Shown: piece after piece, positions 1 to 64,000 of the stretch
Layout: each line of letters begins with the position of its first letter
Numbering within the stretch: the first letter of the stretch is position 1
Assembly: GCA_015501075.1 (NCBI GenBank)
Contig: JADNYJ010000194.1
Location: forward strand, 1 to 64,000
Length of the DNA stretch: 64,000 bases
From: Gymnopilus junonius
Taxonomy: Eukaryota > Basidiomycota > Agaricomycetes > Agaricales > Galerinaceae
Direction of reading: 5' to 3'
Made by a program: the position numbers and the translations under genes
Notes under the pieces: model-generated
The model's database searches: none
Seen by the model: only the letters and a program-made list of their open reading frames with translations
Told to the model about the DNA's origin: nothing

Positions 1-1488
1 TAGCCACTGGGTTGGTTCCGAACATGAGTTCAAACGGGGTTCTTTGCCTGTCCGCATGTCTTCGATCGTTATGGACGAATTCCAGGGTGCCAACGTGTTG
101 TTTCCAGGTGGTCGGTTCGACGAGCAATAGATAGCAAAGATACGCTTCTATTTCCTGATTGAATCGTTCCGTGGTACCATCTGACTGAGGGTGATACGCC
201 GTTGACAGTTTTGACTTGATTCCAAGAAGTTTGAGCAGTTCTTGGAAGGCTTTTGCTGCGAATTGGGGTCCTCTATCGGAAATGATGCTGTCCGGTAGGC
301 CAAATCGCTTGAAGAGGTTGTCCTGAAGGAGTAATGCCGCTCCTTCTTGCGAAAGAGTTTTCGAGCAAGGCATTATAATTACCCCCTTTGTAAGTCCGTG
401 ATCTACCACGATCAATAAAGAATCGAATCCGTCGATGCTGGGAAGGTCCGTGATCATATCCATGGAGCACTGTGCGAATGGTCTCATGGATTTGGCTCCT
501 TCAATCGGGTGCAAGGAGGGATTCGCCGGGTTTCGGTTGATCTTGAATTGCTGGCATTGTCCGCACCCTTTGACATAATTCTTGACGAATGTTCGCATTC
601 CGGGCCACCAGTATAGTTGTCGTACAGCGTTGTACGTTTCCAGTTCTCCGGGGTGTCCTGCGGTGACCGAGTCGTGGTACATCGCGATGATTTTCCTGCG
701 TAGTTCCTGGTCATCGGGAATATAGTTCTTTTTCTTGTAAAAGATCAGTTCCCCGATGCCTTCCATTTGCATTGTCTCCCAGTCGTCTAAGTCTTTGACG
801 AGACTTCGAGGTCCTTCTTGGGTGAGGAGTTTTAATGCATCCACTACGTCTTTGTCCTGCTTCCTTGATTGGGCGATTTCTATTTGCAGATCGGCGTCAA
901 TCAAATTTATAAATAGATTCTCTGGAAGGAGAATCTTGTCTTCGTTGTCATGATCCTCATCGGGGATCATGTCCGGTCTTCGTGAGAGGGCGTCCGATTG
1001 TACCATTTTGCTTCCGGGGAGGTGGACCAGTTGGATGTCATATTCCGAAAGGAATAGAGACCATCTTGCTTGGCGTCTATTCAATTTCTGAGTACTTCTA
1101 AAGTACGTCAAGTTCTTGTGGTCGGAATAGATGATCGTAGTAAAGGTTGATCCTTGAATGTAGTGTCGCCATTCTTTGAGGGATCGGATCATCGCCAATA
1201 GTTCTCTGTCATAAATCTCGTAATTTCTCTCGGTGGGAGAGAACGTCTTAGAGATAAATGCCACCGGGTGTCGGTCTCCATTGCTGTCCAGTTGTGTTAA
1301 AACTGCTCCAGATGCGTATTTTGATGCATCGCATTCAATCTGGAATTGTTTTGCAGTGTCCGGCATGGTTAGGACGGGTTCCTCCGTGAATTTTCGTTTT
1401 AGTAGTTCGAATGATTTCTTAGCGTCTTCATTCCATTCGAAGCTACGGTCCTTTTTCAATAGCTCGTTAAGCGCGCGAGCTATTTCCG
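1..1488 (-). pseudogene. pol part 3: RNase H and integrase (Ty3/gypsy), partial
   Basis: One long open minus-strand frame runs from about 1488 to the window edge. It begins with the RNase H region: D in IECDASKYASGAVL (about 1290-1335), a YEIYDRELLAM block and an SDHKNLTYF block. It continues through the connection to an integrase with an HHCC-like zinc region (GHPGELETY, then CGQC) and a catalytic core containing MDMITDLP, ISDRGPQF and YHPQSDGTTERF (about 140-480). The frame enters from the reverse transcriptase only after a missing base at about 1487-1490, where AAATATCGGAAATAG would read KYSEIA with one more base. The integrase C-terminus lies outside the window. Confidence 0.85.
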
Positions 1489-2457
1489 ATATTTCCGAAT
1501 AAATCTTCTGTAAAAGTTTCCGAATCCTAAGAAGGATCGGACCTGTTTTACGTTCTTCGGTTCTGGCCAGTCAGCAATACCGCTGAGTTTGGAAGGGTCC
1601 ATCGATATCTTTCCTTCTTGGATGATCATTCCAAGATAGTCGATTTTTGTCTGAGCGAACGCGCATTTTTCCGGTTTCAAATACAAGTCGTTGTCCTGGA
1701 GTATTTGAAGTACTTCCTTTGTTATCTGTTCCAGTTTCTTCTTATCTTTATGGAAGATAAGAATATCATCCATGTAGATAATGACGAAGCCTTGATGGAC
1801 GACGTCTTTGAACATCGAGTCCATCATTGACTGGAAAGTTGCCGGGGAATTGCACATGCCGAAAAACATGACCGTCGGTTCGAAGAGTCCTTTGTTTGTC
1901 TTGAACGCCGCTTTCCATTGGTCGCCGTCCTTGATCCGAATGTTGTTGTAACCCCATCGGACGTCAAGTTTAGTGAAATACTTGGCTCCTTTGAGTTTAT
2001 CCATTAGTTCGGGGATCAGAGGGAGAGGATAGGCGTTCTTGACAGTCCGTTCATTCAGGTACCGGTAGTCTTGGCAGGGTCGAAGTTTTCCCATCCTTCT
2101 TAGATACGAAAAAGAAGGGGGAAGCCATGGGCGATTTAGACAGTCTGATGTATCCTTTCTTCAGGTTTTCTTCCAGGAATTTGTCCAATTCGGTATCCTC
2201 AGAGGGCGTCAAAGGATACGTCTTGAAAACCTTGGGTTGAAAGCCTTCTTTGAGTTCGATCTTATGATCCCAAGATCGAGACTCAGGGAATCGGTTGGCG
2301 GTGTCCTTATCGAAGATGTCCAGGTATTCGTGGTATTCGGTGGGATCATTTCCTTGAGCGGTTTTTCTTCCTTCTTCACGTCATGCTTCTGAGCGAAGAT
2401 TTGTGAGGAAGTTAGTTTCGCGTTGATCCAAATTTCGTTGTCGTCCGCAGGGATGTT
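1480..2457 (-). pseudogene. pol part 2: reverse transcriptase (Ty3/gypsy)
   Basis: The frame at 1480-2094 contains the RT core: RPCQDYRYLNERTVKNAYPLP, FTKLDVRWGYNNIRI, and the catalytic YMDD box in the segment VIIYMDDILIF, ending in FLGFGNFYRRFI. Upstream, at 2095-2457, lies the N-terminal linker with a PLTPSEDTELDKFLEENL-type block and SPMASPFFFVSKKDGK. It joins the core only by removing an extra base in the GGGAAAA run near 2090. A second shift sits near 2340, between EMIP and TEYHEYLDIF. The domain is otherwise well conserved, so the copy is recently broken or the indels are sequencing errors in short homopolymers. Confidence 0.88.
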
Positions 2458-3016
2458 CTAGATCTCCTTCGTTTCTGGAAGGGGTTCGTTACCTAAAAAG
2501 GAAATGATTAACTCCGAAGAGTCGTCCAATTGATTGACTTGTTGGATTTCCTCATCGGGTACTTCTTCTATTTGGGAAGTAGTACTAATCTCCCTGTTGA
2601 GTTTGACGTGTCCGTTTTTCCAGTTAATGTCCGGGTTGTTTTCTTCGAACCAGGGAAAACCAAGAATAATCTTCTGTTTTCCGAGGCCGGTGACCAGTAA
2701 TCGTTCTGTTCGGGGTTGTCCATCGATGTCGAGCTTTAGATCGACGTAGCGCTTGATGGTTCCCTTTTTGTTCGGGGTTCCATCTACGTTAAAGACTCGA
2801 ATTTCCTTTTCCAGTGCCTTTGTTACCAGGTTGTGTTTCTTCGTGAAGTTCTGGTCGATGAACTTCCCTTTTGCTCCGGTGTCTCCCAGAGCAGATCCAA
2901 CGATTTTCGTTCTGTTCTCGGTCTCGAATGAAAAGGCAATGGAGCGATTTATTTTCAATTCGAGCCGAGACTACAGAATAAATATCTAGAGAAGGAGTTG
3001 CATACGTTGGTCTCAT
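2458..3016 (-). pseudogene. pol part 1: retroviral-type aspartic protease
   Basis: The frame ending at the TAG 2458-2460 carries FSFETENRT, then the active-site triad DTGAKGKFIDQNF and a hydrophobic ILGFPWFEENNPDINW block typical of Ty3 proteases. The N-terminal stretch (YSVVSARIENKSLHC, 2960-3016) is in a different frame, so one more shift sits near 2950. There is no ATG here; Pol is normally made as a fusion or by frameshifting from gag, whose stop at 3025 lies just upstream. The TAG at 2458 interrupts the linker between protease and reverse transcriptase. Confidence 0.8.
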
Positions 3017-3024
3017 GCATCTCC

Positions 3025-4221
3025 TTATTGAAAACCCTCTTGGTCTCCCATCTCGTACACTTCTTCACGTTCCTCTTCAGTCAGGTCCTGCATGAGGGAC
3101 CTGATGTGCGCATGGAGCGCTCTTCCCTTGAGGGGGTTTTTCTTCGGCGGAGGGCTCCTCCTGTTCTTGCCCTTCTCAGGGCAGTCTCTTGAGACGTGCC
3201 CGGGCTTCTTGCATCGGAAGCAGAGCCCCTTTCTCATAAGCTCACTTCGTTCTTCTTGGGTCATGGCGTTGATGTCGATCTTGTCAACGTCCATGGCGTT
3301 CGGGTCTCGGTGGTTCGTTCGGGGCGCTGCATGGTAGTGCGGGGCGGGGTTTCCTCTGGCTATATTAGCCCACCAAGTCTTTCGTTCGTTCGGTGCCTGG
3401 GTGGCGGTGGTCTTGCCCAAGAGGCGCGCTAGGTTCGTTTGATGGGTGTCATACTCGACTGCCTTCCTCTGCCAGGCGACGAGCGTGGTAGGAAGGATGT
3501 CAAGTCCCATAATCTTCTCCTGAAGCCAATTGTTCAGGGCGTTCATGTAGTAGTCGATTAAGACACTCTCATTCCCAGTAGTGGGAATCTTGGTGACTTT
3601 CACGAGTTTGTTGAACTTGGTGTTCAGTTCTGCGGCTGAAGCTTTTCCTTGCTTCAGGTTTCGGAGTTCGAAGAATGCTTGGTCCTTTGTCTCGGTTGGT
3701 CTGAAGGCTTCGTTGAAAGCCTTTTCAAATTCTAGGGCAGAGCCGTAGTTCTTGGTGATTGTTCCGGTTGGTACGCCTGCGGCGTTTTTGTCTTCTGTGG
3801 TGTGGTCTTCTCTGAAGGCCTTCTTCCAGGCTTCTGCTTCTCCCCCTTTGAGAAGTCCAAGGGTAAATACAATTTTTTTGACATCGGTATTGTAGATGTC
3901 GCCATTTAAGTCAAAGTAATCGCCCACATCTTGGATGAAGGTCTTGACCTTGGAACGGTCTCCGGAAAAGGGGGCAGGAATGATTCCTATTCCTTTTCCA
4001 GTAGGGGAGGTGGGGGCGGCAGGAGGAGCGTCAGAGGATTCTCTGGGCATTTCTGGTTCGTTTGTTGGGTAAAAGACGGGTTGGGATCCAAGTAGGGTGG
4101 CTAGCAAAGATTCAAAGTCAGGTCTTAATACACCGGGTTCTTGGAGGTTAGATCCAAGAAAAGTCGATCGGGTTAGAGGAGGTTCTTCTCCTTCTGGTGG
4201 TGTTTCAAATTCGTCGGACAC
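3025..4221 (-). CDS. Gag polyprotein of the Ty3/gypsy element
   Basis: A 398-codon open frame encodes a capsid-type protein. It has an acidic, proline-rich N-terminus and a central retrotransposon-gag region (GIIPAPFSGDRSKVKTFIQD, KIVFTLGLLKGGEAEAW, FRPTETKDQAFFELRNLKQG). Near residues 334-347 there is one CCHC zinc knuckle, CFRCKKPGHVSRDC, followed by a basic tail. Gag assembles the particle and packages the element RNA. The frame opens at a GTG and extends upstream without an ATG until a TAG near 4330, so the true start is unclear or lost. It is intact throughout, unlike pol downstream. Confidence 0.85.
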   Translation of the reverse strand: MSDEFETPPEGEEPPLTRSTFLGSNLQEPGVLRPDFESLLATLLGSQPVFYPTNEPEMPRESSDAPPAAPTSPTGKGIGIIPAPFSGDRSKVKTFIQDVGDYFDLNGDIYNTDVKKIVFTLGLLKGGEAEAWKKAFREDHTTEDKNAAGVPTGTITKNYGSALEFEKAFNEAFRPTETKDQAFFELRNLKQGKASAAELNTKFNKLVKVTKIPTTGNESVLIDYYMNALNNWLQEKIMGLDILPTTLVAWQRKAVEYDTHQTNLARLLGKTTATQAPNERKTWWANIARGNPAPHYHAAPRTNHRDPNAMDVDKIDINAMTQEERSELMRKGLCFRCKKPGHVSRDCPEKGKNRRSPPPKKNPLKGRALHAHIRSLMQDLTEEEREEVYEMGDQEGFQ

Positions 4222-4582
4222 GCCTGCGTCGGAGGTTCGGTCGGTGTTCGGGTCAGAGAATTCTTCGTCACTAAAACTAGCGGCGAATCGTCCTCTTCTT
4301 CGAGCCGTAATGTCGGCGGATAACGCTTGCTAGGCAGAAGCGTTGGATGAGGTGGTAGCTTGTTCTTTTGTTACGACGTTGACACAGAACCTAATCGGAT
4401 AAGATAAGGTCTGGCGTAGTAGTCGTAGAGGTCGTTCGATGAAGTCCTCTAAGGTATTGTCTTCGACTGAAGAATGCCTTAGTGGTTCAAGTTCGTCTCA
4501 GTTGTTACAAGAGATGTATAATTCTCAAGAACAAGCTAATGTACATCGTAGTCTAGCTACTGTTTATATAGTTATTTGTGGC

Positions 4583-5028
4583 TGATAATAATATAATGAA
4601 ACGATAACGAGACAAGGGGAATTGGAAGGGGATGATCATCATAGGATACTGCGGAAGGGATGATGATCAGAAAGGGAAGATTGTCCTCATACAGGTAAGA
4701 GAGAATGATCATCTCGCGAGCGAAGATGATCATGAAGAAACTATAAATAGTAAACGTTCGAATAAATGATAAGAAAAAGGAAATGAGGGGCGCGCGATAA
4801 GATAACCAAGGAAGAGAGTTGTAACAGTCAGAAGACATAGATGACAAGGGAGTGCTGCAGTGAAACAAAATCACATTCAAATATTTATACTCACCGCAAA
4901 ACCAAATCCAACTCACAATCATGATTCCAGAAAGCCGGCGAATAAGGGTCTCGATAATGCTGCACTGACAAAGTAGAATCGGTGAAAAGCAAGACCGACC
5001 TAACAACTTGCATTAAACCCTGATCAAA
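4583..5028 (-). repeat. putative 5' LTR of the Ty3/gypsy element
   Basis: The segment upstream of gag begins TGAT and ends ATCA on the plus strand, so both ends fit a TG...CA LTR with short inverted tips. On the element's strand a TATA-like TATAAATATTTG lies at about 4876-4890. The boundaries are a guess because the partner LTR is outside the window, and no convincing tRNA primer site was seen next to it. Confidence 0.35.
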
Positions 5029-5626
5029 AACAAAGAAAATGACACTGGCACTTACGTATATGGATCATATGAGTATCTAGAAAGAAGGAATTGCAAGCGA
5101 AATGTTTCAGTGTAAGAAGGGTCGGTCATTTATCAGAACCAAAAATTCTACCCTTACTCTAATGCCAAAGGTATGCCATTTTGTGTGAATAGGACTTTCT
5201 AGAAAGAAGGAAATTATGAAGGTTTTTTTCCAATGGAAAGAAGGGATCGCCTATCGAGAAGTACACTTACCGGTGGGCAGACAATATCTTCGCTTATTTG
5301 TAGCCTGCCACTCCAAAAACTTCTCGAAGGCTCGAGAGAATCTAGCCTATGTCAAGCCATATCTTAAAAACAAAAGAGATGTCAACGTTATTCACACGAA
5401 ATACTAAGATCCCCGCAGAAGGCATATTGGACAGGGCAATTTATGTGACCCATACCTGTAGCCACAGAAAATGATACCTATCAACAAGGGCATAGAGTCA
5501 GCAGACCATGTCAAATGCATCATGGAAGATAAGTGCAAACCCAAGTTTGCACAGGAAGACTAACCCTGGTGATACCTTGCAAAAATAATCCAAACATCCA
5601 TTGGGCTGATGGAAAGGGGAGCAGAA
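5029..5626. other. intergenic; two 15-bp direct repeats
   Basis: No gene is recognised. A 63-codon plus-strand open frame at 5216-5407 has no recognisable motif. The 15-mer TCTAGAAAGAAGGAA occurs at 5076-5090 and again at 5198-5212, 122 bp apart. The right part is the 3' flank of the HSF relic. Confidence 0.5.
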
Positions 5627-8600
5627 TTATATGGTGACAACCGACCTGTAACTAAGTGCAGAAGGGCTGGGAGTAGACGGATCAGCCGCGCTCAGACCAG
5701 AGTTCGAACTAGAGGGATCACCTCCGGCACCACCTCCAGCACCCGCACCCACAGCCCAAGTCCTGCTCCGAGTCGGAGTCGTCGTCCTCTTCAGCCTTGA
5801 ATGGTTGTGCACATGGCCAGTAGTATTACTATGTGGATGTTGCTGGTGATGAAAGACCATGTTGGCCACAAGCTGCGCCATGCTTGTTATCTTCGGCTTC
5901 ATGCCAGATGATGATGAGCGTGACGCAGACATTGTGGTTGATGATGACAGTGGTGACAAGGTAGTTGATGTGGCATTACTCAGTCCTGGAGAAGTTGTTG
6001 TCCTTGACTTAGGAAGAGTCACTGTTCCCCCAGTGGCAGAGGTCAAATTGCTGGTTACTGTTGATGTTGTGATTGCAGGCGTCACCAGCGATGATTTGCT
6101 GACAATCTTCCCCTTGGATGATACACTGACACCCACAGCATGGTCATCCACATTTCCTCTCTTCTCCTTCTTAGTCTTCTCACTTGAACTCTCATCGCCC
6201 AAACCCAACTTCAACCTCAACAGAGCACTCAGTTCTCTCCTCCTTTCATGCCCTAGAGTCCTTCTCTCACCCCCTTCCCTCTCACTTCCTCCAGAGACAG
6301 AACCATACCCCGACCCAAAAGCAGACTCATAATAACCCAAACTTTCCTCCCTCACCGCGTGCTGCCTGGCTTCCCACACCCTCCTTCCTTCCTCACCACT
6401 GCCCAACTCCTCAATCTTCTTCATGTCAAGGTCCAACAAATCCAGGCTCGGTGACCTCAGAGGCATCGGGTAGTGGTAATTACTACACCCGGAACCCGAA
6501 GCCACCCTCCGCGGGGTACTCGATCGATCCTTCCAAGGGGTCCCACATGAGCAGACTTCTCGCCTTCTTCTCTGATGGGGAGAAGTACGATGAGGACGTA
6601 GGTACCATGATTGTAGGATCAGGCACGTAATTCTTTGATGCCAACTCGGATGGAATAAGATCATCATCAGCGTCACTCCCAGGCAGCGAGAGAAAATGTG
6701 AGCAGCATTCTGGTTGGCGGGAGGGATATAGATCTTGGTAATCGGATGCTGGAGAGGACAATGATGGAGAGAAAGGAGAAGATTCTCCGTCGCTATCATC
6801 ATCCAAGAGCAGTGGCGAGAGGGCGATTCGGGTGCAGGACTGTCTCCAAAATCGTAAAAAGAGGTGGAAGGGAAAAGATGTGGTAACTCCATGGAAGAAA
6901 GGGAAGGTGAGCATAGACCAAGGCCAAGAGTGTCTAGTCCTGGTTCTTCTGCAAAATCTGGTTCTTGTGGTACCAATGAAGGAGGTGATGGTGGGGATGA
7001 AGACAACGGTGGTGATGACTGCAATGAAGGTAGTCCAAATGGCGATGTGGAGGATGAGCGCAACCCTAAATCTAAAGTGTCCAAGCTGTAGTCAGCTTCA
7101 ACCCCAAGATCTGAGAGCGCAGCTGTTGGGGGTGGTGGGGATAATGGCGGCGATTGTGCTGGTGGACCTGGTGACAGCAAAGGAAGAGGCAAATGCCCCT
7201 CATCTTCCTCTGCATATTGAAATTGTGGAGATCATCCGACTTCAAGCCCAAGCTTATGTGGAGACGACGCAGGTGGCGGTGAAGGCAGTTGGATAGCATC
7301 CAAAGTGGTGGGTTCAATAAAATATTTCGATGGAGGTGATGCATCCGATGACGACAATGGTCGTGGTGAAGGCGACCGCATGGGTGGTTCCCATGCTGGT
7401 AGTGGTCGTTGATGTTGAGGCAGAGAAAGTTGAATGCACGTAGAATTGTTGTACAAATGTGATGGGTATTCTTCTATATGTTGGTATCGGTTTTCGTGTT
7501 CATACTCCGCTTCTGTTTCCTCCCCTCCCCTAGCAGCCGGAAATGTGGTCGGCATCAGCAGTGATGGCGACAACTCCAAAGTCAATATTGCCAAAATATC
7601 CTCATCCTCATCCTCATCCTCATCTGCCTGTCTCAACTCCGAAGAGTCAGAAAAAGGCGGTGATAAAGATGAGGAAGACATTGAAGAAGACAGTGATAAT
7701 GACAACGACAGGACGTAATTCTTTGAACTTGCAGCGTGCTGCAATTTTTTGGTAGGTGAGAGAGAACAACGCGTCCCGGTCCTTTCACTGTCGCTTTTAC
7801 TGTAGCCTGAGGATGATGGAGAGACGGGTAACATGCCAGAAAGGCTAAACTGTGTATGGATAAGAAAAAAGATGGAGAAAAATAAATCAGCATTCTATCA
7901 TCCGGGATAACAAACATTGATCAATGCGCATCAAGCACATATAAGCATAGCAAAGAAAGAGTAGAAGTTAGAAAAGAAGAGATTCTCACCTTTTCTTTCT
8001 CTCTTTGCATAAGCACACGTTCAAAGCCAGGTGTAACATCCATATCCATACCCACATCAACACCAACAACATTGTCCTCACTTGACCTCATCGATCCGCT
8101 TCCAGTCAAAGCAAAGCCCTGACCCGAACCACGTACAGAGCCCCCAGCCTCATCCTCAGCAATGACAATAACACTGCTCACCTCCGACGCAGTGAAAAAT
8201 GGAGTGCAAGGTGTATCTGGACCTTGACTATCCACGCTATCCCTGAGTGGTGATAGACAGGAGAGGCATGCTCGCATTGTTGTTCCTCATCATATTCCCA
8301 ATATTCGGGATCCCTCTGGGCATCAACCCACTTCCGCTCCTCAGTCGGCCCATCACTCCAGGACCACTCGGCCCCGACAGTCCTCCTTGCTGCCAAAGCA
8401 CGCCTGCGTACCCCAGCGGCGTGCTGTCACTCCTAGCCCGACTCGACTTCTTTGGCACCGCCAGACTGGCCATCCCAGGCCCGGTATTAGACCCCGGCGA
8501 CGAAACAGAGGACATCATCGACATCGAATCAGGCGAGTTGTTCACGCCTACACCCGTTCTGCTCTCGTCGACCCTCTGCCGGTTGCTGCTGCTCCTTCCA

Positions 8601-9738
8601 GAAGGCGGTGGATCGCCTGTGCCATCATCGAAGAGCTCCATGGAAATGGAGCCGGGAGAGGACTGTAATGGTGTCGAAGACATGCTGTCCCCACGGTAGC
8701 TGCTGATGTGCTGGAAGCTGTGCTGCCGCAATAGGGAATGAAAGTGGTGTGGATGCCCATGGTGCATGTGGGATGAGGGGAAATCCACCGCAGTAGGGCT
8801 TGAGTTTGGACTGCCCATACTGTGCATAGAATGCATATTCATAGACAGTGGAGGTGGGTATCTCGAAGTGGCGGTTGGTGACGTGATGTAGATGTTCGGG
8901 CTTTCCGATGCCTCAATGGGGTCGTTGGGGAAAGGAGGAACTGTTTGGACAAAAATTATCAATGAAAAAGATCACCTGCACAGAAAAGGACTGACCCATT
9001 CCAGGGAAACTCTTGCCAACGACGTCCCATAGCCTTCCAATGACATTGATCAACTTGTCGACTTTCCTTCTCTCAGCCGCCAATTGCTCCCACACCCGCA
9101 TGTTATCGTCTCTCATAGCATTAAGCTGCGCCGCCACCTGGATCAATTGGATAACAATATGTCAGTAAGTATACGGAGAACGCCAGACACTAAGAAAGTG
9201 AAAACGCCAGCCGGTCGGACAGAGAGAGGAGGGGTACAAGGAAATGGTAGAAAAGACACTCACTTCACCAGGTAACTCAACCCGATGCTTTATCGAAGGA
9301 TCAGGTTCGAGGGCCTTGCGCTTGATCTTGTCCAATAGATCTTGATGACTGCGAGGGAACTTGCTGTGTGAAAACTCCCAAGTTTGTGCATCCGTCGAGG
9401 TCCTTTGAGCTCGAGGCATCTAGAAATCAATGAGTTCAATAACTGGAAAGGAAAATGTGACATCCAGGGAGGTAAATACCCTATTAATCTTGTGGAATCC
9501 ATACATGTTGAGCTGCCACACAAAACTCGAGAACTGGTAATAAAAAAAATCAAGGTTAAGGAGTAAGTAAAAGTAGGAAAAAATTGGAATTAAATCAGGC
9601 GACGATCCACATATGTTGTTATGCTTGAAATGTGAGCCCAAGATGCTCCGACTGAATTCTCCAACATTGGAGATGACAAAAGACGTGCCAAGCTCCGTCC
9701 AAGCAATGAATTGCGCCGACTTTGGATCGTTGATCATC
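5627..9738 (-). pseudogene. heat-shock transcription factor paralogue, decayed
   Basis: Exons on the minus strand rebuild an HSF-type DNA-binding domain: MINDPKSAQF...EFSRSILGSHFKHNN (9615-9738), FSSFVWQLNMYGFHKINR (about 9480-9536), then PRAQRTSTDAQTWEFSHSKF and DLLDKIKRK (9265-9420). A coiled-coil oligomerisation segment (about 8999-9139) and a long Ser/Pro/Asp-rich tail to 5627 follow. HSFs bind nGAAn repeats as trimers. Damage is visible. The recognition-helix arginine of FVRQLNMYGF is tryptophan (codon 9516-9518). The first intron donor is ATATGT instead of GTATGT (9613-9614). A TGA sits at 7232-7234. Frameshifts lie near 8240, 6835 and 6485. The exon carrying the domain's first helix is not clear; 10236-10290 (LSRQV followed by a PSYRTLF-like stretch) is a weak candidate. 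Introns at 9140-9264 and near 8943-8998 are canonical. Identity as HSF is secure; calling it a pseudogene is inference. Confidence 0.85.
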
Positions 9739-11189
9739 CTGCAGAATAAGAATAGAAGAGGTCAGTATTTTGGGACTTTGAAAGAAAGACATCATCACGT
9801 CGAAGCAAGAGCAGAGAAACGAGAAAAAAATAACAGGCTGCACAAGCAATGCAAGTAAAAGGGCATAAGAAAAAGAAAAAAAGAAGGAAACAAGCACACA
9901 AAAAAATCGGAAATTAAATCCATTGCACTGCTCATTCCTCCTCCAACCCCAATCAAGCACCTGCCGCTTATGGCGAGCAAGCAAGCAACATCACAATCTC
10001 ACAGTGAAACCTCTCCCAGTCCAACAAATCCCACTGATCATGTTTAACAAAACACTGTCTGTTCATCGGCATGACAATGCAGTGATAAGAACACAGCTCC
10101 CCGAAAAAAGGACAGTCCCACCCACGCGATCGAAGTGATGAAAACAAGCTAGGCACCCAGGCCCCACCTGGTCAAGTTATCATCCATCCAATCATCTACA
10201 CCCAAGGAAGGAAGGAACCAAGGAAGCACTGCCACCGATAAATAAAGTACGGTAGCTTGGCCTGCAACTGACTTGACGACTGAGGGTAATTGGGACATAT
10301 GAAGAGGTGTCAGGAGGTGCAAAGAGATGGGTAATGAAATGGGCAGCCAGCTTTGCGAGGGTTTTGAGTGATATGGATTGGCCTTGAACAGAGTAAATGG
10401 TGGGTTCTTGGGAGTCGCATCTTAGAGCTCCTGAAGTTAGATTATGGGAGGCCATTGATCAGAAGGCTGCTGGGTTGCAAAAATATCAGAGAAATGGTGG
10501 CATAAAAGCAGACTGGCTAAGAACCAGAGATTAGGTCTCAAAAAAGATGGAAAGAGCCACATTACTCACCTGTACAGCAAAGTTGCATCTCCAGCCTGAA
10601 CTTTGAAAGGCAGATTATGGGGTGAACTGTGGCTGTTCAGAAAGCAGGGGGTGAACGCCAGTGAGCAATGCACCTCACCTAAGCGAACTGGATACCGAGT
10701 CGGTGACATAGGCAATAATGAGAATGAGTGTCCTGCGGATTCTAGAGAGGGTGTGTGTAGGGACCCACGAGAGCTGGAGGATGATAGCACGGAAGGGACG
10801 GGCACGGTGGGACGATCACCACCTGTGCAAGCCACGGCTGCAGCGTGACGGGCAGTTGAACCGAACTGCAGGTGAGGGAGGTGTGGGTGATGTCGAGACT
10901 GAAGCTGAGGCTGACATTGATGAAAATGTCCTTGTGCGGGGGAAAACAAACAGGTGATCAGTAGTAACATTGTTGATTGCAGTTTCGGAATTCCCGATTG
11001 TAAGTGTCTTAGCGCTGGTACTCTGCCTTGCATACAATATTCAAAGGTGCTCCAATTTATCTTTTCTAGGCAAATTTATGTCTGATAATACCATAGGTAA
11101 TACCACCTGTACTCCATTTTTCTTAGGTTAACAGCCAATCAATACATGTAGCATTTTTTTCAGCTGCTAATAAGGCCTTTGCTTAACAA
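9739..11189. other. upstream region of the HSF relic; no confident gene
   Basis: This contains the intron entering the HSF domain (acceptor CTGCAG at 9739-9744) and probably the lost first exons. A 155-codon minus-strand frame at 10566-11033 is rich in Ser, His and Pro and could be an old N-terminal exon or leader, but nothing identifies it. The right part, 11040-11190, is AT-rich flank of the transposase gene. Confidence 0.4.
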
Positions 11190-11195
11190 GACTAC

Positions 11196-14100
11196 CTACG
11201 ACAGTGGTACTGATACTGCAAGCTGTATAGGCTGCTTCATTCTTGTCCAAAGATCTTCATCTAGCTGATCAAAAACTATAAACTCATCTCCATATAGTGC
11301 ATCATGTGCTGGAATTAGAACTGCACCATGAACAATAGATTCAACATGGATAAAAGATGCTTGGGACCGATGGCGTGCGCGAACCCATGTAAATTTTAAA
11401 TCCTTATCATATCGAGGTCGATCTGTGCGTGGAATTGGGGCATCATATGGCAAAATTAAAGCCATATACTGAGTTTCCCCTTGAACGAAAATGCCAAATA
11501 TGTAGAGCAGTCAAGCAAAAAAGTACTCATCATCGCCAGCATTGACAATAACACAATCATAGCGGGGATGGTTATGGAAGGATGGGTGAGCACGTACAAT
11601 GTCTGTCATCTTGCCCCAAGACACAGTAGACTCATAGTGGACATGGAGGGCTCGGTATGGTGAGATCTGTTGAAATGCTAAAGTACAGCATTTGAGAGAG
11701 CTGGACCAGAACATACCTCATCATAAACAGTCAAATTGACACGGACATTGAGCATTGATGAAAGTGTTCTTGACAGACGCTTCCGAAAATCCCTGAATGC
11801 ACTGTCATCATGGCTGAATTGAGATTCCAGATATTCAATAGTGCATGGCTTGACAGCAGAGAACAAGGATATATGTTCTGTTCCATTGAGCTGGCTCTGT
11901 CCCAATCTATCCTCATCCTCTTGTTGTTCAGACCCTAGGCGATCAAGTAGGTCGATCTGCTGCGGATAAGTGTGGATACAACATCTTTCTCATTTAGCTT
12001 TAGAATCTAAATTTATAGATCAGCTGCCAACTGAGGTACCTTAGAGTAGACTTGGCATACTCACCTGAATGCCAAAGTCTTTGAAATTAGTCATGAGTTG
12101 ATAAAAGCTTTTTAAAGGGCCATGTGCTTTCTCATTGGGCTTTGTACTGAAGTTTCGCGCAACACCTTTGCGCATAATGTCAGTAAAAACATGCTTATGA
12201 GAATGCGCCTTTATGAAATTCCAGCTTTTTTCAGGCCAAATTTCAGAATATTGCTATGAAAAGTCAGTAAGTTCAGTAAAAGATGAAATAAAAAATGCAA
12301 ATATTACCTTTAAGGAATCCTCAAATTCCAAGAGAGCTGCTTCTCCAGCCCCAATTGTTGACTCAGAGTGGAGTGAAAGGGATGTATACATGTGTAAGTC
12401 AAGGAAATTTCGAAGAACATTCAAAAGAACAAAACCATCAGGGGATGCATCAGAAGTCAAGATATTGTATGCAGCAAAGAGAAAAAGCTGATGAAATATA
12501 GTGACACTGAGTTTTACAAACAATAACAGATTGTAGGGACTTTAAACTGACCTTGGCAATATCAGCATACTTTCCACCATCTGTGAATTCAATCTTCATC
12601 ACCTCAGAGAAATGGTTGAGACCCTTCCACTGTGGAGTTAAGTCAATCCTCAAATACATTGTTCTCAATGCAAACCAGAGAAATAAAAGTGGCAGACATA
12701 CTGTTTATCCAACTGCTTGGCAGCCTCCTTTCCCAAGAGTCCAATGACACTTTTAATTCTGGAAGAATATGGTCACCAAAGAGTCCACTCTCATGAGCAT
12801 GAAGTCCATCCCAACTTAATGCTTGATATGGGTCACAGAGATGCATGTCCCAGAAGGTGTTCTAGAAGGTAACTGGTGTGAGTAATATTCACTAATGAGT
12901 CAAAATTTTACCTCAACATCACGCAGTCCATATTTTTTTAGAAGCTCTTCTTTTGATGCTGCATTCATTTTCTGTGCTTCCTGATATATTTGCTTCATTT
13001 TCTCTACTGTTCTCAGCTCAAATGCCTGAGACAAATTTGAAAGTTCATCTCCAGGAATGAGGCAGACAGGACATGGTGCATAGCTTTGCAGACCATGAAT
13101 TAAAGCCATGACACATCTGCCAGGATGAAGATAGTGAGCTAGCCAGTAACAGCACAATATAAGTAAAAATACATTGAACTTACTGCTCTTCATAGTCAGC
13201 AGAAAGAATTAAAATAATTGGGAAAAGCCATCGTGAAATATTGTCCCCACACTCCTTTTGAAACCCTGTTTTACCATACAGCCGAATAGAATCTAAAATT
13301 TCATAGAGAGATCTGTGCCAAACAATTCGCTTGAAATTTACATATCCCTTTTTTGCATTTCCCCAGAGTCTTCAGTGATCTGATTCCATATCAGTCCAGC
13401 AAAGAAGAAGATTGAAAAAAAAATCATACAACTGGCAGCCATCCAACAAGCTGTCCACCTGCAAACCCATTGCCATTTCTAATATCTGATGGTAGGTTTG
13501 CACACCTTGCAAAGACTGGATAACCCTTTGCAGTTCCAAATGAAGACAGCCGACTCTTGTCAGCATAAATAAGCAAGAAAACAGGTGAAGCCCCATCAGG
13601 TAATTTGGTCTAGGAGGTTTAGTATAGGATATGATTAATCAATCCTCTGCAAGCATGCCCACCTGAAGATTCCACCAGTCATCTGCAGTCCATGGCTCAT
13701 CTATGAACCGCTCCCATCCTAATCCATCCCAACGATAGTGGCGTTCAGCATCCCACCGAAATAGTGGAACCACATTGGGTTCATCAACAAGTTCCTCGAT
13801 CCAATTCCAGATTGGCTGAGTGGACAATGGGAATATGATATCCTTGTCTTTATACTTGACTGCAATTGACTTATGCTCGAACTAAATATAAATATATCAA
13901 ATCAATTTAATAACTAAGACATCAAATTTATTCGAGGGAACCTGATGCTACTTACTCCAGTACCCCGAGTTCTACATGCATCTGTCCAAATGTGCTCAAG
14001 GTCATGTGTATTCGATAGAGTAAAGTCATCTGGGTGTTTAATGACCTTCCGAAAAAGAGACAAGAGAGCAGTTGACTGTTCAGCATTCAGGTGTGATTCG

Positions 14101-14994
14101 AGCATTAGTTCAGCAATCTCGAAATCAAGACGGGAGTGGAATGGCTCCCAAGGCTCATCATTAGGAACTTCATCATTTTGTGGCTTGTTTCGTGGGCCTA
14201 AATAATCATCAAAACGAAGGAACTCTGGTCCTTTACCGCTCTTTGGGTGAAATTCAATTTTGATGTCATCGACTTCTGGCACAAAATTGGCATCAACAGC
14301 ATGAGCATTTTGCTGAGAAATGTCATCTAGTTCCATTGGCCCTGATACAGGATAAATGTGAGAGGATATAAAGAGGGTCTTTATCGACTTTACTGACCAT
14401 TGTCAACAATGGCCTCCCCTGTATCTGATGCTGAGATGGCATCAGCTGAATGAAAGTGCCTTTCATGTGGAGCTGCTAATTTAAAATAAAATATAGGTCA
14501 ACTCAAAAGAAAATAGAGAAATGGACGCACTCAAATTTCCGTGAAAGTCGTCATGTTCAAGAGGATCAATCATAATTGGCGAGGACACATGAGCAGAGTT
14601 TTCATTGATTGCATCTGAACCTGTGTCATTTCGAGATGATAAGTGTGATGATTCTACTTACAAATGGTTCTGTTAACTCACCCGATGTGTGTGACTGTTC
14701 TTCAGATGTTTTCCCATTCTTTCGTACACATGCTGTTTGGTGCTTTGCAAATCCTCGAGCTGATTTATATTCCTGGCAGTACTGACAATACTGATTCTTC
14801 TGAGATGGTGCACATCCACCAGCTTTCTTCTTTGGATGTGGGACTTTCGGCATAGAGGAGGAGATGGACAAAGTGTGGGTGGGGAAGGAAGGAAGGGTGG
14901 GGAAAGAAGGAAGGACATTCTCGCAGTCTGTTGCTTTCCCATTGTCGACGTCTTCGGTCTTGATTGATAACAAGCGCATTATGTTATCTGTCAT
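11196..14994 (-). CDS. Plavaka-type DNA transposase gene, multi-exon
   Basis: Minus-strand exons follow the order I know from Plavaka-type transposases of agaricomycetes. First is an N-terminal zinc finger after MPKVPHPKKKAG (ATG at 14851-14853; CQYC...H...C). Next are DLEHIWTDACRTRGTG (about 13970), a block with STQPIWNWIEELV (13827) and FIDEPWTADDWW, and DGCQLYD (about 13440). CPVCLIPGDEL (about 13060), DPYQALSWDGLHAHESGLFG (12780-12846) and FIKAHSHKHVFTDIMRKG (about 12190) follow, then NEKAHGPLKSFYQLMTNF. A C-terminal beta-rich block closes it: HPRYDCVIV (11560) and FTWVRARHRSQASFIHVESI to 11196. Some ten introns interrupt it. The protein would cut and move the element's own DNA. No terminal inverted repeats were found by eye, and intactness of every splice junction was not checked. 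Confidence 0.75.
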
Positions 14995-15538
14995 TGATCA
15001 TGATCTAGATTACTGTGTTACATTGCCCTTCAACGATTATGATCTTGTAGCCAAGCTTTACATCAACTAATCATTTATTCTAACCCAGGTAATCGGCTTT
15101 ACAAGCCGGAGAGCGGCATCATCTTATCTAAACCTTTATCGCAAGTGTGGTTCCAGATTATGACAATCTCCGACGCATTACAAAAGCATTACAATGTGAC
15201 TTACAATGGAGTTTGCCGGAAGCCAATGCCACGTGCATTGTAATGCACTCGGCGGTTTTCCGACATATTACACTGTAATACTGGCAATATAAATGACGAG
15301 GACGATGAACTTGGCCTCCCACCTCCCATAGTTTCGACCTTCCTTTTCATTCCTTGACCTGGAAGCCATCAGCATGACGTGAGCGTTGCGCTGAGCCAGG
15401 ATTGTGTACCTTGTACATTTATATCAGATTTACATTAAATGCATAATTTTCTTATGTTGCCGAGGACGTAGAAATCAATAGAAAAATTCTCAAATTCTTA
15501 GATATAGACATATTTACTTGTTTTACTGTCCAAGAAGA
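14995..15538. other. flank of Plavaka-type gene; no gene seen
   Basis: No coding region is supported. At 15150-15290 several short repeats of the words GCATTACA and CATTGTAATGC occur, including an inverted pair. These could belong to the terminal region of the adjacent transposon, but no matching sequence was found on its other side. Confidence 0.4.
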
Positions 15539-17587
15539 TTACACCTTTGCGAACCATACCTCGGCGCTTTCCTTCCCAACCCCAACAGGCGAGCGGGCAT
15601 CCAAACCTTCCATGCCCCAAAATCCACCCTTAAACGCCAGACCTTCCTCTTCTCCACGTACCCACTCCACCTCAAAATGCTCATCCAACTCTACAAGGAT
15701 ATCACCCTTCGACACTGGCCCACCTTTTCCATCACCATGCGAATATCCTTCCTTCTCTCGGACATCCGCATTTGAAAATATCGTGGTGACGTTGAATAGG
15801 TTCCCGTCGAAGTGCGCTAGACGGAGATGACTGGTAAAGAAGCGTTTCCACGGAATAATGTACGTCGGAGTTGAGAGGTCCGAAACAGAGAGGATGCGTT
15901 GGACGGCATAAGATGAAAGGAAGTTCAAGCATTGGAGAGATTGGGCGTATGTCGAGTCCATGTAGGAATGAACACTGGCAGGAACGAGACAGGGCTGAAG
16001 CGTCCCATAAGTTGGATGATGGAACGTGTTCTCAGCTAGAGAGGTATAAGGAGCACTTGGAAACTCTGGTTTATTGGGTCGAGGTGTCAGCTTCTGAGCC
16101 TTTTCAACGTAGTCGTTCCACTGCTTTTCGAACCGGTCATTCCAGTCTAGCTCTTTGAGTCCTAGAAGCTCATCGGCTATGCGGAATTTGACAGCTTCTA
16201 TGATGAAACCACCACCTTTAGCGTCGTTTGAGAGAGTGATGATTCCAAGATTGTCATTTGGGAAGCGAGCCACTTGGGTCTTGTAGCCTGGATTGTTTCC
16301 TCCGTGTTCTATGATATCGTGCGCTTGGTATGAATATCGCCATTGGCCGGCACCATAGACCTTAGGGCTCTGTTCGAAGTTGAAAAGGAATCAGAATCCT
16401 TGAAGTGGAAGCTTGGAAGCAGAATGCAGGCGTACCAGTTCCGGGAATTCAGGTTTGCCATGCGACACTGAACGCCCATGGGCAACGTGCTCGACAATTT
16501 CTGAGGGTATTATCGTCTCATTGGTATACGGATGGCGCCCATTGTTAAGGAGCATCGACACCCAAGTAGCCTAACGACAGAACAGGGTTAATTTTGGCTA
16601 GATCAAATCTTCCTACGACATACCAAATCACGAGCAGAGGTGAGTACGCCTCCTGCACCGGCCCATATTTTTTCTTCTCCAGGACGTTGAAAGTATGGGA
16701 CGGTCGCGACACGGGTGCCGTTCTTTCCCTGAGTGATGTCTTGCGCATCCCACTGAAAACCATCAGCGAGAGTTCCGCGTGCTTCTGCCTCGGCCACGGA
16801 GAACGTCGACGCAGACATGTTGAGTGGCCCAAAGATGTGTTGAACAATATATGATTCATAACTTTGATTGAGAAGGACTTGTGGTAAGTAGGAAAGTGTT
16901 TCATACATCAGATTATTGTACTGGAACGTTTCTCGAAACTCAGCAGACGGCTTGAGGTACCGCAATTTTGATATCTGCAGCAGGATGGATATTGAGCGAC
17001 ATTTTTGAGGTAAGAAGAGAAGGACTTGCCATCTCACCAACGCCTCCTTCGCGCAAAACACCAGAGAAATCGTGCCTAGGCATGCCAGTTCGGTGAGAGA
17101 CCATATCTTGCAGCGTCACTGCTCGATCCATGTCCTCGTCCATTAAGCCCCACTCCGGAATCAGGTCGCGGATTTTTGTCGACCATTTAATCTCATTTCC
17201 CCGTTCTTCTGCCAGCGTCTTGTTGGAAATAAGAAGGCCGACAGAGAAAGCTAGGACAAGCTTGCTATTTGACGCGATTGCGAACAAGGAGTCCGGGGTC
17301 ACCGGCGAACCATCGGCTTTGGCAACACCGTAAGCTCCAAATTCGTGGTGCCAACCAGTACGTGAATTCTCGTCTTTTCGAACGACTGCTACTGATATAC
17401 CGCTTGAGTTCCACTTGGTAAGAAGTGTTTGGATATACTGTTCCGTTCTTTCCGATATCAGAGGTTTTTTCGCAAGCGGATAATGAGTCTGGGATTCCGT
17501 CCCTGACATAAAGGGGACTTGCAGGCAATAAGAGCCCTGAATAGCGACAAGACCAACGATGAGGCCCGTATAGACCATCAACTTCAT
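15539..17587 (-). CDS. secreted serine beta-lactamase/esterase-like protein
   Basis: Four exons (17587-17030, 16974-16624, 16570-16436, 16369-15539) give a 624-residue protein without a stop. It starts with a signal peptide-like MKLMVYTGLIVGLVAIQGSYC. The fold signatures of the class C beta-lactamase/D-Ala carboxypeptidase family are present: SNSK as the S-x-x-K nucleophile motif in the segment FAIASNSKLVLAF, YNN as the Y-x-N motif in FQYNNLMYETLSYL, and HGG in IEHGGNNPGYKTQV. In fungi this family is mostly esterases or amidases rather than antibiotic resistance enzymes. The C-terminal 200 residues past HGG form an extra domain common in fungal members. The first intron must use a GC donor (GCAAGT at 17024-17029) to keep frame. 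Substrate is unknown. Confidence 0.88.
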
Positions 17588-17743
17588 ACCGTTGACGTGT
17601 CCCTTGACTTCGAAAGAGGGTGGAGGTGTGATGGAAAGCGCGTCGATGATAAGGTAGGGGCCACGCAGATCCGGCTAGCTTATGTAATACCATTATATAA
17701 GCGCCAAGAGCGGCAAAATCTTGCCTTCAAGAAAAAAAAATAG

Positions 17744-17749
17744 ATATTG
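17744..17749 (+). repeat. target-site duplication ATATTG, left copy
   Basis: ATATTG directly precedes the inverted repeat starting CCAAGGGG. The same six bases follow the right inverted repeat at 23632-23637. Extending to seven or eight bases breaks the match, so the duplication is six bases. Confidence 0.8.
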
Positions 17750-17788
17750 CCAAGGGGTATGCAAAAAATTTTCCCATGACATGACCTT
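17750..17788 (+). repeat. left terminal inverted repeat, 39 bp
   Basis: It starts CCAAGGGGTATGC and ends CATGACATGACCTT. Compared with the reverse complement of 23593-23631 it matches at about 30 of 39 positions without gaps, with 12 of the first 13 identical. Confidence 0.8.
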
Positions 17789-17898
17789 CTTTTTTTCACT
17801 TAAGGGCTCTCGGACCACCCCCCCCCTCCCCCGACCATTAAATTTCGATTAAATATGATTAAATTGTATAATTTTATTGAAGTAGGAACACCCAGAAT

Positions 17899-20800
17899 CT
17901 ATTCTGCTCCTCGCCGTCGCTTCCGTGGACCAACTACCTTGAACCCTGCATTTTTTCGGCATTCATTATCACAAAACCAGGCTTGGTCTGGCTTCTTAAT
18001 CAGGCCTCGACAAGATAAATGATACTGAAGTCATGAAAATCATCAGAATGCAAATAATGAAGTAGCAGAGTTTAAATGTCGTACCATTAAATAGCACCCT
18101 GGGCAATCACAGCACAGTAGTTCTGACTCATTAATGGGACTCTCACATCCAGGGTCATTACATGTAGCCTCAGAGTTTTCTGCTGCATTGTACTCTGTAT
18201 CGAAGGTGGTTGGGCGTCTACGCTTCCGACAAGGTGGTAAATCGTCAGTTGGTGGCTCGAGCTGTGATGGTACAGCTGGCAGCGCATGCAAATCATCGTT
18301 GGCTAGGACATCTGATTCAAAATACATTTCATACTGATAAATATTGGATAAATATCAAACATACCTGGTTCTCTGTCCTCCTCATTTTCTGAAGCAGTAC
18401 TTTCCTCTGAATCCTCATCCAACTCATCACCTGCATCATCTTCAACACTTGGTTCTGCATCATTCAGGAGACCCTCGTTGTCACCTGGTGTTGAGGACAG
18501 TCTGGTACACAGAGTAAGCTATTAGAATCGAAACTGAGGAGAAAACAAAACTTTACTGAAGCGCCGCTCGAGAGCTATGGATAGCAGAAATAGCCAAGGC
18601 TTTAGTTTTGTTATTTTGCTTCTTCGAAACTCGGGTCTTCATCAGGTAAGCGCGCTTCATTAATATGAATTCATCGCCATGAAGTTTGTAGAACGATTCA
18701 TATAGTTGGACAGTGGCGGTGGGATGGTTGTCGTTAATGTGAGCCTTGAGATTGTATTTCCAAACCACTTTTGGACAAATCGGGCATTTAAGCAGATGGT
18801 TCGTGCATGGTTGGTTCTTGGTAAAAGACTGCGCAGTCTTGAGGCTAACCTTTCGATGACTAGGGCATGTTGACTTTTGCATATCAATGGAAAATATTTG
18901 ACCATGTCGTGTAAGGAAGATCTCGCACTGAGAATTAAGGCAAAAACCACAAGGACTCATGCGTCCTTGCGACCTTGGGTCATGGAGAATATGGCCGCCC
19001 ATATGTTTGAGAAGATCTGGGCCGGAAAGCGCCTCAAGTGAGAGGCCAGGGCAAAGGAAGCATGTAGGCGAGTCCTCTTCATACAATTGAAGAGCATCAA
19101 CGGCATCTGCTTGGCAAGCGAAGCATGCTTCTCCTGGTGAATAAAACATGTAAGAATTATGGAACTTTGGATCGACAATGCTAATACATACCTAACGATG
19201 ACCTATATGGGAAAGAATCACTTACCGCCACAGATGGGAGGTGGTGGATACTGTCTTTGACCCTCTCATAAAGGATCACCAATGTGCCACAAAGATCTGA
19301 TGTCTCGAAAATGTATGTATCTTCCCAGTATTATGTCCGCGAGATGCTGGCTGGACATCTGGATCAATCAATTCAACCCATTGACCCTCAATATCCTGAA
19401 AGGCTGAATGCGCTTCAAAATTCCCATTCCATTCCCAATCTGGAGTACCCTGCTCAGGCCTTTGATCATGAATCAAACTCAACTTCATGATTTGACCATG
19501 GATGCGAACATTGGGTTCCCCAAGGAGGTTGGAAGGGAGAGACTGAACATCGGCAGCATCGTGACGGATACCCAGCACCTGAAAGGCAGCAAGAAAGAGT
19601 TTGTTGTTGCAATGCACAACAGTCAGGGCTGGATCAAGCACACACAACACATTCTCGTCCTCAGAGGTTGGAAGAGGAGGAGGTAACAACAGCTCGGCAC
19701 TTGACTTGGACTCGTTATACTGTGAGTAGCCACGAACACACTTCAGACAGTCTTTAGAATTCGCAACAGTGAGTGGGTTGGAGTAAAGACGAAGGACACT
19801 GGCTTTGTGAACCTTCTTTGATGTGGTGGGATCAATTGATATCCATGCACTGGGTGGCACATTCTGATTCACTGATGCAGATTTTTGGGCTTCGGAGAGC
19901 TCAGCAGTTCCCGCTATATCATCGACATCCAAATCTTCATTGTCATTAGGTGTCTCCCCATCAGTACCCTCAGCCTCGGCTATAGGAGCATCATCCTGTT
20001 CCTCTTCTGTCTCCTCGCGCTCACCAGCATGTCGGCCGTCAACCAGTACAACCTTTCCCTCGCCAAATGGACACATAATATCATATCCACCAGCTTTCCT
20101 CATGTCATCAAAGGGGGATGGGTATTTCACCTCGGCAAGCTCAGCCTCGGCAAGTCGACAACCTGATGACCACGACCCCAAAAGGACTACATTGCTGACT
20201 TTGACATCGCCCTTCCAAGAGCGAGGATTGATGTGGTCATATTTGCTTGAAATATCGCTTGAGCTTAAATCGCTAGGCAGACGTTGAAGATTAAGGCGGC
20301 GAGCTTGACCACCCCACTCTGGATGCAGTTCGAGAATCTTGACGCATTGGACAGCACTGTCAATGCAGTTGGCGAGCTGGAGTTGATCGGCATTTGTATC
20401 ATTGCCGACCATGGTGCGTACTTTACCGAAAACCTTTTCCAGGCCATCAGTTCTGAGTAAAATGATCCAGAACGACCCTTCTGGGTCATCTATCTGAGTC
20501 TTCGCAACACAAAAATGTACATTCTTGATCATAGACATGACATCAAAGAACGTCTGGACAGGAATAAAGTCGCCCTTGTCTTTGTGGTACATAGCAAGAA
20601 TTAAATGTGCCGCCGCACTGAGATGAACAAGCTGGTCATGAAGGGAAAGTTCGACGTCCAGATAGGCACTTAAAAGATGATGGTAGATGCGCCCGAGAAG
20701 GTGCAGGACTCGACGTGTGGCTTGGATCATTGGACTGTCTGTCGATGATGCAGGAGGCAACAGTGAAATTGAATGGAGAAGTTTGATCATGAGAACGACG

Positions 20801-23311
20801 TCTTGCTTGTCATTGGGTGCAAGAAGGGCATCGGCGGTGGATTCAGGCATCCCACATGCGACTAAGTGAAATTTGAGGGTCGACATACTGATTGGAATGC
20901 CATTAAGAGTCATTCCTTTAAGCATCCGGAGAAGCGTATTATGGAACCGCTTTAGGACATGTTTCCAGTCGAAGTCACAAGTCAATTCATCATTGCTGCA
21001 TTTGAGATTAAAAAATGGCAAAGACGAAAGGAGGTGATGAAGCTTGCTCATAGGAGAGGGGGTCGAGGTGAGAGTAATGGCAATGAGTGCACGACAGCGG
21101 CGAGAATCTCCGTCAGAGGTGATACAATAAAGACGGCAGTCTTGAGCCTGTTGACTTGATATCAATGCCTCGCTGGCCTGGTGGAGGAGCCGCTCCTGAT
21201 CCTGGACAGTTTCGCACTTGCAACTACCTGATATTGCAAAAGGCCTTGTTGTATAATCATTCGGGTCATCGGAGAGAATGCTTGCTCCGATGACCATTGC
21301 CTATAAAAGAGCCATGAATACAGGAACAGATTAAATCGATATAGTAACATGCCTCAGTAGCAAAATGAACTAAACCTGTCTTCAAGCACTCGAGGATAGC
21401 GTCAGCTTGAACAATCGATTGAAATTCCAGGGCCAATGAACAGGAGGCGGCATGTTCTCGACAGACACCAAGGATGTGATTAGAGTGCGGGTCCCATCGA
21501 AGTCTGTCCTGAATCTTCAGCTTGTCAACCTCCATCATCATGCCTCGAATCCGCCTAGGTGTGACCACCACATCTGGACCATTGGCATGAGGGGGATAGC
21601 AGGTGGCGAGGTTCAAGCTAAGCTCAGGGAGAGTTGGAAAACCAGATGAGGCATGAATGGGCGAGGTTATAATGTGGCGTTTAGTAGCATCGATTGATGG
21701 GGTTCCTAATGACCGGTGAGCGATATCTGCAGCAGCACGTCCACCCAATTTGTAAATGAGAAATGCACGCTCAAAGTCTGCAGCTTCATAACCTCGGGGG
21801 CTGTAAGCATGACAAGTGGCCTTGTCGATCTTCTCCAGCATGGTGAAAACACTGGAACCCGCGCGGTGTTGAGCTGCCATGAGACTCCGAATTCGGGGGA
21901 TGTCTTCACGTCCTATGGCCATGGAGAGCCTTTTCCAGGCTGAAAGATGCCGATTGCGTACCCTAATTTTTCGAGCATCATTGAGAGCATAAAGTTTGAG
22001 TCGAACATTTTCATCGGTCTTCTTTCGGAGTGCCTGCCACATCTGCCTTGGGCTGAGAAATCCCCAGGGCATGCTATTGTGGGCGTTGTCGAGCTCGGAA
22101 CGATGACAGATACCCATGATGATGTTGTGGTCATTGAGCATTGAACATGACATGCATGGCTGGGGGGTCTTCTCTTTACCCTTCTTCGACAATTTGGTGA
22201 AACCAGAACAAGTTGTTGAATAAAGAAAAAAGTGATCGCCTTCAGTCTTCAAATTCCATGGGAGGGTTTTCTTAGCGTGAATCTGGAAGGAGTATTCATC
22301 AAATGCTGACTTCTCGTTTCGAAATTTGAGATGAAAGCCTGGGCATGGCTTTGATACTGGAGTCGGCATTGGAAACAGTGTCTTCTCAACTGGCTTGTCA
22401 AGAATAGCAGGAGCACCCAGGGGTGCGACAGTAAAGGTTCCTCCCCTTGAATGAAGATAAGAAGATTTAGCAAAGTCGATGACGAAATTAGCCACAACTT
22501 ACAAGGGAGTCACTGCCTCTATGAGGCAGTTAATCTTGCCTTCGAGAAGGGCCTCATCAACCATCAATTCCGACACAAGAACCCTCAGCCATCTGCATAG
22601 CCCATCCATCCCAAGCGGTCCACGATGAATGATCTTCGTGATTTCTTCAACTGTAATGCCAAAGCCAATGACTTGATTGAGCGCACGATCGGCCATCTCC
22701 CAGGCATTGTCGCCTTGAGGGAGTTCGTCCACCGGATTGCCAGAGAAATGGGCCAGAGTATCAGAAGACGTTGCCTCGAGAACAGATCCAGGTAGTGATG
22801 CCGCGACTTGCTCAAGTTTATCCAACAGGCTGGTGGAAGGCGGCGAGTCAACTATTGGGGCGGACGGACTTGGAGGATTCCAGGCATTGACATCGAAAGC
22901 ATCGGGGATCGGTGTGCTGACAGGGGGAGGAAAGGATGTGGTAGAAGATGGAGTCGGCATGGAAGGGAGAGAAAAAGAGGCTGACGAAGAGGCTTTTGCC
23001 GCGGAAGACTTCGACACCGCAGGAGCGGCTTTCTCAACTGCCTTCGAGAACCAAGCCATAATTCCCTTCCTTTGAGAAGAAACATTGGCCGCTCTTTCTT
23101 TTTCTTTATGTGCTGTGCTTCCTAAGTGAGCATTCCAGTTGGCCTCTCCTCCGAAGCCAATCTTCACATTGATTTTGCAAACATCGCAGTAATGCGTACT
23201 TGCTGCAGTGAACTCAGGTTGCTTCTAAATATAATGAAATGAATGCGTCAAAGCTGACTCAAAGGTGTCAAAGTGTCGAGAATGTACCTTAGGTGCCTTC
23301 TTCTTTCCCAT
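17899..23311 (-). CDS. large zinc-finger/PHD protein, probable transposase
   Basis: Eight exons can be followed. The start is MGKKKAPK (23311-23288), spliced to KQPEFTA with a U1-like C2H2 finger (CDVC...NWNAHLGSTAHK). A Ser/Pro-rich linker follows, then a large central region (22495-19276) with SDGDSRRCRALI, CDFDWKHVLKRFHNTLL, NDKQDVVLMIKLL and TDGLEKVFGKVRTMVGND. Last come C-rich zinc fingers (CFACQ, CFLCPG, CGFC, CPICPK; 18553-19140), an acidic segment and a C-terminal PHD finger (CNDPGCES, CCDCPGCYLM, WFCDNEC) ending at TAG 17899. The aspartate plus H-x-x-K-x-x-x-N pattern recalls the RNase H core of P-element/THAP9 transposases, but that is inference. Introns at 23225-23287, about 22447-22500 and about 18500-18557 are canonical; one near 21303-21350 would use a GC donor. 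Around 19277-19281 one base is missing: TTGGTGATC should read TGGGTGATC to pass from HW into VILYERVKD. This copy may therefore be broken. Confidence 0.75.
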
Positions 23312-23592
23312 CAGTGTCAATAGGCCCACCTTGGGGAGGCGGGAGCAAGTCTTCGCAAGGAAATTTTTCGGTTGGTTACGGCCTCAAACCCGAAAGTGTG
23401 CACATTCTTGTGACGATGATGTCATTGAATCATCCAGGTGCGCAAATATGGGCCATCGCATACAACAAAGCCAAGAAATTGTTGAAAACAGCTTTTTCAT
23501 ATCAATACAAGCTTCAAAACCAATAAAAATCATTAAATACTTGAAGGAAAAAAAAATTCAGTTAAGGCCCTCTGACCCCGACCCTCCCCCCC

Positions 23593-23631
23593 AAGGTCAT
23601 ATCACTCGGCAATTTCCGGCATACCTCTTGG
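23593..23631 (-). repeat. right terminal inverted repeat, 39 bp
   Basis: Read on the minus strand it starts CCAAGAGGTATGC and ends GTGATATGACCTT, pairing with 17750-17788. Confidence 0.8.
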
Positions 23632-23637
23632 ATATTG
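23632..23637 (+). repeat. target-site duplication ATATTG, right copy
   Basis: Matches 17744-17749 exactly and abuts the end of the right inverted repeat. Confidence 0.8.
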
Positions 23638-24321
23638 CATAAATTTCCTGACCAAGATATCGAGCTTTATGAGAAGATTTAATTTGATTACTGCATCAGG
23701 GATTTAAGTTTTACATTCAATAAGCTCAGAAACGTTGCTGCCAACACTCAGCCATAGTTGGTCAATGTTCGGCTACTTTAGGTTGGAAGCAAACCTTGCC
23801 GCTCATGCCGACTTACCATATATAGACAGTCACGTGATTATTTAAACCCCGCTCATGGCAAAAATCTTGCTGGTCGAAAATCGAAAACAGCGCAGAACAC
23901 CCCGAAAGGCACGAAAAAGCACTCAGAAAAAATTTACCCATTTTTTTCAAAAGTGGTTAATAACTTGCCTATACTTGACTCAAAACCAAATCTGCTTTCA
24001 ACAAGTTGTACCATACATCAAACCCTTCAATTCTATGGTCTTAAAATTGTGGGAAACTTTGCCATCGCCGTGGAATACTGAGCTCGTTGCTGGATTACGT
24101 AACACGTGCCGGATCTGCGTGGCCCCTACCTTAGCCAAAAATCGGCAACCAATGACCAAGCCGCCAAAATGATCGGATTGAAGATATTATCTTATCTTAT
24201 CTCAAAATCCTTCCCAAATTCCAACGATTCAAATTACAGTTCAATCTTTACTGTGATGTAAAAGTACAATTTCAAAGTGGATCACTAGTGTAGTTCCGAG
24301 TTCAAGAAAACTTGAAGAAAT
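23638..24321. other. intergenic; nothing recognised
   Basis: A 105-codon plus-strand open frame (23855-24172) is basic and low in complexity at its start and has no recognised domain or intron support. It is treated as chance. Confidence 0.4.
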
Positions 24322-26864
24322 TTACATCCAACCCTTAGCTTCATCCAACGCTCTCCGGTATTCCTCCTCGACTAGAATTCCGATGTCTACATGACCTGGA
24401 CTCGACACGCTTTTATCCCGTGGTTCTAGTTGGTAGACAAATGGTTTCGGTCGAATAACTAAACCTCCGATGAAATCTTCTGAAACCTTGGATGGCAGAG
24501 CACTTCCTTTCGGAAGCTGGATGTTGAATGCCGAGAGTATCCTTCCAGAAACACATGAGCATCACACGATGATCAAAGATGACAAGCAAAAGAATGGTTG
24601 AACATACCTTGCAATGACAATAAACAGAGAATTATGGGCCACATGCATACCTGGGCAAATGCGCCTCCCAAATCCGAAGAAAAAGGTTGAATGCGGAGAT
24701 GCTTCTCCCTGGTGACTTGGCTCCAAGTATCGTTCTGGGTCGAAGTCATCAGGAGAAGGGAACATCTAAAAAAATCATTAACGCCTCTTGAGCACCTTGT
24801 GAATATAACACGGATTCGCGTACCTCCTCCCCTTTACTCATCGAGCTGTGCGGAAGAAATAAGCAGTCGAATTAAAACTTGGCAAGGAAATGCGCACTAG
24901 ATGTTTGCGAAAACCGTGCTTCCGTTTGGAATAGACATATCTTGATAAGTATCATCTGCAATGACGCTGTGCGCAACGCCAAGTGGTGCAATAGGTCTCC
25001 ATCTGCAAATAAATCAATAGCAAATAAAATGAAGAATGACATGGGCAAGAGAAAAGGTACCTCAGAACTTCTTTAATCATCGCATTGATATAAGGCAGCG
25101 ACTTGGCATCGTCAAATTCAGGAAGACGATCCTTGCCAACAACTGCTTCAATTTCTTCTTGTGCACGGTGCATCACTGCAGGATAATGGAGCATTGCAAC
25201 TAAACAAAAGGCAAATAAATCAGGATGACAACGAGGCATTGGTCTCTTATAAGCAAAAAAACTCACGAAAGAAAACATCCAAAGCTGCAAGTGTCTATTG
25301 AAAAAAAGAAGTTACTTCTCAAAACATTCCAAGACACTTCTGCCAACCCACCGTTCCGACGCCTGCAGTGAACGGCGCAGACAAAGCGAACGCCGTTTCC
25401 AAATCATTCAATCCGAATTCTTTCTGCCGCTCTATAGCTCTTCTAGCGATAGATTGCGGGGCAGCACCACTTTCCATTTGCTTGTGCACGGTGTTCATGA
25501 GATACAAATACAGTTTCGAATCAGAAGCACGTTGCCGCAGTGGTGCATGACGGAACCATTGTAGGAAATGCTGCTCCGACGGAGAGAAATTCAGAGACCA
25601 GGCAGAAAATAGATTGGCGATAGCGTACCGGGAGTTTGAGGAGGAAAGGCCACTGAAATAGATAAAGGTAACGACTCATGACAGATGATTTAGAAAACGT
25701 ACCGACTCCACTATATATTTTCCTGTAGTACTGGAATTATAATCAGTGGATTGACAGCGGTCTGGCAAGAAGTTTGGTAATGAAATACCTGTAGCTGGAG
25801 GCATGATTGTGAAACCAATTCTAATCAATCGCAGAATAAAGTATTTAGCACGACGTACGTTGTGAAGCCTGAAAATTGCAATTAAATTATAGCGTATAGA
25901 CATTGAAATTAACGCACTTTCATCCGTCTTGTGATTAGCTACTACAAGAGGATCGTCGAGAGACGTTACCCGGCGACCATAAGTAATGCAGTAGACGATA
26001 GAGATCGCAAATCTGGCGAGAAATTTGTTTGATACTCTTTTTTAAATTGCTTTGAAAGACTCACCGGCGCAGGTGAGCAGCATATCTTGTGAGATCCGTT
26101 TCTGTGAGTAAATCCCGCAATAATATTTTGGACTCAATAGATTGCAAGGTTTTGTATCCGTTTGAGGCTTCTATTCCCATTCCGGCGTGCATGAGCTGGT
26201 GCAGACAAAATTAGCCCTTCCAATTTCCAAGAAGGTACGCCAAGTCGAACTCATGCTCACAGATCTCCACCCTCTCCATCGATTTCCGTATGGCATAGTT
26301 AGCCCCCTCATACCGCCAGACATCAACTCGGATCTAAGGGTTAAAGTGTTGAGCTTCAATGGCCTACTTCAGGTAAACACTCGATAACGTACGCCATGAT
26401 GTTGCGCGGTCTGCTTGAGTAGATACTTCCGCGCTTGTCAAGTAAGTCCGTTGCAGCTTTAACTGTCCCTAACACTAAGCGTCGACTCGTATGTTCAGCG
26501 ATAGGACTATTAAAAAAGACGAGACTATAGTACGCACCAACAACGAGGGTTTTACCCTGATAAAGGGATACAACAGAGCCTGGTGAAAGGCCAGTTCCGT
26601 TTCGACTCAGTATGTAATCATGGCGACTAGAGGGAGAGGTATCCTGATTCACTCACCGAATTTCTTGTGCAACTGCGTGAATGCTTTCCATGGAGGTACG
26701 CCAGCCGCCGTCTTATTCAACGCAAAGAAACCTCTCGGCGGGCCAGGAGGTCTGTTGGGGTCGTTGGGTCCGAGTACGAGACTATAGAACACCACGAAGA
26801 GTGAAAGGACGATGAGAACGCATGCGGCCGGTATGAACTTTGTCATAGACATTCCGTTTAGCAT
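24322..26864 (-). CDS. cytochrome P450 monooxygenase
   Basis: About a dozen exons from ATG 26862-26864 to TAA 24322-24324 read as a complete microsomal P450. The N-terminal anchor contains FIPAACVLIVLSLFVVFYSLVLG, followed by the proline hinge RPPGPPRGF. Then come VKAATDLLDKRGSIYSSRP, ELMSGGMRGLTMPYGNRWR, an I-helix segment TAGVGT (about 25360), the K-helix E-x-x-R in INAMIKEVLR (about 25075), FDPERY, and the haem-binding loop FGFGRRICPGMH (about 24640-24675) with its cysteine ligand. The C-terminus is EYRRALDEAKGWM. Splices checked by frame include GTAC...TTAG near 26390 and GTGAGC...CAG near 26200. It would oxidise a small lipophilic substrate with a CPR partner at the ER; the substrate is unknown. 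No lesion was found. Confidence 0.9.
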
Positions 26865-27629
26865 CGAGATGAGTGGGGCGGCCGATAGCTAGGGCAATGA
26901 TTCGAGGATGTAGCTACTCTTGATTGGATATAAAGTGGATCCAGGAGCTACCATATGCCAGGACCCCAAACTTAGTACTTCGATACTTGGATCCGGAGAC
27001 GCCGGAAGCATACCGGAAGAGCCGCAACTTGAGAGAAGCAAAATGGAAGTTATATGGCCCCGGTGCCTAAATCACCCCTCATACTGTCACGCTGGCTATG
27101 GATATTCGAACTTCAAAGCCAACTGCTGGCACCTCTGTTTCCGTTAGAAACAATATAGAAAAGAAACATGTCATCTTGGAAACAGGTCAGGAAACGCTTT
27201 CGGCCTTTCCCAATATGGTAAGCCCGATAGCAGTTTCCAGGCGCAATAAGTCATACGACACGGTTTTTTCAGGCTGTTTCCTAAGAGGCGGCTGCCAGCG
27301 GCGAAGTCTCCTCGTCAGCCTCGCTGAGTAAGTTTAGCTCGGAAAGTTATATATAACGATGCGGAGGGAGTAAGAATCGTACTTAGCTCGGCGCTGGCAT
27401 CTGAAACACGTCATAAATACACTAATGATTATAAAACCTCTACGACGGGTTATTTGAACTCGTCTGTTTTACTAATGATAACAAGAATCTACTTCTTGAA
27501 AGAAAAACCGAGTAGTCATTACAATACCAGAAACACATGTTTGAATTCTGCCAGACGAGGCAGACTGACAAGTAATATGCTCGTAAGTTACAGGCAAATA
27601 GGGGTAGATAGGAAAAATAAAAGCCTAGG
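26865..27629. other. P450 upstream region; no gene
   Basis: Only short unrelated open frames are present. Nothing conserved was recognised. The P450 promoter should lie in the first few hundred bases. Confidence 0.4.
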
Positions 27630-27735
27630 GTAACACGAGGGGCAAGCGGCTGTCCAATTGGCTCAAAATGAGCATTTTTTAATTTAAAAATGCTCATTTT
27701 GGACCGTTTGGACCGTTGCTTGCCCGCAGTGTAAC
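27630..27735. repeat. 106-bp foldback (MITE-like) element
   Basis: The sequence begins GTAACAC and ends GTGTAAC and is an imperfect palindrome along its length. The centre, 27664-27701, pairs 19 bases each side with one mismatch (CAAAATGAGCATTTTTTAA against its complement). Outer blocks GGGCAAGC/GCTTGCCC and GTCCAA/TTGGAC also pair. It would form one long hairpin. No coding capacity. No target duplication was recognised. Confidence 0.6.
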
Positions 27736-29151
27736 GATAATGATAGAAACCTGACAGTTACCCTCCAGTTGGAAGTTAAATCTCGTACATTCTACCCAAT
27801 TCGATGGATTACTGTCAGGGAATCTTCAGCCATTAGTCAGCCTATGGCCTATTTATTCTGTGGAAATGATAGGCAATGACGGCAGGCAAACTCCCTCAGA
27901 AATAGCTTCCAATCAAAGGGTGTTCGTTGATTGTTAGTCGCGTTGGTCAGCATAAGGGTTGATAGATAGTCATAAAAATTATGAGGTGGATAGGAAAATT
28001 GATCGCCCGTGTCTGGGAAACCTTGCAGTCGGTTGGTACTAGAAAGGAAATGGGGAATATAGGCAGATAAAATGGTGTTGATGACGCACCTTCAGATGAA
28101 GGGATGTCAGTGACAGAATATTGCAAGCGGGAATCTTCGTTTAGATCATCCTCCTCCTTAATCCGTAGAAACTGGATTGGCTACGTAGCCGGGCAGGTCC
28201 TGGATCGCTGTCAACAGTAGCAAAAGACAGAATTGAAAATACGCGATTCAGTATAGGCAAATCGAAATCTGATGAAGGTATGGAACTCTTATCAGCATAG
28301 GCATCGAGATCACCTGAAATACCACCAAATATTGTCAGAGCAATATCATAGTCTAGTGCTTGACAATCCCTCGACCATCCGGAAGTTCGCCATAACAATC
28401 CAATAGCAGCATTCTACGGCCAAGTAAAATACGAGCCTGTTCTCGCGCATTTCTCTCAGCCGATTTATACCTTACAATCTCGTTTCAGCAAAGAAGTTCC
28501 GAGTCTGGGCTTGAAGCAGGAATACGTATGATACAAAAGAATTACAATAGGGCTTTACCTTGCAGTCGGGCACACGAAGTTAAAGTGAATTGAGGTCTAA
28601 CAAAATTGATGCAAGGCCGATGGCGCCACTTAGAACAGCTGAAGTATTTAACAGTTGTCGACTGCAGATTCATTTTTGGTAGCACAAAATGAGCAAGATA
28701 AAGAAAAACTTACCTTCACGGCCGCACATACAATTAAAGACCCCCCGTGTCTTTCACAACTACTTTGCAGACTGTGCAGATCTCATGTGGGAGGGGCTTG
28801 AGTGCGAAACGATAGCGCTCCGCGTGATATCTGTAGTCAGAACACTCGAAAGCCCAAATGAATGGACAGAGCACGGCGAGGACAGGAGAGTTTAGAAGAC
28901 ACAAACAAACAAGATGAAAAGAACAACAACCTGGTTACAATAATGGCACATGATCCATCAAAAGCTGTGCCTGTGACATCATGAAGTCATGAGTCCAGGC
29001 CACGCTAAACATTGCAGGTGACCATCACCAACCCTTCGTCGCTTGATTCATATTCTGTCGTCGCCCTTTCTCTCTTCTACTATCCTGGAATTTGAACTAG
29101 ACTTTTAATGGAATTCTGAACTATTACCTAAACCTCCCATTATAGATCTTC
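27736..29151. other. intergenic; weak coding hints on minus strand
   Basis: Two minus-strand open stretches, 28141-28398 and about 28735-28890, look mildly coding. The second reads ...LKPLPHEICTVCKVVV, with a CxxC, to a TAA, but has no in-frame ATG before an upstream stop. They might be exons of one small gene, but no domain or convincing splice pair was found. Confidence 0.3.
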
Positions 29152-31325
29152 ATGATTCAAAATACCTTCTTCGACTACGTTACCATCCGGATATCCATAG
29201 CGTCCTTACGGCTCATTGCGCCAGCCAGCATCGTTTACCTGGTCTGCTGCGCATTCTTCCGACCGCATTGGTGGAATACAGAACTAGGCATAATATCTGC
29301 AGCAGAAGCATCGTTTTATCTTTTCGTCTATCTACCAAGGCGGTGGATTCTTCAATCAGTAAGTTCACGCTTTCGATTGGAACATTATTCAGAATTGTGA
29401 CCATTATCTAAAATTTCCAGCCACCTACAGATCCGCAACCTACGCTGACTCGCAAACAACGGGAGCTTATCTTTTCCAAATGTCTTGAAGCAGGTCAATT
29501 GGACGAAAACCACCAACCGTATTTCAATGGTTGGTTCCTTGACCTGCCGCCAAATACCTACCCAAAGCGAGAAGACGCTGTTGATTGGCTTCTGTGGTCT
29601 CTCTTCTCCACTTCGCGGGAGAAGGTAGATATGGACGATCCAGAACTCATAGAGGAGTTAAACGGATATGTTCATGGGATCGAGAAGATGGTAGGAAAGA
29701 CCCTGGAATCGGGCAGTTCACAAGAAGGATTTCATCGTCTCAGTAGCATGAGGATCACGCTTGACCCTGTGAGGATGCTGCACAGGCCTCTGGTGTGGTA
29801 TCTCGTATGTCTCCTTCATATCTGGAAATCACTATCGCTGACGCCGTGACAGATAGTTGCATTGGTCGACACTTACACCTCCCTCATACTCCTAAAACTT
29901 GGTTTCAAACATTATACCCCTCATTCTCTTAAATGGAGGCTTACATTCCCACCTCGGTCTCTCCTCGTATTATTTTCTCATCGTGCCCCTGAAGGAGTAA
30001 CTGTACCATACTGGTATAGACCCCATAAATCGCAAACAAAGATGCCTATGGTTTTCTTACACGGTATTGGGGTATTTGCATGTTCGTTCTGAGTCTGTTT
30101 GCCCTGTCTCACCTGCGTATTTCAGATCGGATTATATCCATACATACCCTTTATCCGGTCCCTCATCTCTGGTCCCAACAAAGGATCAGAAGGCGCCGAT
30201 GACGATATTGGCATCCTCCTTCCGGAACTTATGCCCATTAGCATGCATATGTGCCCTCGCTCTGTGCCTCCTAAGCAGGTCATGTTAGCCTCGCTTGAGT
30301 TGATATTGGACTCGTTAACTTCACTCGAAGAAGAAAAACGTAACCGTCAGAAGCTTAGAACTACAATTGTCAAGGACGGAGATGGAGGAGCGGGGATGTT
30401 GCAACCTCTTTTATCTCAGGCCATCAACAGAGAGTACAATGCTTCTGACACTGCGCCACCTTCAGATGGATGGAACCGAATCGTTCTTGCTGCCCATTCA
30501 TATGGGACGTTCGTAGCGGGTTGGATTGTTCATCTCTGCGTCGATGCCGACCTGGTCGGTTCTACGCTTCCCATGCCTTCCGATAGTAGCTCAAATATCC
30601 CATTATCACAACGCATTACGCATCTCGTCCTTGTCGACCCCATCCCCATCCTTCTTTCCCACCCAGCAGTAGCACACAACTTTCTCTATCGCGACCCAGC
30701 GACTGTAAGCCCACATAAATTGGGCAGCGTTGGAGGCTTGCACCTTCAACTCGACTCCAAGCAACTGGCCAACACTGACCACAATGGTCTCTCACTACCC
30801 GTTCCTCCTATGACTACGCCCTTGACATCACCAATCTCAAATTCCTATTTTTCCTATTCCTCAGCTGCCGCAGCGCAATTGTATTATTTTGCCAGCCGAG
30901 ATGCAGATGTGGCGCGCACACTGCACAGAGCATTTTTCTGGGCGGAAGGCGGTATCTGGAGGGAAGAAGTTGAAGCCTTCATCTCTGGGTCAGGCTGTAA
31001 TAACTCAAGACGAAATATGGCCATCTTCCTCGGTGGGATGGACCAAATTGTACCTGCTGAAGCGGTTAGAAAGTACTTGACATGTGAGAAGCGGTGGAAG
31101 GAAAGATGGATTGGGCCTAATTTCAGAAAGGGCCATGAACCATCAGGTAGTTGCGCTGGTGATGACTGTATGACAGGTAAGCACATAGATGTTGGGCATA
31201 GCGAGGCGACGGGCAAACTGGAGGTTCTGTTTAACCCGCGCTTAGACCATGCCGTTCTCTTTGACGAGGAAAAGTGGACCGTGCCTTTGATTGAGGTTAT
31301 CAGAAAATACGTTAGGGATGTGTAG
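29152..31325 (+). CDS. membrane-anchored alpha/beta hydrolase-fold protein
   Basis: Four exons (29152-29358, 29421-29804, 29853-30071, 30126-31325) join in frame to 669 residues. The N-terminus has one or two hydrophobic segments (SLRLIAPASIVYLVCCAFF and a second near residue 45), so it is probably membrane-bound. Hydrolase signatures are the oxyanion loop MVFLHGIGIG (across intron 3), the nucleophile elbow AHSYGTFVAGW with the serine, a candidate acid in FLGGMDQIVPAEAV and a candidate catalytic histidine in PRLDHAVLFDE. Between HGIG and the elbow is a long insert. All introns are GT-AG, 48-62 bp. It may be a lipase or esterase-like enzyme; the substrate cannot be told. No lesion found. Confidence 0.9.
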
Positions 31326-31862
31326 GCGTGTTTTGAACTAGCGCCAGGATGGAATGCAGCATGATAAGACAATGTTTTATTCTTTAGTTTTGATTTTTTG
31401 GCGCAGCTATATCGCCATCACCGCAGGTTAGAATAATTATAGGAATATACGACATTTAATAGGCGGATAATTCGTATCCTTCTTGTTTCCTTGGAATACA
31501 TATTATAACCATGAGACTGTTCGACAGAAAGGGCATATTTATAATACATGTAGGATCCGAGTCTGTGAATGAAACGTTAATGAAACGAGAAGAAAGCTCA
31601 AGAAAGTCCAAAATTTTGGCATCTACATAATGAAGCTTATCTCAAGGCTTAACAACGAATTAACAGGTCCCAATCCTCACGACATCCATCTCCTTCATCA
31701 ACCCGTAACGGTCTATACGCTCACGTAATAAATCCAGACCACTCTCAAATATAAAATGAATATTGAAACCTTCTTTCAAGAAAGGAAGGACAAGAAGAGC
31801 CTATCGCGCTCAAGACACGCATCCGGGAAAATGTCGCGCTCGCCTACATCTCATTCAATTGC
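31326..31862. other. convergent 3' intergenic region
   Basis: This lies between the tails of the hydrolase gene (plus) and the SKN7-like relic (minus). No coding region is supported; it is AT-rich after 31340. Confidence 0.5.
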
Positions 31863-33514
31863 TTAAAACCGACTCCTCTTCCCACGTCTATCATCCTCCC
31901 CACCTTCCAGAGGCCGTTTTTCCGACCTGCCGCGTGTCGACGACGACGACGACGATGATCCAGGCGAGGACATACCGTCCATCATGCCCATGAGACCTCC
32001 TTCGTTCATGATGTTTTGTAGCCTGAGTATCATGTCGTACCTTCGTCTGCAAGACCCATGCCAGCAATTGGGCTGATACGCAGGTTATGATCGGACACGG
32101 ACCCGTCTTCGAAGAACTGGAAGTCGAAAGGAGACTGAGCGCTCATGGGAAGATCCGAAGGATGGCTCTTTGGAGATGAAAGGCGGTCAAGGAGGGGGAG
32201 GGTGCACCTAAAATATGTCGAGGTGACAATAACGACGATCCTTGTTGGAATTGCATGAAGTTGTTGGCAGACATTGCAAGGGCTTGTTGTTTAAAAGTGG
32301 CATCCGAAAGAGGTGGTACGTTAACTGAGCGGGGATCTGGGCCATTTGTTGTATTACTTTGAGATGCATCAGATGTTTCTGTTCAGTATCATGTCAGGAC
32401 TTCAGCCTCAGGCAAAACAGGGGACGTATGAACTGACCTCAAGCATTTCCAAAAGTCCCTCCTTCGTAAATGGTTTGGGTAAGATGTCGTTCATTCCGGA
32501 TGAATAATACTTCATGATCTCGTTTGGCTTCGAGTTGCTGGTCATGGAGATGATGGGCGTTCCTTGGTCAAATTTACGAATTAGGTTTGTCGCAGAGACG
32601 CCATCCAGCTTAGGCATCACGGTATCCTAAAACAAATAATCCACATTGTCAACGGAAGGACACACAGAGGAAGAGCGAAAACGAACCATCAACACCAAAT
32701 CGTATTTCTCCAAATTCATCTTATTCACTGCCCCTATCCCATCGACGGCAACGTTGGTGGTACACCGAACACTTTCAAGAACTTGCTGCTTAGCTTGCGG
32801 CTGACAGCGTCATCGTCCACCAACAGCACACGCGGAGGCACAGCCCATCCGGGAAGGAACGTCGACCGCCGAACTCGCAACTTCTGTGCGCCTCCAGAAG
32901 CAGGCGCGTCGGAAAGGCCAGAGCTAGTAAAGAGGAAGACCCTGACGAAGAAGACGATACAAGGGCGTTGCTGGGGTGGGACGGACGACTTCGTCAGTAT
33001 CATCTGCGAAATCCTGGAGCCCAGATCCGCCTGTGACATCAGCCGCTGTAGAAGAAGAGGCAGCATTACTGCCTGATCCACTGACAGCAGCACCGCTCAT
33101 GCCCAGCCCACCGAGCAGACTGGCTGATGAAAGACTAGAGGGATCAAAGCTCCAGTTGCCCTGCGCGTCTTCCACGTAAGGGTCTTTGGGTAGCAAATGC
33201 CCAACGGTATGCACCTGCAGGCTCTCTTGGCTTAGGTCGATGTTTGCTCCTTCCACCCCATCAGTATAAGCAGAGCCGTTGAATCTAGGCATGGACATCG
33301 TCGTGCCAGAGGAGTTATGGGTGATGTTTCCTCCAACGATGATAACGGTAGAATTATGGATCACAACGTCTCGAGCTCCGTTAAACAATTGCTGCGACAC
33401 CGTAGTCCCTTCCTGCGGTGCCAAGACTACGGTCCTGTCAGAAAACAGGGCGGATCAAGAGAACCAGCGATCAGACGTACGGGTATGCTGAGTACCAGAA
33501 CCAGAATTGTCCAT
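31863..33514 (-). pseudogene. SKN7-like response regulator, chimeric and frameshifted
   Basis: The minus strand encodes the C-terminal half of a fungal SKN7/Prr1-type regulator. It includes LQVHTVGHLLPKDPYVEDAQ, a Ser/Gly-rich linker, KLRVRRSTFLPGWAVPPRVL and a receiver domain with acidic pocket LLVDDDAVSRK. The phosphoacceptor aspartate starts an exon (DTVMPKLDG, about 32600-32635), with conserved Thr (ISMTSN) and Lys (LPKPFTKEG). A Gln/Ser-rich tail ends in EDDRRGKRSRF at TAA 31863. SKN7 normally starts with an HSF-type DNA-binding domain; none is present. Instead the 5' end, from ATG 33512-33514, reads GARDVVIHNSTVIIVGGNITHN, a leader I associate with fungal NLR-type proteins. One base is missing near 32765 (VFG to CTTNVAVDG), and two compensating shifts lie at about 32930-32975. 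A functional two-component regulator is unlikely. Confidence 0.75.
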
Positions 33515-34113
33515 GGTTTGTAGTTCGAGAAATTCGACGGCGATGTTGAGTGTAGCGAGTTATTGAGAAGGGTGATAGAAGAAAGGAGGGGCTGAGAATT
33601 GCCACATTGCACAGCATGCGATTCCTCATAGCGAGGTATAAAAATGGCCATAGCAGAGCTGAGAATGCATCAAGCGTCCGTCGAGCCTCGTCTTAATTGT
33701 CACGTAGATTCCTTACCAGCCACACAACTCCTAATTTCCACGTTGGATTGACTACGCCCCAGTTCATTGCTATTTCCCAATTTTTTAAATTGTAGAGAGA
33801 GAGGATGACGACTACAATTACTTCTGCGAGAGGCACATAGCCTCGATACGTCTCCGGAGACAATCGGAAACTGATAAAGAGAATCTAGGTCGACACAGGA
33901 AGAGGCCTAGATTGCCTGGTGAGGATACCGGGATCGAGATGTAAGCAGCGAGGAATGATTAAGATGTTCAAGGGCTCAGAGTCACTCAGAGATGGAGGCG
34001 ACGACTGGAAGAGGGTAGACCGAAAGCGCGTTGACGTCAAAGAATTCTCACGAAAGTGATTTATTTCAACCCCCACCCGACGCGAGCACGTCGATATCCT
34101 TGCTCCTCACAAA
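33515..34113. other. intergenic; no gene seen
   Basis: Only short open frames without recognisable motifs are found between the SKN7-like relic and the PDH E1 alpha relic. Confidence 0.4.
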
Positions 34114-34425
34114 ATGATCTCCTTAGTCAGGCTCCGTCACATAAAAAAACTTGTAAGTCTATATGTTCCATCTATTCACAACCCTACCCCCTTCTTCCCG
34201 TAAAATATTACAGAATGTCCGCTAACCTAATCTAACCCACCCCGTTTCTCGGACTCTCTCCAGACCGTCCCGCTCGATACAGACGGCCGCCGACACAACG
34301 CCGCTTCGTGCTAAAACCAACAACCTGGACTAGGATGCTCCCATCACCGTCCGGCTCACTGAGAACTCGTTCGAGGGTGAAATCCTAGATCTCGAGGCGT
34401 AGATCACCAATGAGCAAAGGAAGAC
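34114..34425 (+). pseudogene. PDH E1 alpha pseudogene, 5' fragment
   Basis: ATGATCTCCTTAGTCAGGCT to 34152 copies exon 1 of the intact gene at 46431-46393 (MISLVRLRHIKKL versus [13 protein letters not shown]) with the same 39-nt length and the same GTAAGT donor. After an intron, exon 2 resumes near 34262 with RSIQTAADTTPL, DAPITVRLTENSFEG and ITNEQ, against [27 protein letters not shown] and ITKDE. A TAG lies after NNLD and another after LDLEA. Because the intron is kept, this is a DNA-level duplicate and not a retrocopy. Similarity stops near 34425, where the inverted 3' fragment begins. Confidence 0.85.
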
Positions 34426-34720
34426 GCGTTCTTCGATGTAGGCTTGTAAGCCGTGGATAGGACTTTGAGCTAAGGATATGCACAGACATCCGCGCGCAAG
34501 TGGCATCTCGATTGTTGCACATGCTATTAGGTATATCGGCAGATAAGTAGAAGGCAGCGACAGGTTGGGTCGAGAATACGCACGACTAGCTGCCATAGAC
34601 ATAGGTGAAGGGACTCGGATAAGACCTTTCTTGACTTCGATGGCCCACTCGAGGGCGTATTTGGCAGTCCGTTTGGTGGCAATGACAGTCCGTTGACCTT
34701 CAATGTAACGGCACCACCTC
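34426..34720 (-). pseudogene. PDH E1 alpha pseudogene, inverted 3' fragment
   Basis: On the minus strand IATKRTAKYALEWAIEVKKG corresponds to [20 protein letters not shown] of the intact gene. A shifted frame then gives FTYVYGS (intact [10 protein letters not shown]), an intron remnant, and SPIHGLQAYIEE (intact [12 protein letters not shown]). The fragment meets the plus-strand 5' fragment tail to tail near 34425. The middle exons, including the thiamine-pyrophosphate site, are absent. Confidence 0.8.
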
Positions 34721-34857
34721 TGTACGTTCTGAATCAATGTCAGTAGATTGGCATCGTAACGAGGCGTCTCAGCAACCATCATGCAAATGCGATGTCTAGA
34801 TCTTGTTCGAATCCTGTGGCAACAACAAAACGAGTCAAGAAATATACGAGGCAGGAT

Positions 34858-36059
34858 TTACATGGTCTCTGAGAGCCACGTCTCAACCGCTCGGTCGCGC
34901 TGCTCACGCTCCTGTAAACTGTTCTCCACAACTCTCCCAAGATCCAAACACTTTGATGGCCATTCCGCCTCGCTGTCCGTGCCATCGTCATCAGAATCCC
35001 CCTCCATACGAAGAGGTAACTCGGACAAGTTAATATTCTCGAGATTTTTGTAGTCGTCATGGGCAAATCTCTTGAGTATGCACTGAAGGTAGTGCCAACG
35101 AAAGAGGCCGGGAGGAGGAACATTATTGAGCTGTGGGTGGGGAGGGCTTGCATGGTGCCCATGGATGGCGGGGTGGCCTGTTGGTCTCCGAAATCTTCCG
35201 TATATCGTGTCCTCCATATCAGGTGGTTCGAAAGAAAACATATGACACTCGTAATTGTTCTAAACGGTTGATCAGTGGAAATTTAAAAGATGAGAAGAGA
35301 AGAACTCCTCACCGGGGAGACAAAACGAAGGCCCATCTCATAATTATCAAACCATGCATCGAGCGTCCTCGACAAACACAGGCCAAAAATTTCGTTGTAG
35401 ATTGAGAGATTTGGAGGAAGGGGGAGAGATGTGAAAGTATGGAAGATGATTCGCCCAACATGGTCCCCCATGCGCTTGGGACAAATGTGACTGTTCGCTA
35501 GTGGATCAAATATCGTCGTCACCCAGCACTGTCCATCGCGCTCCTTCACGCGATCGGCCATGGCGCTTGCATTCCCGGTCGAGCTGGTAACGGATTTCCC
35601 CACGTGCTGACTAATTTTCGAGAGGCCAACCGTAATTCCGACTGGAAGATCGTAGCGGTAAATCGACGCAGTCAACGGGTCTGTGGTGGCAACAGGGCGC
35701 CACTGCTGCTGCGGCTCCTTCCATACCAGCAATGAACCACGGTGGTCGGCAGGATCGCAAATATCATGGGCAATATCCATCAACCATTTAGACGCCTCTT
35801 GGCGGGAGTATCGAACGAAATCATCAAGGGGTCCTCTGAGAAGGCATATCGAGGGGGTAGATGGAGAGTTAGCGCCAGGGGTCATGGCTGTGGCGGCGAG
35901 GATGTCGTCGGAAATCGTTATTGGTGCTATGGGATAGAGACGGACGGACGGGGAGTTGACGCGGAGCTCAAGTATTCCTGTGGGATCCAGTGGCATCGGG
36001 ATAACTGTCTGACTTGGACTGTCCAGATGATGGGATGGGAGGAAAGGATGGCATGACAT
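34858..36059 (-). CDS. HNH endonuclease-family protein
   Basis: Two exons (36059-35313, 35259-34858) with a 53-bp GT-AG intron give 382 residues. The central region has RDGQCWVTTIFDPLANSHICPKRMGDH and IYNEIFGLCLSRTLDAWFDNYEMGLRF, then NNYECHMF after the splice. This is the pattern of the fungal HNH_2-type proteins, where RDG-x-C, SHI-C-P and the LC...D..FD block mark the beta-beta-alpha-metal fold. The C-terminus is acidic and charged. These proteins are abundant and lineage-expanded in agaricomycetes; nuclease activity and role are not established. Pyrimidine-rich DNA on the coding strand at 36365-36418 may be part of the promoter. No lesion seen. Confidence 0.8.
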
Positions 36060-38498
36060 GTCGAGGTGAGTGAAACAGTGGAGAAAGTGAATCAGTGCAA
36101 GTCACTGGACAAACCTTTAACAAAGACAAAGTGTAACGGATCGAGTAAGGTGGAGCACAACTTGGCCAAGAAAAAAGCATCAGAGGCATGTTGGCCTTAC
36201 TCCAGGTCAGGTGAGGGTGTAAACGATACCTTTGGCTGTAGCGACCCTTGATGAGTAGTTGTTCTTCTTGAGTCTTCTGGGCCAAGGAAGGACGGGACTG
36301 CAGCACTTAGGAAAAGTACAAAAAATCAGGCAAAAATCAGGCCGGATAGCGGTGTTTGTGAGGCAAAAATAAAAAGAAAAAAAAAAAGAAAAGAAGAGAG
36401 AGAGAAAAGAAAGAGGGGAATTCAACCTCTCTAATATTCCTCAAAACTTGTTGTGTGCTGGTTCAAACGGTCTGTCGGAGTGCTGTGCAATGGTTTGATG
36501 CACAATACCTGTGAAATATTTCTCGCAGATCTGATACTCGCGTAGATGAGATAAAATATGACCCTTTTTCTCAAAATTTTCTCATTGGATGCCAGATACT
36601 CGCCTAGATACAGATACTCGCCTAGATTTCTTAGGAATGGCATCTTATCACTTGCAGAACTTCCCCTAGGCCCTTGATTTACGTAGGTGAGCATAGCAGC
36701 AACAACTTGATTACTCGTCAAAATCTTGCTTCATATGCAACTTTATGTCCTGAATCTGTTTACCAGGCAGTACTAAATGTAGAGTAGGGCTCTTGAGAAA
36801 TATTATAGAAGAAATTCTCAAAGAGCTGCTGCTGAGAGATGTCTACTCTTGTGTCTCAGTGGTTGTAGAGCTAAATAACTTTAAACATCCCATTTATTTC
36901 ATTGAAATAGCACTCTGTATGACTACACTACCTATAATTTTATATAAATACAGGATACAGATTACATGGTGCAAAAATGAGCCCATCGGGCCAATATTTG
37001 GGTGCCAAATGCAATGGGTTGAAGGTGGCCATTGGGAGCCTCGAACCCGGTCCGTGCACTTCCAATCACATGTTTCAACTCAGAATCAGAATTGCAATCC
37101 CCTCACCAACATGGACTCAACATGAGGACATCTATTCCTATAGCTCGTGGGACGCGAAATTGATATAACTGAGTTTGAAAATATAATCATGTACAAACAA
37201 AGTAACTCAGCCAAATAATGCAGCTACTTCGACATGTTCTGGGGTGCGAAAGTCTGGAACCAGAGTATAAATCAGTGAGATGAGCCTGATTCCCGAACAT
37301 GGGGTAAATTTTAGAATATTTGACCTTTCCTTAGCTCAGGAGGCCACTCAATGAACACCACTGTACAAGGAAACTCATTAGGTCAGCGCAGTCAGGTGAT
37401 GAACTGGCCCTTTTGCATACATTCTTTCGAAGATTGGAAGGCATCTGGAGAGCTTGAAAAATAAGATAAAAATTTTAATCTGGGTAACATTTAAAGAGGA
37501 TGGGGAGGGTGCATGAAGCGCGTTAGAAAAATAAATAATCCTGGTCATTTGAGGTAGATAAATCAAAAATCCACCCTGTTCTCCTCCCCACCATGGAGTA
37601 TTTGAAAGGCATCTATGCAATTCACAGTTCTTGGTGCATATGCATATTGAGAGGGCTGCGCGAAGCGCGGTAGGAAAAAATAATGTGGTACTTGGACCTA
37701 CCCAAATCAAGGACCAGATCAATTTCATACCCAAATGCGCGAAGTGCGCCTCGAAAAAATGGACTGCTTTTGGCCCCTGCAGATTTCATCAAAGCACAGC
37801 ATGCTAGATGACCTTCACCTATATAGACACTGCGTAATTTATTTATTTCTTCCCTCCCTTCTTCGATTTAATTAATTTAATTTAATTTAATATTAGGCGG
37901 GCCCACACCTATAGAAAGTGAGCCCCAACATGAGTAACTGGCCAAAAATCAGCAGCAGACCCACAGGTGAAGCATACCTTCCCAATTAGGCACTGACAAC
38001 ATCCAAATATAAAAATGATTATCAGAACTCCTGATAATCATTAGGACAAGCTGCTTCTCAACTGCTTTCAAAACATCCCGCTGCCCAAACACATGTATTT
38101 CTCTTTGTGATCTGAATCTATGTTGATGAATCCCACAACCACTATTCTTTGTGGCATGATCAGAACAAGGGTAGACTTGCTTGAGCAGAAGTGACATACA
38201 TGGTATTTGCAAGAAGTAGATGGCAATGAGCTCGAGAACAGGTGCACTTTGCAGAAGAGACATTGGAGAAGCTGGGCAACATTAGTGGAATGCAGAGTTG
38301 ACATAGCGGCCACTACAAATGGTTGCTAGGGAATTTCGTCATGACTCCCATGCTACAGAAAGTTCGGGATTCCTTCCCCGAATATGGGTTCTGTAGTGCA
38401 TGGTGTAGCAAGCTCATGGTTGCAATATGGCAGACCTTCAAACTAGTGCAAAAAACATAGAATATGGCTCTAAAGTCCTTCTATTACCATAATTCTAC
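36060..38498. other. intergenic with small repeats
   Basis: No gene is supported. Features seen: a purine-rich tract (36365-36418); a tandem pair of AGATACTCGCCTAGAT at 36594-36609 and 36612-36627; and three degenerate copies of a GCGAAGCGCG-n-AGGAAAAAATA motif near 37514, 37660 and 37736. There is also a hairpin at about 38351-38396 (CTACAGAAA...TTCTGTAG). The right part is probably the left end of the PIF/Harbinger element. Confidence 0.45.
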
Positions 38499-40016
38499 AT
38501 GTCTGAGCCTCTACTTAATTCATCTACATCCAATACACCTTCTGCAAATACCCAGCTCCAAGTTCTCAAGGAGCAGCTGCTTGTAGTCCGAGCCAAATGC
38601 AATGCAAAAGGCACGAAGGCTGCTAAACCCAACAAATCTGACCCCAAACTGTCCCTTGGGAAAGAAAATGCCAAACCAGTGAAGAAGCATGGGAAGGTCG
38701 AGAAATCTGAAGTACCTGAGGTCAAGAAAGAAGAAAAGGATTGTGTATGGTGAGACTTAGTTGAAGTTCAATGCCATAAAAGATTTGATAATTAAGATTC
38801 ATGCAGATGGGCAGATCCTGCACTGGTACACCTGACAGACACACTCCTCACCAAAATTGAAGACAGCCTTCAATACTGAAAGGTTTTTGGATTTTCTGTG
38901 GGCGATGTGGATGTTACTGTGGGTGATCTCAATGCCATCGAGGTCTGCCATCTGCTGGTGCCGGAGATCTTCAAGGACTCGAAGATGGCTCCAGAAAAGC
39001 TGGCCTTTTCTATCAAGGCCCACATTGCTACATATGTCCCTTATTTTTTGAGCTTCCTTTCTGTTTGCTGATCCTTTCAAACAGCTTGAAAACCACCTAC
39101 CAATGTTTCCGAAAGAATTTGGGAGAGATTGGTCATGGACTGATTGAGTCCAGTTGTGAGTCTGAGATTACTACTGGTACTCCAATATACAATGTTTGGC
39201 ATATGTTTACTTCCATTTTCTGAATAACGAAGCTTTCACTAACTGGCCAACAGAGCAAATTGAGAAAAAGTTCAAGTGGTGCAAGCGTTTGCATGCTCTT
39301 TTGAGCAGCAGCCCTGTCCATGACCTCTCTGGCCTCGCAAACAGTACAACTCCTGTCAATGTTGACATCTTATCTTGAGGAGCAAAGGCCAATGATGATG
39401 AGGAAGAATCCGAGGCTGATAAATCCAAGGCGCAAAATGACGAGGTGAGTTTATTCAAATTGTGATTAATAAATTAGACTACTATAATCTTTTGTAGGAT
39501 ATGGATGTCTTTGATGATCACTCTCCAAGTCCAAGTCAGAACCTTCGTGGTTCATCTCCACCATGGAATGATGAGGAGATTGATGTGAGTTTTGCCAACC
39601 AAAGTATGGAGGTTAACCCTTCTGCTTCTCCTGCTCCTGCACAGTCTCCAATGCCACCTCTGCCTGCACCTCCAGCACCAGCAGCCTCACAACCAAAAGG
39701 TCCTTCTGAGACACCTAAGGTCAACACCTTGAAGCACAAACACCCACTCAAAATGCTCAAGGACATCAATGAGTCTGTTTAATGTGTCAAAGTCAAAACT
39801 GTTGAGATCCAAGCAAAGTCAAAGTTGGAGAGAGAGAAGCTTCGGATTGCTGCAGAGAAGGAGCGAGACTTTCGTCAACTAGAAGATGCTCGTGAATGCT
39901 GTGAGCATGAGCATTTTATGGCTGAAAAGCAGCTTGAAATGCTTCGTTTACAGGCTGCAGTCATTGGAGCAGGTGGCACCATCCCAGAACTCCCAAACCC
40001 AGAACTTCCAAAATGA
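38499..40016 (+). pseudogene. PIF/Harbinger accessory protein (Myb/SANT-like)
   Basis: Plus-strand exons start MSEPLLNSSTSNTPSANTQL with a Lys-rich region. Next comes WADPALVHLTDTLLTKIEDS in another exon and LKTTYQCFRKNLGEIGHGLI (about 39089-39150). Then FKWCKRLHALLSSSPVHDLSG, a Pro/Ser-rich linker with HKHPLKMLKDINESV, and a coiled-coil tail (REKLRIAAEKERDFRQLEDA, EKQLEMLRLQAAVIGAGG) ending at 40016 follow. PIF/Harbinger elements carry such a second DNA-binding protein beside the transposase. TGA codons at 38877-38879 and 39376-39378 and a TAA near 39780 interrupt it. It faces the transposase gene tail to tail. Confidence 0.65.
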
Positions 40017-40091
40017 TCTAACTCTTTCTTTATAATTATCCATACCCAACGCTCTTTAAAACTAGCTTCAGTCACTCATTAAATATAGTCA

Positions 40092-41617
40092 TCATTCTGC
40101 TCTAAGATACCCAAATAATAACTCCTTTAGTTGTTCACGTTTGATCCTCCCTTCTAAAAGATTCACTGCCTCATCAGATCCATCACCATAACCAGCCTCT
40201 TCTGCAGCCAGGGCCTCTGCATGTTCAAGCTCCCAAGCCATCCTCTCCTGTCTCTCCTTTTGCATGAGCCGCTGTCCTTCAACAAAAAAATCATCAGCTT
40301 TGACATTTGTTCCATGTTCGTGTGCCATTGCAAAGTTATGTAGGTGAATACATGTCATAATCCAAATTGATGCGATAGATTTTGCATTGGAGTGATCGAT
40401 TCGCAGTCTCAGACCACAAAGAGAGCTCCAGCGGCCCTTTAAATACCCCATGCAGTGTTCTGACTGAATACGAATACGGGAAACATGGTAATTATATTCA
40501 GTATTCTCTGCTCTTGATTTTTCGGGCCTGTAAAATATTCAGTATCACATTTAATAGTTACTAAAGATCAAGGTACCTACTCCTTATATGGTGCCTGACA
40601 CCATGTTCGAACAGGGTAGGCTGAGTCTGCCCACACAAACTCATTATCTTTAAGCAAACGTTGATGTTCTTGAGGTAAACGCATGTGCTGCCAAGCAGTA
40701 GCATCATGCTGACTTCCAGGAAGCCCAATACCATAGTCAATAATCCGAAGGTTTGGCATGTTTATTATCTATGAAATATGGTCAGAACCATTAGATAAAG
40801 ACACAGAAAGAACCCACTTGAACATTCTCTGAGTAGTTTGATTTGTGGTCAAAGTATGCACTTCCAAAATGGTGAGGACGTTGAAACATGGGGATGAGAG
40901 TTCCATCCACCATAAGCCAGCCCTCACACCAGGATGGACAGGAGTTAGCTTCAACCCACTCCTTGGCTTCCTCAATCTCGGCCTCTGAGGGCCACTGCAT
41001 GACAATGCAATGAAAGCGCTCATCACAGCAAGCATGCATGACTCAGTTCGTGCACTCACAGACAGTTCCATAACCAACCCCAGCCCACAGGGCTACCTTC
41101 AGAGTACTGACGCCATTTCCAAAATGGCCGAAATGGTACAGCGCAATTGCAAGTTGTTGTTCAACAGGCATCTGGGGATTGTTTGAATTGTTCTGGAAGG
41201 CCATGTGGTGTTGAATGGTCTCAAAGGAGGCTGTTGAAGCAGTCAGGTGTGATGCAGAGGTATGAACAGAAGATGTCCGGAAAGCCAGTCTTGTACTGGG
41301 TAAGGAGCATGTTCAGGTTTTCACAAGTTTGGGGATTTTGTGACACTCTTCAATGTAGAAACTTTTGTAGAGCTTGTGACAGGCTTGAATAACCATATCA
41401 GACAAGGGCATACCTCGTCCTCAATTTCCATGCCCCAGCCACTCGAAGCATCGCTGCCGTTGTCTGATCCTGCCTTTTCCGAGTTCATCTCCCAGTAAGA
41501 TCCCGTGCTGTCAGTGTCATGTACACTCGCAGATTCCTGGGCCTCGATGATAGTTTGCAAGATATAGGCTTCTAGTAAAGCATTTGCATGCTTCTGTCTG
41601 TCGCTGAGGTGAGGCAT
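40092..41617 (-). pseudogene. PIF/Harbinger transposase (HARBI1-like), broken
   Basis: Minus-strand exons give an N-terminal part starting MPHLSDRQKHANALLEAYIL, then ITPDCFNSLL, FGHFGNGVSTLKVALWAGVG and CPSWCEGWLMVDGTLIPMFQ with the first catalytic Asp. Next are RIIDYGIGLPGSQHDATAW with the second Asp and DSAYP, and IHLHNFAMAHE with the candidate Glu, ending at 40092. The spacing suits DDE_Tnp_4 enzymes. One extra T near 41220 (CTCCTTTGAGACC) shifts the frame between FNSLL and ETIQHHM, so this copy is probably dead. Introns of about 50 bp separate the blocks. Confidence 0.8.
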
Positions 41618-41678
41618 TGAATAGATTGATCAGGATGAGCATATAAACATTGAACGGAATAGATAACATCTACGGCGG

Positions 41679-41730
41679 GTGCCTGCAACGCATTTGCCAC
41701 AAAGTCACATGGCAAATGCGTTGCAGGCAC
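41679..41730. repeat. perfect 21-bp inverted repeat with 10-nt loop
   Basis: Arms 41679-41699 (GTGCCTGCAACGCATTTGCC plus A) and 41710-41730 are exact reverse complements around CAAAGTCACA. It would form a strong hairpin. It sits between the Harbinger transposase start and the MULE, and may be the end of either a MITE or the Harbinger element. Confidence 0.8.
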
Positions 41731-41822
41731 AGCTTACCTGAGTAACGGCAAACTGAACGGCACTGTGCTGAGTCACGAACAGATTTGAACTCAGCTTGCA
41801 CTGTAGTGCATGTAGTGGCTTA

Positions 41823-41831
41823 CTGCGTAGC
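41823..41831 (+). repeat. 9-bp target-site duplication CTGCGTAGC, left
   Basis: Exact copy of 42868-42876, abutting the left long inverted repeat. Confidence 0.9.
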
Positions 41832-42867
41832 CAGGCTCCTAGAAGCAGCGCTCTCGGCTTCGCTCGCTGATTTCTAGAGGGGAGCGCAGGTCGGGAGAAC
41901 TCCGTGATGGCATCAGGGTACAAACAAATAGTTATAAGGTCTCGAGCGAAGCGAGAGAGCGGCTGCCACATTTTGGCATGGACTTCTCGGGCATGCCTTT
42001 TGCAGTTTCCATATATCATATCATATCATTTTCATCAATGTCATTTTGTAATCACTTAAGCCACTTAGCAGATGCTCAGGTGACCACTACGCATTATGAT
42101 GTCATATAACTGTAAGATAAGATGATCGCCTCATCCTCGCAAGAATTCATTCAATGTCAGTTCATATATAAGTTTTTGTGAAGCAATTAATTGATCGCAA
42201 TCAAGATGGACAGAATACTCAAGGCTTTCGAGTGCAGCAACTACTCATTAGCTGATTTTCTTAGTCAATTGCTCACTCTGCCAACATATAAAAACCATCC
42301 CATCATGCAGTGGACATCGGAGAATGTTCAGGATCTCTTGAACATTCTAATCTCATCACAGAGCACATCTTTAGGTACCAGGAAATGGGGTCTTTCATAT
42401 GTGCAAACCATCTACACTTCTCAGATAGCCTTACTCTGCCATAAAGCCAGTGGATTCCACTTCAATGCAAAGAAGATGACCGAAGCGCGTATCAAAAAAT
42501 TCAGTATTGCAGATACAGCTCGTAACTTTGACAGTGATGCTCCGGACCTCTTTGAGTTGGTCAGATTACTCTTTCGTGTGGATAAATACTACGACAGCAT
42601 CATAACACGTAGTGGCCACCTGAGCATCTGCTAAGTGGCTTAAGTGATTACAAAATGACATTGATGAAAATGATATGATATGATATATGGAAACTGCAAA
42701 AGGCATGCCCGAGAAGTCCGTGCCAAAATGTGGCAGCCGCTCTCTCGCTTCGCTCGAGACCTTATAACTATTTGTTTGTACCCTGATGCCATCACGGAGT
42801 TCTCCCGACCTGCGCTCCCCTCTAGAAATCAGCGAGCGAAGCCGAGAGCGCTGCTTCTAGGAGCCTG
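41832..42867. mobile_element. non-autonomous MULE with captured gene fragment
   Basis: The 1,036-bp unit has 270-bp terminal inverted repeats (41832-42101 and 42598-42867; outer end CAGGCTCCTAGAAGCAGCGC) that differ at only four positions, all transitions. It is flanked by a perfect 9-bp duplication CTGCGTAGC. Long repeats with a 9-bp duplication are the hallmark of Mutator-like elements. There is no transposase inside; the 496-bp interior holds part of an unrelated gene, as in Pack-MULEs. The near-identity of the arms and their intact CpGs indicate a recent insertion. Confidence 0.88.
42191..42634 (+). pseudogene. gene fragment carried inside the MULE
   Basis: A 147-codon open frame begins MIAIKMDRILKAFECSNYSL inside the element and ends within the right inverted repeat. 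Its last dozen codons are therefore repeat-encoded. The pattern SLADFLSQLL, SSQSTSLGTRKW, YTSQIALLCHKASGFHFN and FDSDAPDLFELVRLLF resembles the N-terminus of a large agaricomycete protein family that I believe is catalogued as DUF6589 (from memory, not checked). Only this N-terminal piece is present. Whether it is transcribed is unknown. Confidence 0.55.
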
Positions 42868-42876
42868 CTGCGTAGC
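42868..42876 (+). repeat. 9-bp target-site duplication CTGCGTAGC, right
   Basis: Exact copy of 41823-41831, directly after the right inverted repeat. Confidence 0.9.
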
Positions 42877-44036
42877 AAGGGTACTTTACCTGTCGGAGTT
42901 GTAGCGCTAAGGTCAAGTGTAGCGGTTGTTCAAAATCACGTAGCATAGTGACCGCTACGTCAACTCTGCATTCCACTATTGATGTAGATTACGAGTGCTA
43001 CAGGACGTCGGACTGCTTCAGGTACGTATACTTTGAAGTCAGGGTACAGCTGGAGTAGCTACGTGCTGAAGACATGCGTCCATCATTGTGGTTCTGCGAG
43101 AACTCAGAATGGTAAAGTGAGCATAAAATCGGATTATGTAGTAAGCCTTTTAAATTATTTAGTAGTCCCGACATCTTTCATTTGTCTCCTTCCAACTAAC
43201 TTGCTCAAAATTTGCTGCTTGATTATCTGTTGACTGCTTACATTTCCTTGCTTCACCAATGAGAAGCATTCACGGGCTATCGTAGGCACTCATTTCTTCC
43301 TGTCTCTGTCTCATGTCGTCTGTGGCAATATTTGCCTCTCCAATGATTGCTTTAATTTCTGTTCTGGGTTATATTTCAGAGCTGGCGATCTTGGAGGTTC
43401 CATAGTATGAGGCTATAAGCTATTCTTTAGTCTGTCCCATAACTGTGCCTTGGCATGGGCCTGCCATCGATTCTGAGCTCGGTTCTCCATGACCCCATCA
43501 ACTCTTAAGGCCGCAACTCTTTCATGTGCAGAGCTGGTTGTAAAATTCGTGAACTGTAATCTCGCTGTTAGCAAGTAAATAATTAGCTGGGGAAGTAAGT
43601 ACTTTTCCCTCATTTTATTTTTCAAACCTTGGTTGTTGACTCACATTTTTGGGCTCTAGGAATAATCCTCTGTTGATTTAGAGCAATGCATAACTGACAC
43701 TAACCGTGTCATCACCACTTCTCTTGGCCACCTTTCTCCCTCATGCATGGAGGGACTGTCATTGACATCATTACCAAGCTTTCAGGTTGGATATCTTGAT
43801 CGCATCCAAAGGCAAAACATAACTGAGTTGAAAAGGGATCAGAAATTTGGAGTATAAACATACGTCGTTCGCAAATAGTGCGTGTAACTATTATCAGCCA
43901 GCAGTAGCTAGATTGATGCGTACATACTTACCCTTCGCCGTTGCTGTCATAAACTATCAGAATCCAAACATTGCTCCAAGAGCAACTGCGACTCACGCAT
44001 TTATAAGATTTAGGCCTGTACTTGAATGGTGGTCAC
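42877..44036. other. no confident gene
   Basis: Short open frames only. A minus-strand frame at 43413-43625 (charged, with HERVAALRVDGVMENRAQNRW) could be a transposon-derived remnant but has no diagnostic motif. Confidence 0.35.
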
Positions 44037-44237
44037 TCACATTGCTGTAAATGTCTGGACCAAATATAAGATCATGAGCGAAACAAAGAAGTCTGAAGCA
44101 TAACCTGGAAGTGGACGAAGGAAAGGCGTAGACGAATCGTGTTCAAGGTGGCTTGAGTCATCAAATTCTTCCACTGCCAACCACAAAGACGATGGTACTA
44201 GTAGAATCAAACATATGAGTCCGAGTCGACTTTGCAT
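44037..44237 (-). CDS. possible small membrane protein, partial model
   Basis: From ATG 44235-44237 the minus strand reads MQSRLGLICLILLVPSSLWL, an acidic loop (EEFDDSSHLEHDSS) and a second hydrophobic stretch (DFFVSLMILYLVQTFTAM). A GTGAGT donor then sits at about 44037. The two hydrophobic segments and the donor suggest a real exon of a small membrane or secreted protein, but the following exon (after an acceptor near 43990) and any family were not recognised. Confidence 0.35.
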   Translation of the reverse strand: MQSRLGLICLILLVPSSLWLAVEEFDDSSHLEHDSSTPFLRPLPGYASDFFVSLMILYLVQTFTAM

Positions 44238-44878
44238 CCTGTTTGCATATAACCCTGCGCCGTGAGCTTGAACACCTAAGAAATTGCAATGCAAGCCAGA
44301 AGTTAGAACACTCGTCAAACGGTGCAGGAAATCAAAATAGTTTCGAACAGTCAAAACACTTGAAACTCGAAGTTCTTCCTCCTTCACTCATTCCCAGCCG
44401 ACTGGACGATTCTCGGACGACTTGCCGCTTCTGACTTCCGACTTCGAAATCCACAGCAAGTACGAGAGGAAAGGAAATCTAATCATTAATCCGAAATCAA
44501 ATATAAATTTTAAAAAGGGGTACAGGACAGGACAGGATAAGAAAACACGAAAGGAATACTTAGGCTCGCTTCAAGTTACTGTTAACGCGAACAAGCGCAA
44601 TAAAATCTATACTTATGCATGTATAAAAGTAACATGGATGGACGGCAAGAAACTTCTAGCCTCTAGGTACTGTACGACAGCCAGCCGTGTATGCGCCAAG
44701 GTAAGGAAGACTGGCGAGGAGGGGAATAAGGACGGTCACATGGTCGGCGTATTCTCGGAATGTCGATCGGGTCGTTTAGAAAACGTGAACCTAAAAATAG
44801 ATTTGAACAACGCGTCATCAGCTTCCGTCACCAAAAAGGAAGAACCCTAGGGCCCAAAAGAAAACTAAAAATCAAAAA
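44238..44878. other. no confident gene; intergenic before PDH E1 alpha
   Basis: A 142-codon plus-strand frame at 44422-44850 has no motif, overlaps the 3' flank of the PDH gene and is treated as chance. Confidence 0.4.
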
Positions 44879-46431
44879 TCAACCCACCTCCTCCCTTTCC
44901 CTGCCCCTCATCCTAGGCGGCTCAGTGCCCTTGTAATAAATATCGCTCCACAGATCGACTGATTGAGGCTCAGGGCTCTGTTTCGCCTCCTCCACGGCCT
45001 GGTCGACTTCCGCCTTGGCTTCCTTATCCAGGGCCTTCAATTCCTGTTCGGTAGCGACGCCCCATTCTTCAATGTATTTCTGAAGACCGCGGATAGGGTC
45101 TTGAGTTGAGCGCATGCGCTGGACTTCCTCGCGCGTACGGTAGGTCGTTCCGGGGTCGGACATACTGTGGGGTGTATATTAGTCAGATTAAGGGGTGGGG
45201 TGTGTGAACTGGACGTACGAGTGGCCTCCGTAGCGGTATGTCACGAATTCGAGGAGCAGAGGACCTTTTTCGTCGTCGACGGCCCATTTACGAGCGTACT
45301 CGACAGCGCGCTTGGCAGCGATGATGTCCATTCCGTTCACCTAGAGTAAAGAAATAAATAAAAAATGAGCATCATTATAAAGTGAAGATAAGCATTAGAA
45401 GACGAACCTGGAGACCAGGGATCTTATCACCGCGAGTGTAATAGTCGGTGTTTGAGGACGAACGAGCAGCGGAGGTACCCATTCCATACTTGTTGTTCTC
45501 GCAGACGAAAACAGTCGGGAGGTTCCAGAGCTTGGCCTGTAGAAATCGAAATAAATTTCTGTTGCACGTTAGTCAAAGGAAAACTGGCATACCATGTTGA
45601 AAGCTTCGAACACCTGGCCCTGGTTACTCGCACCATCGCCATACAGCGCAAACGTACACGTCTTCTCGCCGAGATACTTCTGTGCAAAGCTCACGCCAGC
45701 GCCGATGGGAACCTGGGCGCCGACGATACCATTCCCGCCAAAGAAGGTAGGGGTGAAGATGTGCATCGAGCCACCTTTACCATGGGACATGCCATCTTGG
45801 CGACCTAATAGCTCCGCGATAACGCCCCGGATGGTGCCTCCACGCATGATAGCGAAGGGGTGGCAGCGGTAGGCAGTGATGACGCGGTCAGTCTTGGTTA
45901 TACCATGCTCCAAGCCAACAGAGACGGCTTCCTACATACAACAAAGAGCCATGTTAGCGAAAGAAAGAAATATGAACCGAAATGAACCGAGAACCCACCT
46001 GTCCAATAGCCAAATGGCAGAACCCTCTAACGAGCTTCGCCTTATACAGCGCATCAGCAGCCATCTCCATCCTTCGCACCGTCTGCATCTGCTTGTACAT
46101 CTCCAACAGCTCATCCTTGGTGATCTGCACCTCGAGGTCGGGGATCTCGCAGTTGTACCCCTTGAACGAGTCTTCGTGCAGCCGAACAGTCATGGGGGCG
46201 CCCGTGTGCACGTCATCGGGTTTGTTGTGCAGCTGGGTCGTGTCAGCTGTCGTCTGCACCGAGCGGACTTGGAAGGCCGCCCGCGGGATGGCCTAGAGAA
46301 ATAGGGTGGTGTGGGGTTAGGTTAGTGGATTTTCTGTAATATTTTGTGGGAAGAAAGGGGGTAGGGTTGTGAATAATTAAAGATACACTTACGAGCCTCT
46401 TTATGTGACGGAGCCTGGCTAAGGAGGCCAT
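44879..46431 (-). CDS. PDA1: pyruvate dehydrogenase E1 component subunit alpha
   Basis: Six exons give a complete protein of about 400 residues. Exon 1 is [13 protein letters not shown] (46431-46393); the others start near 46292, 45931, 45536, 45350 and 45170 and end at TGA 44879. The Arg-rich N-terminus fits a mitochondrial presequence. The thiamine-pyrophosphate motif is intact: [17 protein letters not shown] followed by [20 protein letters not shown]. The loop [20 protein letters not shown] carries the conserved regulatory serine region. With E1 beta (not in this window) it decarboxylates pyruvate in the mitochondrial matrix. Splice sites are GT-AG. A rearranged duplicate lies at 34114-34720. 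Codons are rich in CpG and no stop interrupts the frame. Confidence 0.95.
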
Positions 46432-48230
46432 TTTGTGAGGGAGGAAGGATGTCGACGTGGTGAACAGACTCGCGTTGGGGTTGTTGTCCTCGAAATAAAG
46501 CTGGGGCCATGTTGTTCGTGGGAATTTGTATCCGCCTTTGGATTTTTGACGTCAACGGGTTGGCCCGCCGCTGTTCCCCGATCTTGCTCTTTCTCTCTTT
46601 CTCCCGAGTCTGTGTATTTTTGCCTCTATCGCAGCGTGTCTCTGGGCATTTCGTTATTATAAAGCGCTTGTCTCTCGGTCCTCTGGCTCACACTATCAGG
46701 TACTTCCTGTGATCGCGCCTTCTAATGTCCATCTTCGAATATTAGAATACTTTGCTTTCAAGCGCGTCCTTTCAATGGTCATGACCAATGACCACACTTG
46801 AACGGCTCTTATCAGTTAGGAACAAGCTTTCGTTTAGAATCGATGCGGAGGATAATCCAAGGCGATCTCGGACTCCTCTTGACTCAAGTCGGCGTTCCAA
46901 CTACCACTTACTGAAGCCTGGACCATGCTTCGTAGGGCCCGATCACGCTTGCTTGCTCATTATTCGGACCTGTGAATCTTTTATTACTCAAATACGGTCC
47001 TCTCTACACTTGACAACAAAGCAAAAAATGACAGCCCTAACGAAGTTCGTCAGCGACAGAAAATATGTGAAACTTGCAGATTACTGACGTTATCACCACT
47101 AGTACACTGGAATTGAGAAGAAAACGACAGGCTCGTCCTTGTTAATAATGATATAGATACCGGACCACTGCTGTTATCTTCTACAGCACCCGCCCAAGAT
47201 CGTCAACAGCATGCTTGCTAGATTTCTCGTCCATCTGAGCCAAGTCATTATCCGTACCGTCTCTCAGAATTACTATTCTCGATTGTAAGTAAACACTTTT
47301 TTTTTGAAACTAAATTGATCAAAGATACATTTTCGTCTAGGGCGAAACGGAGAATCAGGCCGGACAATACTGTGAGTCATTTAACAGTTTCCTTTCAAAT
47401 ACCGTGCGTAACGCTTCTCTCTGGAAGTGTGCGCCTTACCTCGAATCTACGAAATATGGTCCCGGTTCCATTGGCTGAGATGCGCGAGGGTGAAGCTGAT
47501 AACAGCTTGTAATGAGGCGAATCTTCTCATGCCATCGAACTCGACGTTGACAATGGCGGTCTGCTCTCTGTTCGGCGTTCTTTCTCGCACACCTTTATCC
47601 ATCTTCAGCGTCCAGTTCGAAATCTCTTTCAATGCAAGCACCGGTGATGTATTGCAGACCGCTTGCTTCCACGGCCTTTCCGCATGCCTCGGGCATCGAT
47701 TTGATGACCGTTATCAGTATCCGATTGTCTGCGGACGTGTTGAGGCTGTGATTTCTGATGGGCGCCTATAGCGGAAGTGACTTCCTCACTTCATGCTCTG
47801 GCTACAGTTTGGAGGAAAAGAAAACGACAATGAAGTGTACGTAGTCGTGATGCCAATTCGACGTCACAATCAAGAATTGTATGACTGGTGAGAAATCAAT
47901 GAACGGTGAGGATAGGCTGCGCACAGCAGCCACGCGTTCTTGTTCGCTACAGCCAATAATGTTCTGCAAGGCGCCAATTTTGTACATCCCCACGAGGCAG
48001 CCGCATGTCCTGCAAGCTGCCAGTCACAGCCTCAATCCACGTCAGTACTCCGTAGTACCTACCGTTCTTTCCTTTCTCTCATCCTCTCGCCATTCTTCAC
48101 TATCATCGTTGAATTTCTTTGCACTTACGAACCATGGGTGATTCTACTACCCACCATCCCAGTATGTGGCAGTTTTGCTTTCCGTTTATAACATTATTGA
48201 CTGATAATGATGACAGATATCACAATATGC
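46432..48230. other. no confident gene; possible old gene relic
   Basis: The first 300 bases should hold the PDH promoter. On the plus strand, fragments from ATG 47211 (MLARFLVHLSQVIIRTVSQN, then a GTAAGT donor) through frames at 47427-47771 and 47881-48141 look weakly coding but cannot be joined. No domain was recognised. Confidence 0.35.
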
Positions 48231-48776
48231 CAGTGTTGAACCTAAGCCTTAACCCTTATTAAGGTTTAAGGCTTAGTAACATGTTAAGCTTAAGGCTTAG
48301 AATCAATCCAAGATTATCTTAAGCCTTAATTAAGTCTTAAGAATGACTGATGAGTATCACATAACCCAACCATTATCAGAATGTTGATCAGTAAGTTGTC
48401 AGAACCACAGCACTGCCAGTGCAAAGGCTGCCGAACTTCTTGGTGCACTCCTTAGCTAGTATCCCAATGTCCTCAAAGATTTAGAGGAGGAAGTCAACAA
48501 TGAACAAGAAACTGAGACTGGATGACCAGGATTGGTGAAGTCCTTAGTCTTGTGAAGAGTGGAGGAAGAAGATGAGGGTGCAGATAAGCAGGCAGACAAA
48601 AATCTGACACCAGATGCTGGGGTTTCAGTGACAACTTTGAGGGCTAATGTAATTGTACAGTTCTCAGCCAAAGCCTTAATTAACCCTTAGAATCAACCCT
48701 TAATTAATGCTTGAATTTAAGTGTTAAGGCTTAAGAAAAAAATTTGCCCTTAATAAGCCCTTAGAATCCAACACTG
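48231..48776. repeat. CAGTGTTG-ended non-autonomous element
   Basis: The left end reads CAGTGTTGAACCTAAGCC and the right end, on the minus strand, CAGTGTTGGATTCTAAGGGC. Both ends continue into TTATTAAGG and many TTAAGCCTTAA-like palindromes. hAT elements often end CAGtG. It interrupts the copia protease at 48776. No 8-bp target duplication is visible, so age or rearrangement has removed it. Confidence 0.55.
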
Positions 48777-50359
48777 CAAGGCTACCCACGGAAACAAGGG
48801 TATAGCCAACTTCGGGAGAATACAGCACCTCGGTTAGGTGCAGCTTCGAGGTGTCAAGGCCATTAGGTATGTCAACAATGAGCTCGCCTTTGCCCATTGC
48901 ACTGAACTTCTGTTTGTTAGCAGCGCAGAACGGCTTGGGCGGGATATCCTCAAAATTAAGAAGATCATTGTGATATGGGGATATGTGCTTCATGCACCCT
49001 GAATCGTAAAGCTCAATCTGAGCAGTCGGTTCCTCCTTGACAAGATGCTCGCCCACGAAGGCTAATTCCTCACTGACTTATTCCTGTTCAGGAAATATTT
49101 CTCCATCTGGTAAGTCCGAATTCCAAGCCTTGTCATTGAAATCGTTGATGTCATCCCCTAGCTCCAAATACCTGTCCTCGTCCTCATCCTCAGGGTTATC
49201 CATGTACTCCAACCCTTCATCCTCACCATCAGATACTTAATTGCTCGTCATTTGAAGACCGGGCATCGAGTCTACATCATCAGACTCCGCGGTTGTGTCA
49301 GAGGGTGCCTGTTGGCTTGGCACGAAGTCTAAGCTCGATTTGGTGGTGTCTGAATCGATGCTTTCCATCTCCCATGCCCCTTCCTCCTCGGAATCCGAAT
49401 TGGTAACAGCAGCCACATTGGCAATGCCGGATGTACTAGGTGAGTTGTCCTTTTTGGGCTGTTTCATGGATTTGGCAGGCTTAGGACATTTATCTTTAAA
49501 GTGCCCAGCCTCGCTGCAATTCCAGCAAACCCCATGAGGCTTTCGAAAAGCCACCTTCCCTTTAGATTTAGAGGAACTACCGGCAGCTGACAAGGCCTCG
49601 TCCTTGGTGTCGTCCTTTGCTTTTCCAGCAGCATGATGAGAGCACTGGTTAACAGAGCGCTCATATTCCTCCGAAATGGCAGAAATGAGTGAGTCGGGAG
49701 GTATGGTTTTGTTGGTAGAATATAGGAGCACTGAAGCAAGAAGTCCGGATGCGAAGTTGGCAAGGAAATAGGGTAACAACAATATAATCATCAACGGTAA
49801 TCATCCTCGCTAATCGCCACTCCAACTGTTGCTAACTCTTCTCATTTAACGCATAGGGCATCTAAAAATTGTCGAACATTACCCTTCTCTGGGCACTTGG
49901 ATTCCAAAAAATGGGTACGTAGATCCATTTGCACATAAGCGCCCTTCTGAGTGTACTCGGTAATGATGGCATCCCATCTAGCTTGGACAGTAGCTTTGGA
50001 ATGGACACGCATCAATGTGAATCGGGGATTTTCTGGGTAAGTAATGACTTAGCAGACCGCTCGTCCTTTTCCCACTGAATTGCATCAGCAATTTCTTGGG
50101 CAGTAAAAGGTGTGGTGGTGGTTGTACCACCAGGACTGGTAACAGTTACAGGTACGGGTTTGACAGACATGCCATCGAAATGGCCCCAAAATCCCTTCGC
50201 CTCGACAGCATCCATGAAACGGACATGAAAAATGGCCCAGTTCAGGCCGCTCGGGTCAAGCTTCGGGATGGAAGAAGGTAAGGAGTCGGACAGAGAAGTA
50301 GTGGTAGCAGACATGGTAGACAGTAGATTCACGCAAGGTAAACAAGTTAAATTCATCAA
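48777..50359 (-). pseudogene. copia-type Gag and protease, truncated
   Basis: The minus strand has a Ty1/copia Gag. It starts MSATTTSLSDSLPSSIPKLD and contains NWAIFHVRFMDAVEAKGFWG, RWDAIITEYTQKGAYVQMDL, a CCHC knuckle CWNCSEAGHFKDKC (about 49500-49540) and an acidic linker. The protease region follows (LYDSGCMKHISP, with DSG). One base is lost near 50020, a TGA occurs at 49842-49844 (codon after LDALCVK) and further shifts occur near 49800. After VGYTLVSVGSLA the element is cut by the CAGTGTTG element at 48776. The rest of pol is missing from this window. Confidence 0.8.
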
Positions 50360-50833
50360 TTAAGCACAGGGCGTGGGGCCCATAACCTATAAGAAATACA
50401 ATGGCTAGAAACAAAGCTCAGTTGATTGGGAAATCGACTGAGTATGGATTAGTTACCTAGAAACAAAGCTAAGTAACTAGTAAGTAAATAGACTAGTAAA
50501 AAGTAATAGAACGTATTCACCTCAGTTGATTGGGAAATCGGCTGAGGTTGGAATAGCTCAGAATCTCGTCTTAAGTACTACTAAATATCAGGAATCTGTT
50601 AGAGACTACAAGTAACCTAGTGTACTTATGCGCCAGATTACAGGGAAACCACAGTATATACAATGCATAAGACAATAAGAAAGCTAAGAATAATTGTAGG
50701 GGAACTTAGAGGCTCCACTATGATATACAATGCCAAGTAGTTTACAAGAGACAGCATATGGAGGCGGGATTACATACCGATTAGGCAAGAGTCGAGGCGC
50801 GTGCAGGCGCTGCGATGACATGCTCAGATTTGT
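50360..50833 (-). repeat. leader/5' LTR region of the minus-strand copia
   Basis: Between gag and the oppositely oriented copia fragment lies non-coding DNA. It has a repeated CTAGAAACAAAGCT (50401 and 50458 regions) and CAGTTGATTGGGAAATCG (about 50420 and 50523). On the minus strand GGTTATGGGCCCCAC near 50375-50390 is placed where a copia primer-binding site would be. Exact LTR limits were not found. Confidence 0.35.
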
Positions 50834-51268
50834 TTGATAATTCTTACAATTACAATTGCAGGAGGTGCCATTGCATGGTCTTCAAAGAAACAGACCACAG
50901 TAGCTTTATCAACAGCTAAAGCAGAGTATATAGCAGCTACAGATGCTGCTAAACAGGTACTCTGGCTTCGATCTTTACTTCGGGAACTTGAAATCGACTT
51001 TCTGAGTACCTCAACATTATTTTCAGATAACCAGGCTGCTATCTCAATAGCTCACCACCCAGAATTTCATACGAGAACCAAGCACATTGACATATCATTT
51101 CATTTTCTCCAAGACCTTGTCAAACTCGGAACCCTCAACTTAATTTATGTCAATACTCAATTAAACCTCGCAGATATTTTTACGAAGGGATTACCTTGGG
51201 TCACTCATCAGGACCTTAGTTATAAAATTGGAGTCCTATCTGACCAAGGGGGAGTGTTGGGAAAATAA
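50834..51268 (+). pseudogene. copia pol C-terminus (RNase H), 5'-truncated
   Basis: The plus-strand frame reads IAGGAIAWSSKKQTTVALST, KAEYIAATDAAKQVLWLRSL, LFSDNQAAISIAHHPEFHTR, TKHIDISFHFLQDLV and LADIFTKGLP. This is the highly conserved end of copia RNase H. Everything upstream is missing because the minus-strand copia abuts it near 50830. The stop is followed by a polypurine tract and an LTR. Confidence 0.9.
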
Positions 51269-51471
51269 TGGCCAGATTAGGACACACAGTGCTACTTTAT
51301 TCCAAGTGCTAACATCACTTATTTCTTTCTAACAAATCTTTGACTCATATTCTTACTCATTGGTACTCTGTAGAATATATTAGAACTATCTACTAACATC
51401 TAGTTTACTATGTAGTTAGGTATATAAACCACCTTGTAAATGGGAGAATAATAATAATACTTAATCTTACA
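51255..51471 (+). repeat. copia 3' LTR
   Basis: It starts TGTTGGGAAAATAATGGCC right after the polypurine tract AAGGGGGAG (51246-51254) and ends CTTACA, giving TG...CA. A TATA-like GTATATAAACC is at about 51419-51429. It is about 217 bp, the usual size for copia LTRs. Confidence 0.75.
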
Positions 51472-51476
51472 ATGCT

Positions 51477-52703
51477 GTGCTCAATATTCTTTGTGGAACA
51501 ACTTCTCACCTTTCCAACCCTGCTATCTGTAATCAGCTTGAGGCTGGTCTCACTGAAAATCTCCACTCCTTCTGCTTCTGCAAGAAGCACAACACTATCA
51601 CTGACCTCAAGCTCTGGGTCATTGCCATTAAGAACACTGATGAAAAACTGAGGGATGATTGCAAACATAGCTGCAATGTTTACCTCAAGGAGGTCACTCA
51701 GAACAACAAGTGCACCACTCTTTCCTCTAACTCCTGCAATGCAAATGCCCCTGCTAAGAACTCTTCTATTGCTTCTACTGTCAAGAACTGTCCCTGCCTC
51801 ACTGATAAGGAGCATGAGCTTCTAAAAGAATACAACAGATGCTTCAAGTGTCATCATTTCAATCAGCTGCATGGTGCTAAGGATGATGTTTGTGATTTTC
51901 CTGACAGAAATGGCTACCAGAAGATTACTGCTCAGTGTGATGCTGCTGGAAACCCTCCCAGGACTGCTGGAGCCTCAGGCTCCTCTGCTAGAGCTGCTAC
52001 TGCTGGCTCCTCTGCTAAAGCCTCTGGCTCTTCCTCCAAGACAAAAGCTATTGCCACTGTGACCTCTGCTACTGAGGATGCTCCTTCTTCCTCTGAGGAC
52101 GAGGTATTCATTGCCACCATTATGCAATCTGCTGCACTTGGAGATGGTTCCTTCTCCAAGAGCAATGTGAGTCATCCTCATATATGCTCTAAGCACTTCA
52201 CTGCTAAATTTAAGGTGCTCATGCACCATTTAGATTTCGTGTTAACCATTGCTTGCTTGTTTGACAATGGGGCCCACATGGTTTTGATACACCCCGAGAC
52301 TGCCGATGAACTCCAACTTGAACAAATTGCTTTAAAGAAACCTGAAGAAGTTAGCATTGCCATCAATGACAGTAAAACCAAAAAGATTATGCTCTTGACC
52401 CATTATGTTAAATTGACCCTCACTTTGCTTGATAATGCATGGACTTCAAAAATTGTATATGCTGTAATTGCTCCCAGTCTTTGTATGCCTATTATCCTTG
52501 GACTTCCATTTTTGGAATGCAATAATATTGTTACAGACCATGCTGGTCGCTCTTGCATTGACAAGGTGTCTGGTTATAATCTCCTGCACCCTCAGCCTGT
52601 GTCTCCTCATCCTCCCCCCAGAATGAAAGCTACTGAGCAGATAAAGTTTACCAAAAATGCGAAAAAGTTGATGCATGATGAGCTTACCATGGTCTGCAGA
52701 CAA
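51477..52703 (+). pseudogene. chromovirus Ty3 Gag and protease, 5'-truncated
   Basis: The plus-strand frame has the end of a Gag (LKLWVIAIKNTDEKLRDDCK), a zinc-knuckle-like CFKCHHFNQLHGAKDDVCDF (about 51842-51900) and a Ser/Ala-rich linker. An aspartic protease with LFDNGAHMVLIHPETADEL (DNG in place of DTG/DSG) and ILGLPFLECNN follows. The 5' end is joined directly to the copia LTR at 51471, so the element's own 5' LTR and Gag start are lost. A TGA at 52704-52706 cuts it from the reverse transcriptase. Confidence 0.8.
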
Positions 52704-52706
52704 TGA

Positions 52707-54535
52707 ATTTTAGATAAGAAATTGACTTTTGAAAACATTAAAGATATTGATGTTGTGGTGTCCATCCGCGACACTATTGAACTGATTGCTACATGTGAGC
52801 ACTTGAGTAAATTAAGTGCTAAAGTAAAAAAAAAATTCAAACATGTTTTCGAACCCATTCCACATATTGATAGTCTGCCTAATGATTACCTTGCAAGAAT
52901 TAATCTTAAAGACACAGAGAAAGCTATCTCTAACTGCTCCTACCCTTGTCCCAGAAAGTACAAAGAGGCTTTCCAAACTTTGATTGGTCAACACTTGGAG
53001 GCTGGCTGTATTAGGGCATATTCTTCATCACACACTTCTCCTTGCTTTATTATCCCTAAGGCTGACCCAACTGCACTTCCTTGCTGGGTAAATGACTATA
53101 GACAATTAAATTCCAATACTGTTGTTAACAACCATCCCCTTCCTTGAGTTGATGATATATTAAACAACTGTACTAAAGGTGTCATCTGGTCTACAATTGA
53201 CATGACAAATTCCTTTTTTCAGATGCAAATGCACCCTGACAATGTGCATTTGACTGCTGTCAACATGCCTTTTGGTCTCTTTGAATGGCTCATTATGCCA
53301 ATGGGCTTACAGAATGCTCCCGCCATTCACCAAAGGTGTGTTTCTGCTGCTTTACATACTCACATTGGAGTACACTGCCATATTTACCTTGATGACATTG
53401 TGATTTGGTCCAATTCTGTGGAACAGCACAAAAAAGATGTTCACCTTGTGCTGGCTGCACTGCAATCTGCTCAGTTGTACATCAATGAAAAGAAATGTAA
53501 CTTCTTTCAAACAGGAATCAGATTCCTCAGTCACAAGGTTTCTACTCAAGGGATTGAAGCTGATGCCAAAAAAGCTGACACTATTTTTGCTTGGCCTTGC
53601 CCAACTTCATCCACTGAGGTCTGCTCTTTTATTGGACTTGTCTGCTACCTTGCTGCATTCCTACTGAGACTTGTGGAACACACCATTGTCCTTGGGACCT
53701 CATAACAAAGGAGGCTGATCAATGATTTCCAAAATGGACTACTGCTCATGAAGAGGCCTTTGAAGATATCAAAAAGCTTATTGTTTCCAGGGATTGCTTG
53801 ACAACTATTGACCATGCTATGATGCCAGAGAACAAGATCTATGTCACTACAGATGCAAGTGACAAAGGTACTGGCACTGTACTCATGTTTGGGCCCTCTT
53901 GGGAAACTGTGTGCCCAGTGGCTTTCAAATTGATGTCACTTAAAGGTGCGCAATTGAATTACCCCATTCATAAGAAGGAATTGCTCACAGTTATCAGGGC
54001 TTTAATAAAGTGGCATGTTGACCTCCTCAGCATGCCCTTTTTTGTGTACACAGACCACAAGACTCTGGAAAACTTCAGTGTTCAGAGGGATCTTTCATGG
54101 CATCAAGCTCAGTGGATGAAGTTGATGTCCCAGTATGATGCGAAGATTGTCTACATAAAAGGGGAAGATAACACAGTTGCTGATGCTCTTTTGTGTGTTA
54201 TGTCTTCCTCCTCTACTCTTGCACTCACTGAAGCTTCTGCTGCACACCCCTATAGTCATTGTCCTTCCAATGAGGATGATATGATTGCTTCTATCTCCTC
54301 TTCAAACTCTGCACCTGCCTGGGAGATCACCTGTTCCCTTTCAGATGTCAAATGTTCAAAAGATCCCCTGATAATCAATATTTGTGCTACATTCTCTATC
54401 TCTTCTGACAAGTCTTTACTCAACAAAATTTGTGCTGGTTATATGACTGACAAGTGGATCAACACCCTTACCAATGCTAAAGATGGCATGCCTGGCATCC
54501 AACATGTAAATGGTCTCTGGTACATTGGTCACTGA
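52707..54535 (+). pseudogene. chromovirus Ty3 reverse transcriptase and RNase H
   Basis: The RT follows in the same orientation: SHTSPCFIIPKADPT, WVNDYRQLNSNTV, IDMTNSFFQMQMHPDNVHLT, the catalytic YLDD in CHIYLDDIVIWSNSVEQH and FFQTGIRFLSHKVSTQGI. RNase H then has VTTDASDKGTGTVLMFGPSW, YPIHKKELLTVIRAL and YTDHKTLENF. In-frame TGAs at 53145, 53723 and 54533 and a frameshift near 53690 break it. CpG is almost absent across this stretch. Confidence 0.88.
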
Positions 54536-55876
54536 CTGGTTATTCCCCATACAGGTAATATTTGGGAAATGCTGTTTCATACTGCTCATGATGTGCTTGG
54601 CCATTTTGGGTTTGACAAAACCTATGCAGCACTATGGGATTCTTATTACTGGCCCAATATGCATCATGACCTGGAGTCTTCTTATGTTCCTGGATGTGTC
54701 AAGTGTCAATGGAACAAGTCATTGACCACCAAACCTTTTGGACCTTTGCATCCTCTGCCTATACCAGATGGCAGATGTGACTCTGTGGCAATTGATTTTG
54801 TTGGTCCCCTGCCTGAGGATGAAGGTTTTGACATGATTGTCACTTTTACTGATCATCTTGGCTCAGATGTTCATATTATTCCTTGTAGCACAAACCAGAC
54901 AGCTGAAGAATTCACTGTCATCTTTTTCAACAACTGGTACTGTGAGAATGGTTTGCCATTGGATATCATTTCTGACTGCAATAACCTTTTCATTTCTCAT
55001 TTCTGGAAAGCCTTGCATGTACTGACTGGTGTTAAAATGAAGATGTTGATGGCTTTTCATCTGCAATCTGATGGTTCTAGTGAATGAACCAACAAAACTG
55101 TCAATCAAATGCTCCACTACCATGTTGAAAGAAATCAGCTAGGCTGGGTCAAATCCCTCCCTGTCATCCATTTCAACATCATGAACACTGTTAACAAGTC
55201 AACCAGCTTTTCCCCCTTTCAGCTTCACATGGGCTGAAGCCCTTGAGTCTTACCTCCCATTCTTCCTAGGGAAGAGCTTATCATCATGCCCAAAGAAGAG
55301 AGAGCTTGGAAAGTGATCAAAGACCTTGAAGTTTTGTCAATGGAAGCACAGGATAGCCTCCTGAAGGCTAAGATTCCTCAATCATCTCAGGCTAATAAGT
55401 CCTGTTCACTCACCTTTCCTTTTCAAATAGGTGGATGTGTCAAGCTTTCCACCTTACACTGTCAAGAGAATTTCAAGAAAGCCAGCAACAAATGCATTGC
55501 CAAATTCATGCCCCATTTCAACAGCCTGTATACAATTGTTGGCATCAACGAAGACCACTCCACAGTCACACTTGATCTCCCCAACTCTCCCAACATCTTC
55601 CCAATGTTCCACACCTCTAATGTCATGCCTTATGTGGAGAATGACTCCAGCCTTTTCCCTGGTCACAAGTTTGAGTGTCCTAATCCAGTCATCATTGACA
55701 GCAAACAGGAATATTAGGTGCAGGATATTATTGATGAATGCAAATGTGGACATGGTTTTAGATACCTCATTTGTTACCAAGGCTATGGCCCCAAAGAAAA
55801 CTGCTGGCTTTCTGGAACAGAACTCAAAGATGCTGAAGCACTTGATATCTGGTTGGCCAAACCAATCACAAGATAG
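54536..55876 (+). pseudogene. chromovirus Ty3 integrase with chromodomain
   Basis: The integrase starts with the zinc region HDVLGHFGFDKTYAALWDSY...CVKCQWNK. The core has IDFVGPLPEDEGFDMIVTFT, ISDCNNLFISHFW and MAFHLQSDGSSE. A C-terminal chromodomain-like block (VQDIIDECKCGHGFRYLICY, WLSGTELKDAEALDIWL) ends at TAG 55874. TGA codons interrupt at 55085, 55235 and 55244, and a TAG follows QEY at 55717. Chromodomains of such elements bind modified histones and direct insertion into heterochromatin. Confidence 0.88.
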
Positions 55877-56018
55877 GACTTTTGTAGTACTATTTCTCTT
55901 TTGTCTTTGGCCAGCTGGTAGCTTTCCCACTGGGTTTTGATGCACCCATGCTGAGCATTGTATGTATTTTCATCTTTTTCTCTGGTTGCAATATTTTTTG
56001 GGTATTCTCTTGCTACTG

Positions 56019-56217
56019 GAGGGGGGAGGGTGTAATCATGGCCACATGATTACACATTGTTGCACCCTATTTACTGATCATGTCAACTACTAATGGCCCC
56101 TTAGGGGCTTCCCTGGCTTCCTTCCTTCTGACCACAACCTTCACATACTCTTTCACAAATTGTGCATTTACAAATGTATTTCAAAATATACTTGATTCAT
56201 ATTCATACCCATGAGTT
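56019..56217 (+). repeat. polypurine tract and 3' LTR of the chromovirus
   Basis: GGAGGGGGGAGGG ending at 56030 is a classic polypurine tract. The LTR starts at 56031 with TGTAATCATGGCCACATG and runs about 187 bp until a CAGTGTTG element. The LTR's first bases form a palindrome with TGATTACA. The partner 5' LTR is not in the window. Confidence 0.7.
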
Positions 56218-56318
56218 CAGTGTTGCCTAGCCTGTTTTCATAGGCTAGGCTTACATACTTAAGGTTTAAGGCTTAATGAAAATTTTGGGGGTTAATAAGG
56301 CCTTAGTTTACAACACTG
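56218..56318. repeat. 101-bp CAGTGTTG-ended MITE
   Basis: It begins CAGTGTTGCCTAGCC and ends CAACACTG. Inside is TTAAGGTTTAAGGCTTAA, shared with the element at 48231-48776. Flanking octamers CATGAGTT and TTTCTTTA do not match, so no duplication is seen. Confidence 0.55.
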
Positions 56319-56323
56319 TTTCT

Positions 56324-57112
56324 TTATGACTTAATTTGGCCAACACTATCGCTCTCCAGCCAGACCATGATATGGAGCCAACCATGGCAAGAAAATGCAT
56401 CCATTTTTCCCTTGTCACAGTGTTTGACCCCCTCTATCTTTTTTACTTTCTGCTGATGTGTCTTATTTTGGGTGCAATGATTGCATGTATCATGACACTG
56501 ATGATCTCCAGTGATGGTAAACACTATGATAGCTAGATTTAATCTTAGCAATGAACAGGGAATAAAGTTGAGATCAATTACTTACATGAAACAGTAATTC
56601 ATGTGCTCCCAAATAGCTTTAGAAAGTGCATCAGCCCAATCCCATGTGTCCTTTCCTTCCAATTCTGAGATATCCACAAATGTGGCAAACAACTTTACAT
56701 CCTTCTCCATGAGAATGGTGTCAAGGAAGTCCTGGAGGGATATGTTGCCTAGTTCCTTGTTCAAGTGCTCATCTTCTACTTCTTCCAAATCAGCCAGATT
56801 TTCCTTTCCTGCATCCTTGCCCTGCTGCTTCTTCTGCTTCTCTGAACATGCTCAACAAGTTGCTGCAAAACCATCCCTGTGCCATTTGAAGTTCTCACCA
56901 TTGAGGGCTTTGTGGGCATGGCAGCGCGTGCATTTCCTTATCAGAATATTGACATGAGAGGTGCTCATCCAAAATTAATGTGTCAGGGAGTTTGATAGGC
57001 AGGGTCACTGTTAAGTTCTTGATGAAGGGAAGGGTGGAGTGGGCAGAGGAGATCCACGTCAGAGCTACATCAGAGTACATCAGTGTCGGAGTTGGTCTTA
57101 GTGTAACATATG
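56324..57112 (-). pseudogene. N-terminal piece of a probable MULE-type transposase
   Basis: On the minus strand a zinc-ribbon-like RKCTRCHAHK...C.ACSEKQ block is followed by LGNISLQDFLDTILMEKDV and DTWDWADALSKAIWEH. After an intron come CNHCTQNKTHQQK and DKGKMDAFSCHGWLHIMV. The last part resembles the FLYWCH-like N-terminal finger of fungal MULE transposases. The catalytic domain is absent; the piece stops at 56324 beside a MITE and is cut on its other side by the Tc1 element. A TGA lies between the two cysteine pairs. The family call is from remembered patterns. Confidence 0.45.
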
Positions 57113-57114
57113 TA

Positions 57115-58442
57115 CTTGCATTTGTCAAAAGTGATCACGATTATGTAAGTGACACGTCCATGTGACAACGATGCATCATGTTTAGTTCGGTACTCTTCCA
57201 TGACCATACATCCATTCGCATCTTCTATGCGCGATGCTATGACTACTCGACGTCAACTCTCATCTGTCAAGAAGAACAGGCTTATCGGTGCTGTTCTCGG
57301 CAGTCAAAGTGTCGCACGAGCTGCTCGATTATTTGACATCAAAGACAGCACTGCTTGCAGCATCATGAAAAAATACTATGAGACAGGCAATGCAGAGAAC
57401 TGGCCGCGTTCTGGGTGTCCACTGAAGCTCACTGAGTATGACAAATGACACATAATTCGAATGGCCAAAAAGGAGCGATGGACACCATTTGCGGAGATTG
57501 GGAACCAACTTGGACTTCGGGTGGGGGAGACCACAATTTGTCGCATTCTCAACAAGGTGGGCTTTCATTGGCAGGTAGCTCGAAGGGTGCCCTTTCTCTC
57601 TAAGCTTCATATGCACACGCACATGGCCTGGGCTCGGATGTATCGCAAGTGGACATGTCGGAATTGGTCGAAGGTTATTTGGTCTGATGAGGCCTATATT
57701 TATGTTGGGGATAATTGAGGACGCGTCTTCGTTACACGTCGCATGGGAGAGGAATATGGCGATGAATGTCTTGTTCCAGTCTTCAAGCAATCGTCTGTGA
57801 AGGTGATGGTCTGGGGCTGCATCATGGAAGGTTGGAAGGGTCCATTGGTTGTGCTGGAGTACCCCGGAGGTAAGGGTGGAGGCATGAACATGAAAAGGTA
57901 CTGCCAGCAGGTGCTGGATGGGGCTCTCAAAGCCTTTTATGCAGAGATGAAGAGAAGAAGGAAAGGTACCATTTGATTCCAGCAAGATAACGCGCCATCC
58001 CACACTGCGAAAGCCTCAAAAAAATGGCTATCCCATCATAAGATCCCATTACTGTACCACCCGCCAAATTCTCCCGATCTTTTGCCTATTGAACCTGTCT
58101 GGCATGAGCTCAAAAAATTAGTATGAGCAAGGCCACATCCTCCTACATCTGTGGATGAGCTCAAAGCTGTTGTTCGTCAGGCATGGGATGAACTAGACAT
58201 TGCTGACATTGACAAGCATATTTTACACATGACTGACTGTGTCGAAGCTATTTTGAGGACCAATGGAGGTCATACATGGTTCTAATTCTTTAGATGTATA
58301 GATATAACTCTTCTATGGATGTATGCCTTGTTTGAAGGCAGTAGAGTTCCTTTTCATTTCATAATTGACGAAGTTGTGTTGCCTCCCTGTTGTAAAATGG
58401 GAACTGAATTATGTAATCACAATCACTTTTGACAAATGCGAG
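57115..58442 (+). mobile_element. complete Tc1/mariner element, inactivated
   Basis: The 1,328-bp unit lies between TA dinucleotides (57113-57114, 58443-58444) with 34-bp terminal inverted repeats (CTTGCATTTGTCAAAAGTGA at left, CTCGCATTTGTCAAAAGTGA at right on the minus strand). The repeats match at 28 of 34 positions and all six mismatches are transitions. It holds a single transposase gene. Confidence 0.88.
57239..58285 (+). pseudogene. Tc1/mariner transposase with four TGA codons
   Basis: It has a helix-turn-helix N-terminus (MTTRRQLSSVKKNRLIGAVL, ARAARLFDIKDSTACSIMKK), then IGNQLGLRVGETTICRILNK. The DDE catalytic core is IWSDEAYIYVGD, FQQDNAPSHTA and PIEPVWHELKK, a DD34E-like spacing. 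TGA codons at 57446, 57716, 57974 and 58124 interrupt an otherwise continuous frame. At three of them arginine (CGA) fits the context. Confidence 0.9.
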
Positions 58443-58934
58443 TAGATGTAGGGTTGAGACTTCAGCTTCAACGTGTGTGTTGCACTCCATTGTCTGGACG
58501 TTGTCTCGAATTTCGGAGTCAGATCGGAATGAGAGAGTGGAGTAGAGAGCGTGGATTGATTAATGAACAATATATGAACTGAGGTACCTAATAATAGTTC
58601 TAAGGTTTTTATACTATGGAGGAAACTAAGCAGAGACTGTATGTGTACTAGTGAGCAGACAGATGTGTAACACTACTTGGAGTTGACTAGCTATGTGTAA
58701 TCTAAGTGTCTATGTGTTCCAGGACTTGTAGTACTTTGAGGGGATCATGAGGTCAGAGTTCATATAGTCAGAGATTGGAGTTGGTCAGAGGTGCATATAT
58801 AACAGTATTTCCCCCTTAGGCTGAACCTTGAGGCCTGTGCATGGGAATGGTCATGTGCTGGTTGGTTTTGGTTGTTTTGAAATTTTCATTCAGTCCTCTC
58901 TTCAATATCTTCATTCTACCTCCCCCCTGTCGAT
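58443..58934. other. non-coding, probably LTR or flank of an old retroelement
   Basis: AT-rich DNA with short repeats (GGAGTTG, TATATAAC) lies just upstream of the gag-like gene. No coding frame is supported. It may be the leader of that element, but no partner repeat was found. Confidence 0.3.
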
Positions 58935-60007
58935 ATGTCACACACCGATTCTGACTCGGAGGATTTCAAGACCTCGAAGACCTTGAAGCACAGGAGCAGA
59001 AATTCGCGCTCCAGAGGGAAGAGCTTTGTTGGAAGCGAGAACGGATGGAGCAGAGGTGACGGGAGGCAGAAGAGCATGCAGAGGCAGAATGGGCAGCAGA
59101 GGAAGCATGGAAGGTGGCTGAGGCAGAGGAGGCAGCAGAGGCAGAGAAGGCGGCCAAGGCAGAGCAGAGTAAAACCATGAAGGGAAAGAAGAAGGCACAG
59201 CCAAAGGAGAAGGCAGCTGCAATGCAGCAGAAGGTGGTCACGATGTGGGAGTTGGCCGGAGTGTATGAGGCGGTGGTAGGAGTCATCTGCATTTGGTGCG
59301 TGCAGGCAGGGGTGAAGTGCCTATGGCCAAGGTAAGTCCCATTTTTAATTTTTCTTTGTTAGGATTTAATTTTTGACTTGTGATTTGTTTTTAGGGAGGG
59401 TACCAGCAAGGCAGCATTGTGCAAGCACTGCCAAGTGCAGTGCAAGGGTTGCAAGATCGGCAGAGGAGCTGCGAGGTTGGAGGGTCAAACAGAGTTGGAG
59501 GTATGACCAGCCAAGGCGATGGGGGTGGCAAAGCCCAAGCCCAAGACAATGGCGGAGGCGCAGAAAGGGCCGGGTATTGAGCACATTGCTCGATACCTGA
59601 GGGAGATCCGGGATTTGTTGGAAGACATGTCCTGGATTCAAGATCCCCCATATGCACCATCGGAGTACATACCGTCAGACCAGGAGGGAATCAATGTGGA
59701 GGCAGAGTACTTGAACGAGAGGTATGAGAGGGTCATGGTGGACTTAGACGCAGGGAAGAAGGTTGAGGTGGACAAGTCGGAGGAGTCGGAGGATGAGGTA
59801 GTCAGAGCAGTGATGGGTGAATAGGAGGAGGAGAGGTCAGATGTGGAAATGAGGAGTGAGAGCAAGGGAGAGGTTAGGGTGTTGAAGAGGAAAAGGGACA
59901 AGTCATCGGATTCAGAGGAGGATTCAGAGGAGGACAAGGATGAGGATGATGGAGGATTGGAAGGAATGAGGATGTACAAGGCACCAGCAAAGCGTGCTCA
60001 TCAATAG
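58935..60007 (+). pseudogene. coiled-coil, cysteine-cluster gag-like protein
   Basis: The best plus-strand frames give MSHTDSDSEDF, an Ala/Glu/Lys coiled coil (EQKFALQREELCWKRERMEQ, EKAAKAEQSKTMKGKKKAQP), then CIWCVQAGVKCLWPR, a short intron and ALCKHCQVQCKGCK. A long acidic tail (DLEDMSWIQ-type, SEESEDEVVR, SDSEEDSEEDKDEDD) ends in APAKRAHQ. The paired C-x2-C clusters look like the Zn-cluster proteins found in agaricomycete retroelements. Frameshifts near 58975 and stops after LEV and MGE break it. A poly-T tract follows at 60031-60045. Confidence 0.45.
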
Positions 60008-60119
60008 ATAGTAGTTTTTGTAGAGGTTTTTTTTTTTTTTTTCTTTTCTTTTTTCCTATATACTTGTTTTTCTTGTTAATGATGTTTTTTGGTGAATCGT
60101 AAGCTAAGTGAGAGATGAA

Positions 60120-60622
60120 AGAGGTCCGGGTTTGTCAGGGTAAGCAGAGTGAAAGTCGGAGATGAGGTCGGGTGTGTGTTCGAGTTCAGTAGCTGGGAGC
60201 CAGGATTGTTCTTCATCAGTGCCTTCATAACCTAACCAGCAAACCAAGTACAATAGTTTGCACTTGCATCATTGATCAAGCTTGGAGTCGAGGACTTCAG
60301 TGATTTCATATTCAATTTCACCTTCGACTTCAACAGGCAGAGGTGGAGATTGAGTCCAATTCGGAATATCATTCAGAGTAAATGGTTCCAGCATAGAAAT
60401 GTGGTAAACGGGGTGAACACCGTGCATGGAGTCAGGAAGTCATAAAGTAAAAGAGTGTGTGCCGGCTTTGGTGATGATATCAAAAGGACCATAATATTTT
60501 TCAGAGAGTTTCTTGGAGGGATGTGTGGTGCAGAAGAACTTTGCTTTGATGAATGCTTGCTGTCTGACTTGGAAGTCAGGGGGTGGATAGGGAATGGCAT
60601 GGGTTTGGCCAACCCGCTGGGT
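60120..60622 (-). pseudogene. chromovirus pol C-terminus with chromodomain
   Basis: The minus strand reads AFIKAKFFCTTHPSKKLSEK, YYGPFDIITKAGTHSFTLLP, VHPVYHISMLEPFTLNDIPN, then a chromodomain (YEITEVLDSKLDQ, CKLLYLVCWLGYEGTDEEQS, WLPATELEHTPDLISDFHSA). A TGA at 60269-60271 falls where DQRCKCK is expected, and a stop lies before LPDSMHG. It is cut off upstream by the hAT end at about 60623. It is a different chromovirus lineage from the one at 51.5-56 kb. Confidence 0.85.
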
Positions 60623-63600
60623 CAGACAGGTGGGTCTCAGCGGGTAGGGGTATGGGTCAGGCAGGGGTACCCGCAACCCATGGCATGTACCTGGCATGAT
60701 ATCTTATGTAACTTGAGCTGTACAGTTTCAATGCCACTGTTTTGGCCACAACAGCACGAGATCTCCTCACAAAATTAAAAAAAGGGCTGCACATGTTTGC
60801 TCACACGCTTCTTCTCATGTCGAAGCCTGATGAAAAGGCTAATTCTAAAGGTGACGAGCCTGAGCCAAAGGTGCAGGGCCAGGCTACATGCTCTGGCCAT
60901 GTCCCATCTGCTTCGCGAACCACTTACCTGGCTGTCAAGTCCATTCTCAACAGGAAAAGCAAGAAGAAAAACATTATTCTTTCAGATGATGATGCTTCCA
61001 AGGTACGAGAATTGTCTTCAAGCACACAGAATAATATTAACCTATATTAGTAACAGGAGGCACCACCAAAGAAGAAACAAAAGAAGCTCACCAACGTGAT
61101 CAAGAAGGCAGCTTTGAAACTCTCTCTAACCAAAAGAAAGAAGGCATCAGATGATGAGGTCAGCATCTATTCTTAAGAAGTCAACAAACTTACTGATGTA
61201 TGGTTCAGAAATCATTATCCGACAAGTTGTCAACTTCAGACAAGGCTTTAGAGCCAGCCGCTTGTCAACCTTCTGTCATTGAGGTTGATGACGATGAGGT
61301 GGACAATGTCAACCCGTTGAGTGATGAAGAGGTTGCTGAGGCTGAAAAGGCAAAGGGTGGTAAGTGAGGGACAAAGAGAAAGAAATCCGATACTCAAGAT
61401 GAGACAGCCGAGGAGCAACTTGGTATTTTCTTGCATTTGAGACCTAAAGAAGTGCTGATTATTCTCTCAGAATGCATGATGAAAGAATGGAGCTCACCTG
61501 TTTATGCCTTTTTCCATCCCATCCCTGACATTATCACCAATGATAAGGGTCGGCATTGGCACATGTTCAAATGCTTTGCGAAAAGCTGCCATAGAACAAT
61601 TGGTAGGTGCCTCGAGACTTCAGATGCCAGTTCCACAGGAAGCATGCAAAAGCATGCCAAAAAGTGTTGGAAGGATGCCTATACAAAGGCCATTGCTGCT
61701 GGTGATCTTCATGGTGCACGAGCAGTTCTTGCTGGCGATGAGCACCCCAGAGATGCTCAGTCTCTCCCTAAGTCATTTTGGGTGAAAGGAAAAGAGCAGC
61801 TTCTCTTTTCACATCGGCAACATACTAAGTCACAGACATGGTGGGTACTGATGAAAAGTGCTTGATTGCTTGCATGTTGATCTTCTTCAAAGGGCCGAAA
61901 TCATATGCTGGGTCACCAAAAGCTTTAGGCCATTCTCAGTAGTCATGGATCGAGGTTTCAAAACACTTATGAAGACCGGGAGACCTGAGTACTATCTACC
62001 CTCACCTTCAATGGTCTCACGAGATGTCAAGGTTGTATTTGCAAGGTCTTGTCAATGGATTGCATCAATGCTACAGGTAAGTTAGCTTCTTGAGCCCATG
62101 GAAAATGAGCTGACATACCAAACCAGAAATATGATGGTAAACTTCACTTCACTACCAATGCGTGGACCTCCCCAAATCACCGAGCTTACATTGCTGTCAC
62201 CGTCCATTTTGAGCACAAAGGTGAACCAATGTCGATGATTCTTGATGTCATTGAGGTCGCAAAGTCTCACACCAGTGAGAATCTTGCTGAAGCATTTGCT
62301 GATATCATCAGAGAGTTTGGTCTAGAAACAAAGGTACATTAGTTGCTTTCCTCCAGAATAAAATACTAATCACTTACCAAGATCATGAGCCTGACTTGCG
62401 ATAATGCCACAAACAATGATAAAATGTGTTGGGAGCTTCAGTTTATGATACCTTTTCAGACTGCCAACCATACATGCTGCTTTCTCCATGTCAACAATCT
62501 CATGGCACAATCCTTTATTCAACAGTTCAACCCACCTAAGAAACCTAAAGACAAAGATGGAAACTTTGTCATCGATCCCACTGATCCTGATTATGCACTG
62601 GTCCAACTCACTGGCGACATTGATGCTGAAGAACGACAAGTACACAAAACCTTGCTAGATCACTCATTGGATGATGAGGTAGAGGAGGACGACAACAATG
62701 ATGGTTGGGCCGATGAAATCACTGCATTGTCAGAGGCCCAGCGTCGCGATATCGAAGCTGATCTGAGGCCTGTGAGAATGTTGTTAGTCAAAGTGAGAGC
62801 AGTGTCTCATTGCAATAGAGAAGGAAACTGACCTCGAGATAGATATGAAAGCTTGCTTTTAAGACCATTCATTTGACCACAAAAATCCTTCTGGCTTGGA
62901 AGGAGTGTCTCGAGGAGCTAGATCTTGAAATTCAGTTAATACCACGAGACGTTCGAACACGATGGAACTCAACTTATGACATGCTGAAGTTTGTCCTGGA
63001 ACACAAGAAAGCATATCAGCACTTCACAGCTGATGGTAGCAATGACCTTTGTGACCACGAATTGAGCAGGGAGGAGTGGAAGATGGTCAATGAGCTTTGC
63101 AAAATCCTCGAGGTAAGTGGCTGGGTTCGCTTATATAATCTACTTGCCTAATTTGTGCATTGTTCAACATGGGCTTGCACGTCTGTTGTCGTTCCTCTCA
63201 ACACCATCCAATCCTGCTCACCCACCCTGTTTGCTTGCTTCTATGCTTGTCTGCTGCTCATGGATCTCTCCAGATAGTGCATGAAGGATGCCACCCTGTT
63301 TTTCTCGAGGTCTAACACCAATATCGCCAATGTAATCCCAGTTATGGACGTCATCAGTGATACCTTGACCAAAGCCACAATCAACATCGATCTCTCACCT
63401 GCTATTCATACTGCTGCTGGAAATGTGAAGATAACACTCAATAAATACTACTCTAGAACTGACGATGCCGAGACTTATTGAATTGCAATGAGTAAGTTCT
63501 TTTTTGTCACGCTACCTTTCCAGCTTACACTAATCAATATTTTTGCAGTACTACATCCTCAATACAAAGTCCGGTACTTCTTCAATGCTGAATGGGAGCT

Positions 63601-64000
63601 TGAGTGGATTCAGGAAGCTGAACACTTGTGCAAGATGACCTGGGAGAAGGACTACAAACCAAAGGCAATCAGGGAGAGTGAGAGCGCGGCTTTGCCAGAA
63701 GTGTCTGTGGTGAGTAAATTCTTTCATTTGTGACATGTGAAGTCCCATTAAACTATTACTTTCTAGTCCTCTGCCGCTGATAATGAAGGCCCCAAGTGCA
63801 ACATGTTTGATAGGCTACTCAAGCCTTCAAAACCTAATGTTGATACTGTCCGTGATGAACTCGAACGCTACCTCGAAGCTGATGTCAAGGAGTGTGCCGA
63901 CCCACTTGCATGGTGGTCAGATCGATGCAAGACATATCCACGACTTTCTCAAATGGCTTTGGATTATCTCACAATTCCTGGTAAGCATAGTTTTTCCTCA
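60623..64000 (+). mobile_element. hAT transposon, right end outside window
   Basis: The left end is placed at CAGACAGGTGGGTCTCAGCG (60623), where the chromovirus reading frame is broken and a GC-rich run with GGGTACCCGC follows. The interior carries a BED finger, the hAT core and the start of the C-terminal dimerisation region. The element runs past 64000, so the second inverted repeat and 8-bp duplication cannot be checked. Confidence 0.75.
60817..64000 (+). pseudogene. hAT-family transposase, partial and TGA-interrupted
   Basis: From ATG 60817 (MSKPDEKANSKGDEPEPK) several short exons give a Lys/acidic N-terminus, then a BED-type zinc finger (HMFKCFAKSCHRTIGR...MQKHAKKCW, about 61560-61680). 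Next are SHRQHTKSQT, DRGFKTLMKTGRPEYYLPSP, FTTNAWTSPNHRAYIAVTVH with the first catalytic Asp region and SLTCDNATNND. After HVNNLMAQSFIQQF come TRWNSTYDML (about 62960) and, at 63560 onward, VLHPQYKVRYFF. The hAT dimerisation block DELERYLEA...PLAWWSDRCKTYPRLSQMALDY runs to the window edge. TGA codons at 61365 and 63479 stand where arginine is expected, and the exon near 63270 needs a frame change. This copy is probably inactive. Confidence 0.85.

Follow-up and report, generated by a model that had tools for sequence, protein, structure and literature searches.

The 64,000-nucleotide stretch of Gymnopilus junonius DNA analyzed here (hereafter the window, meaning the stretch at its full length) contains a DNA transposon that lies inside an older repeat and carries a single large gene on the minus strand. 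The genome searched was the 58-Mb assembly of this species (898 contigs), and all counts of ends and duplications derive from that one assembly. The features are as follows.

17650..24133, no strand: older repeat with ends TAAGGTAGGGGCCACGCAGATCC, about 600 bp without its insert, interrupted by the transposon
17743..17750, no strand: left target site duplication GATATTGC (8 bp), single copy in two uninterrupted host-repeat copies
17751..23630, no strand: transposon, 5,880 bp, with a full-length copy on contig C50 (97.7% identical)
17751..17762, plus strand: left terminal inverted repeat CAAGGGGTATGC
17778..17788, plus strand: subterminal motif GACATGACCTT at end bases 28-38, candidate transposase binding site (located by eye)
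17899..18024, minus strand: exon 8, remaining half of the PHD finger, followed by a basic tail and stop (end counted by eye)
18085..18311, minus strand: exon 7, ending in the first half of the PHD finger
18365..18501, minus strand: exon 6, acidic linker
18557..19133, minus strand: exon 5, Cys/His-rich region
19192..21300, minus strand: exon 4, with the proposed second catalytic Asp (residue 676) at 21112-21114, the Asp of the DxxH motif (724) at 20968-20970 and the proposed catalytic Glu (901) at 20437-20439
21353..22445, minus strand: exon 3, containing Asp 556, proposed as the first catalytic Asp, at 21524-21526
22503..23224, minus strand: exon 2, encoding a U1-like C2H2 finger (about 23108-23188, far end by manual count)
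23288..23311, minus strand: exon 1, start codon at 23309-23311
23593..23603, minus strand: subterminal motif GATATGACCTT at end bases 28-38
23619..23630, minus strand: right terminal inverted repeat CAAGAGGTATGC
23631..23638, no strand: right target site duplication GATATTGC (8 bp), single copy in two uninterrupted host-repeat copies

Read base by base, the borders run GATATTGC, CAAGGGGTATGC ... GCATACCTCTTG, GATATTGC, and the duplication is exact over 8 bp. An earlier note on this DNA had read a 6-bp duplication (ATATTG), because the final C of the left copy and the initial G of the right copy had been assigned to the ends; the border reading overturns this, and with the borders corrected to 17751-23630 the unit measures 5,880 bp instead of 5,882 bp. 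The inverted repeats described in the same note are present at both borders: the two ends agree at 11/12 of their first bases and at 28/39 positions without gaps, and none of 20,000 random 12-base pairs reached 11/12 identity. Letters near RACAYRACCTT at end bases 28-38 are, by eye, common to other CAAGGGGTATG(C/T) ends, with only the first part present in C24, and are absent from the end of the deleted copy C131 and from the distant copies C138, C10, and C209. This motif may be a transposase binding site.

The gene extends across the unit in eight exons and amounts to about 1,670 codons (summed from model coordinates, the last exon by eye). The single large gene claimed previously was therefore recovered, but it is longer than the roughly 1,500 codons given for it, is divided into eight exons, and is frameshifted. 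Near the start of its translation is a C2H2 motif, the core contains SDGDSRR and DFDWKHVLKRFHN, and a C4HC3 PHD-like motif closes it, all in line with the earlier note. The intron between exons 3 and 4 (21301-21352) is apparently of the rare GC-AG type. The window copy is not intact because of one single-base frameshift near 19.33 kb, in exon 4; in the C50 copy, the core is interrupted by a stop and there are additional breaks. Between these two copies, we counted 124 substitutions, including 119 transitions, 101 of which were in CpG, whereas only 20% of C and G are in CpG. This pattern fits the decay of methylated CpG.

Judged within the window alone, the ends were not compelling with regard to chance: with one mismatch allowed, there were two end matches against a shuffle mean of 0.50, two were reached in 8 of 100 shuffles, and the terminal pair was absent from the repeat-finder list for the window. 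In the genome, the 12-base end CAAGRGGTATGC had 31 matches (17 forward, 14 reverse), compared with five (three forward, two reverse) for its reversed control. Twenty of the 31 pair into ten both-ended elements, nine of which have identical 8-bp flanks (8/8), and on both counts we rejected chance as the origin of the ends. The ten comprise large elements (the window copy, 5,880 bp; C50, 5,883 bp; C24, 5,774 bp), an internally deleted one (C131, 4,131 bp), two short ones (C35, 781 bp; C278, 782 bp), and four miniatures of 239-242 bp (C119, C235, C481, and C564). The flanks of C24 agree at 3/8 bases in register and over 7-8 bp after a one-base shift. The other 11 matches are single ends, every one of which was fetched: C123 and C680 have flanks in common with C50, and C136 with C35; C204 is a fifth miniature; C179 lies near a contig end; and the letters that follow the end in C46, C82, C223, C224, C511, and C556 are, by eye, unlike the family, so that these six may be chance matches. 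The five miniatures are 98-100% identical to each other, which suggests that they moved recently. Both haplotypes seem to be represented in the assembly in places (C278/C401, C50/C123/C680, and C35/C136), and one of these haplotype-like pairs differs by the presence of the 782-bp element.

Sites without the insertion were found for several copies. Two copies of the older repeat, C756 and C650, run uninterrupted through AAATAGATATTGCATAAATTT with a single GATATTGC; the repeat at the window has no obvious duplication on its own flanks. The 782-bp element of C278 has an empty counterpart, C401, which matches at 579/580 bases across the joined flanks and contains one ATATCATC. The 242-bp element of C564 lies inside another, high-copy repeat, and at least 39 places match its joined flanks across the junction, one of which was aligned in full (286/292, ungapped). 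For C24, the related site C880 is not a clean case, its alignment being gapped at the junction. In this search, 40 of 107 candidates were scored, with the repeat of one site dominating them, and the result covers four of the ten sites (the window copy, C24, C278, and C564), not those of C35, C50, C119, C131, C235, and C481. The empty sites show insertion with an 8-bp duplication and, together with the ends and duplications of several copies, bear out the claim that the unit is a DNA transposon.

A protein search of the genome revealed more distant copies, including C138, C10, and C209 (27-40% identity by segment). Their flanks were searched for an 11-base inverted repeat with at most two mismatches adjoining at least 7/8 duplication bases, with no motif given. 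Each had exactly one solution, a perfect repeat with a perfect 8-bp duplication (GTGTGGCC, CTTCAGCT, and CCATCAAC, respectively), and all of these ends start with CAAGGGGG; shuffled C138 flanks gave no solution in six shuffles, run at up to one mismatch. Another copy, C667 (up to 64% identity, longer segments), has CAAGGGGTATGT at both ends and flanks that disagree (2/8), and C112 (up to 68% identity) has one end only within the examined stretch. Overall, the 8-bp duplication is exact in 12 of 14 both-ended elements, the exceptions being C24 and C667, and all 29 ends start with CAAG, 23 of them selected with the motif and six (C138, C10, and C209) not. C112 and C667 are 96% identical copies whose flanks have apparently been exchanged, the left flank of C112, AATACTTG, being the right flank of C667. 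Recombination or an assembly error could account for this, and a search for an empty site joining the left flank of C112 to the right flank of C667 found none.

Over its first 1,287 residues, the window protein matched no Pfam family at E up to 1, and its exon 5 piece had two weak C2H2-type matches below the cut-off. No THAP domain was matched in the window protein (E up to 1) or among the matches listed for 23 relatives (E up to 0.1). Database relatives numbered 116 by protein search and 333 by profile search. Among the 116 and the best 120 of the 333, those in which the protein itself is named are called only 'hypothetical', 'uncharacterized', or 'Zinc finger PHD-type', and the genus names, where entries carry one, are those of what we take to be Agaricomycetes (some entries are nameless). 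The earlier statement that similar large proteins are known only as mushroom proteins without a named function is thus in line with this sample. The public model P0001 fuses the window transposase with a beta-lactamase-related neighbor (PF00144, E 2.8e-10) and is named for the latter; a beta-lactamase-related reading frame lies at 16940-17674 on the minus strand, adjoining the host repeat. When the 23 relatives were scanned at E up to 0.1, PF21787 (TNP-like_RNaseH_N) was matched in seven (best E 0.0014), PF21789 in one, and a PHD model in four. Six proteins scanned singly gave three PF21787 matches and one PF21789 match, all below the Pfam cut-off, and two of the six had neither; the window protein also matched neither. 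Profile searches against solved-structure sequences at E up to 10 did not reach the P transposase: one returned a PHD finger and the other a single weak, unrelated match.

Structure prediction was performed on two relatives, P0015 and P0086, and not on the spliced window protein. Both models have an RNase H-like core of the P/THAP9 type with the P transposase as the best fold match; the TM-scores, normalized by target length, are modest (0.53-0.62), most of the solved chain is covered, and the match stands about 8-9 Z units above that to Transib. The topology of the P0086 model and its alignment to 6p5a, which spans chain residues 156-565, indicate an insertion domain, a feature of P transposase (PMC8230255). 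The distant likeness to P/THAP9 suggested previously is therefore predicted in two relatives, accompanied by conserved DDE residues. In Drosophila P, the catalytic residues are D230, D303, and E531, and D339 belongs to the [C/D](2)H motif, which borders the insertion domain (PMC8230255, in the part available). As counterparts we propose the Asp in an xDE(I/L)K-type strand, the SDG Asp, the TDxLE Glu, and the DxxH Asp, an assignment that draws on sequence order, surroundings, and the strands of the model, not on residue-by-residue superposition. The DxxH Asp (DFDWKH) had been considered as the second catalytic residue; it was dropped in favor of the SDG Asp because the available part of PMC8230255 places D339 in the [C/D](2)H motif. 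In 66 of 77 alignment rows, the five marked residues are all conserved. The median D2-E spacing is 225 (68 rows); that of D1-D2 is 118 (range 76-142), compared with 73 in Drosophila and 87 in zebrafish. The window copy retains the four acidic residues, and in P0015 the first catalytic position is occupied by Asn.

Duplication size had been used to set the unit apart from P elements. This argument fails, since the duplication is 8 bp as in P; because the element agrees with P in this duplication, in its CA...TG ends, in its fold, and in its DDE order, it is more likely to be a fungal branch, apparently without a name as yet, of a known superfamily than the new group of its own envisaged in the earlier note. 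Lacking any THAP match, the unit was not filed with the animal P/THAP9 elements. We regard it as very probable that the unit is a DNA transposon belonging to the P superfamily, broadly defined, and to a branch so far encountered in mushrooms alone. The features that would place it there are a predicted RNase H-like DDE core with an insertion domain, the 8-bp duplication, and short inverted ends starting with CA. In place of the animal THAP domain, the transposase has a U1-like C2H2 finger at its N-terminus and a PHD finger at its C-terminus, together with a Cys/His-rich region. The unit represents a real, apparently unnamed group of transposons, one that widens the P superfamily in mushrooms by a new combination of domains.

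Of the alternatives, the least improbable, though still unlikely, is that the group is a superfamily apart from P, its sister and deserving its own name, in which fold and 8-bp duplication reflect distant common descent, much as RAG and Transib share parts of the fold. In its favor are the absence of a Pfam P-transposase match above the cut-off in the window protein and the six proteins scanned singly, the lack of a THAP match, a D1-D2 spacing longer than in Drosophila and zebrafish, CAAGGGG ends that differ from those of the zebrafish element, and named matches that are mushrooms only (the 116 and the best 120 of 333). Against it are the extent of the P similarity over the solved chain and its margin over Transib, and the PF21787/PF21789 matches, which are weak but recurrent. 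A KDZ (Zisupton-type) transposon would share the 8-bp duplication and the host group, as such elements are common in mushrooms (PMC12730594, in part), yet no KDZ family is among the Pfam matches listed for the 23 relatives at E up to 0.1 and the best predicted fold is that of P; we consider this reading very improbable. Slightly more improbable still is a hAT transposon, for which the 8-bp duplications and CA-starting ends would speak; as first choices, both hAT and KDZ were rejected on the Pfam listing for the 23 relatives and on P being the best fold. That the unit is a mere host gene between chance inverted repeats, as the public 'hypothetical' gene models and the nonsignificant end motif within the window might suggest, is refuted by the repeated copies with ends, duplications, and empty sites, and its probability is negligible.

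For the P-type transposon, the following mechanism is the most likely. The transposase would pair two CAAGGGG ends, possibly aided by the subterminal motif, and its RNase H-like active site would cut the element out; the element would be joined to target DNA with an 8-bp stagger, which repair would turn into the duplication. The short elements would have been moved in trans, and the window copy would be a decayed, formerly autonomous one. The events seen are insertions; excision is not among them. PHD fingers often read histones in other proteins. The one here may direct the transposon to chromatin targets, as the earlier note had supposed. RAG2 carries a PHD finger beside a DDE recombinase. 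More tentatively, a mushroom-wide P-type lineage could steer integration with its own histone-reading PHD finger, as a single-protein parallel to RAG1 with the PHD finger of RAG2; we consider this possible, though less probable than not. If true, this would take the P superfamily into fungi with chromatin-reading target choice. Irrespective of that reading, the element would extend P-type elements to a THAP-less fungal lineage, would tie many unnamed mushroom 'hypothetical' or 'zinc finger PHD-type' proteins (the 116 and 333 matches) to transposons, and would provide a naturally occurring case for testing whether insertion is guided by a PHD finger that the transposase itself carries. At present, such transposases are entered in gene catalogues as host genes.

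We found no account of a mushroom PHD-finger P-like family in the open literature; Repbase and subscription papers were outside this scope, and absence is unproven. The term 'P element' does not occur in the main text of PMC12730594, and the available parts of PMC6416283, PMC12411881, and PMC5753468 contain no mention of a fungal P element. KDZ, Plavaka, and other fungal transposons carrying TET/JBP genes have been described (PMC12730594, in part). Like the present element, KDZ and Plavaka are transposons of mushrooms, and Zisupton duplications are also 8 bp; in contrast, the 23 scanned relatives had no KDZ match listed, and Plavaka makes 2-3-bp duplications and belongs to a CACTA-related group (PMC12730594, in part). 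RAG1/RAG2 and Transib provide the second-best fold, but with about half the score of P; their group makes duplications of 2-5 bp (PMC12730594, in part), and the mushroom element has its PHD finger on the transposase itself. Zebrafish Pdre2/THAP9 shares with the mushroom element 8-bp duplications, short CA-starting ends (13 bp in zebrafish), subterminal repeats, and internally deleted copies (PMC10983969 and PMC7776569, in part). However, it has a THAP domain, a domain restricted to animals (PMC7776569, in part), and the mushroom subterminal motif lies at end bases 28-38 and is not a distant repeat. The Drosophila P element (PDB 6p5a and 6pe2) differs in its 31-bp perfect repeats, compared with the short ends of the mushroom element, and in its length of 2.9 kb, compared with 5.9 kb and about 1,670 codons; the mushroom protein lacks a THAP match and has a U1-like C2H2 finger, a Cys/His-rich region, and a PHD finger. 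Nevertheless, the Drosophila P element resembles it in the best-matching predicted fold, including the insertion domain, in the DDE order and near-equal D2-E spacing, and in having 8-bp duplications, inverted ends, and internally deleted copies.
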